DNA from: Roseimicrobium gellanilyticum
Lineage (GTDB): Bacteria > Verrucomicrobiota > Verrucomicrobiia > Verrucomicrobiales > Verrucomicrobiaceae
NCBI RefSeq assembly: GCF_003315205.1
Contig: NZ_QNRR01000001.1
Coordinates: 620,001-684,000 of the forward strand
Direction of reading: 5' to 3'
Length of the DNA: 64,000 nt
Part shown: piece after piece, positions 1 to 64,000 of the stretch
Layout: every line of letters starts with the position of its first letter
Position numbering within the stretch: the stretch's first letter is position 1
The notes under the pieces: model-generated
The model's input: the letters and a program-made list of their open reading frames with translations, nothing else
Databases searched by the model: none
What the model was told of the DNA's origin: nothing
Program-made: the position numbers and the translations under genes

Positions 1-2
1 GC

Positions 3-3000
3 AACAGAATTGTCTTCCTGAATAGCGTGGCAGGCTTGGAACCGGGCATGGGAATCTCTGGTACAGGGATTCCGACAGATACCAAAATTGTGTCCGTGAA
101 TGCTGCCACGGGAGCGGTGCTGTTGAGCAAAGCTACGACTGCGGCGCCACCCGCCGTCGGCAGCAATTACAGCGTCTACGCACTGAGCAACACCATCACA
201 TTGTCCACGGTGCAAGGACTTCAGATCGGCATGGGCATCTCAGGAAATGGCATCCGGATAGGTACTGTCATCACTGCCATTGATCCTGTGACCAAGACGG
301 TGGTTCTGAGTGCGGCTACCAACGGGCCCATCAACGAAACAACGATCCAGACGGTGCCCATCCCGGCGGTGGCTTACAATGTGTCTGCGACTGCTGCGTC
401 CGGCTCCAACACACTCGTACTTTCCTCGGTGGCTGGCTTGTCCATTGGTGCCACGGTGAGCGGTACGGGCGTCCCGAACGGCACGGTCATCACCGCCATC
501 AATCCCGCGACCAACACCGTCACTCTCAGCCAGCCGATCAGTGCGCAAATTGCCGCTGCGGCGTCTGTGAACATCCGCAAGGTTTCCAACTTCTCCGAAA
601 CCCGTCTCTATCAGGCTGCGGGAGGTAAGTCAGACTTCCAGATGCGCTTCACGGACGATGGCGGATTTAGCCTGCAAAATGAAGTTGGAGCGTTGACCAA
701 AGTAGGGCGCGGTGTCGTAACACTGAGCGGCAGCACCGCTGGAGCGAGCGATCTGGATGGCGGGATCAACGTTCACGGAGGAACGCTGGAACTTCTGTAC
801 GGCCAGGCAAACACGAACAACTCCCGTGTGAACGGTGGAACTGCGGCCAACCCCTACCAGTTGACCCTGGCAGGTGGGGAACTCAAGATGTCGGCGCTAG
901 GCAACTCTTCCGTCGCACAAACGGTGAATGAGTCTTTCCGCGGTGTGTTCACACTTCGAGCGGGCAACTCCTCCATCAAGGCTGGGGCTAACAGTGAGTT
1001 TGCCACCATCGTTCTGAACTTGGGCCTGGACAATCCGTTCTCTGTCTTCATCTCGGAGCCTACGTCTGCTTCCTCAGCCATCCAGAATCCTGATTGGTAC
1101 TGGAGGGCTCCTGATCGTTTTGCAGGCGCTACGATTGCCTTCGATGGAACGCCTCTCACGTCCACGACCATCCGTTATTTGTATTCTCAGAATGCGCTCA
1201 ATGGCAACGGCTTCGCTGACAATGGGCTTCTGGGCTATTTCACCTCCATCCCGTATGCGACTTTCAAGGCTGGTTCTATTGGAAACCCCTCCTATGTGGA
1301 TTTCGCATCCTTCATTCCCGAATCCACCAGCAATCCAAATCTCAACAATACCGTCATCGGTGATTCCAGCGGTCTACTCGGGAACGTGCTCTTCAAGGAC
1401 TACGGTGGAGGCGGCACCTTTGCGTCGCAACTCGGAAGCTGGAGTTCGTATGTAAGTGCTGCGGGTGGCACTGAATACATGACCGATGCCCTTTTTGCGG
1501 GCTCGACCGGATTCACAGGAACGCTCAATGCCAACAGTGGGGGCAACTTCTATGGGGCGAAACTCATTCGATTTGCCGCCGCCGCTTCGAGTACCATCAA
1601 CATTGCTGCGGGCACCCGACTCGTCCTTGGCACCACCGCTCCCGGGGAAGGTGTTTTTGGTACGGCAGGCCTTTCCGTGCAGGACGGCGGAGCCATCCTG
1701 ATCTCCAATTCAGTTGGCGCTAATAACCAGGGGATTGAGGGTGGCGAGCTCACTTCCGCATTGCTGAGCACGTACTATACTCAGCCTCTCACAACCACGA
1801 CCGCTTCGGCGGCTGGTGGTACTGTCGGAGGGAATACCTTGGGCGTGGCTTCCGTAAGTGCGCTGAAAGTAGGCATGACTGTATCCGGCGCTGGCATTGT
1901 GCCTGGCAGCTATATCACAGACATCAATCGGGTGACGAATACCGTGACGCTCAATACGGGCCTGAGCGCGGCCGTGAGCAACGGAGCGGTTCTTGAGTTC
2001 CGCGACCTCCCACAATACCACGTGGCAAACTATTTCAGCAACACCAATGGTAACGCAACCGCCGGAACCACGACGCTCACGCTCCAATCCGTGGCTGACC
2101 TGGTGGTGGGAATGAGGATCTCCACAGATGCTGGTAACCTCTTTGCTCCAGGAACCACCATCATAGCGATCAATAAAGCAACAAATCAGATCACGTTGAG
2201 TTCCGGCACCCTTGCGGATGTCAACGACTTCACAGGCCTGCAGTTCGATCTGTTCGCGGCCCAGGCCCCCTCCATCCGCCCTGCGAATACCACGATATCA
2301 CTCAGCTATCCCGCACACGCTTCTACCTTCGATGCGCGGGACCTCATCATTCACAACTACAATGAGCAGGGTGTCTTCACGATCGGTTCACGTATCGTAG
2401 ACTTCACAGGAGCCCTTGATGGAGGGCCCTCCCGTCTCAACCTCGTCATTGGTGGTCCCGGGGTTACGCATCTGACGAATGCCACCAACAACTACACGGG
2501 CTCGACCTTTGTCAGCGGTGGAGGAACAGATGCCGCTGGTAACCTTCTGGTGGGTACGCTGTGGATTGCGAACGAAAACCGTCTGGGAGCCACGCCAGGC
2601 TCGGTCAATCCGGCATCGATCTTCCTGAACGGTGGGCGTCTGCGTTTTGACTCCGATGTCAGTGGTTCGTCCCTCGGGTCTGCACTCACTCTGCATCAGA
2701 ACCGGGGCATCACCTTGGGTGGCAACGGCGGCTACATTGACGTGTTCCATGCCGGCACGACCCTGACCTATGGTGGTGTCATTCGTTCAGAAGACAACAT
2801 CCAGATGGGCAATCTGGGTTCCAACCAGTACTATGGCAACATTGGTTCGGGCGACCTGATCAAGGAAGGAAATGGCCGGCTGATCCTGACCAATGACAAC
2901 AGTGTCGCGAATCTGATTGCTCCGATTTCCTCGGTTCCTTTCACTACCTGGAATGCGTACTTCGGCATCACGGATGTGAAGGCGGGTACGCTGCAGTTGA

Positions 3001-3770
3001 ACATTGGCAAAGCCAACTCCGGTATCTTGGGCAGCAATGATTCTACCATCGACGGCACGATTGTGAGAGCAGGCGCTCGCCTTGATCTCCAAATCACGGG
3101 TGGCTCGGCTCACGGCACGAAGGAATGGATCACCCTGGCTGGAGGCGTGCTGGGTACCACGGCGCTCCATACGGACGGTGCACTGGATGGCGTGATCAGC
3201 GTGACCGCGAACAGTGAGATCAATGTGGCCGCAGGCAACCTGCGCCTCAATGGCAGCTCCGGATTCCTGCAGGGCACGGGAACGATCACGAAGACCGGTA
3301 CTGGTTCACTGATGCTGTTTGAGAACAATTCTGACTTCAGCGGTGGGTGGGTCATCCAGGAGGGTTCCATCATAACCCGCAGCCAGGGACGTGTGACCGG
3401 CCAGGGTGGTTCCATTCTGATTGGCACCAGCGGAGCGGCAGCGGGCTTGGGTACCGCCGGTCTCTATCAACGCTCCCGCACCTCGGGAGGTGTGTTCACC
3501 ACGGAGTATAAGATCACGCAAAACATCGTGGTTAGGGCGGAATCCAGTGGCTCGCAGGTCAAGGAAATCGGGGTGCGCAATGATTTGAACGAATTTTCAA
3601 ATGTCACCGTCAACACCGTCTCCGGCAGCCCGGTCGTGACGGTATCAAGTGTGGCGAATCTGTTCACGGGGATGGTCACCCAGTCGGCCATCGCCGGCAT
3701 GCCCGCTGGCGCCATTATTCTGGCCATTGATCCGGCGACCAACAGGGTGACCTTCAACACCAATGCCACC
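3..3770 (+). repeat. Six copies of a ~48-residue coding repeat module
   Basis: Copies lie at about 3-152, 186-326, 402-542, 1819-1968, 2055-2210 and 3622-3770. Each encodes a V-x-S-V-x-x-L-x-x-G-M start, a G-T-x-I/V-x-x-I half and an A-T-N-x-V-T-L end. The first three are almost adjacent; the others are separated by unrelated beta-repeat sequence. Copies differ at many codons, so this is old duplication rather than recent expansion. Confidence 0.75.
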
Positions 3771-5720
3771 AGCACCGCGTCAGCAGCCGGCAACATCGGC
3801 TACAACAACAGTGGCATGAACAATGACCGGTACAGCTTCGCAGGAACGCTGACCCTCAATGACGATCTGCAGGTGGCCTACCGCGACAATGGCACCAATC
3901 CGGCACTCACTCCGACTGGTACCAATCCGGATGGGTCACAACGGACGGGCATCACCCGCATCATTGGGCTGGATGGAAATATCAGCGGCACCGGGAACCT
4001 CACCACGGTGGTGGATCTGGTCGGCGGCACGGCTACCGTGAACAGCATCTTTGAACTCAACGGCGAGAACTCCTCGTGGGTGGGTGATTTGACCATGGGT
4101 AACGCTGCAAGCCAGACCCGCATGCTGCACACCGTGCGTTTGGGAAGCAATACCGCCCTGAATGCTGCGAATGCGGTGACGCTGAGGAACAACAGCACCC
4201 TGCAGGTGGCTGGTCACACCGTTGAAATCGGCGACCTCTCCGTCAGTGTGACCGACGGCGGTGGAACTGTGGCGGTGGACAATGGTGCTGCGACCCGGGG
4301 TATCTTTATCGAGAATGCGTCCAACGACATCGCGACCCTCATCATCAATCAACTGGGTACCACCAATTGGGATGTCCATTTCCGTGATGGCACTACGCCC
4401 TCTATCTACAGTGCCTCCACTGCATTGGTGCACAGCAACAAACTGAACATCGTGAAGAGGGGTACTGGCGTGGGCATCATGACCCAAACCAACACCTATA
4501 CCGGTACCACCACCATTGAGAATGGCACGCTGCGTTCCGGTTCGAGCAATGTGCTTCCCGATGCGAGCCCCATCATCATCAATGCGACGGGAGCAGGAGT
4601 TACTGCCACGCTCGATCTGAACAACAACAATGATTCGATTGCCTCGCTGACGATGGGCGGGACCACGACCACCAGCACGCCGACTGTGCAAACGGGTACC
4701 GGCACTCTGACCCTGCTGGGCAATGTCACCTATGACGCTGCCAACAATCCGCAAGGTGGTACCATCAGCGGCAACCTTGCGCTGGGTGGAGCTTCACGCA
4801 CCTTCACGGTGGGTGACAGCACCACGGCCACGAACGATCTGACCGTGTCTGCCGTAGTGTCATCGGCTGGTACCGGTAGCATCGTCAAGACAGGTCTCGG
4901 TACGATGGTGCTCTCCGGCAACAATACCTACACGGGTACGACCACAGTCTCTCAAGGCCGGTTGCATGTGGGCGTTGGCGGTGGCGTTGGTTCTCGTGCC
5001 GCTGGTGATACCGGTGCGGCGGGAGCGAGTGCTACCACGGTCAGCGCGGGCGCTTTCTTGAGCGGTACCGGCACAGTCCAAGGTACAGCTTCCAGCACCG
5101 CTCATTCGATACAGGGCACTATTCAGCCTGGTAGCTGGAACGGTACGACCAGCGGCATTGGCAAACTCGACATCGTTGGCAATCTCAACGCCACGGGTGG
5201 TACGTTCGCACTCCAGCTCAGCGGCAATTCCATGAATGATGCCACCTTGGCGGGCTTCGTGGCCGGTTCCGCGGGCTACGACTCCCATGTCACCGCCCAG
5301 CTTGGCACTTACGAAGGTTCGGTCACCGGTATTGCGGGTGGCGCCAATCATGACTTCCTGAACATCTCGGGCAGTGTCACCTTGGACGGCAACACACGGA
5401 TTCAGGTGCAGACCGAGGGCAGCTACACCTATGCCGCAGGCGATATCTTTGACATCCTTGACTGGACGGGGCTGACGGCAGGTCTCTTTGATGTGGGCTC
5501 CATCACTGCCACCGGCAATGCACGCCTTCGCAGTGGGGGACTGAGTGGGGATCTGGAGTTGCCTACTCTTACCGGCAACCTTGTTTGGGACGTGCAAAAG
5601 CTCCTCTCGGACGGTATCCTGATTGTAGCCAACAACGTTCCAGAGCCCAGCAGGGCGATGCTTTTCGTGATCGGCTTCGCGGGAATGCTTCTGCGCCGTC
5701 GCAGGCCGACGAGGAAATAA
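3..5720 (+). CDS. Giant autotransporter-type beta-strand repeat protein with PEP-CTERM tail (5' end outside window)
   Basis: The frame is open from base 3 without a stop, and the residues before the first GTG (base 27) continue the repeat pattern, so the gene starts upstream of the window; 1905 residues are visible. Two repeat kinds alternate. One is a ~48-residue module (consensus like SSVAGLSIGxTVSGTGVP, then an xVITAINPATNTVTLS half) seen six times. The other is the Gly/Thr/Asn-rich autotransporter-associated beta-strand type, for example KTGLGTMVLSGNNTYTGTTT. The C terminus has VPEPS, a hydrophobic stretch and an RRRR tail, the PEP-CTERM signal processed by exosortase systems. No autotransporter translocator barrel is present. 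It is inferred to be a large exported surface protein, perhaps an adhesin or scaffold; ligand unknown. No exosortase gene lies in the window. Confidence 0.85.
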   Translation, partial: NRIVFLNSVAGLEPGMGISGTGIPTDTKIVSVNAATGAVLLSKATTAAPPAVGSNYSVYALSNTITLSTVQGLQIGMGISGNGIRIGTVITAIDPVTKTVVLSAATNGPINETTIQTVPIPAVAYNVSATAASGSNTLVLSSVAGLSIGATVSGTGVPNGTVITAINPATNTVTLSQPISAQIAAAASVNIRKVSNFSETRLYQAAGGKSDFQMRFTDDGGFSLQNEVGALTKVGRGVVTLSGSTAGASDLDGGINVHGGTLELLYGQANTNNSRVNGGTAANPYQLTLAGGELKMSALGNSSVAQTVNESFRGVFTLRAGNSSIKAGANSEFATIVLNLGLDNPFSVFISEPTSASSAIQNPDWYWRAPDRFAGATIAFDGTPLTSTTIRYLYSQNALNGNGFADNGLLGYFTSIPYATFKAGSIGNPSYVDFASFIPESTSNPNLNNTVIGDSSGLLGNVLFKDYGGGGTFASQLGSWSSYVSAAGGTEYMTDALFAGSTGFTGTLNANSGGNFYGAKLIRFAAAASSTINIAAGTRLVLGTTAPGEGVFGTAGLSVQDGGAILISNSVGANNQGIEGGELTSALLSTYYTQPLTTTTASAAGGTVGGNTLGVASVSALKVGMTVSGAGIVPGSYITDINRVTNTVTLNTGLSAAVSNGAVLEFRDLPQYHVANYFSNTNGNATAGTTTLTLQSVADLVVGMRISTDAGNLFAPGTTIIAINKATNQITLSSGTLADVNDFTGLQFDLFAAQAPSIRPANTTISLSYPAHASTFDARDLIIHNYNEQGVFTIGSRIVDFTGALDGGPSRLNLVIGGPGVTHLTNATNNYTGSTFVSGGGTDAAGNLLVGTLWIANENRLGATPGSVNPASIFLNGGRLRFDSDVSGSSLGSALTLHQNRGITLGGNGGYIDVFHAGTTLTYGGVIRSEDNIQMGNLGSNQYYGNIGSGDLIKEGNGRLILTNDNSVANLIAPISSVPFTTWNAYFGITDVKAGTLQLNIGKANSGILGSNDSTIDGTIVRAGARLDLQITGGSAHGTKEWITLAGGVLGTTALHTDGALDGVISVTANSEINVAAGNLRLNGSSGFLQGTGTITKTGTGSLMLFENNSDFSGGWVIQEGSIITRSQGRVTGQGGSILIGTSGAAAGLGTAGLYQRSRTSGGVFTTEYKITQNIVVRAESSGSQVKEIGVRNDLNEFSNVTVNTVSGSPVVTVSSVANLFTGMVTQSAIAGMPAGAIILAIDPATNRVTFNTNATSTASAAGNIGYNNSGMNNDRYSFAGTLTLNDDLQVAYRDNGTNPALTPTGTNPDGSQRTGITRIIGLDGNISGTGNLTTVVDLVGGTATVNSIFELNGENSSWVGDLTMGNAASQTRMLHTVRLGSNTALNAANAVTLRNNSTLQVAGHTVEIGDLSVSVTDGGGTVAVDNGAATRGIFIENASNDIATLIINQLGTTNWDVHFRDGTTPSIYSASTALVHSNKLNIVKRGTGVGIMTQTNTYTGTTTIENGTLRSGSSNVLPDASPIIINATGAGVTATLDLNNNNDSIASLTMGGTTTTSTPTVQTGTGTLTLLGNVTYDAANNPQGGTISGNLALGGASRTFTVGDSTTATNDLTVSAVVSSAGTGSIVKTGLGTMVLSGNNTYTGTTTVSQGRLHVGVGGGVGSRAAGDTGAAGASATTVSAGAFLSGTGTVQGTASSTAHSIQGTIQPGSWNGTTSGIGKLDIVGNLNATGGTFALQLSGNSMNDATLAGFVAGSAGYDSHVTAQLGTYEGSVTGIAGGANHDFLNISGSVTLDGNTRIQVQTEGSYTYAAGDIFDILDWTGLTAGLFDVGSITATGNARLRSGGLSGDLELPTLTGNLVWDVQKLLSDGILIVANNVPEPSRAMLFVIGFAGMLLRRRRPTRK

Positions 5721-5791
5721 TTCGTGTGTGGGAGCCAAAAGCGCTTGCATCCGCCAACGGATGCGTATGTTCAGCGCTCCCAAAACGGAAT

Positions 5792-5866
5792 TCCTGAGTA
5801 GCTCAGCGGTAGAGCGGGTGGCTGTTAACCACCATGTCGTAGGTTCGATCCCTACCTCAGGAGCCA
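5792..5866 (+). tRNA. tRNA-Asn (anticodon GTT)
   Basis: A complete cloverleaf can be drawn by eye. The acceptor stem TCCTGAG (5792-5798) pairs with CTCAGGA (5856-5862), followed by discriminator G and an encoded CCA (5864-5866). The D stem is GCTC/GAGC. The anticodon stem is GGTGG/CCACC with loop CTGTTAA and anticodon GTT at 5824-5826. The T stem is GTAGG/CCTAC with loop TTCGATC. It stands alone between the giant repeat gene and the ABC gene. Confidence 0.97.
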
Positions 5867-6029
5867 AATTTAAGAAGGCCTTCGCGTTGAAGAGCCTTTC
5901 GTGCTGAAAAGGGGCAACCACAAGCTCCAGTGGATACTGGATTGCGAACAGGAAATTCGCACCGGTCGTGTTGCAAAAGGCAATTTACGACTACCCGGTG
6001 AGTGCGGCTCGACGAGTCCAAGGGGACTA

Positions 6030-6056
6030 TCAGACCTAGGTCCTATCTACCTAGGT
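6030..6056 (+). promoter_or_regulatory. Double CCTAGG palindrome upstream of the ABC gene
   Basis: GACCTAGGTC at 6033-6042 is a perfect 10-bp palindrome, and ACCTAGGT lies at 6049-6056, 15 bp away centre to centre. Both are 70-95 bp before the start codon at 6127. Related palindromes occur upstream of several other genes in the window. This is a candidate operator or promoter-associated site; no binding protein can be named. Confidence 0.4.
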
Positions 6057-6126
6057 GCACGACTTTTGGTATGACGATGTCAACCGATGAGGAGCCGATG
6101 ATGCGGGCGCCGGATATCGGTTCCTC

Positions 6127-7869
6127 ATGACCGAGAAGAAGACATCCCTCAGAACTCAAGTGTTTCGCAGGCTGTTGCATGTGACGGCGATGTTTTTCAG
6201 ATCGCCGGTCGGCGGACGCGCCTGGTTGCTGGCCGCGGCTCTGCTGGTGCTGATGCTGTGTATCAACGGCATGAATGTGCTGAACAGCTTTGTGGGCCGG
6301 GACTTCATGTCGTCCATAGAAGCCAAGGACCGGTCGGGGTTTGTTCGTTACGCCTGGATGTATGCGGGCGTTTTTGCCACTACAACGATTGTCGCGGTCT
6401 TCTTCCGCTTTGTGGAGGAGCGTCTGGGCTTGCTCTGGCGTGACTGGCTCACCCATCGGGTCGTCCGCACCTACATGGACGAGCGCATCTATCTGCATCT
6501 CGATGCAGAAGGGATCACCAATCCCGACCAGCGCATGACAGAGGACATCAGGCAACTGACCACGACCACGCTGTCCTTCCTCTTGATGATTCTGAACGGA
6601 ACGATGACCGCGATCTCGTTCTCCGGGGTCCTGTGGACCATCAGCCCGACGTTGTTTATGGTCGCGGTCCTGTATGCCATTGCGGGATCGACGCTGACCA
6701 TTCTCCTTGGGCGTCCGCTCATCCGGCTGAACTACCAGCAAGCGGACTACGAGGCGAACTTCCGCTCTGAGTTGATCCATGTCCGCGAGAACGCTGACGG
6801 AATCGCACTCACCGCCAACCAGAACACCATCCGGGAGCGGCTGATGGGTCGCATCGATCAATTGGTCACAAATTTCCGCCGCATCACAGCGGTGAACAGG
6901 AATCTTGGTTTCTTTACCACGGGGTACAATTACATGATCCAGTTGATTCCCACACTTCTGGTGGCTCCGCTCTTCATGAATGAGGGGGTCGACTTCGGTG
7001 TGATTGGGCAGTCCGCCATGGCCTTTGCCACGCTGGTGGCGGCCTTCTCACTCGTGGTCACCCAGTTCCAGGCCATCTCCGCCTATGCTTCTGTTGTTAC
7101 CCGACTTGGTGAATTTGTGGACGCTTCCGAAAGGGCGGCCATGCAATCCGATACTCCCGCCATCGAGTGCCTGGAGGGTGTGGAAGGGATCAAATATTCG
7201 AGCCTCGACCTGCAGTCGGCAGACAAATCGGGGAATGTCATTCTCGGAGACTTGAACGCGCTCATCGTTCCGGGCAGGAGCCTGCTGGTGCATGGTGCGA
7301 ATCAGGCGGCCAGGGTCGCCTTCTTCCGGGCGTCTGCGGGCATCCACAGTACAGGCTCTGGCACCATTGCGCGGCCGCCGGAGGAGATGCTGGCCTTTCT
7401 CCCAGAGCAACCGTACTTACCTGCTGGCACTGCACGGGAAGTCCTTGTCCCATCAGGCAAGGAGCAGGAAATCACGAACCGGGAGCTACAACAGCTCTTT
7501 GCAGAGATCGGGCTGGCGTCTTCCAAGTTCAGGACGCCTGAGGATTTTGAAATCCCCCGTGACTGGCACGACGCGCTGTCACTTTCCAAACAGCAGTTGA
7601 TGTCTGTGGCTCGTGTCCTTTTGGCCAGACCCAAGTTTGTGTTTCTGGATAATCTTGGATCCGTACTGAGCACGCACGCGCAAAACAATGTCCTCGCGGT
7701 TCTGGCGAAGCGGGGCATTACCAGCATCTCCATTGGAGAAGAGGATCCGGATCCCACCCTCTATGACACGAGCCTGGAGCTGAGGGAGGACGGCTCGTGG
7801 AAATGGACGGACCTGAAGCAGGGCGCCGCGCCGACGGGCATACCAGGACAAAGCAATCTCGCATCATGA
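6127..7869 (+). CDS. SbmA/BacA/YddA-type ABC half-transporter with degenerate nucleotide-binding domain
   Basis: The protein has 580 residues. The N-terminal ~320 residues form a six-helix membrane domain like SbmA/BacA and YddA proteins (GRDFMSSIEAKD, RWRDWLTHR-like segment). The C-terminal ~230 residues align with an ABC ATPase domain by eye, but every catalytic motif is altered. Walker A reads GANQAARV (390-397), with no P-loop glycine pattern and R in place of K. The signature is LSLSKQQ (484-490) instead of LSxGEQQ. Walker B ends FLDN, with N509 for the catalytic E. The H-loop reads GEE, with E538 for H. The frame is intact over its full length, so this looks like a retained pseudo-ATPase rather than a decaying gene. 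It overlaps the following GH94-type gene by ATGA, indicating co-translation. Confidence 0.85.
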   Translation: MTEKKTSLRTQVFRRLLHVTAMFFRSPVGGRAWLLAAALLVLMLCINGMNVLNSFVGRDFMSSIEAKDRSGFVRYAWMYAGVFATTTIVAVFFRFVEERLGLLWRDWLTHRVVRTYMDERIYLHLDAEGITNPDQRMTEDIRQLTTTTLSFLLMILNGTMTAISFSGVLWTISPTLFMVAVLYAIAGSTLTILLGRPLIRLNYQQADYEANFRSELIHVRENADGIALTANQNTIRERLMGRIDQLVTNFRRITAVNRNLGFFTTGYNYMIQLIPTLLVAPLFMNEGVDFGVIGQSAMAFATLVAAFSLVVTQFQAISAYASVVTRLGEFVDASERAAMQSDTPAIECLEGVEGIKYSSLDLQSADKSGNVILGDLNALIVPGRSLLVHGANQAARVAFFRASAGIHSTGSGTIARPPEEMLAFLPEQPYLPAGTAREVLVPSGKEQEITNRELQQLFAEIGLASSKFRTPEDFEIPRDWHDALSLSKQQLMSVARVLLARPKFVFLDNLGSVLSTHAQNNVLAVLAKRGITSISIGEEDPDPTLYDTSLELREDGSWKWTDLKQGAAPTGIPGQSNLAS

Positions 7870-10800
7870 CACCAACGCCATCATCCGTGACTTTTCCCTT
7901 CCGTGCCGCGAGTCCCTCCGGGCTGAGTGTCGAGCTGAATGCGAATGGCTCCATCCGGCGAATCGATCACGGAGACATCATGATCAATCTGTTTCTCGGG
8001 AACGAAGCTGAGGGCGGTCCCGCAAACATCTTCTTGAGGTTGCATGGCGAGAGCACCACAGTGATTCCGCTGATTGGTCCGTGCAGCTCTGCCTCCTACC
8101 GGTTTGAAGAGCGGGGCATGACTGCAAGTGGCAGATGGGGAGATCTGACTTTTCGGCTGCGTCTCGTGCTGGCGGAGTCGTCACCAGCCTGGTTCTGGCA
8201 CGTGGAAGTGGAGAATCACGGGATGAAGGAGGTGGCCTGCGACCTGGTGTACGTGCAGGACATTGCCCTCGCTCACTATGGCGCCATCCGTCTCAATGAA
8301 TATTATGTGAGCCAGTATCTGGACCACACGGCGTTGGATCACGCATCAAAGGGCGTGGCGGTGGCTTCGCGGCAGAACCAGTCCATGGGGGGACGCTGCC
8401 CGTGGACTGTCATTGGGTCACTGGGATGGGGCGTGTCCTACGCCACCGATGCATTGCAGTCCTACGGATTCAGCAGGCGCACGGGGGCTGAACTTGCGGG
8501 ACTGGCTGCCGATCTTCCTGGCAAGCGTTTGCAACATGAGCACTCCATGGTGGGCATCCAGGACGAGCGCTTTGTACTTCAGCCTGGAGCGAATGCCAGA
8601 CGGGGATTCTTTTCCTGGTTTGAATCAAACAAGTCCGAGGCTACATCACCCAAAGACCGCCGGTTCATCGAGTCGGCATTGACATTGCCGGAATCAGCTT
8701 GCCCGCCTTGGCCCGCAGATGCGACAGACTCGATGCCTGCGTGCGGACTCTTCGCTTCGGCTCCATTCTTGGAAGCGGTTGAACTCGCCGAGGATGACAT
8801 CAATGCGTTCGTCGGCCCGGAACGTCGTGATGCAGAATATGACCGTGGACACCTGCTCTCCTTCTTCACCGGGAAGCACAGCCATGTGGTGCTCAAGCGC
8901 AAAGAACTCCAGGTGCTTCGCCCGCATGGACATTTGCTGCGAACCGGCGGCGTATTGACTCCTGATGAGTCTGCCCTGGCCTCGACTGCATGGATGGGAG
9001 GCGTGTTTCACTCGATGGTCACGCAGGGCCACGTGAGCATCAATCGCTTCCTCTCCACCTGCCACACCTACCTGGGACTCTTCCGCAGCCATGGACAGCG
9101 CATCTTCATCGAATTGGAAGGGGAATGGGTTTTGCTGGGAGTGCCTTCCGCCTTTGAGATGAGACCTGGCTTCTGCCGCTGGTGGTACAAGCATCGCGCA
9201 GGAGTGGTTGAAGTGACGTCCGTTGCGCCAGATGATCGGCATGAACTCCTCCTTTCAGTGACCGTCCTCGCAGGGGCCCCCGCGAGGTTGCTGATTTCAC
9301 ACCACATCGCCATGAATGGCGATGACGGAAGCTCTTCGGTATCGGCTCAATACAAGGTGAAAGACCGTGCTGCATTCGTGCGCGCGATTCCGGAGAGTGA
9401 TGTGGGGCGCCGTTTCCCCGAAGGTGAGTTTGTCATCAAGCCCTCGCAGGGCACGCAGGTGGAAGGCATCGGAGGTGATGAGATGCTCTTTGCAGATGGC
9501 GTGTCGCGTAAACAGCCGTTCCTGTGTTTCGCAACCGCTCCTGCACTCTCCGTGGCGTTCAGCATCGAGGGCCGTCTGGTGCCGGAGTCTCATGAACATG
9601 GTGGAGGCTTCTGGGACTCTATTGGAGCCGGCCTGAAGATTGAGGCCCCTTCTGCAGGGGAGCATGCTGCACGAGCGAGCCAGCTGGCGGAGATCTTTCC
9701 CTGGTTCATTCACAATGCGCTGGTGCACTACCTTTCACCGCGTGGATTGGAACAGTATTCCGGAGGAGGGTGGGGGACGCGGGACGTTTGCCAGGGACCG
9801 GTGGAACTGCTTCTGGCACTCGGACGATTCGAGCCGGTGAGAGATCTGCTCTGCCGTGTGTTCCGTCAGCAGAACGCAGATGGTGACTGGCCACAGTGGT
9901 TCATGTTTTTTGACCGTGAGCGCGGTATTCGTCCGGGAGATTCACACGGTGATATCGTGTACTGGCCGTTGGTGGCTCTCGCGCAGTACCTGTCTGCCAC
10001 CGGTGATGCTGATCTGTTGGAGGAGCGCCTTCCATTTTTCCATCCTGAAGGCGATGTTGCGGCGGAGACCTGCACCGTGGCTGGTCATGTGGAACGCGCA
10101 TTGGATTTGATCCAACGCAGAGTCATTCCCGGCACGAGGCTTGCGGCCTATGGACACGGTGACTGGAACGACTCCCTCCAGCCTGCCAAGCCTGATATGC
10201 GCGAACGCCTCTGCAGTGCGTGGACTGTGACTTTGAATTATCAAACGCTCGTCGCCCTTGCCAATGCCTTCAGGACGCTCGGAGACACAGTACGGGCGAA
10301 GGAGTTTGAAGCGATGGCCTCCGCGGTGCTCGATGAATTCCAGCACACGCTCATCGTGGACGATGTCGTGGCCGGCCTGGCGTATTTCCATGAGGGCGGC
10401 AGGACAGACTATCTGCTTCACCCTGGTGACGAGGCGACGGGCTTGTCGTACAGCCTCCTGCCGATGATCCACGCGATTATCAATGACATGTTTGCGCCAC
10501 AGCAGGCGGCGGCTCATCTTGAGCTGATTCGCAGGCATCTCCTGGGCCCTGATGGTGCGCATCTATTTGATCGCCCGCTGGCTTACCGTGGTGGTATCCA
10601 GACGTATTTCCAGCGTGCTGAAAGCGCCAGCTACTTCGGCCGTGAAATCGGCATCATGTACACGCATGCCCACCTGCGCTATTGCGAAGCGCTCGCCCGG
10701 TATGGTGATGCAGAGGCGTTCTTCCATGCCCTGTGCCAGGCCAATCCCATTGCCATCCGGCAGATTGTTCCCTCCGCCGGGTTGCGACAGGCGAACTGCT

Positions 10801-11237
10801 ACTACTCCAGCTCGGATCCTGCCTTCGCGGATCGCTATGAGGCGTTTGAGCATTACGAGAAGGTGAATCTCGGCGAGGTAGCACTGGAGGGCGGCTGGAG
10901 GGTTTATTCCAGTGGGGCTGGTATTGCCACGCGCTTGATCATGCAGTGCTTCCTCGGCATTCGCGTGGAGAAGAATTCGATGGTAGTGGATGCTGTGATG
11001 CCCGCTTCTTTGGACGGGCTGCAGGCAAGACTGCAATTGTATGGTCGCTCCTTGGTGGTGCTCTATCGCGTGGGGAGTAAGGGCTGCGGGGTGATGTCCG
11101 TGGAGGTGAATGGAACCGTGTTGGACTTCACTCGTGAGCCAAATCCCTACCGTCCGGGAGCTGTCCGCATTCCGCTTGGTTCGTTCACCAGTCAACTGAC
11201 GGGAGATGGTGACAGGCTGGCCATCGTGCTAGGCTAG
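7866..11237 (+). CDS. GH94-type glycoside phosphorylase (NdvB/cellobiose phosphorylase-like)
   Basis: The protein has 1123 residues with no signal peptide. The ATG at 7866 overlaps the ABC gene stop (ATGA), which is why it is preferred over an earlier in-frame start at 7797. N-terminal beta-rich domains precede an (alpha/alpha)6 barrel with YSGGGWGTRD near residues 632-641 and GHGDWND at 763-769; the latter motif carries the general-acid Asp in GH94 phosphorylases. The length resembles 1,2-beta-oligoglucan phosphorylases more than the ~800-residue cellobiose enzymes. GH94 enzymes cleave or make beta-glucosidic bonds with phosphate or glucose 1-phosphate, usually in the cytosol. The substrate here is not determinable by eye. 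The coupled ABC gene suggests transport or sensing of the same glycan (inference). Confidence 0.82.
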   Translation: MTPTPSSVTFPFRAASPSGLSVELNANGSIRRIDHGDIMINLFLGNEAEGGPANIFLRLHGESTTVIPLIGPCSSASYRFEERGMTASGRWGDLTFRLRLVLAESSPAWFWHVEVENHGMKEVACDLVYVQDIALAHYGAIRLNEYYVSQYLDHTALDHASKGVAVASRQNQSMGGRCPWTVIGSLGWGVSYATDALQSYGFSRRTGAELAGLAADLPGKRLQHEHSMVGIQDERFVLQPGANARRGFFSWFESNKSEATSPKDRRFIESALTLPESACPPWPADATDSMPACGLFASAPFLEAVELAEDDINAFVGPERRDAEYDRGHLLSFFTGKHSHVVLKRKELQVLRPHGHLLRTGGVLTPDESALASTAWMGGVFHSMVTQGHVSINRFLSTCHTYLGLFRSHGQRIFIELEGEWVLLGVPSAFEMRPGFCRWWYKHRAGVVEVTSVAPDDRHELLLSVTVLAGAPARLLISHHIAMNGDDGSSSVSAQYKVKDRAAFVRAIPESDVGRRFPEGEFVIKPSQGTQVEGIGGDEMLFADGVSRKQPFLCFATAPALSVAFSIEGRLVPESHEHGGGFWDSIGAGLKIEAPSAGEHAARASQLAEIFPWFIHNALVHYLSPRGLEQYSGGGWGTRDVCQGPVELLLALGRFEPVRDLLCRVFRQQNADGDWPQWFMFFDRERGIRPGDSHGDIVYWPLVALAQYLSATGDADLLEERLPFFHPEGDVAAETCTVAGHVERALDLIQRRVIPGTRLAAYGHGDWNDSLQPAKPDMRERLCSAWTVTLNYQTLVALANAFRTLGDTVRAKEFEAMASAVLDEFQHTLIVDDVVAGLAYFHEGGRTDYLLHPGDEATGLSYSLLPMIHAIINDMFAPQQAAAHLELIRRHLLGPDGAHLFDRPLAYRGGIQTYFQRAESASYFGREIGIMYTHAHLRYCEALARYGDAEAFFHALCQANPIAIRQIVPSAGLRQANCYYSSSDPAFADRYEAFEHYEKVNLGEVALEGGWRVYSSGAGIATRLIMQCFLGIRVEKNSMVVDAVMPASLDGLQARLQLYGRSLVVLYRVGSKGCGVMSVEVNGTVLDFTREPNPYRPGAVRIPLGSFTSQLTGDGDRLAIVLG

Positions 11238-14200
11238 CACCGTGCTGGAACCAAGTTGCAGCTCTGCCACGAAGGGCAGAGCCGTGACGCGGACAATTGT
11301 CGCGCCGCTCTCGTATGGCTGCTTTGCGCCATCGGCTGTCACTGAGGCGATGATCTGTTTCCCGATGGGCAACGGTGGTGCGATGAACAACCCACCCGGC
11401 GGCATCGTGAGTGAGCCACGAATCTCCACATAGATGGCATCATCGTTTCGAGTCGCGATGCAGAATGCCAGGTCACCAAATCGCGTGGGGAGACCTTGCA
11501 CAGCGAATCCATCCTCCTGTGAAATCCACGCCCAGGGCATGCCGGCGGCGAGCACCAGAGAGGCAGTGGCTTCACGCTCGGAGGCTACCATGGATGCTAC
11601 TGCCAGCAGATATTCCGCAGCAATCCAAGTGTGAGGCACATCGCCAAGGTGGCCGGGTGAACGCGGATCACGCCACGTGATTTCCGGCCATTGATTCCAC
11701 TCCAGCGGACGGCGATCCGACAGGAAGAAGGTCAGCAGTTCGTTTGCCTCATCGCGCCGGCCCAACCGCACGAATGCGCCGATGATGCGGATCTCGTAGG
11801 CGGTGTAGTTGTTCCACGGCATTTCACCGCGATGCTTGCGGTGGAATCCGTCGATGTAGGTGTCCAGCATCGCGTGAAGGGGCTCACGAGGCAAGGCATC
11901 CGCAAAGTCCAGCATGGCAATCGCATTGGACGTCGCGGTGGGGTCGAAGTCCGCCCACTCCACCGAACCGGGGATGTACGCGAGACTCTTTTCTGCAATG
12001 ACCTTCTGAAGCGAGTGTGCGATGTCTTCCTGGAATGCTGCCGCCTCATGCCGCCACCGTGTGGCGTCTGCAGGTTGTCCCGCTTGTTCTGCTAGATCTG
12101 CCGCTGCCTCAAGTCCACGCACTCCCCAGAAGTCATCCCAGTAGGAGTGCACGGGGTGGGCGAGGTAGCCTTCATGGCTTGCGGACTCCGGCAGCAGGCC
12201 ATAGCAGGCGGCGAGATCTCCGGACTTGTATTGCGTCGTCTGCCGTTCAGACCGAATCGTGATGAGATAGTCTGCGGCCTTGCGGATGTGAGGCAGCATA
12301 CGTTGCAGGAAGCCGGGATCAGCGGCGTTGCGGAAGTCTTCCCGCAAACCCCACAGGAATTGTCCGTGGCTGTCGTGCTCCACCAACCAGTCGACACCGT
12401 CGCGGTCCACCACACAGGGCACAAAGCCGTCTTCGCGCTGGAAGGGAGCATACCATTCCAGAAACACGCGAAGGGCTTGTGGAAGCCCGGCCTTGGCCAG
12501 GGCCGCACCCATGATCACACAATCACGGACCCATGAGCGGGTATAGCGTCGCGGACCTGGCTGGATGGCAGGACCATCGCGATTGATCAAGATGTGTCCC
12601 GCGGCTGTGCGGAAACAATCAAAGACCATGCGCGTGTTCTCCGGCGCCTGCCAGGTCACTTTCCCCAATGTCTGACGCCAGTCCTCCACTGCGCGTGCGT
12701 AGGCATCCGTGCCGGCTGGGTTGGCCTTGTCGAAATAAGGGAAGGACACCGTGGCTTCGAGCACGGTCCCGCCGGTGGGGAAGTCCCATACCATCGCTCC
12801 ACCGATGTGCCCGCCTTCATCGCAGGCCAGCCGCCTTGGTGGCACTACACCTGCCTGGAGAAAGGAAGTCACGCCTCCTTCTTCGAAGCTGGCGGCTCCC
12901 ATTTCAGTGGGATGGGGAGTGCAGTTGAGAGGCCGGCCATCCACTCGCATGTCACCGCCGGTGCAGTCGATCTCATAGATCGGGCTCATGCCACCCAAAT
13001 TGCGGAATGCCTGCCACGGGGGATTCACCTGAAAGGGACGCACGGCGACGACCAGGCGGGTGCCTGGCTCCGCAGCGGGGCACTGCAGACGGTAGGTGAC
13101 GTGGAGAGTCAGAGTCTCTCTGTGGCCATCCACCCATGGCTGGATTTCGAGGCGCATTTCCCGGGCAGACCACGCTACGGCTGGCACGGGCACGCCGTCG
13201 GCGGCCATGGACAGTGAGGTATCGGCGTCAGCCCAGGAGAGCATGCCGTCCTGGGTGAGGATGAAGGGCTCCAGGGAAAAGCCCGCTTCATCCGTCTCCA
13301 CCATGCCCTCTTCATTGACCAAGGCACGGCGTCTTCCTTCGGGACTGCCAATGGGGGTCCAGTAGGATTGCTCCCGGTACCAGTAGCGTGGGAACATGCC
13401 GCGCGGGCATTCTGCGGCGACGTGATGGACAAACTCATTCGGTGTGCGTGAGAATGCGTCCGGCCTGAGCGAGACAGATTGGAGCGCCGCACAGGCGGAG
13501 TCCTTGAAGATGAGCCGCAGTTGGCTCGCCTCACTTCCGGGCATGGAGATGAAACTCCTGGCCCCCAGACCTGAGGTGGCCCGGTAGATGGAAGTCCAGC
13601 TTTCTCCATCGGTAGAGACTTCAACCCGATACGCCCTCGGTGGAAGTGAGTCTGGCCATGAGAGGACCAGCCCGCCGAAGCGTACTGGCTTGCCAAAGTC
13701 GATCCTGCACCACGGTTCTTTGTCTTCCGTACCCGCGCGCCAGATGGCCTGGGCATCTGCGTCCCAGATGTTGTCCGGAGCGTGCCCGGGCAGATGACTG
13801 GAGGCGCGGATCGACTTCGGTGCCAGGAGCGTCTGATCCGTCATGGAAGGACAAGAGAGCTCCAGTGTGCCCTTTCCTCCCGGTCCGGCGGCGATGGCAA
13901 TCTCGATCGCCTCGACATTGGATGGAGCGCCGCCTCCCGCAGGTCCCCAAGCGAAGGGGAACTCGCGTTCATTGAAACGGTAGTCCGTCCACTGCGATGG
14001 CAGTGCGAAATCCTGCCGCAGATGCCGCCACACATTGGCTCCTCCATCAGCAGCCACCTTGAATTCAAAATGGTTGGGCGGGCCGCTTCCGCGCAAACGG
14101 AAGCCGATGTCAAAGGTAGTGGGGAGGCTGAAAGAAAACGTGCGTCTTAGCACGACGAAGCCGCCGCCGCCGTGAAAGTCATAGTCCAGACGCAGGACGG

Positions 14201-14312
14201 TGGCGCCCTGCTCTGTACGAGGGGTGGAGAGTTCTCCTCTCGCCTGTCCAGAGGCAACGACTTGCCAGGAGCCAGCATCATCAAACAGGGAAAAGAACGG
14301 ATGTTCAGGCAT
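11229..14312 (-). CDS. F5/8C (discoidin) plus (alpha/alpha)6-barrel glycosidase-like protein
   Basis: The protein has 1027 residues. Residues ~1-160 form a beta-sandwich resembling a carbohydrate-binding module. Residues ~170-280 look like an F5/8 type C domain (ASSHLPGHAPDNIWDADAQ start, YRVEVSTDGESW core). The C-terminal ~450 residues form a helical barrel similar to GH15/GH63/amylo-1,6-glucosidase folds (RSWVRDCVIMGAAL, VEHDSHGQFLWGL, YWDDFWG, PWNNYTAYEI). There is no signal peptide at the chosen start, which is unusual for a discoidin-type protein, so it may be cytosolic or exported by another route. The gene converges on the GH94-type gene with a 9-base tail overlap. A role in the same glycan pathway is inferred; specificity unknown. 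Confidence 0.7.
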   Translation of the reverse strand: MPEHPFFSLFDDAGSWQVVASGQARGELSTPRTEQGATVLRLDYDFHGGGGFVVLRRTFSFSLPTTFDIGFRLRGSGPPNHFEFKVAADGGANVWRHLRQDFALPSQWTDYRFNEREFPFAWGPAGGGAPSNVEAIEIAIAAGPGGKGTLELSCPSMTDQTLLAPKSIRASSHLPGHAPDNIWDADAQAIWRAGTEDKEPWCRIDFGKPVRFGGLVLSWPDSLPPRAYRVEVSTDGESWTSIYRATSGLGARSFISMPGSEASQLRLIFKDSACAALQSVSLRPDAFSRTPNEFVHHVAAECPRGMFPRYWYREQSYWTPIGSPEGRRRALVNEEGMVETDEAGFSLEPFILTQDGMLSWADADTSLSMAADGVPVPAVAWSAREMRLEIQPWVDGHRETLTLHVTYRLQCPAAEPGTRLVVAVRPFQVNPPWQAFRNLGGMSPIYEIDCTGGDMRVDGRPLNCTPHPTEMGAASFEEGGVTSFLQAGVVPPRRLACDEGGHIGGAMVWDFPTGGTVLEATVSFPYFDKANPAGTDAYARAVEDWRQTLGKVTWQAPENTRMVFDCFRTAAGHILINRDGPAIQPGPRRYTRSWVRDCVIMGAALAKAGLPQALRVFLEWYAPFQREDGFVPCVVDRDGVDWLVEHDSHGQFLWGLREDFRNAADPGFLQRMLPHIRKAADYLITIRSERQTTQYKSGDLAACYGLLPESASHEGYLAHPVHSYWDDFWGVRGLEAAADLAEQAGQPADATRWRHEAAAFQEDIAHSLQKVIAEKSLAYIPGSVEWADFDPTATSNAIAMLDFADALPREPLHAMLDTYIDGFHRKHRGEMPWNNYTAYEIRIIGAFVRLGRRDEANELLTFFLSDRRPLEWNQWPEITWRDPRSPGHLGDVPHTWIAAEYLLAVASMVASEREATASLVLAAGMPWAWISQEDGFAVQGLPTRFGDLAFCIATRNDDAIYVEIRGSLTMPPGGLFIAPPLPIGKQIIASVTADGAKQPYESGATIVRVTALPFVAELQLGSSTVLA

Positions 14313-14410
14313 AGGAGGAAGCTACGCGGGACGTTGGTGAACAAGCGGAATACCGCCTCTCCGGTGCAGGCGTGCGCACCGGTTGGCACAGCCGTGTGTG
14401 TGACTCCTGC

Positions 14411-14824
14411 CTAGCGATAGTAGCGGAGGGTGCCGTAGCGAGGCCCGTGGATGTAGGGTCCGTACGCCCCATACCATCCCATAGCCATGGGGGTTGGCAT
14501 CAGCACGGCCTCCTCTTCGGCAGCGCTCTGTTGCATGAGCAGCCGCTGGTATTGCCGGAACTTCAATGTGTCTCCAACGAACGCTGTGCCGCGTTTCTCG
14601 TCCTTGTACATGTAGAAGGTCTTACCTTCCGCGGTGATTTGGTGCATCTTGTAGGCAGGCGCCGACGCGTACAGCTCCTCCTGTTTGGCACCTTTGGGAG
14701 TCACTTCAAAGAAACCGGCTGAGGAAAGCAGGTCTCGCGTACCCGATAATTCCGAACTGGCACAACCGATGAGGGTGATGGCCGCCAGCGTGGTTGCGGC
14801 GAGGGAGAAGAGTCGGGAGATCAT
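14411..14824 (-). CDS. Small lipoprotein of unknown function
   Basis: The protein has 137 residues from the ATG at 14824, which follows AGGAA at good spacing. An upstream in-frame start would add 29 residues with no signal character. The sequence MISRLFSLAATTLAAITLIGC ends in a lipobox (LIGC), so lipid attachment at the Cys is likely. The mature part is short and soluble with a Tyr/Gly/Pro-rich end (YGAYGPYIHGPRYGT). No family recognised. A CCTAGG palindrome lies ~120 bp upstream. Confidence 0.75.
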   Translation of the reverse strand: MISRLFSLAATTLAAITLIGCASSELSGTRDLLSSAGFFEVTPKGAKQEELYASAPAYKMHQITAEGKTFYMYKDEKRGTAFVGDTLKFRQYQRLLMQQSAAEEEAVLMPTPMAMGWYGAYGPYIHGPRYGTLRYYR

Positions 14825-14941
14825 GATTCCTGGTGTTGAGTGCGGCCTGGCGCCACGCAAGTCTGGTGAAGCTGCGCCATCAGTCACCCGGGGGTTGGCC
14901 TCACGGGCCATATTGTTGCTTGGCCCTCAGAGGGTCACCAG

Positions 14942-14957
14942 TAGGACCTAGGGCCTA
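14942..14957. promoter_or_regulatory. TAGGACCTAGGGCCTA near-palindrome
   Basis: This 16-bp inverted repeat has one mismatched pair and shares 11 bases (CCTAGGTCCTA, minus strand) with the site before the ABC gene. It lies ~120 bp upstream of the lipoprotein start at 14824, just beyond the terminator of the next gene. Confidence 0.35.
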
Positions 14958-14977
14958 TTGCTTGAAGCGCATCGAAC

Positions 14978-15006
14978 AAAAGACCCGCCCCACGGGCGGG
15001 TCTTTG
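14978..15006 (-). terminator. Rho-independent terminator
   Basis: A perfect 12-bp stem AAAGACCCGCCC (14979-14990) / GGGCGGGTCTTT (14994-15005) with a CAC loop lies 68 bp beyond the stop of the minus-strand secreted-protein gene at 15074. The A run on the plus strand gives a U tract in the minus-strand transcript. Confidence 0.8.
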
Positions 15007-15073
15007 TTGCCTTCTCGACCTGGAATGGTGACGTCGGAAGACGAGGAGCGCAGGCTTCCTCAAGTGCGCTTCC

Positions 15074-16624
15074 TCACTGTTTCATCCGCCGGCCGTAGCC
15101 AACAAACTGAAAGCCGCCCGTGTCCTGTTTTTTGCGCTCGAAGCGCAGCGCCTCACGCACGCTGGCATTCTCGTATTCTGCATCAGCCTCAATGACAAAA
15201 ATCATCACATCATCCTCAATGGTGAAGGAAGTGCCACTCTTGTCCGCCTTGAAGGACTTGATGGGCCCAAAAGCCTCGTTCGACTCGGTGATCTTGCGGA
15301 TGAAGTCCTGGCGGCTGGTGGTGGTAAAGGCAGCATCACTCATGAGTGCCGCGGCCTTGTCTATCTGCTGGGTCTGGACAAAGTGGATGAACTGCTTGGC
15401 TGTTTCAGCGCATTTGTCCAGATCCCCCTTCATCGTGGCAGACACGACGCCTTCATCGGTGGCATTGTCTTTCTCTTCCACCACGGCCATCCCGCCACTG
15501 TCTTCAAGCAGGGCATTGGCGTTCTTCGCCAGGTTCTTCAAGTCTTCCAGCCACTTGTTGAGATTCTGGTCCTGCTCTGCGGTGAAGGCTTGGTGATCGG
15601 CGAACGGGGGCTTGTTCCGCAGGACGAATTGCACGCTGGCGATGCCATTGGGAAAGTCCTTGTAACGCCACAGATTGAACTCCACCTGATCTCCCTCGCT
15701 AAGCACGAATGCGATGGTGGTGCCTTCGGGGCCGGATTCGATTTCCTTGGAGAAGGCATCGGGAAAGTCTTTCTTCACGTCTTCCAGAACGGCTCTGGCA
15801 ACCTTTTCGGCATTGCCATCCACGTGCTGCAGACGCAGGGCGACCAGCTTGCTGTAGCCCTTCCAGCTATCTCCTTCTCGCAGGTACTCGCGCAGCTGGC
15901 TCGTGCCTTTTCCAGGAGCACTCTGATTGCTCCTCAGGAGGTACTGCTCATCGCCAAACACGATGTCTTTTCCCAGAAGGGGACGGGCATGAGTCCAGGT
16001 TTCCGTACCCGCATTGTTGGAACGGCTGGTGGCCCAGACACCTTCAAACTTCTCGTCTTTGGGTACGAGAGCTGCCACTCCAATGCCTGCAACAGTGTCG
16101 CCGCTGGCAGCCACGAGGACTTTGCCATTACGCACTCCCACGCCCTCGTGACGACCGTCTTCGAGTTCCCAGACCACCTTGTAGATAGAAGGCCGCTCCT
16201 CCGTGAAAGTGACGGTGCCCTTCGCGCCTCCAGAGAGGGTTGCCTTTCCGGTAAAGTCGGAACCGCTCAATCTGAAGGTCGTTGATTCCGAGAGTTTGGC
16301 GGGCTTCATCCAGCGCCCGTGGATTCCGTCACCTTTGATTTCAAGGATGGAAACCAGAGCAAGGGGTTTGCCGCTATAGGCTGCCCCGACAGCCGAGTCC
16401 GTCTTGATGGCAACCCCGTCGGTGATTTCCTTGGCCTTTCCGAGGGTCCATTGCACCGTGGCTGTGTTGTTGGATACCTCCTTGATCACGACATGGCCGG
16501 AGTACTTGCCTTCGCCTTGGGGATTTTCCCCTTCAATATTGAATCTGACCTGCTCCAGCCCCTGAATAGACGGACAAACGCCAGCGAGGGAGAGGGCCAG
16601 CAAAAGGATGCTTCTTGTGCGCAT
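15074..16624 (-). CDS. Secreted protein of unknown function
   Basis: The protein has 516 residues. An N-terminal signal peptide (MRTRSILLLALSLAGVCPSIQG) precedes a beta-rich half (~25-330) with repeated Gly/Thr/Lys strands. An alpha/beta tail ends in a ~110-residue domain (~400-516: CAETAKQFIHFVQTQQIDKA, then FKADKSGTSFTIEDD) that looks like a small cystatin/NTF2-type fold. No enzyme motif was seen. Monocistronic, with its own terminator at 14978-15006. Likely periplasmic or extracellular. Confidence 0.75.
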   Translation of the reverse strand: MRTRSILLLALSLAGVCPSIQGLEQVRFNIEGENPQGEGKYSGHVVIKEVSNNTATVQWTLGKAKEITDGVAIKTDSAVGAAYSGKPLALVSILEIKGDGIHGRWMKPAKLSESTTFRLSGSDFTGKATLSGGAKGTVTFTEERPSIYKVVWELEDGRHEGVGVRNGKVLVAASGDTVAGIGVAALVPKDEKFEGVWATSRSNNAGTETWTHARPLLGKDIVFGDEQYLLRSNQSAPGKGTSQLREYLREGDSWKGYSKLVALRLQHVDGNAEKVARAVLEDVKKDFPDAFSKEIESGPEGTTIAFVLSEGDQVEFNLWRYKDFPNGIASVQFVLRNKPPFADHQAFTAEQDQNLNKWLEDLKNLAKNANALLEDSGGMAVVEEKDNATDEGVVSATMKGDLDKCAETAKQFIHFVQTQQIDKAAALMSDAAFTTTSRQDFIRKITESNEAFGPIKSFKADKSGTSFTIEDDVMIFVIEADAEYENASVREALRFERKKQDTGGFQFVGYGRRMKQ

Positions 16625-16831
16625 GAAAGGAAAAAGGTGATCGTGCGTCTACTTGGACCTGCCGTCAATACTCTCGTGAGCAGAATGGGAGGCGAAGAGG
16701 CTGAGGAGGCGGGAATGATGTGATGTGGTATGCGAGTGGCATTGCCTCACTGCAGCCTGAAATGCAATGGCGAGCTAAATTGCTCATTTTGAGCGTTGTT
16801 GACGCAATTTTGGGCAAGGCGTGCACCAAAT

Positions 16832-16846
16832 TTGAACGGTTGTTCA
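16832..16846. promoter_or_regulatory. Small inverted repeat TGAAC-N4-GTTCA in divergent intergenic region
   Basis: The 282-bp space between the divergent genes at 16624 and 16907 must hold both promoters. Its only clear structure is this 5+5 bp palindrome about 65 bp before the start at 16907. A TTGACG at 16799-16804 could be a -35 element but has no convincing -10 partner. Confidence 0.2.
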
Positions 16847-16906
16847 CGCCCCTCAGCTTGCGAGAAAAGCCATCGTTTTGTAATTTCTGTAACAATCATC
16901 ACCTCT

Positions 16907-17551
16907 ATGAGAACAATCGTTAGTGTCGTAATTGCTGTTGTGATGCTGGGCTTTCACCCTGTGAAAGCAGATTGCACGTTCGCCGGACCCGGGATTACGC
17001 CTGGATCCAAGAAGTGCACCTCCTTCCCTGCCGTGGTGGAAGTGGAAACTGAAGGCTGCTACAAGTTCATCTACCAGGGCTGTGAGGCCAAGGGGAACGT
17101 GGGCTCTGGTGGCGGCAGCGGCGGAAACGACAACGACGACAATCATCGCTGGGATGATGACGACGACGACGATGACGACAATGGTGGCGGCAGCGGCACC
17201 GGCCCTATTGAACTGGAAGCTTCCTGCAAGGACGACAAGCCTGCTCCGAAGTCCTGCAGCAGCAAGGTGTCCTACCCCAAGGTGGATGAGTTCAACAAGT
17301 CCCCGATCAAGAAGTGCGGATCGCAGCCGACCGAATTCAAGTGCAAGCCCACCGACACCAAGCCCATGAAGTGCAAGCTGAAGTTTGACTGCAAGGGAAA
17401 TGCACCCAAGCCCAATGGCTGCTTCAACGTTTGTGGCTCCATCCAGAAGGATCCGACCCCTCCGATTGGCAGCCTCGCCTTCGCGGTAGGTGACTACTCC
17501 CTCGGAGTTGGCACCAAGCCTCCCGGTACTGCGACCATCACTCGCGACTGA
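16907..17551 (+). CDS. Secreted Cys-rich, Asp-tract protein with a Kunitz-like half motif
   Basis: The protein has 214 residues from the ATG at 16907, chosen because it begins a clean signal peptide (MRTIVSVVIAVVMLGFHPVKA, then DC). Mature Cys residues 23, 37, 51 and 59 include CYKFIYQGCEAKGN, which matches the C-x7-C core of Kunitz/BPTI domains (BPTI: CQTFVYGGCRAKRN). The last two Kunitz cysteines are absent: a Gly-rich and Asp-rich low-complexity linker (about 66-96, including a run of nine Asp) follows instead. The second half carries eleven further Cys in Lys/Pro-rich sequence. A disulfide-rich extracellular protein with a possible metal-binding Asp tract is the safe description; true Kunitz homology is unproven. 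It precedes the HTTM gene on the same strand, but a terminator intervenes. Confidence 0.7.
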   Translation: MRTIVSVVIAVVMLGFHPVKADCTFAGPGITPGSKKCTSFPAVVEVETEGCYKFIYQGCEAKGNVGSGGGSGGNDNDDNHRWDDDDDDDDDNGGGSGTGPIELEASCKDDKPAPKSCSSKVSYPKVDEFNKSPIKKCGSQPTEFKCKPTDTKPMKCKLKFDCKGNAPKPNGCFNVCGSIQKDPTPPIGSLAFAVGDYSLGVGTKPPGTATITRD

Positions 17552-17570
17552 GATTTTTGAACTGACTCGA

Positions 17571-17606
17571 AACAGGCGACGGAGCGATCCGCCGCCTGTT
17601 TTTTTG
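17571..17606 (+). terminator. Rho-independent terminator
   Basis: The stem AACAGGCG (17571-17578) / CGCCTGTT (17593-17600) is extended by CGGA/TCCG around a GCGA loop and followed by a seven-base T run. It lies 20 bp after the stop of the Cys-rich protein gene. Confidence 0.85.
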
Positions 17607-17759
17607 TGGCCGGCTTCGCAGCCCCGCAGACGGATGTGGCTTGAGTGGAGCAACTGATGCATCCATATTTTCACGCGAAGCAGTGCGTCCGCGCGCGATC
17701 TGTGGTGGAAGCAATGATACCCACCCGCCAGTAAAGGGCAGCTGCTCCATCACTTTCCC

Positions 17760-19202
17760 ATGGAATCATCCCAACCTCGCAGCTTGCGCGAGCGCCTTTT
17801 CGCGCCGGTGGACATTGCGTTTCTGGTGTTTTTCCGGCTGGGGTTTGCGGGCATCATGCTGTGGGAGGTGTACCGCTATTTCAGCCTGGGTCGCATCAAG
17901 CCGTACTACGTCGATCCCGGTTTTCACTTCAAATACTATGGCTTCGAATGGATCGAGCCGTGGCCGGGAGAGGGGATGTACTGGCATTTCACAGCCATGG
18001 CTGTGTTCGCCACGTGTATGCTGGTTGGCTTCTGCTACCGGTTGGCGGCGTTTCTTTTTGCCTGTGCGTTTACCTTCGTCTTCTTGCAGGACCAGGCGCA
18101 CTACCTGAACCACTTTTATCTGGTCTGCCTCATCTCCTTCCTCATGGTGCTGCTGCCGGCCAACTGTGCGTGGTCGATTGATGCATGGATGCGCCCACGC
18201 CTGCGCTCACAAGTCGTACCGGCATGGACGCTGTGGCTGCTGCGGGTGCAGATTGGCATTGTGTATTTCTACGGAGGGCTGGCCAAGCTGGGGCCGGACT
18301 GGTTGCAAGGCGAGCCCATGCGCATGTGGCTGGCGGATCGAGCCAGCAAGTTTCCGCGGATTGAGCACTATTTTTCCGAGGAGTGGTTCGTCTACGGCTT
18401 TGCGTACGGTGGCCTGCTCTTCGATTTGCTGGTGGTGCCGCTGCTCCTGTGGAGGCCCACACGTTGGATTGGCTATCTGTGGGCGCTTTCATTCCACCTC
18501 ATCAACAACCAGCTTTTCAACATTGGCATCTTCCCGTGGTTCATGCTGTGCGCCACACTCATCTACCTGCCGCCGGACTTTCCGAAACGCATCTGGGGTT
18601 TCCTGAGGGGAAAAAAATGGCAACCGCAGGCAGAGGCCTTGTCTCCGGTGGGGGCAGCGGCCACGGCAGGTTCATGGTCTTTTGGGCAGCGGGTGCTGGT
18701 GTCGTTTCTCGGGCTGTATCTGGTAGCCCAGTGTCTCATACCATTCCGCCATCTGCTGTATCCCGGTGATGTGAACTGGACGGAAGAAGGGCACCGTTTT
18801 TCCTGGCGCATGAAGCTCCGTGGCAAGGATGGAGAGGTTGTTTTCAAGGTGGTGCAGAAAGGTACTGGCAGATTCTGGGAGTTTGACCCCGAGGGCAATC
18901 TCACAAAGAAGCAGGTGGACGAGATGGCCGGGCGTCCGGACATGATCCTGCAGTTTGCCCATCACCTGGCGTGGGCCATGAGTGAGCGCGGATATGGCGA
19001 TGTGGCCGTGTATGCCAAAGCCATGGTCTCGCTAAACGGACGTGAGCCGGAACTGCTCGTCGATCCGATGGTGGATCTGGCACAGGTGAGGCGAAGCCTG
19101 GCGCACTCCACCTGGATCCTTCCGCTACAGGGGAAGTTGCGCAAACCGCAGATCCATCATGAGGAAGATGATTCACATCATCATCATGTGACTGCGGAGT
19201 AG
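17760..19202 (+). CDS. HTTM-domain membrane protein (vitamin K-dependent gamma-carboxylase homologue)
   Basis: The protein has 480 residues and several membrane helices over ~1-290. The segment YFYGGLAKLGPDWLQGEPM (around 165-190) matches the gamma-carboxylase family core (human GGCX has GIKKLDADW). The second Lys of that motif, the proposed catalytic base, is kept here as K176. A soluble C-terminal part (~300-465) follows and ends in an acidic/His-rich tail (EEDDSHHHH). Family members use reduced quinone to deprotonate substrates or drive epoxidation; the bacterial physiological substrates are mostly unknown. It lies downstream of the secreted Cys-rich gene on the same strand and converges with an Ig-like protein gene. 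Confidence 0.85.
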   Translation: MESSQPRSLRERLFAPVDIAFLVFFRLGFAGIMLWEVYRYFSLGRIKPYYVDPGFHFKYYGFEWIEPWPGEGMYWHFTAMAVFATCMLVGFCYRLAAFLFACAFTFVFLQDQAHYLNHFYLVCLISFLMVLLPANCAWSIDAWMRPRLRSQVVPAWTLWLLRVQIGIVYFYGGLAKLGPDWLQGEPMRMWLADRASKFPRIEHYFSEEWFVYGFAYGGLLFDLLVVPLLLWRPTRWIGYLWALSFHLINNQLFNIGIFPWFMLCATLIYLPPDFPKRIWGFLRGKKWQPQAEALSPVGAAATAGSWSFGQRVLVSFLGLYLVAQCLIPFRHLLYPGDVNWTEEGHRFSWRMKLRGKDGEVVFKVVQKGTGRFWEFDPEGNLTKKQVDEMAGRPDMILQFAHHLAWAMSERGYGDVAVYAKAMVSLNGREPELLVDPMVDLAQVRRSLAHSTWILPLQGKLRKPQIHHEEDDSHHHHVTAE

Positions 19203-19261
19203 TGTGTCCGTTTCAGGAAGGCATGACATCGCAGGGATGGTGGAGCGCGGTGTGGTTTCGA

Positions 19262-20083
19262 CTACGGCTTCACCTGAACGGGCACTGAGATCACTGCAGG
19301 AACTTTGCGTGGAGCGGGGCCTTGAAGATTCACCTCGAAGGGGCGTGCCAGTGAGTTGCCGGCGAGATCTTCGAGGAATGAGTCTGCTTGCAGCGAAAGG
19401 ACGCTGACTGTCCATGGGTTTTCCGGAGTGAACGTCCACACCTGTTCGCCGGCGCTGGTGGCGCAGGTGCCGTTGAAGAGAGTGCCGCTGCCGTTGGAAA
19501 CACGTAGGCAGCGCTGGAGCAGCGCATAGTCGAGCGGCGCGGGGAACTTCACCAGCAACGGGTCGCGGGTACCTGCGGCTGGCGATGTGATTTTCCAATT
19601 GGAAATGTCCAGCTGCGCGCTGGCGCGTTCGGTGACGAAGAATGCCTTCTCCACATCCTTGCCAAGAGGGATGCCGCGTTCGGACTTCCACCTGCCGCTG
19701 ATGATGAGTTTGCAACGCTTGCCCGGGACAAGCACGGGGCCGATCTCGACATTGAGATTCACCCCGGTCTTCTGACGTCCGGGGTGAAACCACAGGGTGA
19801 GGCGCAGGCCGTCTTCGGACCAGAGTTCTGTTTCGCGGAACGGCTCAGGCACGATCTTGCCGTCGGCATCCATCACGCTGCAGTGCTGCAGGAACACACC
19901 CTGCTGCATGGGCTCGCTGAAGTGCAGGTAGAACTTCAGATGATTTGCCGGCAACACGGACCCGCTGGGATGGATGCTGCTCAACTGGGGTGGCGTCGGC
20001 GTAAGGGGGGGAGACGGCTCGCCCGCGAAGGCGGACCAAGACCACCCCAGTGCCACGGCACAGGAGAGCAGCGCGCGTTTCAT
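19262..20083 (-). CDS. Secreted protein with bacterial Ig-like fold
   Basis: The protein has 273 residues with signal peptide MKRALLSCAVALGWSWSAFA. The mature protein holds two beta-sandwich-like units. The first (~40-140, SSIHPSGSVLPANHLKFYLHFSEPM) has the P-x-x-G-x-x-x-P-x-N pattern of Big_5/SbsA Ig-like domains. The second (~165-265) repeats the pattern of P-x-x-x-T-R-D-P-L-L-V-K-F and ends in DLAGNSL. No catalytic motif. It is the third gene of a minus-strand operon after a PHP metallohydrolase and another secreted protein, with only 10 bp separating it from its upstream neighbour. Likely exported accessory protein. Confidence 0.75.
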   Translation of the reverse strand: MKRALLSCAVALGWSWSAFAGEPSPPLTPTPPQLSSIHPSGSVLPANHLKFYLHFSEPMQQGVFLQHCSVMDADGKIVPEPFRETELWSEDGLRLTLWFHPGRQKTGVNLNVEIGPVLVPGKRCKLIISGRWKSERGIPLGKDVEKAFFVTERASAQLDISNWKITSPAAGTRDPLLVKFPAPLDYALLQRCLRVSNGSGTLFNGTCATSAGEQVWTFTPENPWTVSVLSLQADSFLEDLAGNSLARPFEVNLQGPAPRKVPAVISVPVQVKP

Positions 20084-20093
20084 CAGATGGTCC

Positions 20094-21218
20094 TCAGGGC
20101 AGCGCCGCCACTTCGAGCTTCAGCTTGTCGCCTTCTTCGCGGAGCACGACCATGCGGGCGTCATCGAGACGATCAATCTGCACAGCTCCGGAGAGGGTGT
20201 CGAGGATTTCGATGCCGGGTGTTTGGGTGGGCTCCTTGATGTTGCGGCGCAGGGCTTTCTCGTTCACTTGATCCGGCGCATTGCGGTTGATGAGGTCCAT
20301 GCTGATGCGCACGCCCCAGTACTTGGAGGGGCCGAAGTAGGGCTCGCGGAAACGCTGGGTGTTCGTCACCACCCAGGAGCCCTTGGCATTGGTGTAGGCG
20401 AAGACATCGAGCGGCCGGTTGCCGCTGCCGAGTTCCACCACGCTGGTACCCCGCACGTTCGCTCCGGAGGAGAGGTCCTTCAGCGGGAACTTCGCGAGTG
20501 GTGTGCAGGCGAAGGCGCCGAGCACACAGGGCGTGCCATTGTCATTGTGCGGGATGAAGCTCTGGATGGGGGCCTTGGTCTCCCACTTGCCGTGCGCTAC
20601 ATGATAAGTTTCTGCGCTGTAGATGCTGCCTGAAGCCGAAGCATCAAGCGGAAGTGGAATGGAGAAAATCTTGCTGCTGAATTCCTCATTGCTCTGTCCG
20701 GTGACCAGCACGCGGTCATGAGTCATGGCCACATCGGAGAGATTGCGCACGGCGGAAGTTTCGCTCTTGGGAAGGGCCACGCGCACATGCTCCAGCTTGG
20801 CGAGATCCAGCTTTGAGGCCTTTCCATCTGGGGAGATGACCACGATGGCCACGCTCTTCGCGGCGTTGTCACGCACGGAGAAGTAGATGTTGCCGCTGGC
20901 ATTGGCGGCCATATCCACAATCTGGATCTTGTCAGCGGTGGTGCCGAGTGCACCAGCTATGGCACCTGCGGTGTCTGCAAGGGGTTGAGCAAGGGCTTTC
21001 GTCGCACCCGTGTCTCCCGTGCTCACGGCCACGATGGCGGGCACACCGGGCTCAGCGATCAGCAGCACGCCATCCGCACCGAAGGAAATCGGGCCGATGG
21101 ATTTCAAGGCAGGGTCACCCTTGGTGGGGTTCTTCAGGTTCTGCGCGGCATGCAGCGGTGCTGCTTGCAGGGAGAGCGCTGCCACGGCGGACAGCGCGAG
21201 GAGTCGGGCGTTTGGCAT
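20094..21218 (-). CDS. Secreted beta-propeller-like protein of unknown function
   Basis: The protein has 374 residues with signal peptide MPNARLLALSAVAALSLQAAPLHA. Repeating strands of the type GPISFGADGVLLIAEPG, VDMAANASGNIYFSVRD and LSDVAMTHDRVLVTG suggest a beta-propeller. The two Cys in CVLGAFACTP could form a disulfide. It sits between the PHP metallohydrolase (84 bp upstream) and the Ig-like protein (10 bp downstream), so the three genes are probably cotranscribed. Exact family not recognised. Confidence 0.72.
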   Translation of the reverse strand: MPNARLLALSAVAALSLQAAPLHAAQNLKNPTKGDPALKSIGPISFGADGVLLIAEPGVPAIVAVSTGDTGATKALAQPLADTAGAIAGALGTTADKIQIVDMAANASGNIYFSVRDNAAKSVAIVVISPDGKASKLDLAKLEHVRVALPKSETSAVRNLSDVAMTHDRVLVTGQSNEEFSSKIFSIPLPLDASASGSIYSAETYHVAHGKWETKAPIQSFIPHNDNGTPCVLGAFACTPLAKFPLKDLSSGANVRGTSVVELGSGNRPLDVFAYTNAKGSWVVTNTQRFREPYFGPSKYWGVRISMDLINRNAPDQVNEKALRRNIKEPTQTPGIEILDTLSGAVQIDRLDDARMVVLREEGDKLKLEVAALP

Positions 21219-21302
21219 GAGTGCGGAAGGTTCGGGTTTGGAACTCTGACACTGACACTTTTTGAGGGCCGGGAGACAGGAAACGCAGCGGGCGTGGCGG
21301 GC

Positions 21303-22673
21303 CTATCGGCTGGCCGAGGCCTTTGATTTCACATTCCACCCCACGGGTTGGGTCCAGGCCATTTGGGTCTGGTTTTCATAGGTGGGATTCACATGCGGCT
21401 TCGTGGAGGTGATGACAGCGCGCACATAGAGTTCGTCACCGGTGAGCTTGTACTCGACCGTCTCACCGGGGAGCGTGGCGAAGGTTTTGCCGATGTCTGC
21501 AGAGTACACTTTGCGCACGGGCTGGGGATCCTTCTCCGCGTTCGTGGGCCGTTCGCTCACGGTGGCGTCGTATTTCTTCGGGGTGCCGACAATCTTCGTG
21601 GTGTAGGACACCCCGGGTTCGCCCTGGATGCGGACCTTCAGCACACCATCCTGGAACTGCACATCTGCCAGCGTCACGCCCGTGGAGGCATAGAAATCGC
21701 CGGCGCGCATGGCGGAGATGAGGGCATCTGGCTTGAGGGACTTCGAGCGCACCATGACCCAGCCGCGGCCGGGGGCGCTGTCTTCACCATGGTAGTGGTG
21801 GGAGTCGTCCGTGCCCACGCCATAGAGCGGTGGCGCATCGAGCTTGCTGATGCGGATCGTGTTGGCGATGTCCCAGAGCATCTCATGGCCGTAGCGGGTG
21901 GCGTCGCCGAGGTAGTTGATGCTGGGGTGGCCGTTGAAGATTTCGAAGAAGTTTTCCTCCAGCACCTCGGCCATATCCTCGGCAGTGAGAGCCCAGCGGA
22001 AGTTGGGGTGATTGATATGTGTGAGCATGGGCTGCCCCGTACGCTTCTCCTGCTCGCGAATGGCCTGCAGATTCTTGCGCATCACATCCTTGAAGCTGGT
22101 GCCTTCGATGGGCTTGACCTCCTCCTTCAGGTTGAAGGCCACCATGTGAATGGGCGCCTTCAGTTCCGGTGTCACTGCGAAGTTCGCGCTCAGTTCCTCT
22201 GCAGGGACAAGAAGGAACTCGCCCTCCTTTTCAAACTTGGGGCGGTACTCCTCCAGCATCTTGAGGCGCACTTCCTTCACGCCATCCTTCTCGCGCCGTT
22301 CCACCCAGGTGTCGCCGAAGCGCTCGAGGTACTTGGCCATGGCTGTTTTCCCAACGGACTTCTGCCGCTTCAGGATGGTGGGTTCGGCCATCCAGACTTC
22401 CTTCGCGTGGAGCACGTTGTGGTCGGACAGCGCGAGGAAGTTGTACCCGCGCTGCTGGTACCAATCCACGATCATCTCCGGAAAGTCATTGCCATCACTC
22501 CAGAGGCTGTGGGTGTGGGTGTTGCCCTTGTACCAGCGCGGCGTGGCACTGTCCGCAGTGCCGGCGGTTTCTTTGGCCTGGGCGGGCTTGGTCTGGATGA
22601 CAAGACCGACTGCGGCGGCACCGGCGGCGGCGAGCAGGAAGGAGGGGAGGGCGAAGCGTGGCATCCCGACCAA
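21303..22673 (-). CDS. CehA/McbA-like PHP-domain metallohydrolase, exported
   Basis: The protein has 456 residues. A hydrophobic N terminus (LPSFLLAAAGAAAVGLVIQTKPAQA) suggests a signal peptide or anchor. The PHP signature is clear: NTHTHSLWSDG (51-61) with H53 and H55, LSDHN near 82-86, later H residues in HINHPNFRW and DDSHHYHGED. These bind the metal cluster in PHP enzymes, which hydrolyse phosphoesters or other esters. The C-terminal ~120 residues are beta-rich. It is the first gene of the minus-strand operon with the propeller-like and Ig-like proteins. A second ATG at 22664 is possible. Substrate unknown. Confidence 0.83.
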   Translation of the reverse strand: MVGMPRFALPSFLLAAAGAAAVGLVIQTKPAQAKETAGTADSATPRWYKGNTHTHSLWSDGNDFPEMIVDWYQQRGYNFLALSDHNVLHAKEVWMAEPTILKRQKSVGKTAMAKYLERFGDTWVERREKDGVKEVRLKMLEEYRPKFEKEGEFLLVPAEELSANFAVTPELKAPIHMVAFNLKEEVKPIEGTSFKDVMRKNLQAIREQEKRTGQPMLTHINHPNFRWALTAEDMAEVLEENFFEIFNGHPSINYLGDATRYGHEMLWDIANTIRISKLDAPPLYGVGTDDSHHYHGEDSAPGRGWVMVRSKSLKPDALISAMRAGDFYASTGVTLADVQFQDGVLKVRIQGEPGVSYTTKIVGTPKKYDATVSERPTNAEKDPQPVRKVYSADIGKTFATLPGETVEYKLTGDELYVRAVITSTKPHVNPTYENQTQMAWTQPVGWNVKSKASASR

Positions 22674-22679
22674 ACGACT

Positions 22680-22701
22680 CTGAAAGGGCGGGTCCTTTCA
22701 G
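22680..22701. promoter_or_regulatory. Perfect inverted repeat between two divergent start codons
   Basis: CTGAAAGG-GCGGGT-CCTTTCAG is a perfect 8-bp stem. It fills most of the 37-bp gap between the divergent starts at 22673 and 22711. No terminator T run follows. It may be a shared operator, or it may mean that the real start of one gene is further inside (22664 or 22750). Confidence 0.4.
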
Positions 22702-22710
22702 CAGGATCTC

Positions 22711-23550
22711 ATGGATTGTCTTTGGCCGGATTCAGTGCTTCAGAAGCCCATGACTTGGAGACGACTCCTGCGCCGCACCGTGATTCTGTGGAATGTGGCT
22801 GCTCCGTTCGCGGCCATTGCCCTGGTGATGTCAGGGCTCCTGTGGTGGGCGCTGGGGCTCCTGATGACGGGTCATGCCCTGTGGCTGATCTCCACCTTGA
22901 TCCCGGCGTGCCAGTGGTGCGGCGAAGTGGTGACAACCTTGTCACAAGCAAGGGGTGAAAAGGAACCGGTGGGTGCAGAGAGCAAGGAGGTGTGGCTGAC
23001 CATTGATGACGGGCCCCATCCGGAGGATACGCCGCGGTTGCTGGATCTGCTGGATGCGCACCAGGCCAGGGCGACCTTCTTCTTCATCGGAGCGAATGCG
23101 AAGAAGCATCGCAAGCTGGTGCGGCAGGTCATCAAGCGCGGCCATGAGGTGGCGAACCACACCATGAATCATCCTCAGTACTGGTACTGGGCCTACGGCC
23201 CCGGATCTGCGGAGCGTGAAATCGACGAGTGCCAGAAGGTGCTGAGCGACGTCGCCGATGTCACACCAAGATGGTTCCGCGCGCCCGCAGGCTTCAAGAA
23301 TCCCATCGTGCAGCAGCATGTGGAGAAGACCGGCTTGCGTGTCGCAGCTTGGTCAGCGCGTGGACACGACGGCGTGGTGACGGACAAGGAGCGTGTGCTG
23401 CAGCGATTGTACTCCGAAATTCAGCCCGGAGGAATCATCCTCATGCACGAGGGACGTGTGGCAGATGGTGGCGGTCGGTTGGCACCGCAAGTGCTGGATG
23501 AACTGCTAAAGTGGCTGGGTGAAAAGGGGTATCGATGTGTGGTGCCGTGA
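22711..23550 (+). CDS. Membrane-anchored polysaccharide deacetylase (CE4/NodB domain)
   Basis: The protein has 279 residues. One or two hydrophobic helices at ~22-66 anchor it. A NodB homology domain follows: TIDDGP (97-102), ATFFFIG (121-127), NHTMNHP with metal ligands H150 and H154, RAPAGF, and a final ILMHEG. All canonical CE4 motifs are intact, so metal-dependent N- or O-deacetylation of a glycan such as peptidoglycan or an exported polysaccharide is expected. The start at 22711 has AGGA at suitable spacing; 22750 is an alternative that would leave more promoter space. Confidence 0.88.
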   Translation: MDCLWPDSVLQKPMTWRRLLRRTVILWNVAAPFAAIALVMSGLLWWALGLLMTGHALWLISTLIPACQWCGEVVTTLSQARGEKEPVGAESKEVWLTIDDGPHPEDTPRLLDLLDAHQARATFFFIGANAKKHRKLVRQVIKRGHEVANHTMNHPQYWYWAYGPGSAEREIDECQKVLSDVADVTPRWFRAPAGFKNPIVQQHVEKTGLRVAAWSARGHDGVVTDKERVLQRLYSEIQPGGIILMHEGRVADGGGRLAPQVLDELLKWLGEKGYRCVVP

Positions 23551-23568
23551 CGGTCCATCTGAAATGCC

Positions 23569-24243
23569 CTAGCTCCGTTTCCTCCTGCACACCATCAGGT
23601 GGTTGTTGAACCAGGAGCCCTTTTCCGGCTTCTGCATCTCCGCGATTTCCAATCCGGCTTTCTCAAAGACACCTCCCAGTTCTTCCAGCGTGGGATAACT
23701 CACTGGGGGCGACTTCATCAGACCGAATGCGGCCATGATCTTGTCTGTGCCTGCGGTGAAGCGGTAGCGCCAGCTCGTGTCACGAATGCCACTGCGAATG
23801 ATGAGGTCGCCCTCCGGGGACAAGTGGGACGCGCATTGCCTGAGAAGCTGTGCTTGCTCGGCTGCGGGCAGGTAGTGCAGCACATCCAGCAGGCACACGT
23901 GACCCTTTGTGTCCGGCCAGGGCTGGCGTGCGTCCAGCAGATGATACTGCGGGGGGGGTGTGTATTGGGTGGCTACGGATTGGGCCGCTTGGATCTTGGC
24001 GGCATCAAAATCAATGCCTGTGTACGCAGCGGAGTGGCCGCACTCACGAAGGAAAAAGCCGAGCAAACCACGGCCGCATCCCACATCGAGCACCGGCAGA
24101 TTGGCCGCACGCAGCCGCGGGAGCAGGGATGCAAAGAGTGGGTCAGCAGTGAGTTTCCACTTCACCCACTCCTGGTCGAACTTCGTGGCGAAGCGGACCG
24201 AGATGGCTTTTGCGATGGTCTTGCGCTCTGCTGCAATCTCCAC
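23569..24243 (-). CDS. Class I SAM-dependent methyltransferase
   Basis: The protein has 224 residues with a GTG start. Motif I is VLDVGCGRGLLGFF (around 53-66), the acidic residue of motif II is in YTGIDFDAAKI, and a DVLHYLP motif marks the later strand. This is a Methyltransf_11/12-type fold acting on a small molecule or lipid; the acceptor cannot be deduced. It begins 20 bp after a lipoprotein gene on the same strand, suggesting cotranscription. Confidence 0.85.
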   Translation of the reverse strand: MEIAAERKTIAKAISVRFATKFDQEWVKWKLTADPLFASLLPRLRAANLPVLDVGCGRGLLGFFLRECGHSAAYTGIDFDAAKIQAAQSVATQYTPPPQYHLLDARQPWPDTKGHVCLLDVLHYLPAAEQAQLLRQCASHLSPEGDLIIRSGIRDTSWRYRFTAGTDKIMAAFGLMKSPPVSYPTLEELGGVFEKAGLEIAEMQKPEKGSWFNNHLMVCRRKRS

Positions 24244-24263
24244 GCGGCCTTGGTTTTTGGGGC

Positions 24264-24878
24264 TCAGAGAATGTCCGGTCCGTACGGAGGCGTGGGGCTC
24301 AGACGGGCGCGCAGGGCGGAATCGTCCAGCGCGCGATCCACCACATCCTGCAGGGCGCGGGAGACCAGCTCACGCAGCATGGGCACGGGCGAGCCACTGC
24401 CGGGAAGGTAGGCGCTGTTCTCACGTTCACCGCTGTAGATGCGGCTGAAGACCACCTGGCCACTGCTCACGCGGACCACATTCACACGGATCTTCGCATA
24501 GGCAGCAGGACGGATGACTTGGTCGGTGTGGAGCGTGAGGATCTCACCGGTCAGCACGTAGGGGGCGCCACGGCCGGCGAGCATGCCACGGGAGCTCATG
24601 CCGTGGGCAAAGGCATTGCGCACCACCTGTTCCACCGGGATCTTGGTGTTCACGCGTTCGAGCGGTGTGCCGATGGGCGTGCGCACGGTGCCGATATAGT
24701 AGCTGCCCTCACGACGCATGTCCGCAAAGCGTCCGGCGGACATCTTGCGGGGGCCGGGTGCTCCTTGGGAAAGGCCAGGCTGGTAATCGAGGCTCACCTC
24801 TGTCGACGAGCAGTTTGCCAGCAGCAGGCCGCCAGCCAGCGCCATAAGGCATCGCAGGAATGAAGCGCGGGAATTCAT
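24264..24878 (-). CDS. YajG-like lipoprotein of unknown function
   Basis: The protein has 204 residues from the ATG at 24878, chosen because it opens the signal sequence MNSRASFLRCLMALAGGLLLANCSS with an LANC lipobox. An upstream start adds non-signal residues. The mature part alternates strands and helices (YIGTVRTPIGTPLERVNTKI, VRNAFAHGMSSRG, YVLTGEILTLHTDQ), resembling small outer-membrane-attached lipoproteins of the YajG/LpoB-like fold; that resemblance is weak. Probably cotranscribed with the methyltransferase. Confidence 0.7.
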   Translation of the reverse strand: MNSRASFLRCLMALAGGLLLANCSSTEVSLDYQPGLSQGAPGPRKMSAGRFADMRREGSYYIGTVRTPIGTPLERVNTKIPVEQVVRNAFAHGMSSRGMLAGRGAPYVLTGEILTLHTDQVIRPAAYAKIRVNVVRVSSGQVVFSRIYSGERENSAYLPGSGSPVPMLRELVSRALQDVVDRALDDSALRARLSPTPPYGPDIL

Positions 24879-24990
24879 GTGGTCGATGTACCATGAAGCC
24901 GGAGGCGAATCAACACGCGATGTCCCGCGTGACTGGAGCCGCACTCCGGTTGGGAGAGAGGTTTGAGAAAAGTGGCTTCCTGCCTGTTCC

Positions 24991-25905
24991 TCACGGAACG
25001 CGGAAGACCTTGCCCGTGGTGGGATCCATGGCCAGTGAGCCAGTGGGCAGACCGGTCACATCAAGCTCGTTGTACGGAGGGTAGGGGCTCTTCACGAGTC
25101 CTGCCTTCGTGGTCTTGGTGCCGGTGAGGGTGGCTCCACCGCTCGTGGGAGGCGTGGAGGTGGAATTGCTGGTGCTGCTGCCACTGCCGGTGCCCTTTTC
25201 CTTGGCGGTGTTGGACGCCACAACCGTCTCCTTCTGCTTTTCCGCTGGAGGATCCTGCTTGGGTGTCGTCGGAGCGGTCTTGGTCGTCGTCTTCGACTGA
25301 GGTTCTGTCCTGGTTTCAGGAAGTGATTCTTCGACTTCCTTCTTGGGTTCGGACTTTTTGGAAAAGAGACCGCCTTTGGACTGGGTGTGGGGAGGGGTTT
25401 CCTCCACTTTCTTCTGCTCTTCCACGCGCGGCTTCTGCTTCACGGGTGCTGGGGGCTGCTCCTGCACAGGTGCCTCATCACGACGCATGCGCTCAGGCTC
25501 CTGCGCCCTCTGCTGGCGTGGGCTGCTGTAGGGCATGTCGCGGTGATCTTCCTGCGGTTGGGTCAGGTGGTTCTGTGAAGGAGGCGGGGGCACCGGGCGT
25601 TGCTGATACTCCGGAGGAGCATCGTACGCGGCGGCGGGAGGAGGGGAGTCCAGATTGTAGCGATGACCACTCTGAGGACGGGAGTTCGCGGGCGGAGCGT
25701 ATCCGCGGTAGCGGGTGTCAGGCTGTTCACCCCAGACAAGGTCCTTCACGAAATTCAGAAAACGGGTGCCGACGCGGGGCTTCTGCCCGGACGGGGGATA
25801 CTGTTCCTGGGCGAAGCTGCTGGTGGCGAAAGAGCAGGCACCCAGAACACACACTGCCATGACCGCTTTGGGCATGACGCGGCCAGGTTGGAAGGAGGTC
25901 TTCAT
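24991..25905 (-). CDS. Exported Pro/Gln/Lys-rich low-complexity protein
   Basis: The protein has 304 residues from the ATG at 25905. A signal peptide (MPKAVMAVCVLGACSFATSSFA) begins about ten residues in, so the ATG at 25875 is also possible. The rest is disordered: Pro/Gln-rich (~55-150), Lys/Glu-rich (~150-215) and Ser/Thr-rich (~215-265). It ends in a short ordered segment, DVTGLPTGSLAMDPTTGKVFRVP, which may be the functional part. No known domain. Likely periplasmic or envelope-spanning linker protein. Confidence 0.65.
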   Translation of the reverse strand: MKTSFQPGRVMPKAVMAVCVLGACSFATSSFAQEQYPPSGQKPRVGTRFLNFVKDLVWGEQPDTRYRGYAPPANSRPQSGHRYNLDSPPPAAAYDAPPEYQQRPVPPPPSQNHLTQPQEDHRDMPYSSPRQQRAQEPERMRRDEAPVQEQPPAPVKQKPRVEEQKKVEETPPHTQSKGGLFSKKSEPKKEVEESLPETRTEPQSKTTTKTAPTTPKQDPPAEKQKETVVASNTAKEKGTGSGSSTSNSTSTPPTSGGATLTGTKTTKAGLVKSPYPPYNELDVTGLPTGSLAMDPTTGKVFRVP

Positions 25906-26037
25906 GGCAACTACAAAGTGAGGCTGATTATCAAGAAATGCAAGCCATTTGGCCTGCAACCGGGGGCGTTTTCAGATTATGGTTTTTTGGCACACGCGAT
26001 GGACGAATCGCGCGCGGTATTATTCACCTCCCGTCTT

Positions 26038-26901
26038 TCAAACGGTGCGCAGGAGTCCTTTTGCCGTATAGGCACCTAGAATCGCGATCTTGCGCAGCTT
26101 GCTCAGTCCGATGCGAGGACCGAAGACCTGGAAGCGGCGCTGACGAATTTTCTCCAGGATTTCCCCGTACATCTGCCCCATCATCTCGGCGGCAAGCATG
26201 TGACGCCGATCCTCCTTCGGAAGGAGGCTGGCAGCTTGGGAGAAAAATCCGCGTGCCCGATCGTGTTCGCACTGCATGAGCGCCTCGAACTCAGGCGTGT
26301 GGCGACCTTCCAGAAGATCCGCCTCCGTCACGCCAAAACGCTGAAGGTCTTCCTGCGGAAGGTAGATGCGGCCATTGCGCGCGTCCTCCGCCACATCGCG
26401 GATGATGTTCGTGAGTTGCAACGCGTAGCCCAGCGCTACGGCGTACTCCTTGCAGACCGGGTTCTTGTACCCAAAGATTTCGATGCTCACCAGGCCGACC
26501 ACGCAGGCGACCTTGTAGCAGTAGGCGAGGAGGTCCTCGTAGGTGCGGTAGCGCGTGGTGACGAGGTCTGAGGCCACTCCATTCACGATTTCCGCAAGCA
26601 GAGCGGGATCGATGGGGTAGCGCCCGGGCAGTTCAGCGACCTCCGCCTGCAGTTCATCCGGGGCATCAAAACCGTGCAGGATCCCGTGCTTCCATTCATC
26701 CAGTGCCAGCTGCCGCTCCTCCACGGTATCCACAGGTTCGTCTGCGATGTCGTCAATGACGCGGCAGAAGGCGTAGAAGGTCATCATATCCTCCTTGCGC
26801 TGGCGCGGCAGGGTGGAGAGCGCAAAGGCAAGGTTCGACTTGCTGCGGCGCGCGATCTCGCGGCCCACCGGGGCGGCTCGGCTTGGCGTTTTCTCAGACA
26901 T
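26038..26901 (-). CDS. hpnD: Squalene/phytoene synthase family protein, HpnD-like presqualene diphosphate synthase
   Basis: The protein has 287 residues from the ATG at 26901. It carries both Asp-rich motifs of trans-isoprenyl head-to-head synthases: DDIAD (50-54) and DVAED (169-173), plus YCYKVACVVG and the RIYLP segment. These condense two farnesyl or geranylgeranyl diphosphates. The bacterial three-step squalene route uses HpnC, HpnD and HpnE; this sequence fits HpnD-type best, but phytoene synthase cannot be excluded and no hpnC, hpnE or carotenoid gene is adjacent. Its start overlaps the end of a membrane-protein gene by 8 bases. Confidence 0.8.
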   Translation of the reverse strand: MSEKTPSRAAPVGREIARRSKSNLAFALSTLPRQRKEDMMTFYAFCRVIDDIADEPVDTVEERQLALDEWKHGILHGFDAPDELQAEVAELPGRYPIDPALLAEIVNGVASDLVTTRYRTYEDLLAYCYKVACVVGLVSIEIFGYKNPVCKEYAVALGYALQLTNIIRDVAEDARNGRIYLPQEDLQRFGVTEADLLEGRHTPEFEALMQCEHDRARGFFSQAASLLPKEDRRHMLAAEMMGQMYGEILEKIRQRRFQVFGPRIGLSKLRKIAILGAYTAKGLLRTV

Positions 26902-27757
26902 GGGAGGGTTCCTTGTCAAGATACCCACCCCGAAGCAGAAGCAAGGCAGCGCTGACGAAAAGCCAGGAATGAAGGGAGGCCTCCAGAATGCTGGCGACGA
27001 GGAGCCGGGTCACCATGCGGGCTGGGGGAAGGACAGAGGGCAGCACGTGCAGGGCGAACTCCAGCAGTACCAGAAGTGGCACTGCCGTAAGGGCGAACAT
27101 CAGCATGGGCAGCCAGGCGCGCCCCCACCATCGGGTGGCCACGGCTCCCGCCTTCAGGAAATCCACCCGGGCTGCGGCCGCCGCCAGAGGCAGGGGGGCG
27201 AGGAAGACGAGGAACTGCGGCATGAGCCATTCACGCACGGTGCGGGTGGTGGCGTCGGTGCGCTCCGCCATCCACCACCACGCTGCGTGAATCACCGCGA
27301 GCACGAGAATGGTTCTCCACCGGGCCAAGGCGGGGCGTAGGGCAGCATCTGAAAGGAGGGACTCCCGCGAGGCGATGAAGTAGCAGCAGAGCCACATCTG
27401 GCCGGCGGCGCTGAAAAGGCCCATGAGGATGGCCCCTGGTACCGTCCCCGCGAGAAACGGAGGTGGATAGATGGCCTGATGAAAGAGCATGGCGAAGCGT
27501 TGCCAGCCGCGCGCCGCCAGGTCGAAGAAGACATCCGGCCAGGGGGAGAGCGCATGCGCCATCACCGGCGGCGGGGGATCCCCGGTGCGCAGGCTCCATG
27601 CTTCATGCACCATGAGGGAGGCCATGAGCCACAGGAAGGGGGCCGGATGCCGACCCAGCCAGGCCAGCGCATCGCGGAAGAGTCGCGCCTGGGGGTGGAC
27701 CACGAGGTGCAGTGCCACGCACAGGGCAAACGCCCCCAGCCAGAGAAATGGCTCCAT
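26894..27757 (-). CDS. Polytopic membrane protein of unknown function
   Basis: The protein has 287 residues from the ATG at 27757, chosen because the membrane sequence begins there (MEPFLWLGAFALCVALHLVVH); longer versions add a basic, non-membrane extension antisense to the neighbouring promoter. About seven to eight hydrophobic helices are visible, with conserved-looking His and Trp residues (FHQAIYPPP, HAAWWWMAER). The arrangement is loosely like CPBP-type intramembrane proteases, but no EExxxR motif is present, so that is not claimed. Coupled by an 8-base overlap to the presqualene/phytoene synthase gene. Confidence 0.65.
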   Translation of the reverse strand: MEPFLWLGAFALCVALHLVVHPQARLFRDALAWLGRHPAPFLWLMASLMVHEAWSLRTGDPPPPVMAHALSPWPDVFFDLAARGWQRFAMLFHQAIYPPPFLAGTVPGAILMGLFSAAGQMWLCCYFIASRESLLSDAALRPALARWRTILVLAVIHAAWWWMAERTDATTRTVREWLMPQFLVFLAPLPLAAAAARVDFLKAGAVATRWWGRAWLPMLMFALTAVPLLVLLEFALHVLPSVLPPARMVTRLLVASILEASLHSWLFVSAALLLLRGGYLDKEPSHV

Positions 27758-27929
27758 TTCACCGGGAGGCGGCGTGCTGGCAACAATGAGGGGGGCACCG
27801 ACCAAACGTACGCCATGTTGGCGCGGGGACCGGAGGGTGTGCAAGTGTGAAGGTGCAAAGCATTGCCTAAGAACGCGGCGACTGCCGGCGACCGATTGCG
27901 GATGGTGGGAGCTTCCAGTAGAGAGGCGC

Positions 27930-28400
27930 ATGCAGCCCACGCATCGCGGTCTCCTGCACCATCTCGTCATCACCGTTTCGAGCGTCTCCCGGTCAGCGCC
28001 CTTTTATGGAACGATGTTCCGTCATCTTGGGTATGAATTGGGAGGCAGCAGTTACGGTGGGAGCTATGAGTATGAGGACTGGCGGAGGATGGACCAGGAT
28101 ACGCCGCATGAAATCAGCATCGTGACGGCGGACCCCAAGCTCGCGGAGGTGCCGCATCGTCGCGGCGCCGTGGGACATCACCATCATCTGGCCTTTTGTG
28201 CGCTGGACCGTGCGGACGTGGATCGCTTCCATGCGGACGTGCTGGTGCCGTTGGAGGAGAAAGGGCTTTGCACCATCGAGGATGCCCCGTGCGATTGCCC
28301 GGAGTACGGGCAAGGATACTACGCGACGTTCTTTGCGGATCCAGACGGGCTCAAGTATGAGTTCGTGAGCAATCCGAATCACCGAAGAAGGCATGAGTAA
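27930..28400 (+). CDS. VOC (glyoxalase/dioxygenase-fold) protein
   Basis: The protein has 156 residues from the ATG at 27930 after GAGAGG. Beta-alpha-beta-beta-beta modules are visible: LLHHLVITVSSVSRSAPFYG at the start, GHHHHLAFCA in the middle, YYATFFADPDGLKYEFV at the end. H and E residues in these positions bind the metal in VOC enzymes. The family covers glyoxalases, dioxygenases and resistance proteins, so the reaction is undetermined. It overlaps the next gene by 8 bases. Confidence 0.85.
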   Translation: MQPTHRGLLHHLVITVSSVSRSAPFYGTMFRHLGYELGGSSYGGSYEYEDWRRMDQDTPHEISIVTADPKLAEVPHRRGAVGHHHHLAFCALDRADVDRFHADVLVPLEEKGLCTIEDAPCDCPEYGQGYYATFFADPDGLKYEFVSNPNHRRRHE

Positions 28401-28977
28401 GCTGCAGGCAGATCAAGCGTATGCGAATCAACAAATCGTGCACTACGTGTGGGCAGGCTTTCACTCGTCCGAAGACATCGAGCGAACTCTACTGGAGGAC
28501 GTTTTTCAACCAGGCGATCTCGATGCTGATTGGGTGAGGGCGGGTATCGATCGGGAGTTTGCGAAAAAGCTCGAACAGCAGATCGACTGGCCGGAAAAGA
28601 CGGATTGTGATCGTCTTGATGAGGTTTTCGCTGAGTTGGAAGGACAACAACTCATTGCTCTTCAGAATGCCGGATACACACAGTCCGACGGCATGGAAGA
28701 CATGAGCGAAATCTGGCACGAGCGAGGTGCTGAAAAATCCGGAGTGGTGGGCTACTGCTTCTACCACGGGCAGGATCTCGAGCGGGTCGTGAAAGGCGAG
28801 CCGCTGTATCTCACCTATGGTGACATTGCCGGAGATGATGCCAGGGGGGTGGTGATTGGGGAACTGATTTGCCGTGTCCTTGAGAGGCATGGATTCACCA
28901 CGAACTGGGACCGGAACATCAAGACCCGCATGCACATTGCAGGCATCGATTGGAAGCGCAGGACTCCTGACTACTGA
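28393..28977 (+). CDS. DUF6891-like hypothetical protein
   Basis: The protein has 194 residues, soluble, acidic, with no signal. The segments HYVWAGFHS, GVVGYCFYHGQDLERVV and LYLTYGDIAGDD resemble a small family of conserved unknowns (DUF6891); this assignment is from memory of the motif pattern. The ATG lies inside the last codons of the VOC gene, so translation is likely coupled. Role unknown. Confidence 0.65.
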   Translation: MSKLQADQAYANQQIVHYVWAGFHSSEDIERTLLEDVFQPGDLDADWVRAGIDREFAKKLEQQIDWPEKTDCDRLDEVFAELEGQQLIALQNAGYTQSDGMEDMSEIWHERGAEKSGVVGYCFYHGQDLERVVKGEPLYLTYGDIAGDDARGVVIGELICRVLERHGFTTNWDRNIKTRMHIAGIDWKRRTPDY

Positions 28978-29152
28978 TGCAGGGGGGCGCACTCGATTTT
29001 TCGCAAACGAGAGCAACTGTCCTTAGGGGTGAGTAAAGTATTTTCCGAGGTGAAAGCCGTATCACGTTTCCGGTTTTTCGTCCGGATATCCGGTGATACA
29101 ATCATGGCTGCATGTGCGCTGTGGCAGCGCGCCGCAGAAACCATCTGCGTCC

Positions 29153-29866
29153 ATGAACACGCCCCAGGAGCACCTGATTTCCGATGCCTCGGGCGCGTAC
29201 TCAAGGAAGGTGTGGCTTATGGCAGCGCCGGAGAAGCTTCCTGCCACACGCCTGGGAGTCTTTCTCGATGGGGAGTACTATGTGAATCACATGAACGCGC
29301 CCGGCATGATCGGGTCCCTGCAACAGGGGGAAATGATCCTGCCGATGGCATGTGTGTTTGTGTCGCACGTGGATGGTGCGGCGAGGCATCGGGATCTGAC
29401 CTGCAATCCCGAGTATGCAGCATTCATTGCGCGTGATGTGGTGGGGTGGGCGCGAAGAAGACTCCCTGAACTGGCGAAGGGCGGCCACCTCATCGCCGGG
29501 CCAAGTCTCGGTGGACTCGCATCGGCGTTTACGGCGGTGCAGTATCCACAGGTGTTTGCCCGGTGCTTGAGTCAATCAGGTTCCTTCTGGTGGAAAGAAG
29601 AGTGGCTTGCGAAACACCTGCATCAAATGCCACATGCGCAGTCCAAGTTCTGGCTGAGTGTGGGCGACCGGGAAACCGCATTTGGTGTCTCGCATCCGCC
29701 GACAGGTCTGCGCCAGGAAGTGACGCAGATCGCAGCCTGCGAACGTTTCGCAAAGGCGCTGGCGACACAGAACCATCGCGTGCTCTACCGGGTTTTTGAA
29801 GGCGGCCATGAGCTCAGTCCATGGAAGGACGAACTGCCCAACGCGCTACAGTGGCTGCTTTCGTGA
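29153..29866 (+). CDS. Enterochelin-esterase-like alpha/beta hydrolase
   Basis: The protein has 237 residues from the ATG at 29153 (MNTPQEHLIS); an earlier in-frame start adds an unlikely Cys-containing extension. The nucleophile elbow is GPSLGG with S118. A downstream Asp in SVGDRE and His in EGGHE near the C terminus complete a plausible catalytic triad. This matches the esterase D/enterochelin esterase group, although no siderophore genes are near. No signal peptide, so cytosolic. Tail-to-tail with the signal peptidase gene, 10 bp apart. Confidence 0.83.
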   Translation: MNTPQEHLISDASGAYSRKVWLMAAPEKLPATRLGVFLDGEYYVNHMNAPGMIGSLQQGEMILPMACVFVSHVDGAARHRDLTCNPEYAAFIARDVVGWARRRLPELAKGGHLIAGPSLGGLASAFTAVQYPQVFARCLSQSGSFWWKEEWLAKHLHQMPHAQSKFWLSVGDRETAFGVSHPPTGLRQEVTQIAACERFAKALATQNHRVLYRVFEGGHELSPWKDELPNALQWLLS

Positions 29867-29876
29867 GGCGCGATGC

Positions 29877-31070
29877 CTAGCGAATTGGTCCCCAGTGCTT
29901 CGTCAGCGGCCAGTAGCAGAACCAACCTGGGCCCACCACGTTCTGTCGTGGCACTGCACCCCAGAACCGGCTGTCACTGCTGCTGTAGCTGTTGTCCCCG
30001 AGGGCCATGTACTCATCCTTCGGGTAAGTCAGGAGCTCCATCGGCAGGGGCACGAAGCCGTTGCGTGAGTAGCCGCGGTAACCGGGTTCCTTCTGGTCAA
30101 TGACTCTGCGGATACCAGGCTCGGTCGCAGGCTGGCCATTGATGAGCACCTCCGGCGGGCGGACATCAATGGTGTCTCCCGGCACGCCGGCGAGGCGCTT
30201 GATGTAGTGCTGGGAGCCCCAGTTGCTGTTGAAACGGGATTCCTGCTCGATGCCGCGGATGTTTTTCGTGGTGAACACGAATACTTCACCGCGTTCTGGG
30301 CGGCGGAAGTGGTATGCGAATTTGTTTACGATGACGTGGTCGCCGTTGCGCACGATGCCACGGGCAAGCAGCTGGCCCTTTTGCACGCGGGTGCCAGGAG
30401 CTACGCGCAGGATGTATTCCTGCGTCCGGTCTGGATTGTCACTGCCCACGCTGTCCATGGAGGCACCGATGTGGCTTGCCAGGCGCAGCTCACCCACGAG
30501 CTGGCTCATGGGGCAGTTGATCTTGATAGAGTGCCCGTCAGCGAAGTGCAGCTTGCAGTAGCGGCGGAAGATGAAGAAGGATTCCTCAGTGACGGTGACG
30601 TTGTGATCCAGCTCGCCATCATGGTCAGATACCACGTTGAGATAGGTGGTGCCAGAGAACCAACCGGCGGCCTTGCCGAGGAATCCGGGGTTGGGGTCCT
30701 CTTCCTTGTATTCGGCGATGATCCCGTTCAGCGTGGGCTGCATCGACCCGGTGGGAATCTGGAAGGGCTGCGCAATGTACGTGCGGATGCCCAAGGCAAT
30801 GACGATGGAGACGAAGAAGACCTCGATATTCTCCGCCAGCTCGGAGTTGCGCATCTCCGGGAGCGCCTTTTCACAGGTCTTGTTGATGTCCTTGGTGAGG
30901 ATATCGATTTTCTTTGAATCCCTCTCCTTGATTGCCTCCTTCAACTGAGCCCTCTGGGTCTCGATCTCGTCCAGCTTCGCCTGCGGGAGCAGGTCCCGCT
31001 TGTAGTCGAGGAAACGGGTGACTCCCTTGTATAGGAGCTTGGCCTGCTTGAGGTAGCGGGGCTGAAACAT
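29877..31070 (-). CDS. lepB: Signal peptidase I
   Basis: The protein has 397 residues from the ATG at 31070 (MFQPRYLKQ). Residues ~25-80 are a charged helical region, followed by one membrane helix (~82-100). The family box PTGSMQPTL contains the nucleophile S109, and YIKRLAGVPGD contains the catalytic Lys. The C-terminal YMALGDNSYSSSDSRFWG is the box D/E region. It removes signal peptides of exported proteins at the outer face of the inner membrane. The ~120-residue spacer between the boxes makes it longer than the E. coli enzyme. It follows lepA and a four-helix-bundle gene on the same strand. Confidence 0.95.
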   Translation of the reverse strand: MFQPRYLKQAKLLYKGVTRFLDYKRDLLPQAKLDEIETQRAQLKEAIKERDSKKIDILTKDINKTCEKALPEMRNSELAENIEVFFVSIVIALGIRTYIAQPFQIPTGSMQPTLNGIIAEYKEEDPNPGFLGKAAGWFSGTTYLNVVSDHDGELDHNVTVTEESFFIFRRYCKLHFADGHSIKINCPMSQLVGELRLASHIGASMDSVGSDNPDRTQEYILRVAPGTRVQKGQLLARGIVRNGDHVIVNKFAYHFRRPERGEVFVFTTKNIRGIEQESRFNSNWGSQHYIKRLAGVPGDTIDVRPPEVLINGQPATEPGIRRVIDQKEPGYRGYSRNGFVPLPMELLTYPKDEYMALGDNSYSSSDSRFWGAVPRQNVVGPGWFCYWPLTKHWGPIR

Positions 31071-31122
31071 GAGGAAGACGCGGAGGTGGGGAGACGCGGA
31101 GGTCAGAGGAAAGGAAGAGAGG

Positions 31123-31500
31123 TCAACGGATGGCCCACTTTTCCGGCTGGTCAATCATGGTCACCAGCATGGCGAGGATTTCTTCGTAGAGGGAATCGAG
31201 CCGTGCCCGGTCGGTTTCCGTGATGTAAGTGCAGCGACGGGCGATTTCCAGATGGGTTTGGGTTTCCGCGGACTCACCTTCGGCATCGTTGAGTTTGCTT
31301 ACCCAAGCTGCTGGGTAGCGACGCTTGCGCCAGGCTTCCGAAATGTTCGCCGGTACAGACCGTGACGAGCGTCGTATCTGGTCGGTCAGGGAAAACCTCT
31401 CCTCTGGAGGCCATTTCTTGGAAAGTTCGAATACCTCCATGGTAGCATCCATGGATTTCTGCCAAACAATCAAATCCCGGAACGAACGAATGTTTGCCAT
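31123..31500 (-). CDS. Four-helix-bundle protein (23S rRNA intervening-sequence family)
   Basis: The protein has 125 residues. It matches the four-helix-bundle family often called S23/IVP: FRDLIVWQKSMDATMEVFEL near the start, RRSSRSVPANISEAW in the middle, and a last helix ending near the C terminus. Members are encoded within 23S rRNA intervening sequences or as free-standing genes; the biochemical role is unknown. Here it stands between lepA (78 bp upstream) and lepB (52 bp downstream) in the same direction. Confidence 0.9.
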   Translation of the reverse strand: MANIRSFRDLIVWQKSMDATMEVFELSKKWPPEERFSLTDQIRRSSRSVPANISEAWRKRRYPAAWVSKLNDAEGESAETQTHLEIARRCTYITETDRARLDSLYEEILAMLVTMIDQPEKWAIR

Positions 31501-31578
31501 GCGCTTTTGAGGTTCGACTTCAGCTTTGCGGACTCATCTCCGTGTCTCCACCTCTCCCTTTCTCCCCATCTTCCCCCG

Positions 31579-33378
<1,800 letters not shown>

Positions 33379-33515
33379 CGGCGCGGAGCGGGAAAAGGGG
33401 GTAAGGGAGGTACACCTGTTTGCCGCCATGCGCAAGCAGTGTGGCGGAGCCCATTTCCCGCCGCGAAGTGTCTCAGCGTGTGGAAATCCACCCCGCAGGA
33501 CCTGTTCATGCGTAT

Positions 33516-33523
33516 ACCTAGGT
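33516..33523. promoter_or_regulatory. ACCTAGGT palindrome upstream of aldolase gene
   Basis: This 8-bp palindrome lies 66-73 bp before the aldolase start, a distance similar to the CCTAGG sites before the ABC and DUF4239 genes. The flanks match the longer consensus less well. Confidence 0.25.
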
Positions 33524-33588
33524 GAAACACGTTGCGCTTTACATGGGGGGCATTCTCCACCATGTCTGCTGCCCCCGAATTCTGACTC

Positions 33589-34383
33589 ATGAGCCGCCAA
33601 GAAAATCTCGATACCTTCTTCCGCGACGGCAAGACCGTCATCCTTCCCATTGACCATGGCGTGGCCATTCCAGTGCCAGAGCTGAGCAACCCTTTCCAGC
33701 TCATCGAGGATGTGAACCCCTATGTGGACGGCTATGTGCTGAATCTGGGCCTGGCTTTGCGTACCGGCGACCTGCTCACGGGCAAGGGTATCTGCCTCCG
33801 CACGGACGTGTACAATACCCGCATCACCGGTCGCGGCGCAGGCAGCATCAATGTGTACGGCCTCGGCGAGGCGGAAATGGTGGGCGCCACGGCGGTGATG
33901 AACATGCTCTACCCCGGAGCGGAAAACGAAGAGACCGTGACCCAGAATTGTGCGGACCTCATCAGTGAGAGCCTCGACGTGGATCTGCCCGTGATTCTTG
34001 AGACGCTCCCGGTCGGTCTCGGCCAGCGCGAGCACTACACGGTGGAGAAGATTGGCTTTGCCGTGCGCCTCGCGGCGGAACTCGGCGCGGACGTCATCAA
34101 GACGGCCTACCCGGTGAATGGTACCTCGGACGACTTCAAGCGCATCGTGGAGAACGCTTTTGGTGTGCCAGTGATTGTGCTCGGCGGCGCAGCGATGAAC
34201 AGCGACCTCGACCTGCTCTCCATGGTGCATGACGCCATGAAGGCCGGCGCGGTGGGCATCGCCATCGGTCGCAATGTGTGGCAGCACAAGTCCCCGGTCG
34301 CCATTGCACGCAGCCTTTCGGCCATTGTGCATGAAGGCGCGAAGGTGGAAGAGGCGCTCACCCTGCTGAAGGAGCCGATCTAA
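33589..34383 (+). CDS. Class I fructose-bisphosphate aldolase (DhnA/LsrF type)
   Basis: The protein has 264 residues. This is the archaeal/DhnA-type class I aldolase fold: [11 protein letters not shown] near the start, [10 protein letters not shown] with the Schiff-base Lys K171, VIVLGGA and [13 protein letters not shown] as the C-terminal phosphate-binding strands. It cleaves or forms fructose 1,6-bisphosphate in glycolysis/gluconeogenesis; LsrF-type thiolases share the fold, so the exact substrate needs a test. Divergent from lepA across 210 bp. Confidence 0.87.
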
Positions 34384-34513
34384 GGAGAACGGCTGGGCCG
34401 AGCCCGGTCTGCCGGATCTGGATTTTCTGTCCAAAACCGGCCGCGAACGGACGTATAGCACGGGGCAGAAATTGTATATGCCCTTGAGGGCATATTATCA
34501 TTTTCCATCATTC

Positions 34514-35167
34514 ATGAAAGCACGTTTCCTTCCACTCCTGTTGTCCGCACTCGCCATCACAGCCACGGCTTCCGCCGAGCCCAAGAAGTATGTCTTTGAC
34601 TGCGAGTCATGGAAGGAGGGTGAGCCGCCGAAGGATGTCTTCGTGGTGGAGGGCAAGTTTAACGTGGTGGCCAACAAGGACGGCGGCAAAGCCCTGCAGG
34701 TGGAAGTGGGCGAGCTCACGGACTCCAATGCCCTGCTCGGCGACTCCGCCGCCGGGAGTGCCAGCATTGAGGCGAAAGTCTTCGGCACCAAGCAGGGCCG
34801 CAGCGTGCCGAAGTTCGCTGTGGGCGTGCATGGCCAGAGCGGCTACCGCCTTGTCGCCTTTGCTGCTCGCAAGGAACTGCAGCTCACCAAGGGTGACGAA
34901 GTGATCAAGGTCGTGCCGCTGACCTGGAAGAGTGATGAATGGTTCAAGCTCAAGCTGGAGGTGAAGAAGGTGGAAGAGAAGAAGTGGACCATCTCCGCCA
35001 AAGCCTGGCCCGCCTCAGGTGAAGAGCCAAAGGAAGCGCTTATCACGCATGAAGACACCACGCTGAAAGGCCAGGGCAAGTGCTCCATCTGGGGAACGAC
35101 CTTCTCAAATACGCCAATTCTGTTTGATGACGTGAAGGTCGAGATCGACGCGGCTCCGGCGAAGTGA
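34514..35167 (+). CDS. Secreted jelly-roll-like protein of unknown function
   Basis: The protein has 217 residues from the ATG at 34514, chosen for its signal peptide MKARFLPLLLSALAITATASA. The mature sequence alternates strands (KKYVFDCESW, FNVVANKDGGKALQVEVGE, GSASIEAKVFG, WFKLKLEVKK, ILFDDVKVEI), as in concanavalin-like or DUF1080-like folds. No catalytic motif recognised. Likely periplasmic or extracellular; possibly glycan binding (inference). Confidence 0.75.
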   Translation: MKARFLPLLLSALAITATASAEPKKYVFDCESWKEGEPPKDVFVVEGKFNVVANKDGGKALQVEVGELTDSNALLGDSAAGSASIEAKVFGTKQGRSVPKFAVGVHGQSGYRLVAFAARKELQLTKGDEVIKVVPLTWKSDEWFKLKLEVKKVEEKKWTISAKAWPASGEEPKEALITHEDTTLKGQGKCSIWGTTFSNTPILFDDVKVEIDAAPAK

Positions 35168-35180
35168 GGTGCCAACGTAG

Positions 35181-35200
35181 AAGGCTTCTCCAGAAGCCTT
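35181..35200 (+). terminator. Hairpin after the secreted-protein gene
   Basis: AAGGCTTCT (35181-35189) pairs perfectly with AGAAGCCTT (35192-35200), 13 bp after the stop. No T run follows directly, so it may work together with the T-rich hairpin at 35226-35254. Confidence 0.45.
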
Positions 35201-35225
35201 GGATCGTGGTGCGTTGAAAGTGTTG

Positions 35226-35254
35226 AAGGCTCCGAAAGGGGCCTTTTATTTTTT
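35226..35254 (+). terminator. Rho-independent terminator
   Basis: AAGGCTCC-GAAA-GGGGCCTT has one wobble pair and is followed by a TTTTATTTTTT run. Confidence 0.7.
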
Positions 35255-35327
35255 GGGCGTAGATGGGCCAGATAGTCCAGCGATACTGCTCCGTGTCGCA
35301 CGGGGTGCGTGGGTTGCGTGCATGGTG

Positions 35328-35481
35328 TTCAACGCAGAGACGCAGAGGGAACTTCGGAGACTGACAATGAGCTTCGACTCATGAGGCAACTTCGAAGTCA
35401 TTTCTGCTGCGTCGCTTTGTAGACTGCATTCCCAACTTGAGAGCCTCAGTCTCAGAAGTTCCTCTGTGTCTCTGTGTTGAG
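35328..35481. repeat. MITE-like imperfect inverted repeat
   Basis: Two arms of about 35-40 bases face each other. The left begins TTCAACGCAGAGACGCAGAG and continues GGAACTTCGGAGACTGA. The right, read as reverse complement, begins CTCAACACAGAGACACAGAG and continues GAACTTCTGAGACTGAG. The ~75-base interior encodes no gene. It fills most of the 342-bp gap between the secreted protein and the 5-oxoprolinase gene. Confidence 0.7.
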
Positions 35482-35509
35482 TCCAATGCAGCCTGCCACA
35501 CCCAGCTCC

Positions 35510-38500
35510 TCAGACTGCAACTCCTGAGACAACAGCACTTCCCCACGCGCCTCCACCCGGTGTCTCAATGCGGACACGCTCTCCGGGCTTCACGTCGCGC
35601 GTTACGCTCGAAGGCAGTACCTCTTCGCTGCCATTTGCGTGCAGCAGTGTCTGCTTGCCACGCATGCCGGTGCCGCCGCCTTCCACACCATAAGGCTCTA
35701 CTTTCCGATGCTGGGTGAGTAGCGAAATCGTGAGCGGCTCCAGGAACTCCACTTCACGCAGAATGCCATTCCCTCCATGCCACACCCCACTGCCCCCGGA
35801 GTAACGGCGGATGGCGAACTGCCGCAGGCGCACGGGATACCTCCGCTCGATGATCTCCGGATCCGTGATGGCCGTGTTCGTCATGTGCGAATGCACGGCA
35901 TCACTGCCGTGGAATCCCGGGCCTGCTCCCGTGCCGCCACAGAGCGTCTCGTAGTAGCCGAAACGGGCGTTGCCGAAGAGGAAGTTGTTCATCGTGCCCT
36001 GGCTGCAGGCCTGGAGCTTCAGTGCCTTGAGCAGGGTGTCGACAACGCGCTGGCTCACTTCGGTATTGCCGCCCACTACCGCGGGGCAGTGTGACGGATC
36101 ATCTGAGAAGACGGGGCTCAGAAAGGAGCCTTCGGGGAGGATGACATCCACATCCTCCAGCAGGCCTTCATTAAGCGGCAGGTCTTCCTGCAATGCGAGT
36201 CGCAGGACGTAGAGCACCGCGCTGCGCAGGATGGCGGGTGTGGCGTTCAGATTCGCGGGATGCTGGGCGGAGGTGCCGGTGAAGTCGAGTTGCAAGCGTT
36301 CGCCTTCCTTCCGCAAGGCGACACGGATGAGGTGGCCGTCATCGAGAGATTCCTCCGCGTTTCCTTCGGGAATGGAATCGAGGAAGCGCCGCATGAGCTG
36401 TCGGGATTCGCGGAGCAGCCACTGCATGGATTCTGTTGTATCTGCTGCTTGCGCGAGTTCACGCAGACGATCTGCGCCGAGCAGGTTGGCAGCGAGTTGT
36501 GCCTGAAGATCCGCAAGATTATCTTCCACGCCACGTGTGGGATACGGCGCTTGAGTGAGGAGTGCCCGCATCTCATCCAGATGCACCACGCCATTGCGTC
36601 GCAGAATCATCGGAGGAATGACCACGCCTTCCTCCACGAGTGAGGTGGCATTGGCAGGCATGGAGCCGGGAGATTTGCCTCCGATTTCTGCGTGGTGGGC
36701 GCGGTTTGCCACAAAGCCCAACAGGCGGTGCGTGTCATCATGCACCGGCGTGATGAGGGTGACATCAGGAAGGTGCGAGCCGCCGAAGGCAGGATGATTT
36801 GTAATGATGGTATCTCCCTCGCGAAGCTCGCAGCCTTTCAGCACCTCACGCACGCACACGCCGAGCGCACCGAGATGCACGGGAATGTGCGGAGCACTTA
36901 CGACGAGACGGCCATCGGCATCCAGCAACGCGCAGGAGAAGTCGAGGCGCTCACGGATGTTTGTGGAGAGTGCGGTACGTCGCAGCAGGGCACCCATGTC
37001 TTCCACGATGCTCGTGAAACGGTGGCGCATGAGATCCGGCGGAATGCTTTTCTCGTCAGTGCTGGGTGAGGCAGTTGCCTTGCGGAGAATCCAACCCGTG
37101 CCAGGATGGTCTGTGCCGCGCCAGCCGCTGCTGATCACCAGCGTGCTGAAGGCATCTTGCACAAGCTGCGGCCCGTCGATTTCAGGGGGCGTCTTTTGCT
37201 CGAGTTTGGTCCATTCATCTGCGCAGGCACTTCGTGCAATGACACGGAGACTGACCAACTCCACGGGTTTCCCTGCAGGCGGTGTGTAGCCGAAGAGATG
37301 GGTATAACGCTGTGCAAATGCGCTGTGCAGTGTGCCGGGATCTTCAAACTCGATCTGCAGTGGTGTTTCCTGACCTTTCACGCGCAGTTCCGCGAGCTGC
37401 CGAAAAATGGCAGGGTGCGGGAACGATGGTTCCTGTTGCGAGTGCGCCTGTGCGGTGACGGAGGCGAGCTGAGTTGCGGCGCTCGTCTTCAATTCGTGGA
37501 GGAGAGCGGGCACATTGGCAGCAGTGTCATCGAGCAGACGCAGCACCTGCTTTTCCGCGAATCTTTCCGGCAGCGCTTCCTGAAGGCCAACAGCACTGAG
37601 GATGCCTGCATGATGCGGTGCGAGGATGGTGGTGATGCCAAGATTCTCGGCGACGTCGCACGCGTGTTGCGGTCCTGCTCCGCCGAAGGCGAGGAGTGCG
37701 TAGTCGGACGGACGGTATCCTTCCAGCACGGAGATTTTCCGGATGGCATCCGCCATGCGTTCGGTAGCGAGGGCGAGGAGTTGCTTCAGCAGTTCCTCGC
37801 GGGAGAGGCCGCGATGGGCCTCGTCATTTACCGTTTGCAACAGTTCGGTGAGGCGTGATTCGGCAGCTTCGCGACTCAGGGGAATGGGCGCCCGCGCAGG
37901 ATCAAAGCGTCCCAGCAGCAGGTTCACGTCGGTGACCGTGAGAGGCCCACCCTTTCCACAGCAGGCAGGACCTGGGTCGGAGCCCGCGCTTTTGGGACCC
38001 ACAGCGAGGCCTTGCGGAGTCCATGCGCAAATGGAGCCGCCTCCGGCGGCCACCGTTTCGATTGCCACACTGGGGCTTAGCAACGTGATGCCACCCACGG
38101 CTTGCGTGAAGCGATAGCCCACCGCCCCATCGAGCCGTGCGACATCTGTGCTGGTGCCACCCATGTCGAATGTGATGATGCGCTGGTAGCCGAGACGTTG
38201 CGCCGCATGCAGGGCACCGAGCACGCCAGCGGCAGGTCCGCTCAAGAGCAGGTCCTTCGGCTTGATGCTGGAGGCGGGCTCCAGTCCCGCGGCACTCGTC
38301 ATCATGAGCAGCGTGCTCGATCCGCCTTGTGGCAGGGGAGATCTGACATCGGTGATGAATTGCGAGACGGGTCCCGTGAGGTAGGCATTCGCCACGGCGC
38401 TTTGGGCCCGCGGCAGGATGCGGATGAAAGGTGCGAGCTCGCTGCTGAGTGAGACGTGAGTGAAGCCTGACTCAAGAAGAATGTCCCGCACCTGTTGCTC

Positions 38501-39235
38501 GTGCGTGGGATTCACGTCACTGTGCAACAGACTCACGGCTGCGGTGGTGATGCCTGATTGCACGCATTGCCTGGCGGCAGCGCGCAGGGCTTCAGCATCT
38601 AAGGTGGTGATGGCCCTTCCCGTGGCATCCAGGCGTTCTGATACCTCGTGCAAGGTGTCATAGTGGACCTCACGCGGCTCGTGCTTCAGTGCGAAAAGAT
38701 GACGGCGGCGCTGGTCGCCAATCAAAAGCAGATCGCCAAATCCCTCGGTGATGAAGAAGGCCACGCGGGAACCCTTGCGTTCCAGCAGGGCATTGGTGGC
38801 ACGCGTGGTGGCGAGGCGAAAGTGTACCAGAGGGAAGACGGCACCGGGTGCGGTGCGGGTGAGGAGCCTTGCGCCAAGCACGGGAGCGGCTTCACCCGTG
38901 GTCAGTTCCACCGCGGCTTCTGTAGTGAAGAGGCTGGGGGTGGAGACGTCAGTCGTGTCGAGTTGCAGCAGCGTGTCACTCCCACGCTCGTGTGAGCCTC
39001 GGACTCGCGCGTCTGCATCGGCGCGCGAAACAGGACGCACCGCGAATCCGCGGAAGAAGTCCGCCGGCACGTCCCACTTTCCCTGCAGCACCAGAGTGCC
39101 GGGCGCGATGACCTCGCGAATCGTGGCGCGCAAGCATCCGGTGGAAAGCACCTTCACGCGATGCTCTTGGCCATCTGGCGCGATACCGTGGCAATCGGTA
39201 AATGTGCCGCCGGTGTCCGCTGCTATCCGCCACAT
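35510..39235 (-). CDS. 5-oxoprolinase/hydantoinase, fused HyuA-HyuB type
   Basis: The protein has 1241 residues. The N-terminal ~680 residues are HyuA-like: ADTGGTFTD (6-14), [40 protein letters not shown]. The C-terminal ~530 residues are HyuB-like: [74 protein letters not shown]. The fused order matches eukaryotic-type 5-oxoprolinase (OPLAH), which opens 5-oxoproline to glutamate using ATP. Hydantoin or other cyclic amides are alternative substrates. Monocistronic; no glutathione-cycle genes are nearby. Confidence 0.9.
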
Positions 39236-39451
39236 AGACTTTGGTCTCCTTCTGCTTTTGCGGCAACCGCCTTACCCACCAACGACAGAAAGCGATGCCA
39301 AGACAGCAACCTGCCTCTCCACAAGGCCGTGAGAACACTCCAGCGGAATCATCTTGCAGGGTATCCACCGGCGGTGATGGTGTCAACCGCAGCACTGGGC
39401 CGCAGTCCAGTTTCACTGAGCGTGCGATGACCAAAGGTGGAGTCCGTTTCT

Positions 39452-39808
39452 ATGAAAGGTGAATCGCCAGATATGAATCACATCGAGGAGCGATCGGACG
39501 CAGGTCATCGGGGCGGCGTGTGGGAGCGCCCTGTGCCACGATACTTTATTGGTTTTCTCGTAACGTTTGTAACGTGGTTTCTCGGCGCGCTTCTCTGGGG
39601 CATGGCATTTGATGGTTCTGGAGGCGAGCCTTTCTCCCGCACGTTTTTTGGCAGCATGCCCATCTTACCAGGTCATCTGCTTTTCATCTTTATGGGAACC
39701 CTGTATTGGGCTGCGCAACGCGGCTGGAAAAAGATTCTATTGGGAACTGGACTCATGCTGCTGTTGAGTGCTGGCCTGTGGGGGCTTGGGTGGTTTGTCT
39801 TTGGTTGA
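39452..39808 (+). CDS. Small membrane protein of unknown function
   Basis: The protein has 118 residues from the ATG at 39452, preceded by AAGGTGGAG; 39473 is an alternative. After a charged N terminus come three hydrophobic helices (YFIGFLVTFVTWFLGALLWGM, HLLFIFMGTLYWAA, ILLGTGLMLLLSAGLWGLGW). No family recognised. It stands alone between the 5-oxoprolinase and DUF4838 genes. Confidence 0.6.
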   Translation: MKGESPDMNHIEERSDAGHRGGVWERPVPRYFIGFLVTFVTWFLGALLWGMAFDGSGGEPFSRTFFGSMPILPGHLLFIFMGTLYWAAQRGWKKILLGTGLMLLLSAGLWGLGWFVFG

Positions 39809-39908
39809 GACAGGTGATGCGACAAAAATGCCTATTGTTTGTCCGCATCAGTGAAAGTCGGTGCCGTGCCCATCGTTCTCCACCCACCCGGACGACCGGG
39901 CTTCGCGC

Positions 39909-41906
39909 ATGAACCTTCTGCATCGCATCCTTCTCCTCACTGTTTCATTGGCTGTTCTTGGTGTCGGTCGTGTGAACGCCGTTGATTTTGTTCTGGCATC
40001 CAAGGGGGTGACGCCTGCTCCCATTCTGGTGCCAAAGGATGCGCCACCGCGAACGAAGGAGGCAGCGGAGGAACTGGCTCGGTGCATCGAGAAGATGACC
40101 GGTGCGAGGCCTCAAGTGGTAGAAGGAGCTCCAGCAGAGATGCCAGCGCGCGCCATCTGGGTGGGATACCAACCCGCGGTGAAGTCTGCGTTCCCCAAGG
40201 TGGATTTCGAATTCAAGCACCCGGAGGAAATCCTGATTGTTGCGAATGACAGGCATGTGGTCATCGCAGGGCGCGATCGCTGGATTCCTGGAGGAAAGGT
40301 CGTGAAGAATCGCGAGCGCAAGACCATTGTTGTGCAGCAGGAGTCCGGCACGGCGAATGCGGTGTACACCTTTCTGCAAGACAAGCTGGGCGTGCGCTGG
40401 TTCTGGCCGGGTGAATTGGGTGAGGATGTGGTGAAGAGCGAGGAAATCAAAATCGCTCCGATGGAGTACCGCTATCATCCCACCATCGTGGGGCGCTCCG
40501 GCGTGTTTCATTACTCGAATCAGACGGACGTGGGCTATGGCCGTTCGCAGGACTGGACGCTGCATCAGCGGCTCATGCTCGATTCCTTTCCCATGGAAGG
40601 TGGGCATGGGTTCGGCGACTGGTGGGATCGCTATCACAAAACGCATCCGGAAATTTTCGCGCTACAGCCGGATGGCACGCGAAGCGGCTTCCCGAATCCG
40701 CGCACGGTGAAGCTGTGTGCATCCAATCCGAAAGTGTGGGAGCTGTGGTTGAAGCAAGTGGAGGAGGAACTCGCGAAAGACCCGGGCCAGACTCTGTTCA
40801 ATGCCTCGCCGAACGACGGCTGGTCCAGCGGTCACTGTGTGTGCAAGGACTGCTCGGCGTGGGATCATCCCGATGGCGAGCCGCGGGTTTTCAACTGGTA
40901 CAAGCAGAATGCTCAGCGCCCGGCGTTGTCGGATCGCGATGTGACCTTTGCGAACAAACTCGCAGGGCTGCTGGAGCAGAAGTATCCTGGCAAGGGCTAT
41001 CAGGTGATGATGCTGAGCTATGGACACTCACGGCCTGCACCCATGGCGGCGCGACCGGCGAAAAACGTAGTCATCGCCAGTGTGGCGAATTTCCTGGGCA
41101 GGACTGGTCTGGTGGATCGCGGCTCGACACGGGGCGACACCTATCGTCAGCAGTGGGATGCCTGGACGAAGGTCACCTCCGAGCTCCTGTGGCGGCCCAA
41201 CACCGGGAGCCCTGCCGGTTGGCAGCAGGGACTGCCGGACCTTTCGCTGCAACAGACTGTGAGCGATCTCAAGTCCGTGGCAGCGGCAGGCTGCAAAGGC
41301 ATCTTCATCGATGGCGTGTGGGAGCACTGGGCCACCATGGGACCGCAGTACTATGTGATGGGGCAGTTGGTGTGGAATCCATCCCTGGATGCCGAGATTC
41401 TCTGGCAGGACTATTATAGTCGCGCATTCGGTCCTGCGGCGTCGCAGGTGCGAGCTTACTACGAAGGAATCGAGAAGGCACGCATGGTTTTTACAGCGGA
41501 GAATCTGGAGGCGGATGTGTTTGAGTTTCCGAAGCTGTACACGCCGGAGCTGCTGCATGCGTCACAGACCAAGCTTGATGCGGCGAAGGCAGCTGCCAGC
41601 TCTGGCGATGAGGTATATCAGAAGCGGGTGGCGTTTGTGCAGGCGGGACTCACGTACACAACGCTCACCATGGAGAACATCCGCCTCATGGAAGGCTATT
41701 GGAAGAAGAAAGACCCAGCCGTGGCCGCGAAGGTGTTGGAGAACTGGAAGGAAGTGGAGCGGGTGATTGCGGCACATCCTCATGCCATCAATGGCGGTCC
41801 AGTGCGGGCGCAGACGCCCCGCATGGCGGGGTTGCATCCTGAGTTCCCCATCACCAAGAAAAAGAAAACTGTGAAGAAAGTGGTGGATGATCTGGATGCG
41901 AACTAG
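39909..41906 (+). CDS. Secreted DUF4838 protein (alpha-glucuronidase-like organisation)
   Basis: The protein has 665 residues from the ATG at 39909, chosen for its signal peptide MNLLHRILLLTVSLAVLGVGRVNA. The N-terminal ~200 residues resemble the beta/alpha domain seen before glycosidase barrels (TKEAAEELARCIEKMTG, VIAGRDRW, NAVYTFLQDKLGVRWFWPGE). The middle domain (~230-520) is the DUF4838 type with NASPNDGWSSGHCVCKDC and GIFIDGVWEHWATMGPQYY. The C-terminal ~130 residues are helical and end in a KKKKTVKK tail. Family members are common in Verrucomicrobiota and Bacteroidota carbohydrate loci. The catalytic activity is not established. Confidence 0.82.
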   Translation: MNLLHRILLLTVSLAVLGVGRVNAVDFVLASKGVTPAPILVPKDAPPRTKEAAEELARCIEKMTGARPQVVEGAPAEMPARAIWVGYQPAVKSAFPKVDFEFKHPEEILIVANDRHVVIAGRDRWIPGGKVVKNRERKTIVVQQESGTANAVYTFLQDKLGVRWFWPGELGEDVVKSEEIKIAPMEYRYHPTIVGRSGVFHYSNQTDVGYGRSQDWTLHQRLMLDSFPMEGGHGFGDWWDRYHKTHPEIFALQPDGTRSGFPNPRTVKLCASNPKVWELWLKQVEEELAKDPGQTLFNASPNDGWSSGHCVCKDCSAWDHPDGEPRVFNWYKQNAQRPALSDRDVTFANKLAGLLEQKYPGKGYQVMMLSYGHSRPAPMAARPAKNVVIASVANFLGRTGLVDRGSTRGDTYRQQWDAWTKVTSELLWRPNTGSPAGWQQGLPDLSLQQTVSDLKSVAAAGCKGIFIDGVWEHWATMGPQYYVMGQLVWNPSLDAEILWQDYYSRAFGPAASQVRAYYEGIEKARMVFTAENLEADVFEFPKLYTPELLHASQTKLDAAKAAASSGDEVYQKRVAFVQAGLTYTTLTMENIRLMEGYWKKKDPAVAAKVLENWKEVERVIAAHPHAINGGPVRAQTPRMAGLHPEFPITKKKKTVKKVVDDLDAN

Positions 41907-41994
41907 GCGAGACTTGGGAAGTCATTTGCTTCAGGTGCAGTAGTTGAATGGTATTGGTATTGAACACCTGAGGCCGACCATTCACAGGTGATGG

Positions 41995-42702
41995 ATGCAT
42001 TCTTGTTGTCTCCTGCTGAACTGCGCCCGTGGCATACGGCCGGTGGTGGCGATTGCCGCTGCCCTGCTTCTCTCATCCTGTACACATGTCGTGAAGTTCG
42101 ACTTCAAGGTGGAGGCAGAGTCTGGAGCGCCCAAGGAGAGTGACGTGAGAGTGTCGTGGAATCGTGTGACCGCTTTCCGCAGTGCCGAAGCACGGTTGCT
42201 GTCGAGGGAGGAGCACCCCAAAATGGCCCGGCTCGACAACGGACAGAACTCGCTGCTGATCGTGTCCGACGGCAGTGTGGAGTCACGTACTGCCAATCTC
42301 CTTCAATATCGCACGGCGATCGTTTGCCTTCCCTCCGAGCTGCCCACGGGAACGGAGATGAAATTGAAATGGGCTGATTACGATAGCAGCGAGCCGCTGC
42401 AACCGGGCGAGGCTGCGGTGCGTGTGAAGCAGTTCTTCTCGGGGCAGGTCCAGCCAAAGCCCGGTCAGGCGGCAGGTAATCTGAAGATCCTGTCCGTCAC
42501 TGGCGAGAAAATCCGACTGCAGTTCGATTTGGTCATCGAGCTTCCGAAAGACAGTCTGAACAATCGGAAGGAGATCGGGCGACTGGGCCGCGAACTGGAA
42601 GTCGAGCGACAGCAACTCAAGTCGCCCCTGGTGGTGCGCAAATACCCTGACCGAGCCAACCAAGAGGTTGGCCCACTGCCTCGTCTCGGACGAATGTGGT
42701 GA
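41995..42702 (+). CDS. Lipoprotein of unknown function
   Basis: The protein has 235 residues. The signal sequence GIRPVVAIAAALLLSSC ends in an LSSC lipobox. The mature part is beta-rich up to ~140 and ends in a helical, charged segment (NNRKEIGRLGRELEVERQQLKS). No domain recognised. It follows the DUF4838 gene by 88 bp on the same strand and converges on the reductase gene 21 bp away. Confidence 0.7.
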   Translation: MHSCCLLLNCARGIRPVVAIAAALLLSSCTHVVKFDFKVEAESGAPKESDVRVSWNRVTAFRSAEARLLSREEHPKMARLDNGQNSLLIVSDGSVESRTANLLQYRTAIVCLPSELPTGTEMKLKWADYDSSEPLQPGEAAVRVKQFFSGQVQPKPGQAAGNLKILSVTGEKIRLQFDLVIELPKDSLNNRKEIGRLGRELEVERQQLKSPLVVRKYPDRANQEVGPLPRLGRMW

Positions 42703-42723
42703 GTGTAGAGGCGGAAGTGTAAC

Positions 42724-43875
42724 TTAATACACGTCGCGACGGTAGCGCTTGGAGGCCTTCAGGTTTTCCATATACGCATTCACTTCATCAGGGGACTTGC
42801 CGCCTTCCTTGGCCACGATCTGGCGGAGCGCATTGTCCACATCCACGGCCATGCGCGACGCATCACCGCACACGTAGAAGATGGCGCCCTGCTCGAGCCA
42901 GTCATAGAGATCCTTGCCGTGGTCCAGCATGCGATGCTGCACATACAGCTTCTTCTCCTGGTCGCGGGAGAAGGCGGTGTCGAGCTTGCTCAGGGTGCCA
43001 TCGGCGAGGTAGTTGTCCCACTCGTCCTTGTAGAAGAAGCAGGAACTGCAGTTGATTTCACCGAAGAAGAGCCAGGACTTGCCCTTCGCGCCGGTGGCCT
43101 TGCGCTCCTGCACGAAGGAACGGAAGGGAGCGATGCCGGTGCCAGGTCCCACCATGATGATGGGGGTCTCGTCCGTGGGCTCGGGCAGGCGGAAGCCAGC
43201 GCCGGACTTGATGAAAGTCGGAAGAGGAGTGGTCTCATCCACGCGATCCGCGAGGAAGGTGGAGCACACGCCACCACGCTGGCGGCCGTGGCTCTCGTAG
43301 CGCACGGTGGCCACGGTCAGGTGCACTTGTTCCGGGCACGCACGGAGGCTGGAAGAGATGGAGTAGAGGCGCACCACCAGCTTGCGCAAAAGGCCAGCGA
43401 TTTCAGCCGCATCGAAGCTTGCGCCGGGGTTCTCGGCGACAACATCCAGCACGTCCTTGCCCCACAGGTAATTTTTGAGGTCTTCCTTTTTCTCGGGGGT
43501 GGCGAGGGCGGCGAGGTCGCTGTTACCAGCTTTCTCGGCGACGGAGCGGATGAGCTTGCCGTCCACTTCGGTGATGGAGTACACCTCGGTCAGCGCCTGG
43601 CGCAGGCTCATGGTGCCACCCTTGGGATTGATCACTTCTTCGGAGCCGGAGAGCTTGAGCTGGTTGAGCAGCGCATCCACGAGCTTCGGGTCATTCGTCG
43701 GCATCACCGCGAGGGAGTCGCCGGGCAGGTATTCCATGCCGCTGCCGGAGAGATCGATCTCGTAGTGCCGGGTGTTCTTGGCCGCGCCAGCGCCGGTCAG
43801 GTCGTACGCGCGCTTGAGATGCGCGATGAAGGGGTTCTTGACGTTGTAGGGCGACTTAGGGGCGACGGTGCTCAT
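42724..43875 (-). CDS. CysJ-like FAD/NADPH reductase lacking the FMN domain
   Basis: The protein has 383 residues. It corresponds to the C-terminal FAD/NADPH part of sulfite reductase alpha: RLYSISSS (FAD), GGVCSTFLADR, GPGTGIAPFRSF (NADPH), YVCGDASRMA and the C-terminal RYRRDVY seen in CysJ. The N-terminal flavodoxin domain of the ~600-residue CysJ is absent. Such stand-alone reductases must pass electrons to a separate FMN protein, ferredoxin or a siroheme subunit, none of which is adjacent. Likely sulfite reduction or a related NADPH-dependent transfer. Confidence 0.87.
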   Translation of the reverse strand: MSTVAPKSPYNVKNPFIAHLKRAYDLTGAGAAKNTRHYEIDLSGSGMEYLPGDSLAVMPTNDPKLVDALLNQLKLSGSEEVINPKGGTMSLRQALTEVYSITEVDGKLIRSVAEKAGNSDLAALATPEKKEDLKNYLWGKDVLDVVAENPGASFDAAEIAGLLRKLVVRLYSISSSLRACPEQVHLTVATVRYESHGRQRGGVCSTFLADRVDETTPLPTFIKSGAGFRLPEPTDETPIIMVGPGTGIAPFRSFVQERKATGAKGKSWLFFGEINCSSCFFYKDEWDNYLADGTLSKLDTAFSRDQEKKLYVQHRMLDHGKDLYDWLEQGAIFYVCGDASRMAVDVDNALRQIVAKEGGKSPDEVNAYMENLKASKRYRRDVY

Positions 43876-44087
43876 GGACGGGTTTCAGGAAAAGGGGCGG
43901 GCAAATTAGGGAATTGAGAGTCAGTGTCAAGAAGGGGTGCAAGCCGGGGCGGGCTCCGCAAAGGGGAGTCATTGGCGCTGATGAAGAAGAGCAGCTTCGA
44001 GGCCAGAATCGCATCGGGCAGAACGCTTGATTTTATGTTCGAAAGAACACTTGTGCTCCACGGGAATGGCCTCACCTTTTCCGCCTG

Positions 44088-45155
44088 ATGGATCCGACTG
44101 CCCAGCCTCCCACTCGCCCGCGTGGTCGCGGGGCAGGGGAGAATCCGGACCAGCGCTTTTCCCAGCTGCACGTGACGTATGAGGAGGGCGAGGCACCGGC
44201 GAAGGTGAAGACGAAGTTCTTCATCGATCATTCCCAGTCGGTCATTTCCAAGAACGACAGTCCAGACATTGGATTTTCCATCAGCCTCAATCCGTATCGA
44301 GGCTGCGAACATGGATGTGCTTATTGCTATGCGAGACCTACTCACGAGTACTTGGGCTTCAGCGCGGGATTGGACTTCGAGTCGCGCATCATGGTGAAGC
44401 AGGATGCGCCGGAGCTCCTGCGTGCCGCGTTGGCCAAGCCTTCCTACAAGCCGTCCACCATGGCATTGAGTGGAGTGACGGATTGCTACCAGCCGGTCGA
44501 AAAGAAACTGCGCATCACCCGGCGATGTCTGGAGGTGCTGGCGGAGTGCCGGCATCCAGTGTCCATCATCACGAAGAACCATCTTGTGGTCCGTGACCTC
44601 GATCTGCTGAAGGAACTCGCCAAGTACCAGGCGGTGGTGGTGTTCTTCTCCATCACTTCGCTCGACCCGAAGCTGGCTCATATACTCGAGCCGCGGGCCT
44701 CTGCACCACAGCAGCGATTGGAGGCGATGCGCACGCTGCATGAGGCGGGCATCCCGGTGGGAGTGTCATCCGCGCCGATGATTCCGGCGATCAATGATCA
44801 CGAGATGCCGGCCATCCTGGAGGCAGCGGCGAAGTGTGGCGCGGCGGGTGCGGCGTACACGGTGGTGCGCCTGCCCTTTTCGGTGAAGGAGGTCTTTGCC
44901 TCGTGGCTGGATGAGTATTTCCCGGACCGAAAGGAGAAGGTGCTGGGCCGCATCCGTGAGTGCCAGGGAGAGACCTTGGCGCATCGCGACTTTGGGACGC
45001 GCATGCATGGCGAAGGTGTGTGGGCGGAGCAGATCGAGCAGGTGTTTCGTGTGAGCAAGATTCGCAGCGGCATTGCAGCGCGGAAGATTCCGAAGATGAG
45101 CAGCGCTTCGTTTCGGAGGCCTGCGATGGGTGGGCAGATGGAGTTGGGGATCTAG
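44088..45155 (+). CDS. PA0069-family radical SAM protein (SplB-like)
   Basis: The protein has 355 residues. The radical SAM cluster motif CEHGCAYC gives Cys 73, 77 and 80, followed by YARPTHEYLGF, the hallmark of the PA0069/SplB-like group. Downstream segments GVTDCYQPVEKKLRITR and ITKNHLVVRDLDLL are family-typical. These proteins bind a 4Fe-4S cluster and cleave SAM; no substrate is established for PA0069 homologues. The first ~40 residues are basic and probably disordered. Monocistronic and divergent from the reductase gene. Confidence 0.92.
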   Translation: MDPTAQPPTRPRGRGAGENPDQRFSQLHVTYEEGEAPAKVKTKFFIDHSQSVISKNDSPDIGFSISLNPYRGCEHGCAYCYARPTHEYLGFSAGLDFESRIMVKQDAPELLRAALAKPSYKPSTMALSGVTDCYQPVEKKLRITRRCLEVLAECRHPVSIITKNHLVVRDLDLLKELAKYQAVVVFFSITSLDPKLAHILEPRASAPQQRLEAMRTLHEAGIPVGVSSAPMIPAINDHEMPAILEAAAKCGAAGAAYTVVRLPFSVKEVFASWLDEYFPDRKEKVLGRIRECQGETLAHRDFGTRMHGEGVWAEQIEQVFRVSKIRSGIAARKIPKMSSASFRRPAMGGQMELGI

Positions 45156-45208
45156 TGTGTCCCTGAGCTTGCCAAGTACTTCGTCGATCAGAGTTCATCG
45201 CGGGGACT

Positions 45209-45991
45209 TCACTTCGTGTTCATGCTGTCGCGCAGACCGATCAATATTTCTTCGGAGTTCTTCACCTGAATCATTCCCAAATGGGGATACTCCAGGTCAA
45301 TGATCACATACACAGTCACTGAGAGTACGAGGGCGAACGCAATGGGATGAAGCGAAAGCCATGGGCGCCGGTTTGCCATGTCGTAGCCGGCGAACAACGA
45401 ACTGGCGAGAGCGAGTACCGCGAGCATTGCGGTGATGACAATGGGCGGATGCATTTTTGAGGCCTCGGTCCGCAGGGTCGCGGTATCAAACATCGAGTTC
45501 AGCGCGGGAAGGAGCAGCATGGGTGGGTGGCTGGTACCCGTGCCTTGCGTAGACGAGACAGCCAGGGTCCAGATTTTCGATTGCAGTTCGGCTGACCTCT
45601 GGAGTTCCACCTTGGCGGCATCAAGGTCAGGTAGCTTTCGATAAGTCTCTATTCTGGAGTCGAGGTAGCGTCTGAAAAGGTCGCGCATGGCTGGCTGCGT
45701 ATCCACCGGCAGGAGATCCACTCGGAGCCATGCGGTGCCGATGTCATTGCATTCTTGAGTGATGATCTTGCGGCGTTCGTCAAATCGCGACAACGCTCCT
45801 GAGAAGAGAAAGGCCAGCGTCAGTCCGAGCAAGCCGAAGACGGCGCCTTCAATGGCGCTGATCCCCGTAGTAGCAGACTCGCCCTCCTTGGAGAACCTGG
45901 CCTTCCCAAGCCGCTTGCCCAATTCAATGCATAGGAGGATTCCCGCGAACAGAAAGCACACAAAGAGGATTCCCGTTGCGATGATGCTCAT
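45209..45991 (-). CDS. DUF4239 (bestrophin-like) membrane protein
   Basis: The protein has 260 residues from the ATG at 45991, where the first membrane helix begins (MSIIATGILFVCFLFAGILL); a start at 46063 would place the CCTAGG palindrome against the ATG. Two N-terminal helices (the second is GAVFGLLGLTLAFLFSGAL), a cytosolic-looking segment with RFDERRKIITQECNDIGTAWLR, and two C-terminal helices (ITAMLAVLALASSLFAGYD, PIAFALVLSVTVYVIIDLEYP) match the DUF4239 pattern, which ends D-L-E-x-P. Function unknown. Confidence 0.83.
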   Translation of the reverse strand: MSIIATGILFVCFLFAGILLCIELGKRLGKARFSKEGESATTGISAIEGAVFGLLGLTLAFLFSGALSRFDERRKIITQECNDIGTAWLRVDLLPVDTQPAMRDLFRRYLDSRIETYRKLPDLDAAKVELQRSAELQSKIWTLAVSSTQGTGTSHPPMLLLPALNSMFDTATLRTEASKMHPPIVITAMLAVLALASSLFAGYDMANRRPWLSLHPIAFALVLSVTVYVIIDLEYPHLGMIQVKNSEEILIGLRDSMNTK

Positions 45992-46062
45992 ACTAGGAAT
46001 GGGCGCGATGGCGAGTGATCTGCGCGTACCCCATTCTTCAATAGAGAAGGGGTGAGGAGCCA

Positions 46063-46078
46063 TCGGACCTAGGTCTTA
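46063..46078. promoter_or_regulatory. TCGGACCTAGGTCTTA palindrome
   Basis: Its core GACCTAGGTC (46066-46075) is identical to the core before the ABC gene. It lies 75-85 bp upstream of the DUF4239 start at 45991, the same distance as in the ABC case. Confidence 0.4.
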
Positions 46079-46130
46079 CGCTGCGTGCGCGTCGGCATCA
46101 GCGTTCCGAGCAAGTTCCAGTCTGGTGGGA

Positions 46131-48044
46131 CTACTTCTCCTCGCGCACGATGGTCGCTGTCTTCGTTGCGGGATCCAGCTTGATGCTCGCTTTCAGTGGC
46201 GTGATCTTGCGGAACTTCTCGGTCGACTCCAGGGCCCAGAATTCAAGAGGCGCATCGGGTGAGGCGAGTTTCACGCGGACCTGCCACGGGTACATCTCCT
46301 TCACGGGCACGTCCTGATAGTTGCCGAATTCATAGTCGAGACCGTAGATGCGCAGCAAGTGCTTGGGCGCATACTGACCAAGGCTGATGACGCGACCTTG
46401 CTGGACGATGAGCACGGCATCCACCGGCTGGCCGACGTTAAAACGGGCAATCCCTTTGAGCTCCAAGGTGCCGTCGTCCAGCAAGCGGGCTTCGGTCACG
46501 TCTGCCTTCTCAAGCGGGAGCGGTTTCTTCTCCCTGGCGAAGTGGCTCAGCTCTGGTGTGCTCAGCGGCTTCGTGCGCAGGAGATTCAGGCTTTGCAGCG
46601 TGTTGATGGCATCCAGCACGTTCCAGTTTTTCTTCACCATGTCGAGAGTCTCGATGCTGATGAGCCCGCGCTGGTCATTGAGATGGGGCATGAAGAGTTG
46701 CAGAACCTGCGCCTGCCGTCGTGCAAGGTGCCACTGATGGGTGAGATGCAGGCCATACTGCCACACGGGAATCTGCGCGGTGCAGAAAGCGGTGAGGGCT
46801 ATCACGCCCGCCGTGCCCACAAAGCTCTGTCCTCCAGTCTTGAGTTCCGGCAGATCATCGGGATGCTTCTCGCGCCAGCGTTCACCCGCGCGACGGAAGA
46901 CGGTGCCGAGCGTCGCGGTGATGGCCAGACCTGCGACGAGCAAGTACTGGCTGGCAGCGAGATAACGTGGTGTGACGGCGCGGTGCTCACCGATGTCCGA
47001 TGCACGCTTGCTCACCAGCAGACCGATGACGACCACGTACAAGGCCAGCGCCATCCAGGGCAGCACCGCCTTCAGGAGGCGCATGCGTAGGGTGAAGGCG
47101 ACCAGCAGTGCAATCCACGCGCAGGTCCACTTGCCGAGCGTCACGGCGGTATCGAGCGGATGATCCACAAAGGGCGTGCGCGCGAACCACGTGCCGAGGA
47201 AGGCGAAGAAGAAGTTCAACGCGGCCTTGAGGCGCCCCCCTTCCAACAGACTGCCGCCCGTTTCGAAGGCATTGTCCCCCGGCTTCAGGTTGTAGGCGTG
47301 GTAGGCCACATTGATGAAGTTCGTGAAGTAGCAACCGATGGTGACGCCGGCGATCACGAGCCACACCGCGGAGAGGATGAGTCGCTGCTTCATGCTGCCG
47401 AGCGCGGGCTGGAAGAGGAACACTCCCAGCATCACCGGCCACACGCCGATGCCGTGCGCGAAGCTGTGCGTGGCCATTTCTGCCAGTACCACGGCACCGG
47501 TGAAGCGCAGCCACACGCCTGTGGTACTGGGTTGCTCTCGAGGCGTCAGCAGCAGCAGGCAGCCCAGCAAGCCTGCCATGGGAATCGCGGCCCACATGGC
47601 AGAACCCCAGAGCAGAATCTGGAAGTGCATGGGGCAGAAGAGCAGCAGATTGAACGCAAACATCAGCGGCCAGCGCCATAGGGAGCCCCCCATGGTGCGC
47701 CCCAGCAGGAACCAGAGCATGACCGCATTTGCTGCGAAGATGAGAAGAGCTGCGTAGTTTTCCCAGCGAAAGTCCCCGCCGCTCAGGTGGGACATGGCAA
47801 TGATCATGAGTCGCGGCACCACGATGCGGTGCTGGATCTGCGGTGCATAGAGGTCGTGCCATGTGAGCGTGCCGTCGTGCCATTTTTGCAGCAGGGGCGC
47901 ATTCTCCCACATGTCCCAGCAGCCTACGTCCACGGCCGTGTTTTTCATCAGGACCGCCGCGTACAGAGCGGGGGAGAAGACCAGAAGAAGGAGCAGCCAG
48001 CGGAGAAAGGGGCTGCGGGGCGTGTGGTCAGTGGCCTGGTTCAT
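46131..48044 (-). CDS. GT-C-like polytopic membrane protein
   Basis: The protein has 637 residues. About ten hydrophobic helices span ~14-420, followed by a soluble C-terminal part (~450-637). The first outer loop has DVGCWDMWENAP and GTLTWHDLYAPQIQHRIVVPR. Acidic residues after helix 1 are typical of GT-C glycosyltransferases that use polyprenyl-phosphate sugars. It shares the GTLT-x-HD then HR-xxx-R pattern with the protein at 50049-52097, so the two are probably distant paralogues. They flank a GtrB-like glycosyltransferase. Donor and acceptor are unknown. Confidence 0.72.
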   Translation of the reverse strand: MNQATDHTPRSPFLRWLLLLLVFSPALYAAVLMKNTAVDVGCWDMWENAPLLQKWHDGTLTWHDLYAPQIQHRIVVPRLMIIAMSHLSGGDFRWENYAALLIFAANAVMLWFLLGRTMGGSLWRWPLMFAFNLLLFCPMHFQILLWGSAMWAAIPMAGLLGCLLLLTPREQPSTTGVWLRFTGAVVLAEMATHSFAHGIGVWPVMLGVFLFQPALGSMKQRLILSAVWLVIAGVTIGCYFTNFINVAYHAYNLKPGDNAFETGGSLLEGGRLKAALNFFFAFLGTWFARTPFVDHPLDTAVTLGKWTCAWIALLVAFTLRMRLLKAVLPWMALALYVVVIGLLVSKRASDIGEHRAVTPRYLAASQYLLVAGLAITATLGTVFRRAGERWREKHPDDLPELKTGGQSFVGTAGVIALTAFCTAQIPVWQYGLHLTHQWHLARRQAQVLQLFMPHLNDQRGLISIETLDMVKKNWNVLDAINTLQSLNLLRTKPLSTPELSHFAREKKPLPLEKADVTEARLLDDGTLELKGIARFNVGQPVDAVLIVQQGRVISLGQYAPKHLLRIYGLDYEFGNYQDVPVKEMYPWQVRVKLASPDAPLEFWALESTEKFRKITPLKASIKLDPATKTATIVREEK

Positions 48045-48361
48045 GGAAGGGTGCCGGGACCGAGTATTAGCATCAGGTGGGGCACTGGCACGAATCTTTT
48101 GCCATGTCTTGGTCAGCTTGACGGGCGGGCATTGTCCCGTAGAATCCCGGACCCTGCTCCAATTTTTATGGTGAAAAATTTCTTCCCGTTCCGGCCATGG
48201 GTTGCTGCTGGATGGAAGTTAGGATGCAGAGAGGGGATGCGAAAGGTCACACGCCTCAGTGGAGACCCGAGAGCGGATGCGACTGCCGGTGATGGGTTCC
48301 TCCTTCTCCCGAGCGAGCGCCACTTGCATCCCTCGCACCTTGCCTGACTTTGCCCCAGCTC
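48045..48361. other. Divergent intergenic region without a recognised gene
   Basis: These 317 bases separate the GT-C-like gene (minus) from the glycosyltransferase gene (plus) and should hold both promoters. No tRNA, small ORF with coding character or convincing hairpin was seen. Confidence 0.5.
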
Positions 48362-49345
48362 ATGAGCGTCGCTTCCAGCCTTCCCAAACTCTGCGTCGTC
48401 ATTCCCTGCTACAATGAGGAGGAGTCCATCCCTGTGCTTGTGGAGAAACTCACGCCGGTGCTGGAGAGGGAAACAGGCGGTTCCTGGCAGATTCTCTTTG
48501 TGGATGATGGCAGCCGCGACACCACGGCACAGCTCATTTGGGACCTGCATGCAAAAGATCCTCGCTATCAGGGCGTGCGCCTGAGCCGGAACTTTGGCCA
48601 CCAGCCCGCGGTGTGGACCGGCATCCAGCATGCGCTCGGCGAGTGCATTGGTGTCATTGACTGTGACCTGCAGGATCCTCCGGAAGTGCTGATGGAGCTC
48701 TACCGCAAGGTGGCCAACGAAGGCTTTGATGTGGTCTCCGGCGTGCGCGGCAAGCGTGAAGAGTGCCCGTGGTGGCTACAGCTTGCCTACCGCACGTTTT
48801 ACCGGGTGATGAACTGGCTCGCCGAACATGACTACACCCTGGACAGCGGTGACTTCTGCGTGGTGAACCGCCGTGCACACGAGGCCCTCAAGCGGTTGGG
48901 TGAATCGGCCCCGGTGCATCGCGGCCTGCGCTCATGGGTCGGCTTCAAGCAGACCACCGTGAGTTACCAGCGACCGCCGCGCCTGCACGGCCAGAGCAAG
49001 TACAACCTGCGCCGGCTCACCGTGCTGGCCATGAACAATCTGGTGAACTTCAGCACGGCGCCGCTGCGGCTCGCGACCTTTGTGGGGCTGTTCATGGGAG
49101 TGCTCACGCTTCTCGCTGCGGGGCTCTTCCTGCTGAACCGCCTTGTGCCCTCCTTCTCCATTTTCGGGTATTACGTCGGTCAGAATGCAGGTACGGCGAC
49201 TCTCGTGCTGTACCTGTCCTTCATCGCGAGTGCCCTGTTCTTCTGCATCGGCATCCTTGGGGAATACCTCGCGGTGGTGGTCAAGGAGGTGAAAAAGCGA
49301 CCGGTGACGGTGGTGGCAGAGGTGACGGAACAGGAGCGAGGGTAG
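48362..49345 (+). CDS. GtrB/DPM1-type polyprenyl-phosphate glycosyltransferase
   Basis: The protein has 327 residues from the ATG at 48362; an in-frame TTG at 48350 is less likely. The GT-A fold is clear: VVIPCYNEEESIP (12-24), VDDGSRDTT, GVIDCDLQDPPE with the metal-binding DxD. Two C-terminal helices (~235-300) anchor it in the inner membrane, as in GtrB and DPM1-like enzymes. These load glucose or another sugar onto undecaprenyl phosphate. In O-antigen modification systems a GtrA flippase and a GT-C transferase complete the set; here two GT-C-like proteins flank it and no gtrA is seen. Confidence 0.92.
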   Translation: MSVASSLPKLCVVIPCYNEEESIPVLVEKLTPVLERETGGSWQILFVDDGSRDTTAQLIWDLHAKDPRYQGVRLSRNFGHQPAVWTGIQHALGECIGVIDCDLQDPPEVLMELYRKVANEGFDVVSGVRGKREECPWWLQLAYRTFYRVMNWLAEHDYTLDSGDFCVVNRRAHEALKRLGESAPVHRGLRSWVGFKQTTVSYQRPPRLHGQSKYNLRRLTVLAMNNLVNFSTAPLRLATFVGLFMGVLTLLAAGLFLLNRLVPSFSIFGYYVGQNAGTATLVLYLSFIASALFFCIGILGEYLAVVVKEVKKRPVTVVAEVTEQERG

Positions 49346-49358
49346 GGGTGCATCACAT

Positions 49359-49911
49359 GTGACTGCCGTGAACCACGAAGAACGCCTTCAAACTGGTTGG
49401 ATCACATGGACTCTTGGCCTGCTGGCCGTCCCGCTGCTGTACCTATTGAGTGTTCCTCCCGTGACGCTGATGACAGCTGTGAGGTTTAGTGGTGTCCTCG
49501 TCCCTTCGGGCATGGGGATGATGTATCGGATGCCGGATCAGTGGCTTCGAGAGAACACACCTCTGCGGGGCCTGTTATTGAGGCTTGCTCAATAGACTGA
49601 CGTTGGGTGGAATGTTCTGCCTTCCTGAAGACCGAAGGTCTGCGATATGCCAGCCCAGGGCAACGCCCTGGGATAAGTGGCAAATGAACAGAGCCCTGAA
49701 AGGGCGAAATATGGGCGCACCTCAGGCGGGCGCTCTGTCACGCCCTTTCAGGGCTTGGATGTCTGGGCCGTTTTCCCAGGGCGTTGCCCTGGGCTGGCAA
49801 ATCTCAGACCTTCGGCCTGGAACTGCCTCGCGGATGTGCATTCAAAGTCAGTCTATTGCACAAGGCTCAATAGAAAGGTACTTCGACCTCTGGTGGGACT
49901 TGGCTGACTAG
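49359..49911 (+). pseudogene. Small membrane protein gene interrupted by an inverted-repeat element
   Basis: From the GTG at 49359 a 78-residue protein reads through a membrane helix (ITWTLGLLAVPLLYLLSVPPVTL) and WLRENTPLRG, then stops within three residues of the repeat element at 49590. On the far side a short frame reads GSIERYFDLWWDLAD and a TAG at 49911, which looks like the natural C terminus. Rejoined, they would form a ~85-90 residue small membrane protein. The truncated form may still be made. The reconstruction is an inference from the two half-frames. Confidence 0.55.
49590..49858. repeat. Long nested inverted-repeat element (non-coding, PVC-type)
   Basis: Ends carry the 12-bp terminal inverted repeat CAATAGACTGAC (49590-49601) / GTCAGTCTATTG (49847-49858). 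Inside are CCGAAGGTCTG / CAGACCTTCGG, a perfect 24-bp pair around CAGGGCAACGCCCTGGG, and a perfect 15-bp pair AGCCCTGAAAGGGCG / CGCCCTTTCAGGGCT. The whole can fold into one long hairpin. No transposase is encoded, so it is non-autonomous. Similar CAGGGCAACGCCCTGGG elements are, from memory, common in PVC genomes. Confidence 0.8.
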
Positions 49912-50048
49912 GCATTTTTTCCAGAAAGGGTCTTCCGTGCGGCAATCCAGATTCCCTTGCTCCACGCCTCCCCACGTGCTTAGTGCGCCGTCCTGCCCCC
50001 CGCTGCTGCTGAGGGCTGTGGCCTTTGCGTTATGCTGATTACTTCCCG

Positions 50049-52097
50049 ATGAACAACCTCAAGGACTCCTTCCCCCGGGTCTGGCCGGTGCTTCGTCTTG
50101 TCCTCCAGTGGTCGCTGGTGCTGCTTCCTGCGGTCGGGCTGTTTCTGCTCATTCGTGAGTTCGGGGTGAACATTCCTTTCCTTGATGACTGGATGTACAT
50201 CTCCATGTTTGAGAAGGAACGCGCAGGAACGCTGACCCTGCACGACTTCTTCATGGTGCAGATGGAGCATCGCATGGCCTTTGTGCGGGCGATGATGCTC
50301 GTATTTTACAAGGTCTTCCCGGGGAACTGGACGATTCACATGTTCTTTTCCTGGCTCCTGCTGGCACTCACCTATGTGAATGTGGGGCTGCTGCTGAAGA
50401 AGACGACCGGTCAGTCCTTCCGCGTCTGGTGGCCGCTGCTGGTGCTGGCGGGACTCACCATCTTTTGTCCGGTACAGTACCGCGTGGTGCTGTGGAGCAT
50501 GATGTTTCAAGTTGCAGCGTTGGGCTTCTTCCTGAGTGGAGCGTTGCTGGCAATCATGAGCGGACTGCCGCTGTGGCTGCGGTGGATCATCGGCATTGTG
50601 TGCGCGAGCCTGGCCACGCAGTGTTTTGCCTCAGGCATTCTGGTCTGGCTGCTGCCGCTGCCACTTGTGTGGTTCACCCCGGCGGTGAGAGGACTGCAGG
50701 CGCGCATCATTTTCACCACGCTCTGGCTGGCTGTCTTCGCGGTGACCATGCAGCTCTACTTCACCAACCTGGTGAATGAAGTGGAACCCATGTTCGCCTA
50801 CAAGCAGGGCGAAGAGGAGACGATGCGCAAAGATGTGGGAGGTATGATCAAGGATCCCGGCCGTACGGGCTCCTATGTCTTCCGTTTCCTGGGAAATCAC
50901 CTCAGTCGTGGCTCCAGTTTCTCCATGATGGATGTCAGCCTCGTCATCGGGGGCGTGTCCTTTGCGCTGTATGTGGTGGCTTTTGGTTACCTGCTGGGGC
51001 ATTGGCGGCGTGAGGAATTGCGGGCGCAGCTTGGTCCCTGGCTGGTGTTTGGCGCGTACTCGATTGGCACGGGTGTGCTGGTGGCCATGGGACGCAGTTG
51101 GGCTTCCAGCACGGGGGACAACGCCATTGCGCCCCGCTATGTGATTCATGCGGTGCCATTGACGGTGGCCCTGATCGCGCTGGTGTGGATCATCGCGCAG
51201 GACGTCATCGCCCGCAGGCCGGAGATGAAAGTTGGCGCGAGGCGCTTCATCCTCCAGAGCGGGATGGCCCTGCTGGCGGTACTGATTCTCTCTTGGGCTC
51301 AGGGCTGGAGGTTGATGGACATGTGGCACTCGTCACGACTGCGCGGCGCGGTGAACACGCGCTTCTACAACGTGCTCTACCAGGTGGAGGACATGGTGCC
51401 GGCAAATCGTGATCATGCCCGCCGCGCGGAAAAAATGGGCCTGCTGAATCCTCCAATGCTGAAGGATCGCATGCTCTCCAACTTCCGCCTGCAGCCTTCA
51501 CTGCTCAGCTCGAATACCGCGAATTTCCGCTCCATGAAGCTCAGTCTGGAGGAAGTGAAGAAGGGTCGGGAAAAGGATGATGCGGAATCACCCGATACAG
51601 GAGCCACGATCGAGGCGAACGCTGAGGCGCAGCAGCAGTGGGTGGCTCAGGTAGAGGGCTTCGCTTGCTTGCGGGGGCGCAATCGTGTCGCGGATGGTGT
51701 TTTCTTCACCCGGCGTGTCCCAGAGACAGGCGCCTGGGAGATCTTCCACGTCGTGCAGGTGAGCGGCATGCCGCTGTACCTTTTTGACATGCTGAACAAG
51801 GACACCCAGTTCGTCCATGTCCCGAGCGGGCACATTGCGCAGGATGGCCTCGCGGGGTTCACCGGCACGTTTGTCATGACCCAGCTCCCTCCCGGCGTGC
51901 ATGACATCATGGCGTGGGCCTACGACGCCCATGAGGACAGCGTGTATCCCATGGCCCCGTTCTACCAACTCGACAACCGGGGCCCGACTCCACGGGTGAA
52001 ACGCCTCGGTGTGGACCCGGCCTCAGTGCACATCAGCAAGTTTCTCAAAAAGAAGCAACCTGCGGAAAAAGGGGACACGAAAGCGGCCGCAGAGTAG
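50049..52097 (+). CDS. GT-C-like polytopic membrane protein (second paralogue)
   Basis: The protein has 682 residues from the ATG at 50049. Helix 1 (LRLVLQWSLVLLPAVGLFLLI) is followed by an outer loop with FLDDWMY and GTLTLHDFFMVQMEHRMAFVR, the same GTLT-x-HD / HR pattern as in the 46131-48044 protein. About nine more helices follow, then a soluble C-terminal domain (~440-670) and a Lys-rich end. An acidic DDW after helix 1 fits GT-C transferases using lipid-linked sugars. Together with the GtrB-like enzyme it could decorate a surface glycan (inference). Confidence 0.72.
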   Translation: MNNLKDSFPRVWPVLRLVLQWSLVLLPAVGLFLLIREFGVNIPFLDDWMYISMFEKERAGTLTLHDFFMVQMEHRMAFVRAMMLVFYKVFPGNWTIHMFFSWLLLALTYVNVGLLLKKTTGQSFRVWWPLLVLAGLTIFCPVQYRVVLWSMMFQVAALGFFLSGALLAIMSGLPLWLRWIIGIVCASLATQCFASGILVWLLPLPLVWFTPAVRGLQARIIFTTLWLAVFAVTMQLYFTNLVNEVEPMFAYKQGEEETMRKDVGGMIKDPGRTGSYVFRFLGNHLSRGSSFSMMDVSLVIGGVSFALYVVAFGYLLGHWRREELRAQLGPWLVFGAYSIGTGVLVAMGRSWASSTGDNAIAPRYVIHAVPLTVALIALVWIIAQDVIARRPEMKVGARRFILQSGMALLAVLILSWAQGWRLMDMWHSSRLRGAVNTRFYNVLYQVEDMVPANRDHARRAEKMGLLNPPMLKDRMLSNFRLQPSLLSSNTANFRSMKLSLEEVKKGREKDDAESPDTGATIEANAEAQQQWVAQVEGFACLRGRNRVADGVFFTRRVPETGAWEIFHVVQVSGMPLYLFDMLNKDTQFVHVPSGHIAQDGLAGFTGTFVMTQLPPGVHDIMAWAYDAHEDSVYPMAPFYQLDNRGPTPRVKRLGVDPASVHISKFLKKKQPAEKGDTKAAAE

Positions 52098-52286
52098 GGC
52101 ACGGCCCAAAGGTAGGACCTCAAGGAGGGATGCGTACACTTGCCCAGAGGTTAGCGAGGCCAGCCGATTTTTCCTCCCCAAAGCATGAAGCTTTCTTTAC
52201 AAATCCAGGGGCTGGACGATGTGGCTCGGTAAAAGCATCAGGGTGAGCCAATGAATTGGGTTGAGTTTTTCGCGAGTAAGGGTATT

Positions 52287-52294
52287 GCCTAGGC
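52287..52294. promoter_or_regulatory. GCCTAGGC palindrome before glycerate kinase gene
   Basis: An 8-bp palindrome with the CCTAGG core lies 26-33 bp before the start codon, closer than the other members of the set. The rest of the 222-bp gap shows no recognised feature. Confidence 0.2.
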
Positions 52295-52319
52295 CGCCTT
52301 TCCCCACCTTTCTGCTGGC

Positions 52320-53444
52320 ATGCGTATTCTGCTCGCCCTCGACAAATTCAAAGGCTCACTCACAGCCAAGCAGGCAGCCGAAGCGGTGACGCGCGGTCTG
52401 AAGCGTGGTGGCGTGCAGGCAGACATTGAAGTTTGCCCGATTGCCGACGGCGGTGAGGGCTTCACGGAATCTGTGCTCACGGCGCTGGGTGGGCAGTGGC
52501 AGGAGGCTCCGGCGCATGATGCCCAAGGGCGTCCCGTGATGGCGCGGTACGGGCTTATCCATCACGACGACCATCTTGAGGCCATCATGGAGATGAGCGC
52601 CGCTTCTGGTCTGGCGCTGGTGAGCGACCTTTCTCTGGATCCTGCTACCGCGAGCACGGCTGGCACGGGTGAAATGATGCTCCACGCCATGCAGCAGGGG
52701 GCTCAGCGAATTCTGATTGGGATCGGCGGCAGCGCTACCAATGACGGGGGCACGGGCATGGCATCAGTGCTGGGCTGTCAGTTTCTGGGTGACAATGAGC
52801 AGCCAGTGGGTCGGCTCCCGGCGGATCTGGACAAAGTCCGCCGCATTGCCAAGGAGCGCATGCTGAACTGCGAGGTCGTGGTGGCTTGCGATGTGTGTAA
52901 TCCGCTGCTGGGGGAACATGGCTGTACCCGCGTGTACGGGCCCCAGAAGGGCGTGAAGGACGTGGCCTTCTTCGAGGGGCGCATGCAGCGCCTGGCGGAC
53001 ATGGTCACACGTGACTTGGGCTGCGACCATCGGAACAATCCGGGTGCTGGCGCCGCCGGTGGGCTGGGCTTCGGCCTCATGAGCTTCTGCGGTGCGCAGC
53101 TGAAGTGCGGATTCGACCTCGTGGCGGATGTCACCGGCCTGCTCGAGCGCGTCAAGCGGGCGGATCTGGTGATCACCGGCGAGGGCAAGCTGGATGCCCA
53201 GACCCTGCATGGCAAGGGACCCATGGGGGTGGCCGAGATGGCTCGTGACGCCGGAAAGCCGGTCATCGGCATCGGCGGCATCATTGACGCGAGCGATGAG
53301 CTACGCAGCCGCTTCCAGGCGCTCTGGCAGGTGAAGCCGGAGGCCATGGGCATCCCCGAGGCGGTGTCCCGGGCTGCGGAACTGTTGGAGGAAACCGTGG
53401 TGCAGCACAGTGGCGAGATTCTCCATCTCGCAGGCAAGGCGTAA
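52320..53444 (+). CDS. glxK: Glycerate kinase (GlxK type)
   Basis: The protein has 374 residues, the usual size for this family. Typical segments are ALDKFKGSLTAKQAAEAV (6-23), CPIADGGEGFTES, IGIGGSATNDGGTGM, CDVCNPLLGEHGCTRVYGPQKG and GEGKLDAQTLHGKGPMGVA. It phosphorylates glycerate, giving 2- or 3-phosphoglycerate for central metabolism. No glyoxylate or glucarate pathway genes are adjacent. It is followed 63 bp later by fabD on the same strand. Confidence 0.93.
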   Translation: MRILLALDKFKGSLTAKQAAEAVTRGLKRGGVQADIEVCPIADGGEGFTESVLTALGGQWQEAPAHDAQGRPVMARYGLIHHDDHLEAIMEMSAASGLALVSDLSLDPATASTAGTGEMMLHAMQQGAQRILIGIGGSATNDGGTGMASVLGCQFLGDNEQPVGRLPADLDKVRRIAKERMLNCEVVVACDVCNPLLGEHGCTRVYGPQKGVKDVAFFEGRMQRLADMVTRDLGCDHRNNPGAGAAGGLGFGLMSFCGAQLKCGFDLVADVTGLLERVKRADLVITGEGKLDAQTLHGKGPMGVAEMARDAGKPVIGIGGIIDASDELRSRFQALWQVKPEAMGIPEAVSRAAELLEETVVQHSGEILHLAGKA

Positions 53445-53507
53445 CGCTGGATGCGGAATCCACTTTTATTTGCACCCGGCCCGGCAAGAGGCTAGAGCCA
53501 GCGGTCT

Positions 53508-54440
53508 ATGAGCAAGAAAGTCGTGTTGTTGTTTGCCGGCCAGGGCGCGCAGAAGGTGGGCATGGGCCAGGATCTCGCCGGCGCCTATCCGAAGGTGAAG
53601 GCGATGTTTGACCGCGCCAATGAAGTGCTCGGCTTCAACCTCACGGACACGATGTTCAACGGACCGATTGAGGAGCTCACGCGCACCTCGCGCTGCCAGC
53701 CTGCCCTGTATGTTCATGGTCTTGCTGTTTTGGAAGCGCTGAAGGAGCGTGTGCCCTCCCTGGAGATCGCCGCATGCGCCGGCCTTTCGCTCGGTGAGTT
53801 CACCGCGCATGCTGCGGGCGGCACGTTTGATTTTGAAACCGGTCTCAATCTGGTGTTCCAGCGAGGCAGCTTCATGGAGGAAGCCTGCGAAGAGACCAAG
53901 GGCAGCATGGCTGCTCTCATCGGTGGGGAAGAGTCCGCTGTGCGTGAACTCGCCGCCGAATGCAATGTGGATGTGGCCAATCTCAACGCGCCCGGGCAGA
54001 TCGTTTTGAGCGGCAGCATTGAAGGCATCAAGCAAGCGGTGGCGAAGGCGAAAGAAAAGGGCATCCGCAAGGCGGTGGAGCTCACCGTGGCCGGCGCCTA
54101 TCACAGCCGCCTCATGAAGTCCGCGCAGGACAAGCTGGCCGCTGTACTGCAGACGACGCCGGTGCAGATGCCGAAGGTGCCGGTCATCAGCAACTACGAA
54201 GCAGATGCGGTGACGAGCGAGATGGTGATCAAGAATACGCTGGAGCGTCAGGTCACCGGATCCGTGCGCTGGTCCGAGTCCATGCAGCTTCTCCTGAAGG
54301 ATGGGAATGATTTGTTCCTGGAACTCGGACCCGGGGGCGTGCTCGCGGGCTTGATGGGACGCATTCAAAAGGGCACGAAGGTGCTGACGATTGAAGACAC
54401 CGCGAGCCTGGATGCGGCGGTGGCGGAGTTGGGGGCGTAA
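53508..54440 (+). CDS. fabD: Malonyl-CoA:ACP transacylase
   Basis: The protein has 310 residues. LLFAGQGAQKVGMG (7-20) and CAGLSLGEFTAHA with nucleophile S94 are diagnostic; the catalytic His is expected in GAYHSRLM, and GPGGVLAGLMGR closes the fold. It moves malonyl groups from CoA to acyl carrier protein for fatty acid synthesis. Unlike in many genomes, no acpP, fabH or fabG genes are next to it here. Confidence 0.95.
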   Translation: MSKKVVLLFAGQGAQKVGMGQDLAGAYPKVKAMFDRANEVLGFNLTDTMFNGPIEELTRTSRCQPALYVHGLAVLEALKERVPSLEIAACAGLSLGEFTAHAAGGTFDFETGLNLVFQRGSFMEEACEETKGSMAALIGGEESAVRELAAECNVDVANLNAPGQIVLSGSIEGIKQAVAKAKEKGIRKAVELTVAGAYHSRLMKSAQDKLAAVLQTTPVQMPKVPVISNYEADAVTSEMVIKNTLERQVTGSVRWSESMQLLLKDGNDLFLELGPGGVLAGLMGRIQKGTKVLTIEDTASLDAAVAELGA

Positions 54441-54532
54441 TACGTACACCTGAGGCCAGGACGCGCTGGCGGCTTCAATGGCATGCTGGATTGGGATTGC
54501 CGTGCATGACGCAATCCCGTAGATTTTTGTCC

Positions 54533-54940
54533 ATGCAGGCGGCTCACAGCGTGGCTCCAGTATCAGGCTCACATCCCATGGGCGTTCTGTGGGTGCTGCT
54601 CTGGGTGTTGTACAACGTGGTGATTTGCTGCATCGGATGGTCCTGCTGGGAGGGGGCTTCGTTCATCAAGCCTGCCAGCATGATGATCAAATTGGAGCCG
54701 TGGGAGTGGTGGATGAAGGTGATTGAAGTCTGGGGGCTGGCAAATGCAGGCTTCGCGCTAGGACCGCTGTTGGAGTCGATTCGGCCCCGCCAACATGTCA
54801 TCGTGCAGTGGATTCTGGGACTCTTTTTCTTCCTGGTACTTTACGTGTCTCTACCCCTGCTTGCCACTTGGGCCATGAAGCTCAAGACATGTTACTACAC
54901 AGCTGGGCAATCCGTCCCCTCATGGGGAAACTTTCATTGA
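54533..54940 (+). CDS. Small membrane protein, first copy of a tandem pair
   Basis: The protein has 135 residues from the ATG at 54533. Helices are visible at ~14-35 (VLWVLLWVLYNVVICCIGW), ~65-85 and ~95-120. The core LEPWEWWMKVIEVWGLANAGFALGPLLE is nearly the same in the next gene. An earlier ATG at 54506 is in frame here, but the matching ATG of the second copy is out of frame because of an indel, so the later start is preferred. No known family. Confidence 0.65.
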   Translation: MQAAHSVAPVSGSHPMGVLWVLLWVLYNVVICCIGWSCWEGASFIKPASMMIKLEPWEWWMKVIEVWGLANAGFALGPLLESIRPRQHVIVQWILGLFFFLVLYVSLPLLATWAMKLKTCYYTAGQSVPSWGNFH

Positions 54941-54992
54941 CCAAACAAACATTGTGATTGTCGTGCATGACGCAATCCCATAGGTTTTGTGC

Positions 54993-55454
54993 ATGCAAGC
55001 GGCGCTCAGCGTATCACCTGTGGCCGCCCCACGGCGCGTGGTCGTCCCTTGGGCCCTGCTTTGGGCGCTGTACAATGTGGTGATTTGTGGCGTGGGATGG
55101 GTCTTCTGGGAGATGGAGTCTTACAACAAAGATCCCAGCCACATGACCAGGGTGGAGCCGTGGGAATGGTGGATGCTGGTGATTGAGGCGTGGGGACTGG
55201 CGAATGCCTGTTTCGCAGTCGGACCCTTGCTGGAGCTGATTCAGCTTCGATGGTACCGGCGTACTGCGGCGACGAAGGCGCTCTTTTTCTTCCTGACACT
55301 GTTCGTGTCCGTCGTCGTCGTTGGCGATTGGGCCATTCGCTTCAAAAACGACTATCTCATCAATGGGGAACCCAACGCATGGGAGGAATTTTGGCGCTCT
55401 CGGGGGGATAACTCCCGCGATACGCCTGGCCATGACAAGCGGCCGCAATATTGA
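54993..55454 (+). CDS. Small membrane protein, second copy of a tandem pair
   Basis: The protein has 153 residues from the ATG at 54993. It shares LWxLYNVVIC, VEPWEWWMLVIEAWGLANACFAVGPLLE and the third helix with the preceding gene but has a longer, charged C terminus (NAWEEFWRSRGDNSRDTPGHD). About 50 bases upstream of the start are also nearly identical to those before the first copy, so gene and leader were duplicated together. Function unknown. Confidence 0.65.
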   Translation: MQAALSVSPVAAPRRVVVPWALLWALYNVVICGVGWVFWEMESYNKDPSHMTRVEPWEWWMLVIEAWGLANACFAVGPLLELIQLRWYRRTAATKALFFFLTLFVSVVVVGDWAIRFKNDYLINGEPNAWEEFWRSRGDNSRDTPGHDKRPQY

Positions 55455-55548
55455 TTCAATGACACTGGGGCATCATGCACCCGCCGCCGGCCTGCCCCGC
55501 CGCACTTTCCCCTTTCCAGAGGCACGCATCTGGCTACGGTGAGGTTGC

Positions 55549-55941
55549 ATGCTTCAGGTTGTCTTCAACGAAATCTCCGCCGCCGAGCTCTCCAATCTCC
55601 CCACGCAAGTCCAGTTCACCATCATCGAAGCGATGAATGTGCAGCCTGAGGACGTGGAGGAGAACCGCCTCGGCAAGCGCTTCGGTCTCCTGGAGCGCGG
55701 TGGCCAGAAGCTCTACCGCTGCCGCGCGGGTGAATGGCGCGTGTACTTCGCCGTCGAAGGCGCGCACGTGAAGGTGCATCGCGTCCTGCACGCGAACACG
55801 CTCAAGGATTTCCTTTTTCGCAGCAACCTCGGAGGCGCTGGCACTGCTCCTGCCCCTGCCGGTGAAGACGAGACCCTCGGCCAGTCGAAGAGCTTCTGGA
55901 AGCTCATTGATGAAGGCGAGAAGACACTGAAGGTGGTGTAG
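55549..55941 (+). CDS. Orphan RelE/ParE-superfamily-like protein
   Basis: The protein has 130 residues. The first ~90 residues resemble RelE-type toxins: a helical start, then KLYRCRAGEWRVYFAVEGAHVKVHRVLH as three strands, where Arg/Tyr positions form the RNase surface in RelE. A ~35-residue acidic, Ala/Pro-rich tail follows. No antitoxin gene is adjacent on either side; a true toxin would need one elsewhere, or the protein may be a non-toxic family member. Confidence 0.65.
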   Translation: MLQVVFNEISAAELSNLPTQVQFTIIEAMNVQPEDVEENRLGKRFGLLERGGQKLYRCRAGEWRVYFAVEGAHVKVHRVLHANTLKDFLFRSNLGGAGTAPAPAGEDETLGQSKSFWKLIDEGEKTLKVV

Positions 55942-55944
55942 CCG

Positions 55945-56102
55945 GTGCGACGGTGAGCGGTACGACGGTGGATGAGCCGTCTTGGTAATCTTTCGCGTCA
56001 AGACGATGTGCGCCAGAGGGCGGATGAGCGTCGTAAGTGCGTGAACGTGCGACAGTAGTTGCAGCTACTACCGTCCTACTGTCGCACCGCTCGCCGTCGC
56101 AC
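55945..56102. repeat. Nested inverted-repeat element between two convergent genes
   Basis: Outer arms GTGCGACGGTGAGCGGT (55945-55961) and ACCGCTCGCCGTCGCAC (56086-56102) pair over 17 bases with one mismatch. An inner perfect 12-bp pair is GTGCGACAGTAG (56047-56058) / CTACTGTCGCAC (56076-56087). The element fills the gap between the RelE-like and Hsp33 genes and may terminate both. Confidence 0.65.
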
Positions 56103-56114
56103 TGGAAGCGTCTC

Positions 56115-56945
56115 TCAGGACGCCTTCGCCTGCCACGCCTCGAACTGCTCTTTCGCCGCACGATATCTCGCGCCGCAGCGGGGGCACTGCACGGTCATGA
56201 CTTCATCATCGCCGAAGGCCTCCTTCAAAGCTTCGGGACTGAGCTTGGCGAGGATGGGATAGAGTCGGTCCACAGTGCAGCCGCACTTCCAGATGTAGCG
56301 CCGCGTCTCCAGGAGACTGAGCGTTTCCTTCTGGTCGAGCACGCGCACATCATCCTCGGTGAGGGCGGCGAGCCAGGCTTCATCGCAATCAGGCTGGGAG
56401 GAAATCATGGCGATGTCCTCCTCGCTGTGACGGAAGAAACGGGCGATGCGCTGCTCACTCTGCTGGTAGTACTGCTCCACGCAGGAGAGGACTTGATTGC
56501 CCTCCACCTGCACAAGGCTCTGCTGCGCGGCATGACCGATACGGGTGGTCTGCGCGCTGAAGATGTTTGCGCCCATGTCGCGCACGTCATCAGTGAAGAC
56601 GCGGCCGGCGATGTTTCCGGGGCGGGTGTTGCCCGTGACGAAGAGATTAATGGCAGGTTTTTGGAAGTTCATGGTCCACCCGCAGTTCTCGTCCTGGGGA
56701 CGGGAGGCGAGGTGCAGCGTGAGCCCCGCCAGTGCGTCTTTCAGCATGGCGTCCTGCTCATTGGTGTACTGCAGACCGTGATCCGCGCGGTGCAGGTAGT
56801 AGTCGATGTACAGCGGCTCGAAATCCGCCCGCGCCACGAGCGCATTGCGCCCGCGCACGAAATAGGTGCGGACTTCGAGGACAGAGGCGTTGGAGTCTTC
56901 GGACATGGTCAGGTCCCTGGGAAAAGGGGGCTGGTCATTTAGCAT
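56115..56945 (-). CDS. hslO: Redox-regulated chaperone Hsp33
   Basis: The protein has 276 residues from the ATG at 56945, which follows AAAGGA; an ATG at 56906 is possible. An N-terminal chaperone domain is followed by the zinc redox switch CGC (221-223) and CPRC (254-257), fitting the Hsp33 pattern CxC-x27-32-CxxC (here x30). On oxidation the Cys release zinc and the protein holds unfolding clients. The segment NTRPGNIAGRVFTDD is family-typical. Monocistronic. Confidence 0.92.
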   Translation of the reverse strand: MLNDQPPFPRDLTMSEDSNASVLEVRTYFVRGRNALVARADFEPLYIDYYLHRADHGLQYTNEQDAMLKDALAGLTLHLASRPQDENCGWTMNFQKPAINLFVTGNTRPGNIAGRVFTDDVRDMGANIFSAQTTRIGHAAQQSLVQVEGNQVLSCVEQYYQQSEQRIARFFRHSEEDIAMISSQPDCDEAWLAALTEDDVRVLDQKETLSLLETRRYIWKCGCTVDRLYPILAKLSPEALKEAFGDDEVMTVQCPRCGARYRAAKEQFEAWQAKAS

Positions 56946-57077
56946 AAGGTGTTCCTTTGTGAAAGAAGGGATACGCGGGAAATGCGGGTTGGGATGGTTG
57001 TGGGGGAGTGGCTGGGGAGTGCCAGGGGAACGGTTTGCAGGGAGGAGGCTTCCCCACTCTCTGTGAGGTTGCGGCGT

Positions 57078-57148
57078 GCAAAGTAGCTTCGACTTCAGTC
57101 GAATCAGTCGCGCTGCAGGTCGTACGGCTGAAGCCGTAGCTACTTTGC
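57078..57148. repeat. Three-hairpin REP-like palindromic element
   Basis: A perfect 11-bp outer stem GCAAAGTAGCT (57078-57088) / AGCTACTTTGC (57138-57148) encloses two perfect hairpins: TTCGAC-TTCA-GTCGAA (57088-57103) and TACGGC-TGAA-GCCGTA (57123-57138). The 227-bp gap between Hsp33 and the cytochrome gene holds little else. Confidence 0.75.
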
Positions 57149-57172
57149 GCTGCGCACTTCCTGTGGTGCTTT

Positions 57173-60100
57173 TCATTTCGTCCTCAGATACGCCATCAAG
57201 TCCGCGAGCTGTTCCACCGTGAGTACCGACTCCAGTCCCTCCGGCATCAGGGACAGGCCGGTGCTCTTGAGGGATTTGATTTGGGACCGGATGACGGATT
57301 GCTCCACGGACATGGGGTCTTTGAGCATGATGCTGGCTTCCGACTCTCCGGTGAGCATACCCACGAGGAAGCGGCCATCCTGCAACTCCACGAGGTACTG
57401 GGCAAAATTCGGGGAGACCTCGCGATTGGGATCGAGGATGTTGGTGAGCATCTGCTCCGGGGTCCATGCCAGCGTGGTGGCGAGGTTGGGACCGACGTCG
57501 CGGCCTTCTTCCTTGAAGCGATGACAGGCGGCGCACACCGTGGTGAAGACAACTTTGCCGCGTTTGGCATCGCCGGGGATGGTGAGAGCCGGCTGGTACT
57601 TCGCGAGGACTTCGCCGCGACTGCTGGTGGAGAAGAGCTTCTCCACTCGTGCTTTCAGCACGGTGTCTGGCGTGCGCAGCATGAGGGTCCGGGCGGTGGC
57701 GGAGATTTCACCGGGCTTCACCCGCCCGTTTTCCACGGCGGAGATGAGTGCACGAATCCACTCCGCGCGTGAGGCGAGGGCCTGCAGGGCTGCTTCACGC
57801 GGGGCTGGCGTGAGGGTGGACCATGCCTCCAGCAGGAGCTGCGGCATGGCGATCGCACGCGTGCGCTGCAGGAGGCTGATGACGGCAAGCCGGACGGCAT
57901 CCGGCTCGGCGGGCAGCAGGAGTTTTTGCAAGGCGGGCTGAATCTTGGTGATGTCAGGTTCGACGGCCATCAGTCCGATCTTGGTCACGCGCTCATCCGT
58001 ACCAAGGGAGTCGTCACCTGCCTGGCACTGCGCCTCCTGCGATACGGAGCGGAGCCATGCTGCAGTTTCTTTCCTGGTGACCTGGAGGTGCTCCAACAGA
58101 TCCGAAGGTGAACGTCCATGCCTCGCGAGGCCCTCGCACAGGCCGAGCAGGCCTTGCTCTGCGGAATGGGGATTCGTGCTGGCGTTGCGAGCCAGTGCAG
58201 CGAGGAAATACTCAGCGCTGGTTTTCTTCAGGTCGGGTTCGGAGCCAAGCATCACGCCACATTCGCGAATGAAGGTTACCAGTCCCGGGCTGTCTGGATT
58301 CCCACGGCGCAAGGTTGTTTCCACTCCAACAGCAAGGTCGGACTGTCTGAAGGCCTGCGTGGCGAGGCGCATCCATGGGTCATCCTTGTTCCGCAGGATC
58401 ACCTGATCGAACAAAGCGGTCATGCTTGTGGATTTGCTGTTTGCCAGAACCAGGGTGGCCAGAAATCGGATGCGTGGAGATTCATCCTTGAGCCGGTTGT
58501 CAAAGCTGCTCGGAGGATAGGCGGAAGTGAGAAAGGGTGCGTACAGGATCGTCGCACTCTCGCGAATCTCCGGCTCCCTGTCTTCCAAGGCGAAGTGGGA
58601 GAGGTCCTCTTCATCGAGCGCCCCGAGGGAGTTCAGCGTCCACATCGAGTGCACCTCTACGTAAGGGCCTGAGTCATCCCATTTGAGCAGTTGTTTCAGT
58701 TCCGGCACCACGCTCTTGTCCTGCCTCTCAAAGAGAAGACGATGTGCCGTGTCGCGATGCCATGCGTTGGGATGCGAGAAGAGCTTCACCAACTCTGAGC
58801 TGCTCTTGTCCGCGAGCGATTCAGTTTTGCGTGTCTTGTATCCCTTTGGCGTGAGGCGCCAGATGCGTCCCTTGTCGATGCCCTTGATGAGATCGATGGC
58901 GGCGTGGATGTCATCCGGAAGGCTCCAGGGATGCTCGATGGCTTCACGGTACATGTCGCACACGTGCAGGCAGCCGTCGGGTGCGTTGGCGAAGTTCACG
59001 GGGCGGAACCAGATGTCGCGGCTCGCGCAGAATTCCTTGTCGCCATCCACGCGGGTGGCCTTGAAGGTGACGCTGTCTGGAGTGAGCTTGAGCCGGTAGA
59101 AGAGATTGCCGGCCACATCAGCCACGAACGCCATGCCGCGGTAATCTTGGGGATACGCGTCACCGCGGTAGATGGTGATGCCTGCGGACGAAGTGACGAC
59201 ACCAGTTCCGACCAGTTCACTGCGCGGCATGCGGTTGGTGGGATCGGTGCTCCAGCGGTCGGCACGCAGCACGCGCCAGGCTTCGGGAGGACTGATGCGA
59301 TGAACGGGAAGCTGGTCGCCGGCCTCTGCGGCGTCATGCAGGGGATTGATGGCGGATACGTAGGGGTTGAGTGAAAGGTATTTGGTATTGTAAACGATGT
59401 GCTGGCACGGATTGCGGATGTTGCAGAGGAAGCGGTTGCCCCAGTCATCGCGGGTGTTGCCGAAGCGGGCGCCACCGTCCGTGGCCTCAATCTTCATGGT
59501 CACGGGATCCAGCTTGAGGTCGGCACGCCGGATGGTGACGGGCTTTTCATCAGGGTGTATCAGGTTCTGAACTGTGCCGCCGTTGGTCCCGCCGGCGATG
59601 TAAATTTTGTTGTCGAGACCCCAGATGGGGTTGTTCGCCACAGCCTGGATGTTGAGCTTTTTCAGCCCGGTGAAGAGCTTCTGCCGAACATCGGCCACCC
59701 CGTCGTTGTCCGTGTCCTTGAGGTACCAGATGTCCGGTGTGGCCACGACGATGATGCCGCCCTTCCAGCAGGCGGCACCGGTGGGCCAGGAGAGGTCGGT
59801 GGCGAAAATGGTGCTGCGGTCATAGACGCCATCACCATCCGTATCCGTGAGCAGGCGCACTTTGCCGATGGCGAGGTCCGTGGGATTCTCCTGGCTGACC
59901 TTGTGCTTCGCCTTGTCCGTGTACGGATAGTCGTTCATCTCGCACACGAAGGCGCGGCCGTACTCATCATACGTGATGGCGACGGGATCCGTCACGAGCG
60001 GCTCAGCGGCGACGAGATCCATGGTGAAACCGTCGAGTACCTCGAAGGTGGATGCTGCCTTCTCAGGCGGCGTCGCGGGTACGGAGGGGAAGTCGAGGGG

Positions 60101-60190
60101 CTTGGGTGGCGCGGGGGTCTGCGCGAAAGAAAAGGGGGACACGCAAAGCAGCGAAGCAGCAAAGGAAAGGAGGAGGGAGTGCGGCTTCAT
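57173..60190 (-). CDS. PVC-type heme-binding membrane-bound dehydrogenase with c-type cytochrome domain
   Basis: The protein has 1005 residues. A signal peptide (MKPHSLLLSFAASLLCVSPFSFA) precedes a beta-propeller dehydrogenase-like domain (~30-430: TFEVLDGFTMDLVAAEPLVTDPVAI, RAFVCEMNDYPY, DTDGDGVYDRSTIF). A HEAT-like helical region (~450-850) and a C-terminal cytochrome c domain with CAACH (886-890) follow. This order is characteristic of the large periplasmic family expanded in Planctomycetota and Verrucomicrobiota; substrates are mostly unknown, sugars being likely. It begins 27 bp after an amidohydrolase gene in the same direction. Confidence 0.92.
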   Translation of the reverse strand: MKPHSLLLSFAASLLCVSPFSFAQTPAPPKPLDFPSVPATPPEKAASTFEVLDGFTMDLVAAEPLVTDPVAITYDEYGRAFVCEMNDYPYTDKAKHKVSQENPTDLAIGKVRLLTDTDGDGVYDRSTIFATDLSWPTGAACWKGGIIVVATPDIWYLKDTDNDGVADVRQKLFTGLKKLNIQAVANNPIWGLDNKIYIAGGTNGGTVQNLIHPDEKPVTIRRADLKLDPVTMKIEATDGGARFGNTRDDWGNRFLCNIRNPCQHIVYNTKYLSLNPYVSAINPLHDAAEAGDQLPVHRISPPEAWRVLRADRWSTDPTNRMPRSELVGTGVVTSSAGITIYRGDAYPQDYRGMAFVADVAGNLFYRLKLTPDSVTFKATRVDGDKEFCASRDIWFRPVNFANAPDGCLHVCDMYREAIEHPWSLPDDIHAAIDLIKGIDKGRIWRLTPKGYKTRKTESLADKSSSELVKLFSHPNAWHRDTAHRLLFERQDKSVVPELKQLLKWDDSGPYVEVHSMWTLNSLGALDEEDLSHFALEDREPEIRESATILYAPFLTSAYPPSSFDNRLKDESPRIRFLATLVLANSKSTSMTALFDQVILRNKDDPWMRLATQAFRQSDLAVGVETTLRRGNPDSPGLVTFIRECGVMLGSEPDLKKTSAEYFLAALARNASTNPHSAEQGLLGLCEGLARHGRSPSDLLEHLQVTRKETAAWLRSVSQEAQCQAGDDSLGTDERVTKIGLMAVEPDITKIQPALQKLLLPAEPDAVRLAVISLLQRTRAIAMPQLLLEAWSTLTPAPREAALQALASRAEWIRALISAVENGRVKPGEISATARTLMLRTPDTVLKARVEKLFSTSSRGEVLAKYQPALTIPGDAKRGKVVFTTVCAACHRFKEEGRDVGPNLATTLAWTPEQMLTNILDPNREVSPNFAQYLVELQDGRFLVGMLTGESEASIMLKDPMSVEQSVIRSQIKSLKSTGLSLMPEGLESVLTVEQLADLMAYLRTK

Positions 60191-60217
60191 CTAACTTGAG
60201 TGGGAGAAGGGTGGGAG

Positions 60218-61072
60218 TCAGCCTTGCAGGCAGCGGGTGGCGTTGTCGTGAGTGATGGCGGCGAGTTGTCCCGGACTGAGGTTGGATTCCTGAAGCTTCA
60301 GCTTCGCGGACTCCCAGTAGAAGAGCGGCGCATGCGAGCCGAAGACGAGTCTGTTCAGGGGCCAGTCTTGGAGGAGATTCTCTATGCCGCCCACACCTTC
60401 CAGCATGGCAAAGTCGAGGGTGACGGGGCAGCCTTGCAGCGCAGTCATGGACATGGCACGGTTCGCGTTGAGCACCATGACCTGTGCTTCCGGAACTTTC
60501 TTCAGTGCTGCGGACAGGGGCTTCAGGTTCACCGGCTTTGCCTGCACGAGCGGATGCTGGGTGCGTTCATCCTCCAGTTGTGCGGTGATCTGCAGGACCA
60601 TTTTGCGTGCGGTCACGAGCCCCAGAAGCTCAAGGAACCTCGCATCATCCAGCGCATAACCATGGTAGTTTGGGTAAAGGCGGAGCACCCTCATGCCGTG
60701 AATTTCCGCACAGCGTCCCAGGTCGTCCTTCCAGCCGGGCAGCGAGGGATTGAGGGTCCCAGCAGGGAGCAGCAGGCCTCCCTCAATCTTGGCACACGCG
60801 GCATGCAGGTTGCGGTTCGCAGCTGCGATGTCCCGGTGCAAGATGCCCTCGAAGCTACCCGCCCAGGCCTGCGTCACACCGCGTTTCTTCAGGTGGGCTG
60901 CGAGGGAGGCAGCATCGTCGCCGGGAACATGGCGGAAGGGCCACGGTCCCACACTCACGTTGCAGTCGATGATCTCCAGCTTCGGCTCGAAGCCGTTTAC
61001 CTGGGCGACCGCTGCGCTCGCCGCCAAGGCTGCCGAGCGTTGCAGGAAGGTTCTCCGGTTCAGTGTGCTCAT
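60218..61072 (-). CDS. Amidohydrolase-family TIM-barrel protein, Tat-signal-like N terminus
   Basis: The protein has 284 residues. The N terminus NRRTFLQRSAALAASAAVAQ resembles a twin-arginine signal. The barrel starts LEIIDCNVSVGPWPF, where the usual D-x-H metal motif reads DCN, and ends with RLVFGSHAPLFYWESA. Loss of the metal-binding His suggests altered or absent hydrolase chemistry. It overlaps the upstream amidohydrolase by ATGA and precedes the heme-binding dehydrogenase by 27 bp. Confidence 0.78.
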   Translation of the reverse strand: MSTLNRRTFLQRSAALAASAAVAQVNGFEPKLEIIDCNVSVGPWPFRHVPGDDAASLAAHLKKRGVTQAWAGSFEGILHRDIAAANRNLHAACAKIEGGLLLPAGTLNPSLPGWKDDLGRCAEIHGMRVLRLYPNYHGYALDDARFLELLGLVTARKMVLQITAQLEDERTQHPLVQAKPVNLKPLSAALKKVPEAQVMVLNANRAMSMTALQGCPVTLDFAMLEGVGGIENLLQDWPLNRLVFGSHAPLFYWESAKLKLQESNLSPGQLAAITHDNATRCLQG

Positions 61073-61854
61073 GCCTTGATTCCTTTCTCGGTGAGGATGG
61101 GCAGCATCATCTTGCGGAGGTTGTCGCAGAAGATCTTCTGCTTGTCCGCGTCGCTGATGTCAGCGCCGTGGACCTTGGCGAGCTGGCTGGCGAAGCTGCG
61201 TCCGCCGCTGTCGCTTCCGTAAATGACCCGGTCTGCGCCAAGCTCGCGTACGGCCATTTCGGTGATGCCTGCGGTAGGGTCGCTGCCCGCGAGATCCACG
61301 GACACATTCGGACAGTCGCGGATGGTGGGAATGCCCACCTCCCAGGTGCCTCCGGTGTGGCCACAGATGAGCGGTGCCTTGGGGAAACGCTTTGCCAGTT
61401 CCGCAAACTCTGCGGGGGTGGATTCGCCTGCATAGTTGCCCATCGTCTTGTACCACGTGTGCTGGAAGATCACGGCCTTCAGTTCAGCGGCGCGCTGGAT
61501 GATGGGGTCGATTTCAGGGACGTTGCAACGTTCCGCCACCCAGAGCTTCACGCCGACCATGGGGCCCCTGGCCACGCAGCGCTCCAGCTCGGCGAGGCTG
61601 GTAGCGACGTGCTTGGGACTGACATAGACGAAGCCGAAGGTGCGGTCGGGGTACTTGGTAATGGCGCGCAGGACTTCGTCATTCTGCTTCATCAGGTCAT
61701 CGGCAGCAGGGTCCTGGCTCCACTTCATGCCCATGTACACGCAGAGGCGCTCAATGCCCATGCGGTCGGCATAACGCAGGAGCTGGCCCATGCGTTCTTC
61801 CGGTGTGAGGCCGGGGACGCCGGAGAGGTGACAGTGGAGATCCCAGATGCGCAT
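61069..61854 (-). CDS. Amidohydrolase-family metal-dependent hydrolase
   Basis: The protein has 261 residues from the ATG at 61854, where the barrel begins (MRIWDLHCHLSGVPGLTPEER); an upstream in-frame start adds an Arg-rich, uncharacteristic extension. DLHCH carries the first metal-binding His pair. Further motifs are FQHTWYK, LICGHTGGTWEVG and RVIYGSDSGGR, as in amidohydrolase-2 (decarboxylase/lactonase-like) enzymes. No signal peptide, in contrast to its partner. First gene of the three-gene operon. Confidence 0.85.
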   Translation of the reverse strand: MRIWDLHCHLSGVPGLTPEERMGQLLRYADRMGIERLCVYMGMKWSQDPAADDLMKQNDEVLRAITKYPDRTFGFVYVSPKHVATSLAELERCVARGPMVGVKLWVAERCNVPEIDPIIQRAAELKAVIFQHTWYKTMGNYAGESTPAEFAELAKRFPKAPLICGHTGGTWEVGIPTIRDCPNVSVDLAGSDPTAGITEMAVRELGADRVIYGSDSGGRSFASQLAKVHGADISDADKQKIFCDNLRKMMLPILTEKGIKA

Positions 61855-62097
61855 GATGTCGGGAGAGGGATGAGCGGTGGCGTGGATACGCGAGACGACA
61901 CGTCTTGTTACCGCGCATCTGTCCATCTGACACAGAAGGTCTACAAGCGGGCATATTCAGCGCAGTGGACCGGGGGTGTATCCGCGTCCCGGTGGCGTTG
62001 CAGGCATCCATTTCGTCAACCTCAGGTTGTTTCGCTTGTTTTATGGAGTAAATTTTCTAGGGTTAGGTGGCAGACAACGTCTACCTGTAGAAAACAT

Positions 62098-62697
62098 ATG
62101 GAGCAGCGAGATTTTATTCTGGAGGACTTTCGGCATATCGCGGAGTCCTATTCAAGAAATGAAACGGCCGGCGAGACACGAGTCAATTGGTTGCTTGGGC
62201 TGACCACGGCGATATTGACAGCGACGATTGCGCTCCTGAGCGCCGAGAAGCGCCCTCCCTTTGATGTCCTTCGTTGGACGGTCTTCCTGCCGACGCTTGT
62301 TGCAAACCTGACGTTCGGCATTGTAACGCTCCTCCGGATGTTGAAGAGGGACAAGGTTACTGACTCTTATATTGCGGGACTTAACAAATACCGTGACGCC
62401 TTTGCGAACGAGCAAAATAGCCCGCCGCAGATCCGGCAAGTTATGGACCTGCTACGCGACAAGGCAACAAGGTCCTTTGGCGGCGGGCTGACCAACATGG
62501 TGATGGTGATCAATAGTTTGATTTTTGCGGCCATTTGGTTTGTTGCAGTGACTGATGCTCCCCGGAGTGCACTGCTGTGCGAACGAATCTGCTCTTACGC
62601 TGCTGCGGCTTTGGGTTTTGGGTTTGCTTTTGGACTTCAACACCTGTGTGTTTCATGCTGCGGGAAACCTGATCAAGAGTCGCGAGAGCAACCTTAG
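62098..62697 (+). CDS. Four-helix membrane protein of unknown function
   Basis: The protein has 199 residues from the ATG at 62098; longer in-frame versions run antisense to the amidohydrolase and are rejected. A charged N terminus (EQRDFILEDFRHIAESYSRNE) is followed by two helices (~30-48 and ~60-80), a soluble ~55-residue segment and two more helices (~133-150 and ~160-180), ending CVSCCGKPDQ. No family recognised with confidence. The base composition looks more AT-rich than its neighbours, as in recently acquired genes. Confidence 0.68.
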   Translation: MEQRDFILEDFRHIAESYSRNETAGETRVNWLLGLTTAILTATIALLSAEKRPPFDVLRWTVFLPTLVANLTFGIVTLLRMLKRDKVTDSYIAGLNKYRDAFANEQNSPPQIRQVMDLLRDKATRSFGGGLTNMVMVINSLIFAAIWFVAVTDAPRSALLCERICSYAAAALGFGFAFGLQHLCVSCCGKPDQESREQP

Positions 62698-62734
62698 TCC
62701 GTACCCACGCAAAGTTCAGTCCAATGCGACCTTC

Positions 62735-62764
62735 AAAAAAGAGGGCAGGCCGTGTGGCCTGCCC
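62735..62764 (-). terminator. Rho-independent terminator
   Basis: GGGCAGGCC (62743-62751) pairs perfectly with GGCCTGCCC (62756-62764) around GTGT. The A run at 62735-62740 gives a U tract on the minus strand, so it ends the DUF1080 gene; it may also stop the plus-strand membrane gene. Confidence 0.85.
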
Positions 62765-62811
62765 TTGTGTGATTCGAGAGCTGCGCTCTCAAATTTCAAA
62801 TCTGAAATCCC

Positions 62812-63474
62812 TTAGGGAAGCGCCTTGATGAAGAGGTCCTTGTAGAAGACTCGGCTGATGGGGTCGTGGCCCTGGATGGCGATGGTGCCTTCGCTGAGCT
62901 TGCGGCCGTCCATGTTCTTGAGGGTCTTGCTTGGATCCCAGTCTTCAGGCTCGGTCCACTCGGTGGTCACCTTGCCATTGATGGTGATGGTGATCTTCTT
63001 GCCTTCCACCTTGATACCGTAGTCGAACCATTCGTCGTCCTTGTTGGGCGCGTTGTTAAGCACGTCCTTCACGGCGTAGAGGCCGCCGGTTTTCTTCACG
63101 TCCTTGTGGGTCGCGTTCACCTGGCACTCATAGCCCTTGCTGGGCCAGCCCTTTTCTTCGAAGCCGGTATGGATGTAGATGCCGCTGTTGGAGCCGGCAG
63201 TGGTCTTCACCTTGGCCTTGAACTCGAAGTTCTTGAACTTGGCGTTGCCGTCCGGTCCGACGTAGAACATGTGGGCGCGACCGCCCTGGACTTTGATTTC
63301 GCCATTCTCGACGACGAAGGACTGGGCCTTTTCCTCAGGCTTTTCTTCGGTGGAGACATTCGACTTCCAACCGGAGAGGTCCTTGCCGTTGAACATGGAG
63401 ATCCAGCCATCTTCAGCGGAGGCAAAGCCGCTGAGGGCCAGAACGGTGAATAGTGAGAGGAGCTTGGATTTCAT
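62812..63474 (-). CDS. Secreted 3-keto-disaccharide hydrolase family protein (DUF1080)
   Basis: The protein has 220 residues from the ATG at 63474, chosen for signal peptide MKSKLLSLFTVLALSGFASA. The DUF1080 fold is evident: ISMFNGKDLSGWKSN (32-46), FEFKAKVKTTAGSNSGIYIHTG, GYECQVNATH, GRKLSEGTIAIQGHDP and a last FKDLFIK-type strand. Characterised members cleave 3-keto-glycosides in Bacteroidota. The family is abundant in Verrucomicrobiota, often as secreted partners of oxidoreductases. Monocistronic with its own terminator. Confidence 0.92.
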   Translation of the reverse strand: MKSKLLSLFTVLALSGFASAEDGWISMFNGKDLSGWKSNVSTEEKPEEKAQSFVVENGEIKVQGGRAHMFYVGPDGNAKFKNFEFKAKVKTTAGSNSGIYIHTGFEEKGWPSKGYECQVNATHKDVKKTGGLYAVKDVLNNAPNKDDEWFDYGIKVEGKKITITINGKVTTEWTEPEDWDPSKTLKNMDGRKLSEGTIAIQGHDPISRVFYKDLFIKALP

Positions 63475-63561
63475 GGAGCGCGGAGTTTGCACGAGGGGGG
63501 AACGTTGTCGAGTTGGTTGTTTTGGACGGAAAATATAGGAGGGGAGAGCTGATTTTATCTC

Positions 63562-63834
63562 ATGGCACAGGAAACCACCACGCTTGTCTGCAAGGTCACC
63601 CCCAACGCCCGGAAGTCCGAGTGCATGGGCTGGGGTGCCGATGAGCGTGGGCGGAAGCTGCTACTGGTAAAGCTGGCCGCGCCAGCCCAAGAGGGAAAGG
63701 CGAACAAGGAACTGGTGCGATTCCTCGCGGAGCTGTTGGGGTGTGCGAAAAGTGATGTGATCCTTTTGCGTGGTGACACCAGTCGGACGAAATCGCTGCA
63801 GGTGCCGGCGAAAGCGCTCGACCGCCTGCCGTGA
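63562..63834 (+). CDS. DUF167 (YggU-family) protein
   Basis: The protein has 90 residues. VTPNARKSE at the start, KLAAPAQEGKANKELVRFLAELLG in the middle and SDVILLRGDTSRTKSLQV at the end are diagnostic of this small conserved family. The structure of homologues is known but the role is not. Divergent from the DUF1080 gene with 87 bp between starts. The remaining 166 bases to the window end show no recognisable gene. Confidence 0.9.
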   Translation: MAQETTTLVCKVTPNARKSECMGWGADERGRKLLLVKLAAPAQEGKANKELVRFLAELLGCAKSDVILLRGDTSRTKSLQVPAKALDRLP

Positions 63835-64000
63835 TGTCGTCCGGAGATGGATTTGCAACCTCCCCGGATATTTCTCTTCAGCATGAATCCCACTGGTGAA
63901 TCCAGCGAATCGCGGCTCGACAAATGACTGATCCACGAATTGCAGTAAATCGGCCGGGCGTGTCCACACGGACAGCTGGGGGGGATTAGCTTGGATGCCT

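Follow-up and report, generated by a model that had tools for sequence, protein, structure and literature searches.

Eroded ATPase motifs in a Verrucomicrobiales clade of ABC half-transporters and a possible route to ATP-independent oligosaccharide carriers

The 64-kb window analyzed here, a stretch of 64,000 nucleotides from Roseimicrobium gellanilyticum, encodes a half-transporter of the ABCD/SbmA type whose nucleotide-binding domain (NBD) is full-length, predicted to keep its fold and maintained by selection despite the loss of its ATPase motifs. The loss extends across a whole clade, within which some members have discarded the domain, with relaxed conservation at the presumed coupling helix, and the clade is linked to GH94 enzymes both through shared operons and through its distribution among genomes. 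Set beside canonical paralogues, these proteins incline us, by a small degree, to see in the Verrucomicrobiales a living series from an ABC transporter to a secondary, SbmA-like carrier, passing from a canonical NBD through a dead but selected NBD to no NBD at all, with the coupling helices relaxing last. Such a series would have arisen independently of SbmA/BacA, would serve sugars rather than peptides, and would constitute a new type of ATP-independent oligosaccharide carrier.

The transporter and its eroded ATPase site

The gene and its landmarks are as follows.

6127..7869, + strand: ABCD/SbmA-type half-transporter gene, transmembrane domain (TMD) plus pseudo-NBD, a single open frame of 580 aa
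6127..7146, + strand: TMD, residues 1-340, the sole portion left in NBD-less relatives
6745..6753, + strand: D207 and E209, the latter the equivalent of SbmA ladder residue E276 by alignment
6787..6816, + strand: putative coupling helix 2 region, residues 221-230, RENADGIAL-like, with a short separate helix at 223-229 in the AF2 model
7162..7812, + strand: pseudo-NBD, residues 346-562, from TIGR00954, AF2 and a structural match to the ComA NBD
7294..7317, + strand: eroded Walker A, GANQAARV, residues 390-397
7405..7407, + strand: E427 in place of the Q-loop Gln, as in 46 of 49 relatives
7576..7596, + strand: eroded signature, LSLSKQQ, residues 484-490
7651..7653, + strand: N509 (LDN) in place of the Walker B catalytic Glu; 48 of 49 relatives have R, H or N here
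7738..7740, + strand: H-loop His replaced by E538 (SIGEE), never H in 49 relatives

The product matches PF06472 (E 3.5e-37, 128.7 bits against a curated cut-off of 24.4) and, more weakly, the SbmA/BacA family PF05992 (E 2.6e-13, 50.6 bits against 24), and its best solved full-length match, which also ranks first in Foldseek, is Rv1819c (6tqe, E 1.4e-54). An ABC NBD fold at the C-terminus is evident from the TIGR00954 profile, which covers residues 350-559, and from AF2 and VIA-align matches across 350-569; Pfam ABC_tran gave no match at E<=0.001. All strands and helices are present in the AF2 model of the pseudo-NBD (pLDDT ~90), which aligns with the ComA NBD (3vx4) at Z 20.4 over 215 residues with an rmsd of 3.5, and the structure searches returned no noteworthy matches outside ABC proteins. 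The original prediction, which had read the four altered motifs (Walker A, signature, LDN at N509 and GEE at E538) and a frame that stays intact and full-length without them, proved correct on both counts upon translation of 6127-7869.

Across the clade, the residue set of a functional ABC ATPase, comprising the Walker A GxxGxGK(S/T), the Q-loop Gln, the signature, the Walker B Glu and the H-loop His, is no longer found. Among the 49 full-length members, the Q-loop Gln and the H-loop His are absent without exception, the GK glycine of the P-loop is replaced in all but one, and the S/T that follows it is gone nearly everywhere; the Walker B Glu is lost in 48 and survives in a single member, L081. 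The Walker A lysine position, R396 in the window protein, is K in 35 and R in 11, the Walker B Asp D508 is invariant (49/49), and the signature is weakly eroded in many relatives (LSIGEQH). The claim that each key ATPase residue is replaced holds for the window protein and only in part for its relatives, where the lysine is mostly K and the signature often near-canonical, and it overlooked the loss of the Q-loop Gln. Nor do the relatives carry identical substitutions, a check that had been proposed: the loss is common to them but the replacements mostly are not (Walker B E to R, H or N), except for Q427E, which no other change in the clade matches for uniformity. The segments around the ATP site now vary, and Walker A, with an entropy of 2.0 bits versus 0.38, is among the least conserved stretches. 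Sister-group paralogues, in comparison, retain every canonical ATPase residue in 22 of 22 cases, and, judged from this alignment, the motif loss is far from chance. Orthologues with normal motifs, which would have argued for a local artefact, are absent, all 49 being degenerate.

The pseudo-NBD is nevertheless maintained, as its dN/dS lies between 0.06 and 0.22 over 11 pairs, below 1 as the original prediction had expected. The ratio of NBD dN to TMD dN spans 0.8-5.3 in these pairs (mostly 1.3-5, median ~1.6) against about 0.7-1.6 in 6 canonical pairs, from which we conclude that constraint on the NBD is lowered but far from absent. Where this constraint resides is suggested by the segment past the Q-loop (F-x-P-E-x-P-Y-L-P), which is strongly conserved in the clade, the E of Q427E included. 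In ABC exporters, the post-Q-loop segment is situated where a groove takes up the coupling helix, and thus the pattern fits an NBD retained for its contact with the membrane domain. Residues 221-230, to which ABC exporter anatomy would assign the role of coupling helix 2, have a mean identity of.99 among canonical paralogues,.63 among the pseudo-NBD relatives nearest the window protein, and.29 among NBD-less members, although most membrane helices are equally conserved in NBD-less members and others. By this measure, the constraint on the NBD contact vanishes along with the NBD. The original prediction had left open a structural or a regulatory role for the domain; these observations may favor the structural one.

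Three states within the Verrucomicrobiales and their order

Genome searches (57 near, 388 phylum-wide and 387 order-wide) recovered three states of the protein: canonical paralogues with 33-39% identity to the window protein, the pseudo-NBD clade with 43-85% identity, spread over several families of Verrucomicrobiales, and 11 TMD-only relatives in which the match ends near residue 340, with about 60-69% identity up to there. In the TMD-only relatives, a stop codon directly follows the TMD, and at eight of the loci (L103, L105, L106 and L108-L112, of which L105 and L106 lie on the same contigs as L079 and L078, respectively) a GH94 gene begins immediately behind that stop, leaving no space for an NBD, so that the domain is truly gone. 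Three genomes of one genus (G361, G492 and G570) hold the TMD-only form and no other member at E<=1e-30, indicating that it works unaided by the NBD of a paralogue. At L107, the stop is visible and the downstream gene lies beyond the contig edge; L113, cut by a contig edge, was excluded from the groups, and an NBD-less contig in G150, a genome of another family, was not counted, as the contig ends nearby and is possibly mis-binned.

Some relatives depart from these states. In L101 (2130-3850, G641), an apparent frameshift separates the TMD from the NBD of a pseudo-NBD relative, which is either an intermediate in decay or the product of faulty assembly. Its sister in the tree is L081, which alone in the clade has a Walker B Glu. 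A fragment in the complete 8.22-Mb genome G012 (L026/L155), which is homologous to residues 67-165 at 40% identity and contains a stop codon, is possibly the remnant of a paralogue, the genome otherwise holding only the pseudo-NBD form. The internal stops that L003, L004 and L014 seemed to have in the genome search proved to be ordinary C-terminal stop codons.

In a maximum-likelihood tree of 92 TMDs, all 61 pseudo-NBD, NBD-less and frameshifted rows form one group (support 100/100), within which the NBD-less rows are nested in clades supported at 100/99, 98/96 and 98/90; the window protein joins them in a fork (98/96), and L081/L101 and L004/L005 are adjacent to them. A tree constrained to separate full-length from NBD-less rows is worse by 41 log units (p-AU 0.018, all TMD columns), a result that weakens to p-AU 0.07 once the coupling-helix columns are removed, while a single loss of the NBD is not rejected (p-AU 0.595). 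The nesting and the AU tests together place erosion first and domain loss later: on this tree, the ATP site would have eroded once, at the base of the clade, and the NBD would then have been lost in one branch, once or possibly twice. The idea that the protein is an intermediate with a retained NBD thereby gains support from the uniform degeneracy of the 49 members, the low dN/dS, the complete AF2 fold and the 11 nested NBD-less relatives. The intermediate belongs to a separate lineage, that of the Verrucomicrobiales, which runs parallel to SbmA and is not ancestral to it.

Gene neighborhood, proposed mechanism and its rivals

The genes that follow the transporter bear on its substrate.

7866..7869, + strand: ATGA overlap in the sequence, the phosphorylase start lying within the transporter stop
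7866..11237, + strand: predicted SOGP-type GH94 1,2-beta-oligoglucan phosphorylase, 1123 aa (PF21958, PF21250, PF21270, PF17167; 5h3z)
11229..14312, - strand: 1027-aa protein with an F5/8 type C (CBM32-like) domain, a homologue of which recurs beside the clade

The 7866..11237 product has the SOGP_N, SOGP_2nd and SOGP_4th domains, matches LpSOGP over its full length (5h3z, E 3.7e-179) and keeps the catalytic Asp segment (GDWND aligned to GDWDD of 5h3z); no signal peptide was evident by eye. On these features, it is a putative 1,2-beta-oligoglucan phosphorylase with predicted activity on sophoro-oligosaccharides. The 1027-aa protein, for which Pfam and PDB sequence searches recognized no catalytic family, is probably a glycosidase and could represent a new glycosidase family. 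Elsewhere in the window are a protein with HTTM and vitamin K-dependent gamma-carboxylase lumenal domains (17760-19202, + strand; PF05090, PF22777), here in a bacterium; a 1897-aa protein with PATR repeats and a PEP-CTERM-like C-terminus (27-5720, + strand), followed by tRNA-Asn at 5792-5866; and a LepA frame (31579-34461, - strand) in which ~360 aa precede the GTPase domain, probably because the open frame was called too long.

Other clade members adjoin a different GH94 type with two GH94 supersandwich domains and/or the 1027-aa homologue, and the SOGP-type neighbor, its gene order conserved, also stands behind most NBD-less forms. Overall, a GH94-like gene or the 1027-aa homologue lies within 600 bp at 24 of 43 clade loci versus 0 of 20 canonical loci; the remaining 19 clade loci (about 40%) have no GH94 or related neighbor, and hence the link to a substrate may hold for only part of the clade. 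Of the 387 genomes of the order, 34 carry SOGP_N, and 32 of these hold a clade member, which makes 32 of 56 clade genomes versus 2 of 331 others (Fisher 3e-29, for related genomes whose counts are not phylogenetically independent).

Considering these lines of evidence, we propose, at a probability of roughly 0.6, an ATP-independent homodimeric transporter that descends from a canonical ABCD/YddA-type ancestor and imports beta-1,2-gluco-oligosaccharide, with its NBD as a brace. The clade would have abandoned the ATP use of its ATP-driven forebears, the TMD still carrying out alternating access without ATP, while the folded pseudo-NBD, presumably incapable of hydrolysis and probably of productive ATP binding, would hold the coupling helices in place. 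One branch would then have dropped the brace, and its carriers, reduced to the TMD, would resemble SbmA in architecture. What is transported is probably a gluco-oligosaccharide with beta-1,2 linkages, which would enter the cytosol and there be cleaved by the co-translated SOGP phosphorylase. An ion gradient would most likely drive this import, of protons by analogy to SbmA, with conserved acids in the membrane, E139, D207 and E209 among them, as candidates for the coupling; alternatively, downhill facilitation may be pulled by phosphorolysis, making ion coupling unneeded. The SbmA glutamate ladder, considered as proof of proton coupling, was found unsupported: E193, E203, E269, E276, E287 and E378 of SbmA correspond to E, L, N, E, R and A in the window protein (at ~20% identity, columns may be off), and the two acidic positions, E139 and E209, are acidic in ATP-driven paralogues as well. 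A search for clade-specific conserved acids yielded D207 only, which is invariant in 60 of 60 pseudo-NBD and NBD-less members and is Q or E in canonical paralogues; as a coupling residue, it is suggestive and no more.

The domain could be a nucleotide sensor instead of a brace, binding nucleotide without hydrolysing it and gating a facilitator through which intracellular phosphorolysis pulls downhill transport. A TAP D-loop mutant reported as a nucleotide-gated facilitator provides the precedent (PMC7756269), and the phosphorylase of the same operon would trap the substrate. Some residual nucleotide binding is conceivable from the Walker A residue that is still K or R in 46 of 49 members and from the universal Walker B Asp, but the P-loop glycine and S/T, ligands of phosphate and Mg, are missing from nearly all of them, Walker A conservation is among the lowest, and the NBD-less relatives do without any sensor, leaving this reading unlikely. 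Were the window protein to pair as the inactive partner with a canonical ABC half-transporter, as in the heterodimers TAP or TM287/288, the complex would still be ATP-driven. Such an arrangement, for which 19 of 56 clade genomes do have a canonical paralogue, strikes us as very improbable, since the other 37 show none at E<=1e-30; PF06472 has just one member in the genome from which the window comes, and therefore no canonical partner of this kind is present there; the two genes, where both exist, occupy separate loci; and NBD-less members are unable to build an ATP site with a partner. Degenerate halves, moreover, normally retain Walker A for ATP binding (PMC7756269).

The substrate and direction of transport invite their own alternatives, in which the phosphorylase is incidental and the transporter exports, for instance, a glucan made by reverse phosphorolysis, or carries unrelated cargo such as cobalamin or peptides in the manner of Rv1819c. 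Both Rv1819c and SbmA are promiscuous, mycobacterial BacA is reported to transport both ways (PMC10960864), and 19 of 43 loci have no neighbor of the GH94 or related kind. We hold this to be doubtful in view of the tight ATGA overlap, the gene order kept behind most NBD-less forms, the presence of the clade in 32 of 34 SOGP genomes, and the SOGP cluster of Listeria innocua, whose canonical ABC importer has been proposed to take up these oligosaccharides (PMC3960220). Finally, a decaying pseudogene or sequencing error has hardly any chance of being correct: one relative, L101, does carry a frameshift between TMD and NBD, but the frame is open in every other full-length relative, dN/dS is well below 1, and the same eroded state recurs in 49 members from many species, a degree of conservation that refutes it.

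Known systems and significance for the family

How ABC transporters gave rise to the SbmA/BacA carriers is a matter of debate. One study, from 2026, reports that SbmA has lost its coupling helices, names YddA and BclA as proposed ancestors, and envisages a YddA-like TMD that became separated from its NBD (PMC13316013). The portions available of that study and of a 2025 distribution survey describe only gene splits and make no mention of a catalytically dead NBD (PMC13316013, PMC12003926). YddA and BclA are full-length TMD-NBD half-transporters of the same superfamily as the window protein, but YddA retains the Walker A KGYSGAGKT, LDE and the H-loop MVTHQ, which the window protein does not. Rv1819c, the BacA of Mycobacterium tuberculosis, likewise shares with it the ABCD-type homodimeric half-transporter layout, TMD followed by NBD, yet is ATP-driven, in contrast to a protein with every ATPase motif eroded. 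SbmA/BacA (SLiPT), whose family PF05992 also matches the window protein TMD, is an ABC-derived carrier that does not use ATP and is linked to peptides, unlike this clade with its sugar phosphorylase. SbmA has no NBD, whereas the window protein keeps a pseudo-NBD and it is 11 of its relatives that have none; these are TMD-only like SbmA, and their AF2 model, a poor one (pLDDT 62, 11 sequences) whose details were set aside, matches solved SbmA structures among ABCD-type ones. The window protein also has no TM0 helices and lacks four of the six ladder glutamates, as befits a separate lineage.

ABC transporters in which one of the sites has degenerated are familiar (PMC7756269). TAP, TM287/288, CFTR and ABCB11 all retain an NBD without the Walker B Glu and the H-loop His, but they keep one canonical site per dimer and, in the degenerate half, Walker A, whereas the present protein, a presumed homodimer, would have two dead sites and has lost Walker A. 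In the open-licence literature, we found no homodimeric ABC protein with two dead sites, a weak negative. The Listeria innocua cluster lin1838-1843 resembles the window locus in placing an SOGP beside a transporter and differs in its canonical ABC importer (lin1841-1843) and GH3 enzyme (PMC3960220). While the fold and superfamily are already known, a homodimer that appears to have both sites dead, and the evolutionary series to which it belongs, would be new.

For the family, the clade supplies the missing stages, homologues of each occurring within one bacterial order and in a constant gene neighborhood, and the question of how an ABC transporter becomes a carrier is now testable across canonical, pseudo-NBD and NBD-less members. 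The label "ABC transporter ATP-binding protein" would be incorrect for genes of the latter two kinds. For the organisms that carry it, the clade suggests which transporter may serve the SOGP pathway in the use of beta-1,2-glucan.

Follow-up and report, generated by a model that had tools for sequence, protein, structure and literature searches.

A YddA-class ABC protein with a decayed ATPase domain, linked to a 1,2-β-oligoglucan phosphorylase homologue in Roseimicrobium gellanilyticum

Described importers and the locus

The available text of PMC13316013 describes SbmA as a proton-driven importer that uses no ATP and derives from a YddA-like ABC protein, and reports that Rv1819c also imports. 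How an ABC protein becomes a secondary transporter is treated there as unsettled, with SbmA/BacA as the one case available to date. In Listeria innocua, Lin1839-Lin1841 comprise a 1,2-β-oligoglucan phosphorylase (SOGP), a GH3 β-glucosidase and a binding-protein ABC importer for β-1,2-glucooligosaccharides, as given in the accessible part of PMC12369401. Our literature search found no description of a transporter such as the one analysed here, and none joining YddA, SbmA and glucan.

The window (the whole 64,000-nucleotide stretch of DNA that was analysed; its genome is G000) carries the following features:

6127..7869, + strand: P0001, pseudo-ABC transporter, 580 aa
6169..7146, + strand: transmembrane domain (TMD) of P0001, residues ~15-340 (PF06472 residues 24-283, PF05992 residues 77-330)
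6745..6747, + strand: Asp207 codon of P0001
7174..7812, + strand: decayed nucleotide-binding domain (NBD) of P0001, residues ~350-562, where purifying selection persists
7294..7320, + strand: former Walker A of P0001, GANQAARVA, placed by alignment to intact relatives
7576..7599, + strand: former signature motif of P0001, LSLSKQQL, placed likewise
7636..7671, + strand: former Walker B/D-loop of P0001, FVFLDNLGSVLS, with the catalytic Glu changed to Asn
7866..7869, + strand: ATGA stop/start overlap of P0001 and P0002
7866..11237, + strand: P0002, SOGP homologue, GH94, 1123 aa
10170..10172, + strand: Asp769 codon of P0002, equivalent to the catalytic acid D760 of LpSOGP
11229..14312, − strand: P0003, CBM32-like plus supersandwich-(α/α)6 glycosidase-like protein, 1027 aa

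The pair described by an earlier, sequence-only reading is present at these positions, with the stop of P0001 and the start of P0002 sharing the ATGA, and P0003 lies tail to tail with P0002. The overlap is not fixed: in G061, a second genome of the same genus, ~47 bases lie between both genes. Overlaps are found elsewhere in the cluster too, and transporter and phosphorylase genes overlap in the window and at loci L155 and L156.

The transporter and its ATPase half

By sequence, P0001 belongs to the YddA/Rv1819c class of ABC proteins, and its ATPase domain has decayed. It matched the Pfam profiles PF06472 (ABC_membrane_2; E 3.5e-37) and PF05992 (E 2.6e-13; 50.6 bits, cut-off 24), the TMD being homologous to SbmA, and the profile search gave zero Pfam matches for the ATPase half. 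YddA/Rv1819c is the closest class in both sequence and structure (6tqe, E 1.4e-54; Foldseek rank 1). The earlier claim that this ABC protein differs in class from NdvA is supported. Alignment to intact relatives revealed that the Lys-Ser/Thr of Walker A (residue 390), the signature Gly (residue 484), the catalytic Glu of Walker B (residue 504) and the H-loop His (residue 535, SIGEE) are all replaced, as expected from the proposed pseudo-ATPase; P0001 passes one of five ATPase motif tests. The decayed NBD is nevertheless under purifying selection (omega 0.065-0.21, 8 pairs), which argues that the domain does something.

Heterodimeric ABC proteins often contain a pseudo-NBD, and together with the purifying selection this would fit a decayed half that forms one side of a heterodimer, or that works with a separate ATPase. 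We regard such an arrangement as very unlikely. No second strong YddA-family member was found in G000 (one strong match, and a second that was weak and partial) or in G061 (one). Neither genome therefore shows an intact subunit of this family that could serve as partner, and a partner ATPase in the same genome was rejected; in addition, four relatives have no ATPase domain.

Among 106 ABC sequences, 34 pass zero to two of the five motif tests, 71 pass all five, and one is partial. In these counts near-identical strains are separate entries, and L086, L081 and L154 (repeats of L042, L054 and L062), L160 (split frame) and L108 (partial) were dropped. The 34 decayed sequences, P0001 included, come from several phyla and share one branch (SH-aLRT 99) in a tree that covered every decayed row plus 31 sequences chosen by hand from the 72 others, and trees nest this clade among the YddA/BclA/Rv1819c importers. 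The catalytic Glu and the H-loop His are lost in all 34. Walker A is lost in all but the basal planctomycete member L082, where GKT is still there, with partial remnants in a few. The four relatives without an ATPase domain are 354-364 aa long: they stop after the final membrane helix, have only the TMD and lie directly upstream of SOGP genes; they form one clade (support 100/99; L046 was left out of this tree). They support the loss of ATP use by the clade. An ATPase half that is decayed here, and gone altogether in some relatives, points to an importer of sugar that has given up ATP as its energy source.

The phosphorylase, the third gene and their neighbourhood

P0002 matched SOGP_N (228 bits), SOGP_2nd (160 bits), Glyco_hydro_94 (28.0 bits) and SOGP_4th (34.6 bits), with cut-offs of 27, and its best solved relative is 5h3z (E 3.7e-179). 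These domains support the first reading of P0002 as an enzyme of the SOGP type that lacks a synthase domain. The LpSOGP residues that bind glucose 1-phosphate (G1P) and sophorose, taken from the available part of PMC5309861, are kept in P0002: N144, Y147, Q630, R639, D640, W767, D769, R917, R926, E927, Y932, H934, Y1014 and S1015. This conservation supports the earlier proposal that β-1,2-glucan is the most likely substrate.

Of the 34 decayed-ABC loci, 16 have a GH94 gene within the fetched flank, against 0 of the 72 others (Fisher p 6e-10, ignoring relatedness). The pairing of P0001 with P0002 thus exceeds chance, and it is conserved, also beyond Verrucomicrobiota. Counted anywhere in the genome, GH94 is found in 32 of 34 decayed-ABC rows vs 3 of 13 intact-only controls; the two genomes where it was not found are G449 and G063 (86% completeness). 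Partners other than SOGP were of three types: a GH94 of the NdvB C-terminal type without synthase at several loci, an overlapping GH1 gene in Chromatiaceae, and a GH144 gene directly upstream of basal L082. A GH94-centred search gave matches in 73 of 286 genomes, and 19 regions were picked from these matches by hand (L207 repeats L072). The pseudo-ABC transporter was not nearby at SOGP or P0003 loci L205, L208, L211, L212 and L213, and at eight more distant Verrucomicrobiota loci (L214, L215, L217-L222) an MFS_2 sugar symporter lies beside SOGP.

At 10 of the 34 decayed-ABC loci, GH94, P0003-like, GH1 and GH144 genes are all absent from the flank, some flanks being cut by contig ends, and the neighbours of the GH94-free loci L058, L059, L068, L069 and L046 belong to unrelated families. 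These ten loci would fit a P0001 that is not a glucan transporter, with an adjacency that is merely historical. Such an explanation seems improbable to us, given that in several phyla the gene orders differ yet the same partners stay together.

P0003 was outside the pair first described; its association with GH94 is as frequent as that of the transporter. Outside its CBM32 region it has zero Pfam matches, and eight aligned homologues gave weak matches only, to Bac_rhamnosid6H, GDE_C, GH95 and GH15. Its structure neighbours are GH78 enzymes (Z 21.5, rmsd 4.3-4.6, 395-397 aligned) and MmpH (Z 20.2, rmsd 4.0, 302 aligned); a sequence search of the catalytic half against solved structures found only MmpH (E 0.0013). 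A homologue adjoins a phosphoglucomutase gene in G377, and another adjoins one ATPase-intact ABC gene (L084). P0003 is a candidate for a new family of glycoside hydrolases with a link to β-1,2-glucan.

G000 also encodes OpgG and a GT2 protein (OpgG/OpgH-like genes). OpgG was found in every one of the 25 genomes tested, whether or not they have the pseudo-ABC transporter, and was rejected as a discriminating partner. The GH144 endo-glucanase profile PF10091 was found in one of 15 genomes and not in G000, and such an enzyme was discarded for G000.

An exporter would require SOGP to run in reverse, making β-1,2-glucan that P0001 secretes, as in NdvB/NdvA. GH94 enzymes are reversible (PMC11842490, in the part available), and NdvB-type GH94 partners occur at several loci. 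However, a synthase domain is absent beside these partners, G000 already has the OpgG/OpgH-like genes, importers, GH144, GH3 and TonB receptors are encoded at sister SOGP loci, and export needs energy, yet the ATPase is lost. We consider export extremely unlikely.

Energy source, proposed route and comparison with known systems

Proton-driven uptake, also suggested from the sequence, is a candidate mechanism only. Only two of the six SbmA ladder glutamates (E193, E203, E269, E276, E287 and E378) are present in P0001: E139 and E209 correspond to E193 and E276 and are equally conserved in ATPase-intact relatives, and E203, E269, E287 and E378 are Leu, Asn, Arg and Ala. A joint clade with E. coli SbmA, represented by one row on a long branch, was rejected (p-AU 0.0006) in a test that covered 18 of the 34 decayed rows and 20 of the 72 others. 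On both counts, classing P0001 with SbmA as a transporter that has a proton ladder was rejected. With no ladder beyond two common positions, uptake may be coupled to protons or another ion, or may run downhill, pulled by phosphorolysis.

Of 35 decayed-clade rows, 34 have Asp at position 207 and one, basal L082, has Arg, while intact relatives mostly carry K, R or Q there; this clade-specific D207 is a candidate coupling residue. An importer that is specifically proton-coupled like SbmA, with D207 near E209 as a new acidic site replacing the ladder, is a serious contender that falls somewhat short of probable: SbmA shares the TMD fold family and is proton-driven (PMC13316013, as above), D207 is found in all of these rows but L082, and E139 and E209 match two ladder residues. 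Against it count the four ladder residues that are lost and the equal conservation of E139 and E209 in ATPase-intact relatives, and D207 may have another purpose. We find it rather unlikely that uptake is facilitated and downhill, driven by intracellular phosphorolysis with no ion coupling. The overlapping genes point to close coupling of transporter and phosphorylase, and the full ladder is absent; against this, the related SbmA is ion-coupled (same source) and periplasmic oligosaccharide may be too dilute.

ATP-independent import of β-1,2-glucooligosaccharides by P0001, followed by phosphorolysis, is what we think probable. P0001 would be a homodimeric inner-membrane importer of short linear β-1,2-glucans (sophorooligosaccharides), descended from an ABC importer of the YddA type but no longer using ATP. 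The import direction is suggested by the TMD relatives SbmA and Rv1819c, which import (PMC13316013, same portion), and by the MFS_2 sugar transporter at eight other SOGP loci. The decayed domain may be retained as a structural piece, deleted in one sister lineage. P0002 would cut imported oligosaccharides of at least three units with phosphate, yielding glucose 1-phosphate, whose fate is hinted at by the phosphoglucomutase in G377, and P0003 probably cleaves modified glucan or what is left over. Judging from OpgG and the GT2 protein in G000, the oligosaccharides probably stem from periplasmic glucan that the cell itself makes and trims with OpgG/OpgH, or else from glucan scavenged from neighbours. 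This is a candidate route by which Gram-negative bacteria could return periplasmic β-1,2-glucan to the cytosol at no cost in ATP and couple this to phosphorolysis, a step that likewise saves ATP.

Since the clade is separate from SbmA, it appears to be a second case of an ABC protein turned secondary transporter, one in which intermediate stages survive. We propose only tentatively that an ABC importer became, independently, an ion-coupled secondary transporter for a glycan, with its steps visible and Asp207 and Glu209 as the coupling site. The catalytic Glu and H-loop His would have been lost first; Walker A would then have been lost and Asp207 gained, and last the ATPase domain deleted in one lineage. 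The interest lies in one clade with intact sisters, comprising a basal member that retains Walker A, numerous fully decayed members and four domain-less ones, tied to one likely substrate.

P0001 resembles SbmA/BacA (SLiPT; PMC13316013, available text) in its exporter-fold TMD, YddA-like ABC origin and probable import without ATP. It differs in its separate clade (AU p 0.0006), in having two ladder residues only, in keeping a decayed NBD, as do most clade members, whereas SbmA-like transporters have none, and in partner genes that are sugar-related rather than peptide-related. With the full-length importers YddA and Rv1819c (BclA) it shares a TMD of their class fused to an NBD, but the ATPase motifs are lost in its clade. 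The SOGP loci with MFS_2 likewise pair SOGP with an importer, several with a P0003 homologue; there MFS_2 replaces the pseudo-ABC protein, the P0003 homologue looks exported, and most have GH144, GH3 and a TonB receptor. Lin1839-Lin1841 also pair SOGP with an importer for β-1,2-glucooligosaccharides, the presumed substrate of P0001 (PMC12369401, accessible part); that importer is a binding-protein-dependent ABC system, whereas P0001 is a one-polypeptide exporter-fold protein without a working ATPase. NdvA (Cgt) and NdvB similarly combine a transporter with a GH94 acting on β-1,2-glucan, and some relatives of P0001 have an NdvB-type GH94. However, P0002 has no GT or cyclisation domain, and P0001 belongs to another ABC subfamily, has no working ATPase, whereas NdvA/Cgt exporters have a working NBD, and would transport in the opposite direction.

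Gene layout and loss of the ATPase motifs

The sequence-only reading had described a pseudo-ATPase transporter gene overlapping a GH94 gene by ATGA. The coordinates confirmed the overlap, as the end of P0001 and the start of P0002 have ATGA (7866-7869) in common. The features of the region are:

5792-5866: tRNA-Asn, upstream of P0001
6127-7869, + strand: P0001, pseudo-ABC transporter, 580 aa
7866-11237, + strand: P0002, GH94 homologue of 1,2-beta-oligoglucan phosphorylase (SOGP), 1123 aa
11229-14312, - strand: P0003, CBM32-like plus (alpha/alpha)6 protein, 1027 aa, tail to tail with P0002 and overlapping its end

The window also encodes a long autotransporter-like protein with passenger-associated transport repeats (PATR) and an anchor-like C-terminal tail (27-5720, +), and a bacterial protein with HTTM and a vitamin K-dependent gamma-carboxylase lumenal domain (17760-19202, +).

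P0001 matched ABC_membrane_2 and SbmA_BacA, and the Pfam scan found no ATPase domain in it. The closest solved relative was Rv1819c (6tqe, E 1.4e-54), with the ABCD proteins next. The predicted model (mean pLDDT 76, pTM 0.68) had 6tqe at Foldseek rank 1, in agreement with the sequence result, and in a second structural comparison ABCD1 came out on top (Z 26.0, rmsd 6.9, 409 aligned). An alignment of 106 homologues was then scored by five ATPase motif tests per sequence. P0001 was one of 34 that passed 0-2 tests, which upheld its description as a pseudo-ATPase; 71 passed all five, and one, whose sequence ends early, passed four. All 34 decayed sequences lacked both catalytic Glu and H-loop His; two of them are without any ATPase domain and one is truncated at a contig end.

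A tree of the membrane part only separated the 34 decayed sequences from the rest at a single branch (SH-aLRT 99). The basal one, from a planctomycete (L082), retains the Walker A motif GPDGIGKTS and matches ABC_tran above the cut-off. At four loci (L155, L156, L206 and L209) the protein is only 354-364 aa long, ends past the last membrane helix and matches ABC_membrane_2. These form one clade (support 100/99) nested in the subclade of P0001, and in all four SOGP is the next downstream same-strand gene. The decayed ATPase domain is under purifying selection: in eight close pairs omega was 0.065-0.21, against 0.03-0.14 for the membrane part, the selection being somewhat weaker on the decayed domain in 6 pairs. 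We read its role as structural. In G067 a P0003 homologue and then a GH94 gene are followed closely by a short remnant (G067:C1:3432462-3432599) that matches the end of P0001 (43%), apparently the transporter gene of that genome in a decayed state.

Linkage of the decayed transporters to glucan genes

The proposed transporter-GH94 pairing was borne out by the gene neighbourhoods: GH94 was present in the fetched flank of 16/34 decayed-ABC loci and 0/72 others. Within the window's own family, 7 of 68 genomes had a P0002-like match, which adjoins the decayed ABC gene in all but G062 (~4 kb off). P0003 homologues flanked 16/34 decayed-ABC loci, and one of the 72 others (L084). In L084 (9956-14854) an ATPase-intact YddA-type ABC lies directly upstream of the P0003 homologue; the same genome also carries a decayed-ABC gene (L068). 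GH1 adjoins the ABC in L063, L067, L070 and L071, and GH144 is directly upstream of it in L082; with these cases added, 24/34 decayed-ABC loci had a linked beta-glucan gene, several of the other 10 being cut by contig ends. An OpgG-family gene adjoins the L074 ABC locus.

Gene order varied (ABC then SOGP; SOGP, ABC, P0003 homologue; convergent ABC and GH94; ABC divergent from P0003 homologue-GH94). Exact ATGA overlaps were found for ABC-SOGP (window), ABC-P0003 homologue (L066) and ABC-GH1 (L063, L071), and also between P0003 homologue and GH94 (L044, L064, L153). Longer overlaps joined ABC to SOGP (L155, 23 bases; L156, 8 bases) and to GH1 (L067, 26 bases). Genome-wide, GH94 occurred elsewhere in 16/18 decayed-ABC genomes with a GH94-free flank versus 3/13 intact-only genomes, and P0003 homologues in 19/22 tested decayed-ABC genomes versus 2/13.

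The enzymes and the MFS_2 loci as a natural control

P0002 has the complete set of SOGP domains, and its residues 35-1115 could be aligned with LpSOGP. The residues binding glucose 1-phosphate and sophorose in LpSOGP (PMC5309861) are conserved in P0002, including the catalytic D769. The partner found in other genomes is an NdvB C-terminal type of GH94; the three proteins scanned had supersandwich domains and a GH94 barrel, and no synthase. R639, D640, D766-D769, R926, E927, Y932, H934 and Y1014 are invariant in P0002 and ten GH94 partners of both types. The exchange of one beta-1,2-glucan GH94 type for the other, with the transporter kept, argues for beta-1,2-glucan as the substrate.

As a control, 19 GH94-centred regions were picked from a wider GH94 search. 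Eight (L214, L215, L217-L222; four Pfam-scanned, four assigned by homology) had SOGP with a transporter of the MFS_2 type, a family that we take to include cation:sugar symporters, and none of the eight had a decayed ABC. Most had TonB receptors, GH144 (presumably PF10091) or GH3, and they are candidate beta-1,2-glucan utilisation loci, made up to varying completeness of TonB receptor, SOGP, MFS_2 transporter, either GH144 or a P0003 homologue, and GH3. The order was receptor, SOGP, MFS_2, P0003 homologue in L219, and receptor, SOGP, MFS_2, GH144 in L222. From these layouts, the pseudo-ABC occupies the place of MFS_2, and P0003 that of GH144. At L210, also an SOGP locus, an ABC permease and ATPase of the conventional kind lie close by.

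P0003 shares 40-63% identity with seven aligned homologues, with strongly conserved motifs including D597 and E877, and had no Pfam match outside the CBM32-like domain. Its predicted model (mean pLDDT 80) resembles supersandwich-(alpha/alpha)6 enzymes: Foldseek gave dextran dextrinase, GH15 and GH94, and a second comparison GH78 (Z 21.5, rmsd 4.3-4.6, 395-397 aligned) and MmpH (Z 20.2, rmsd 4.0, 302 aligned). P0003 is a candidate for a new glycoside hydrolase family. The homologues of L215 and L218-L221 start with a putative signal peptide, judged by eye, and are apparently exported; none was visible in P0003 itself.

Energy source and known counterparts

SbmA relies on six glutamates arranged as a ladder (PMC13316013); P0001 has counterparts for only two of them, E193 (E139) and E276 (E209). 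E139 is kept in 33/34 decayed rows and E209 in 34/34, and both are shared by the ATPase-intact relatives (72/72 and 70/72). One acidic position, D207, is specific to the decayed clade (33/34 rows; 34/35 in a later set, L082 having Arg). A joint clade of the decayed rows with E. coli SbmA was rejected (p-AU 0.0006), SbmA being a single, long branch. The loss of ATP use in the P0001 clade has good support; ion coupling is a mechanism that we propose.

The window's genome encodes an OpgG homologue followed by a 730-aa GT2 protein. Since OpgG and OpgD act on beta-1,2-glucan (PMC11842490), this cell could possibly recycle its periplasmic glucan; OpgG also occurs in genomes without the transporter. 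Our verdict is that the module is a conserved beta-1,2-glucan uptake system with an ABC-derived, ATP-free transporter, of which our literature search found no description. The Listeria counterpart uses a binding-protein ABC importer (PMC12369401), whereas the transporter of the window derives from an ABC protein that gave up ATP.
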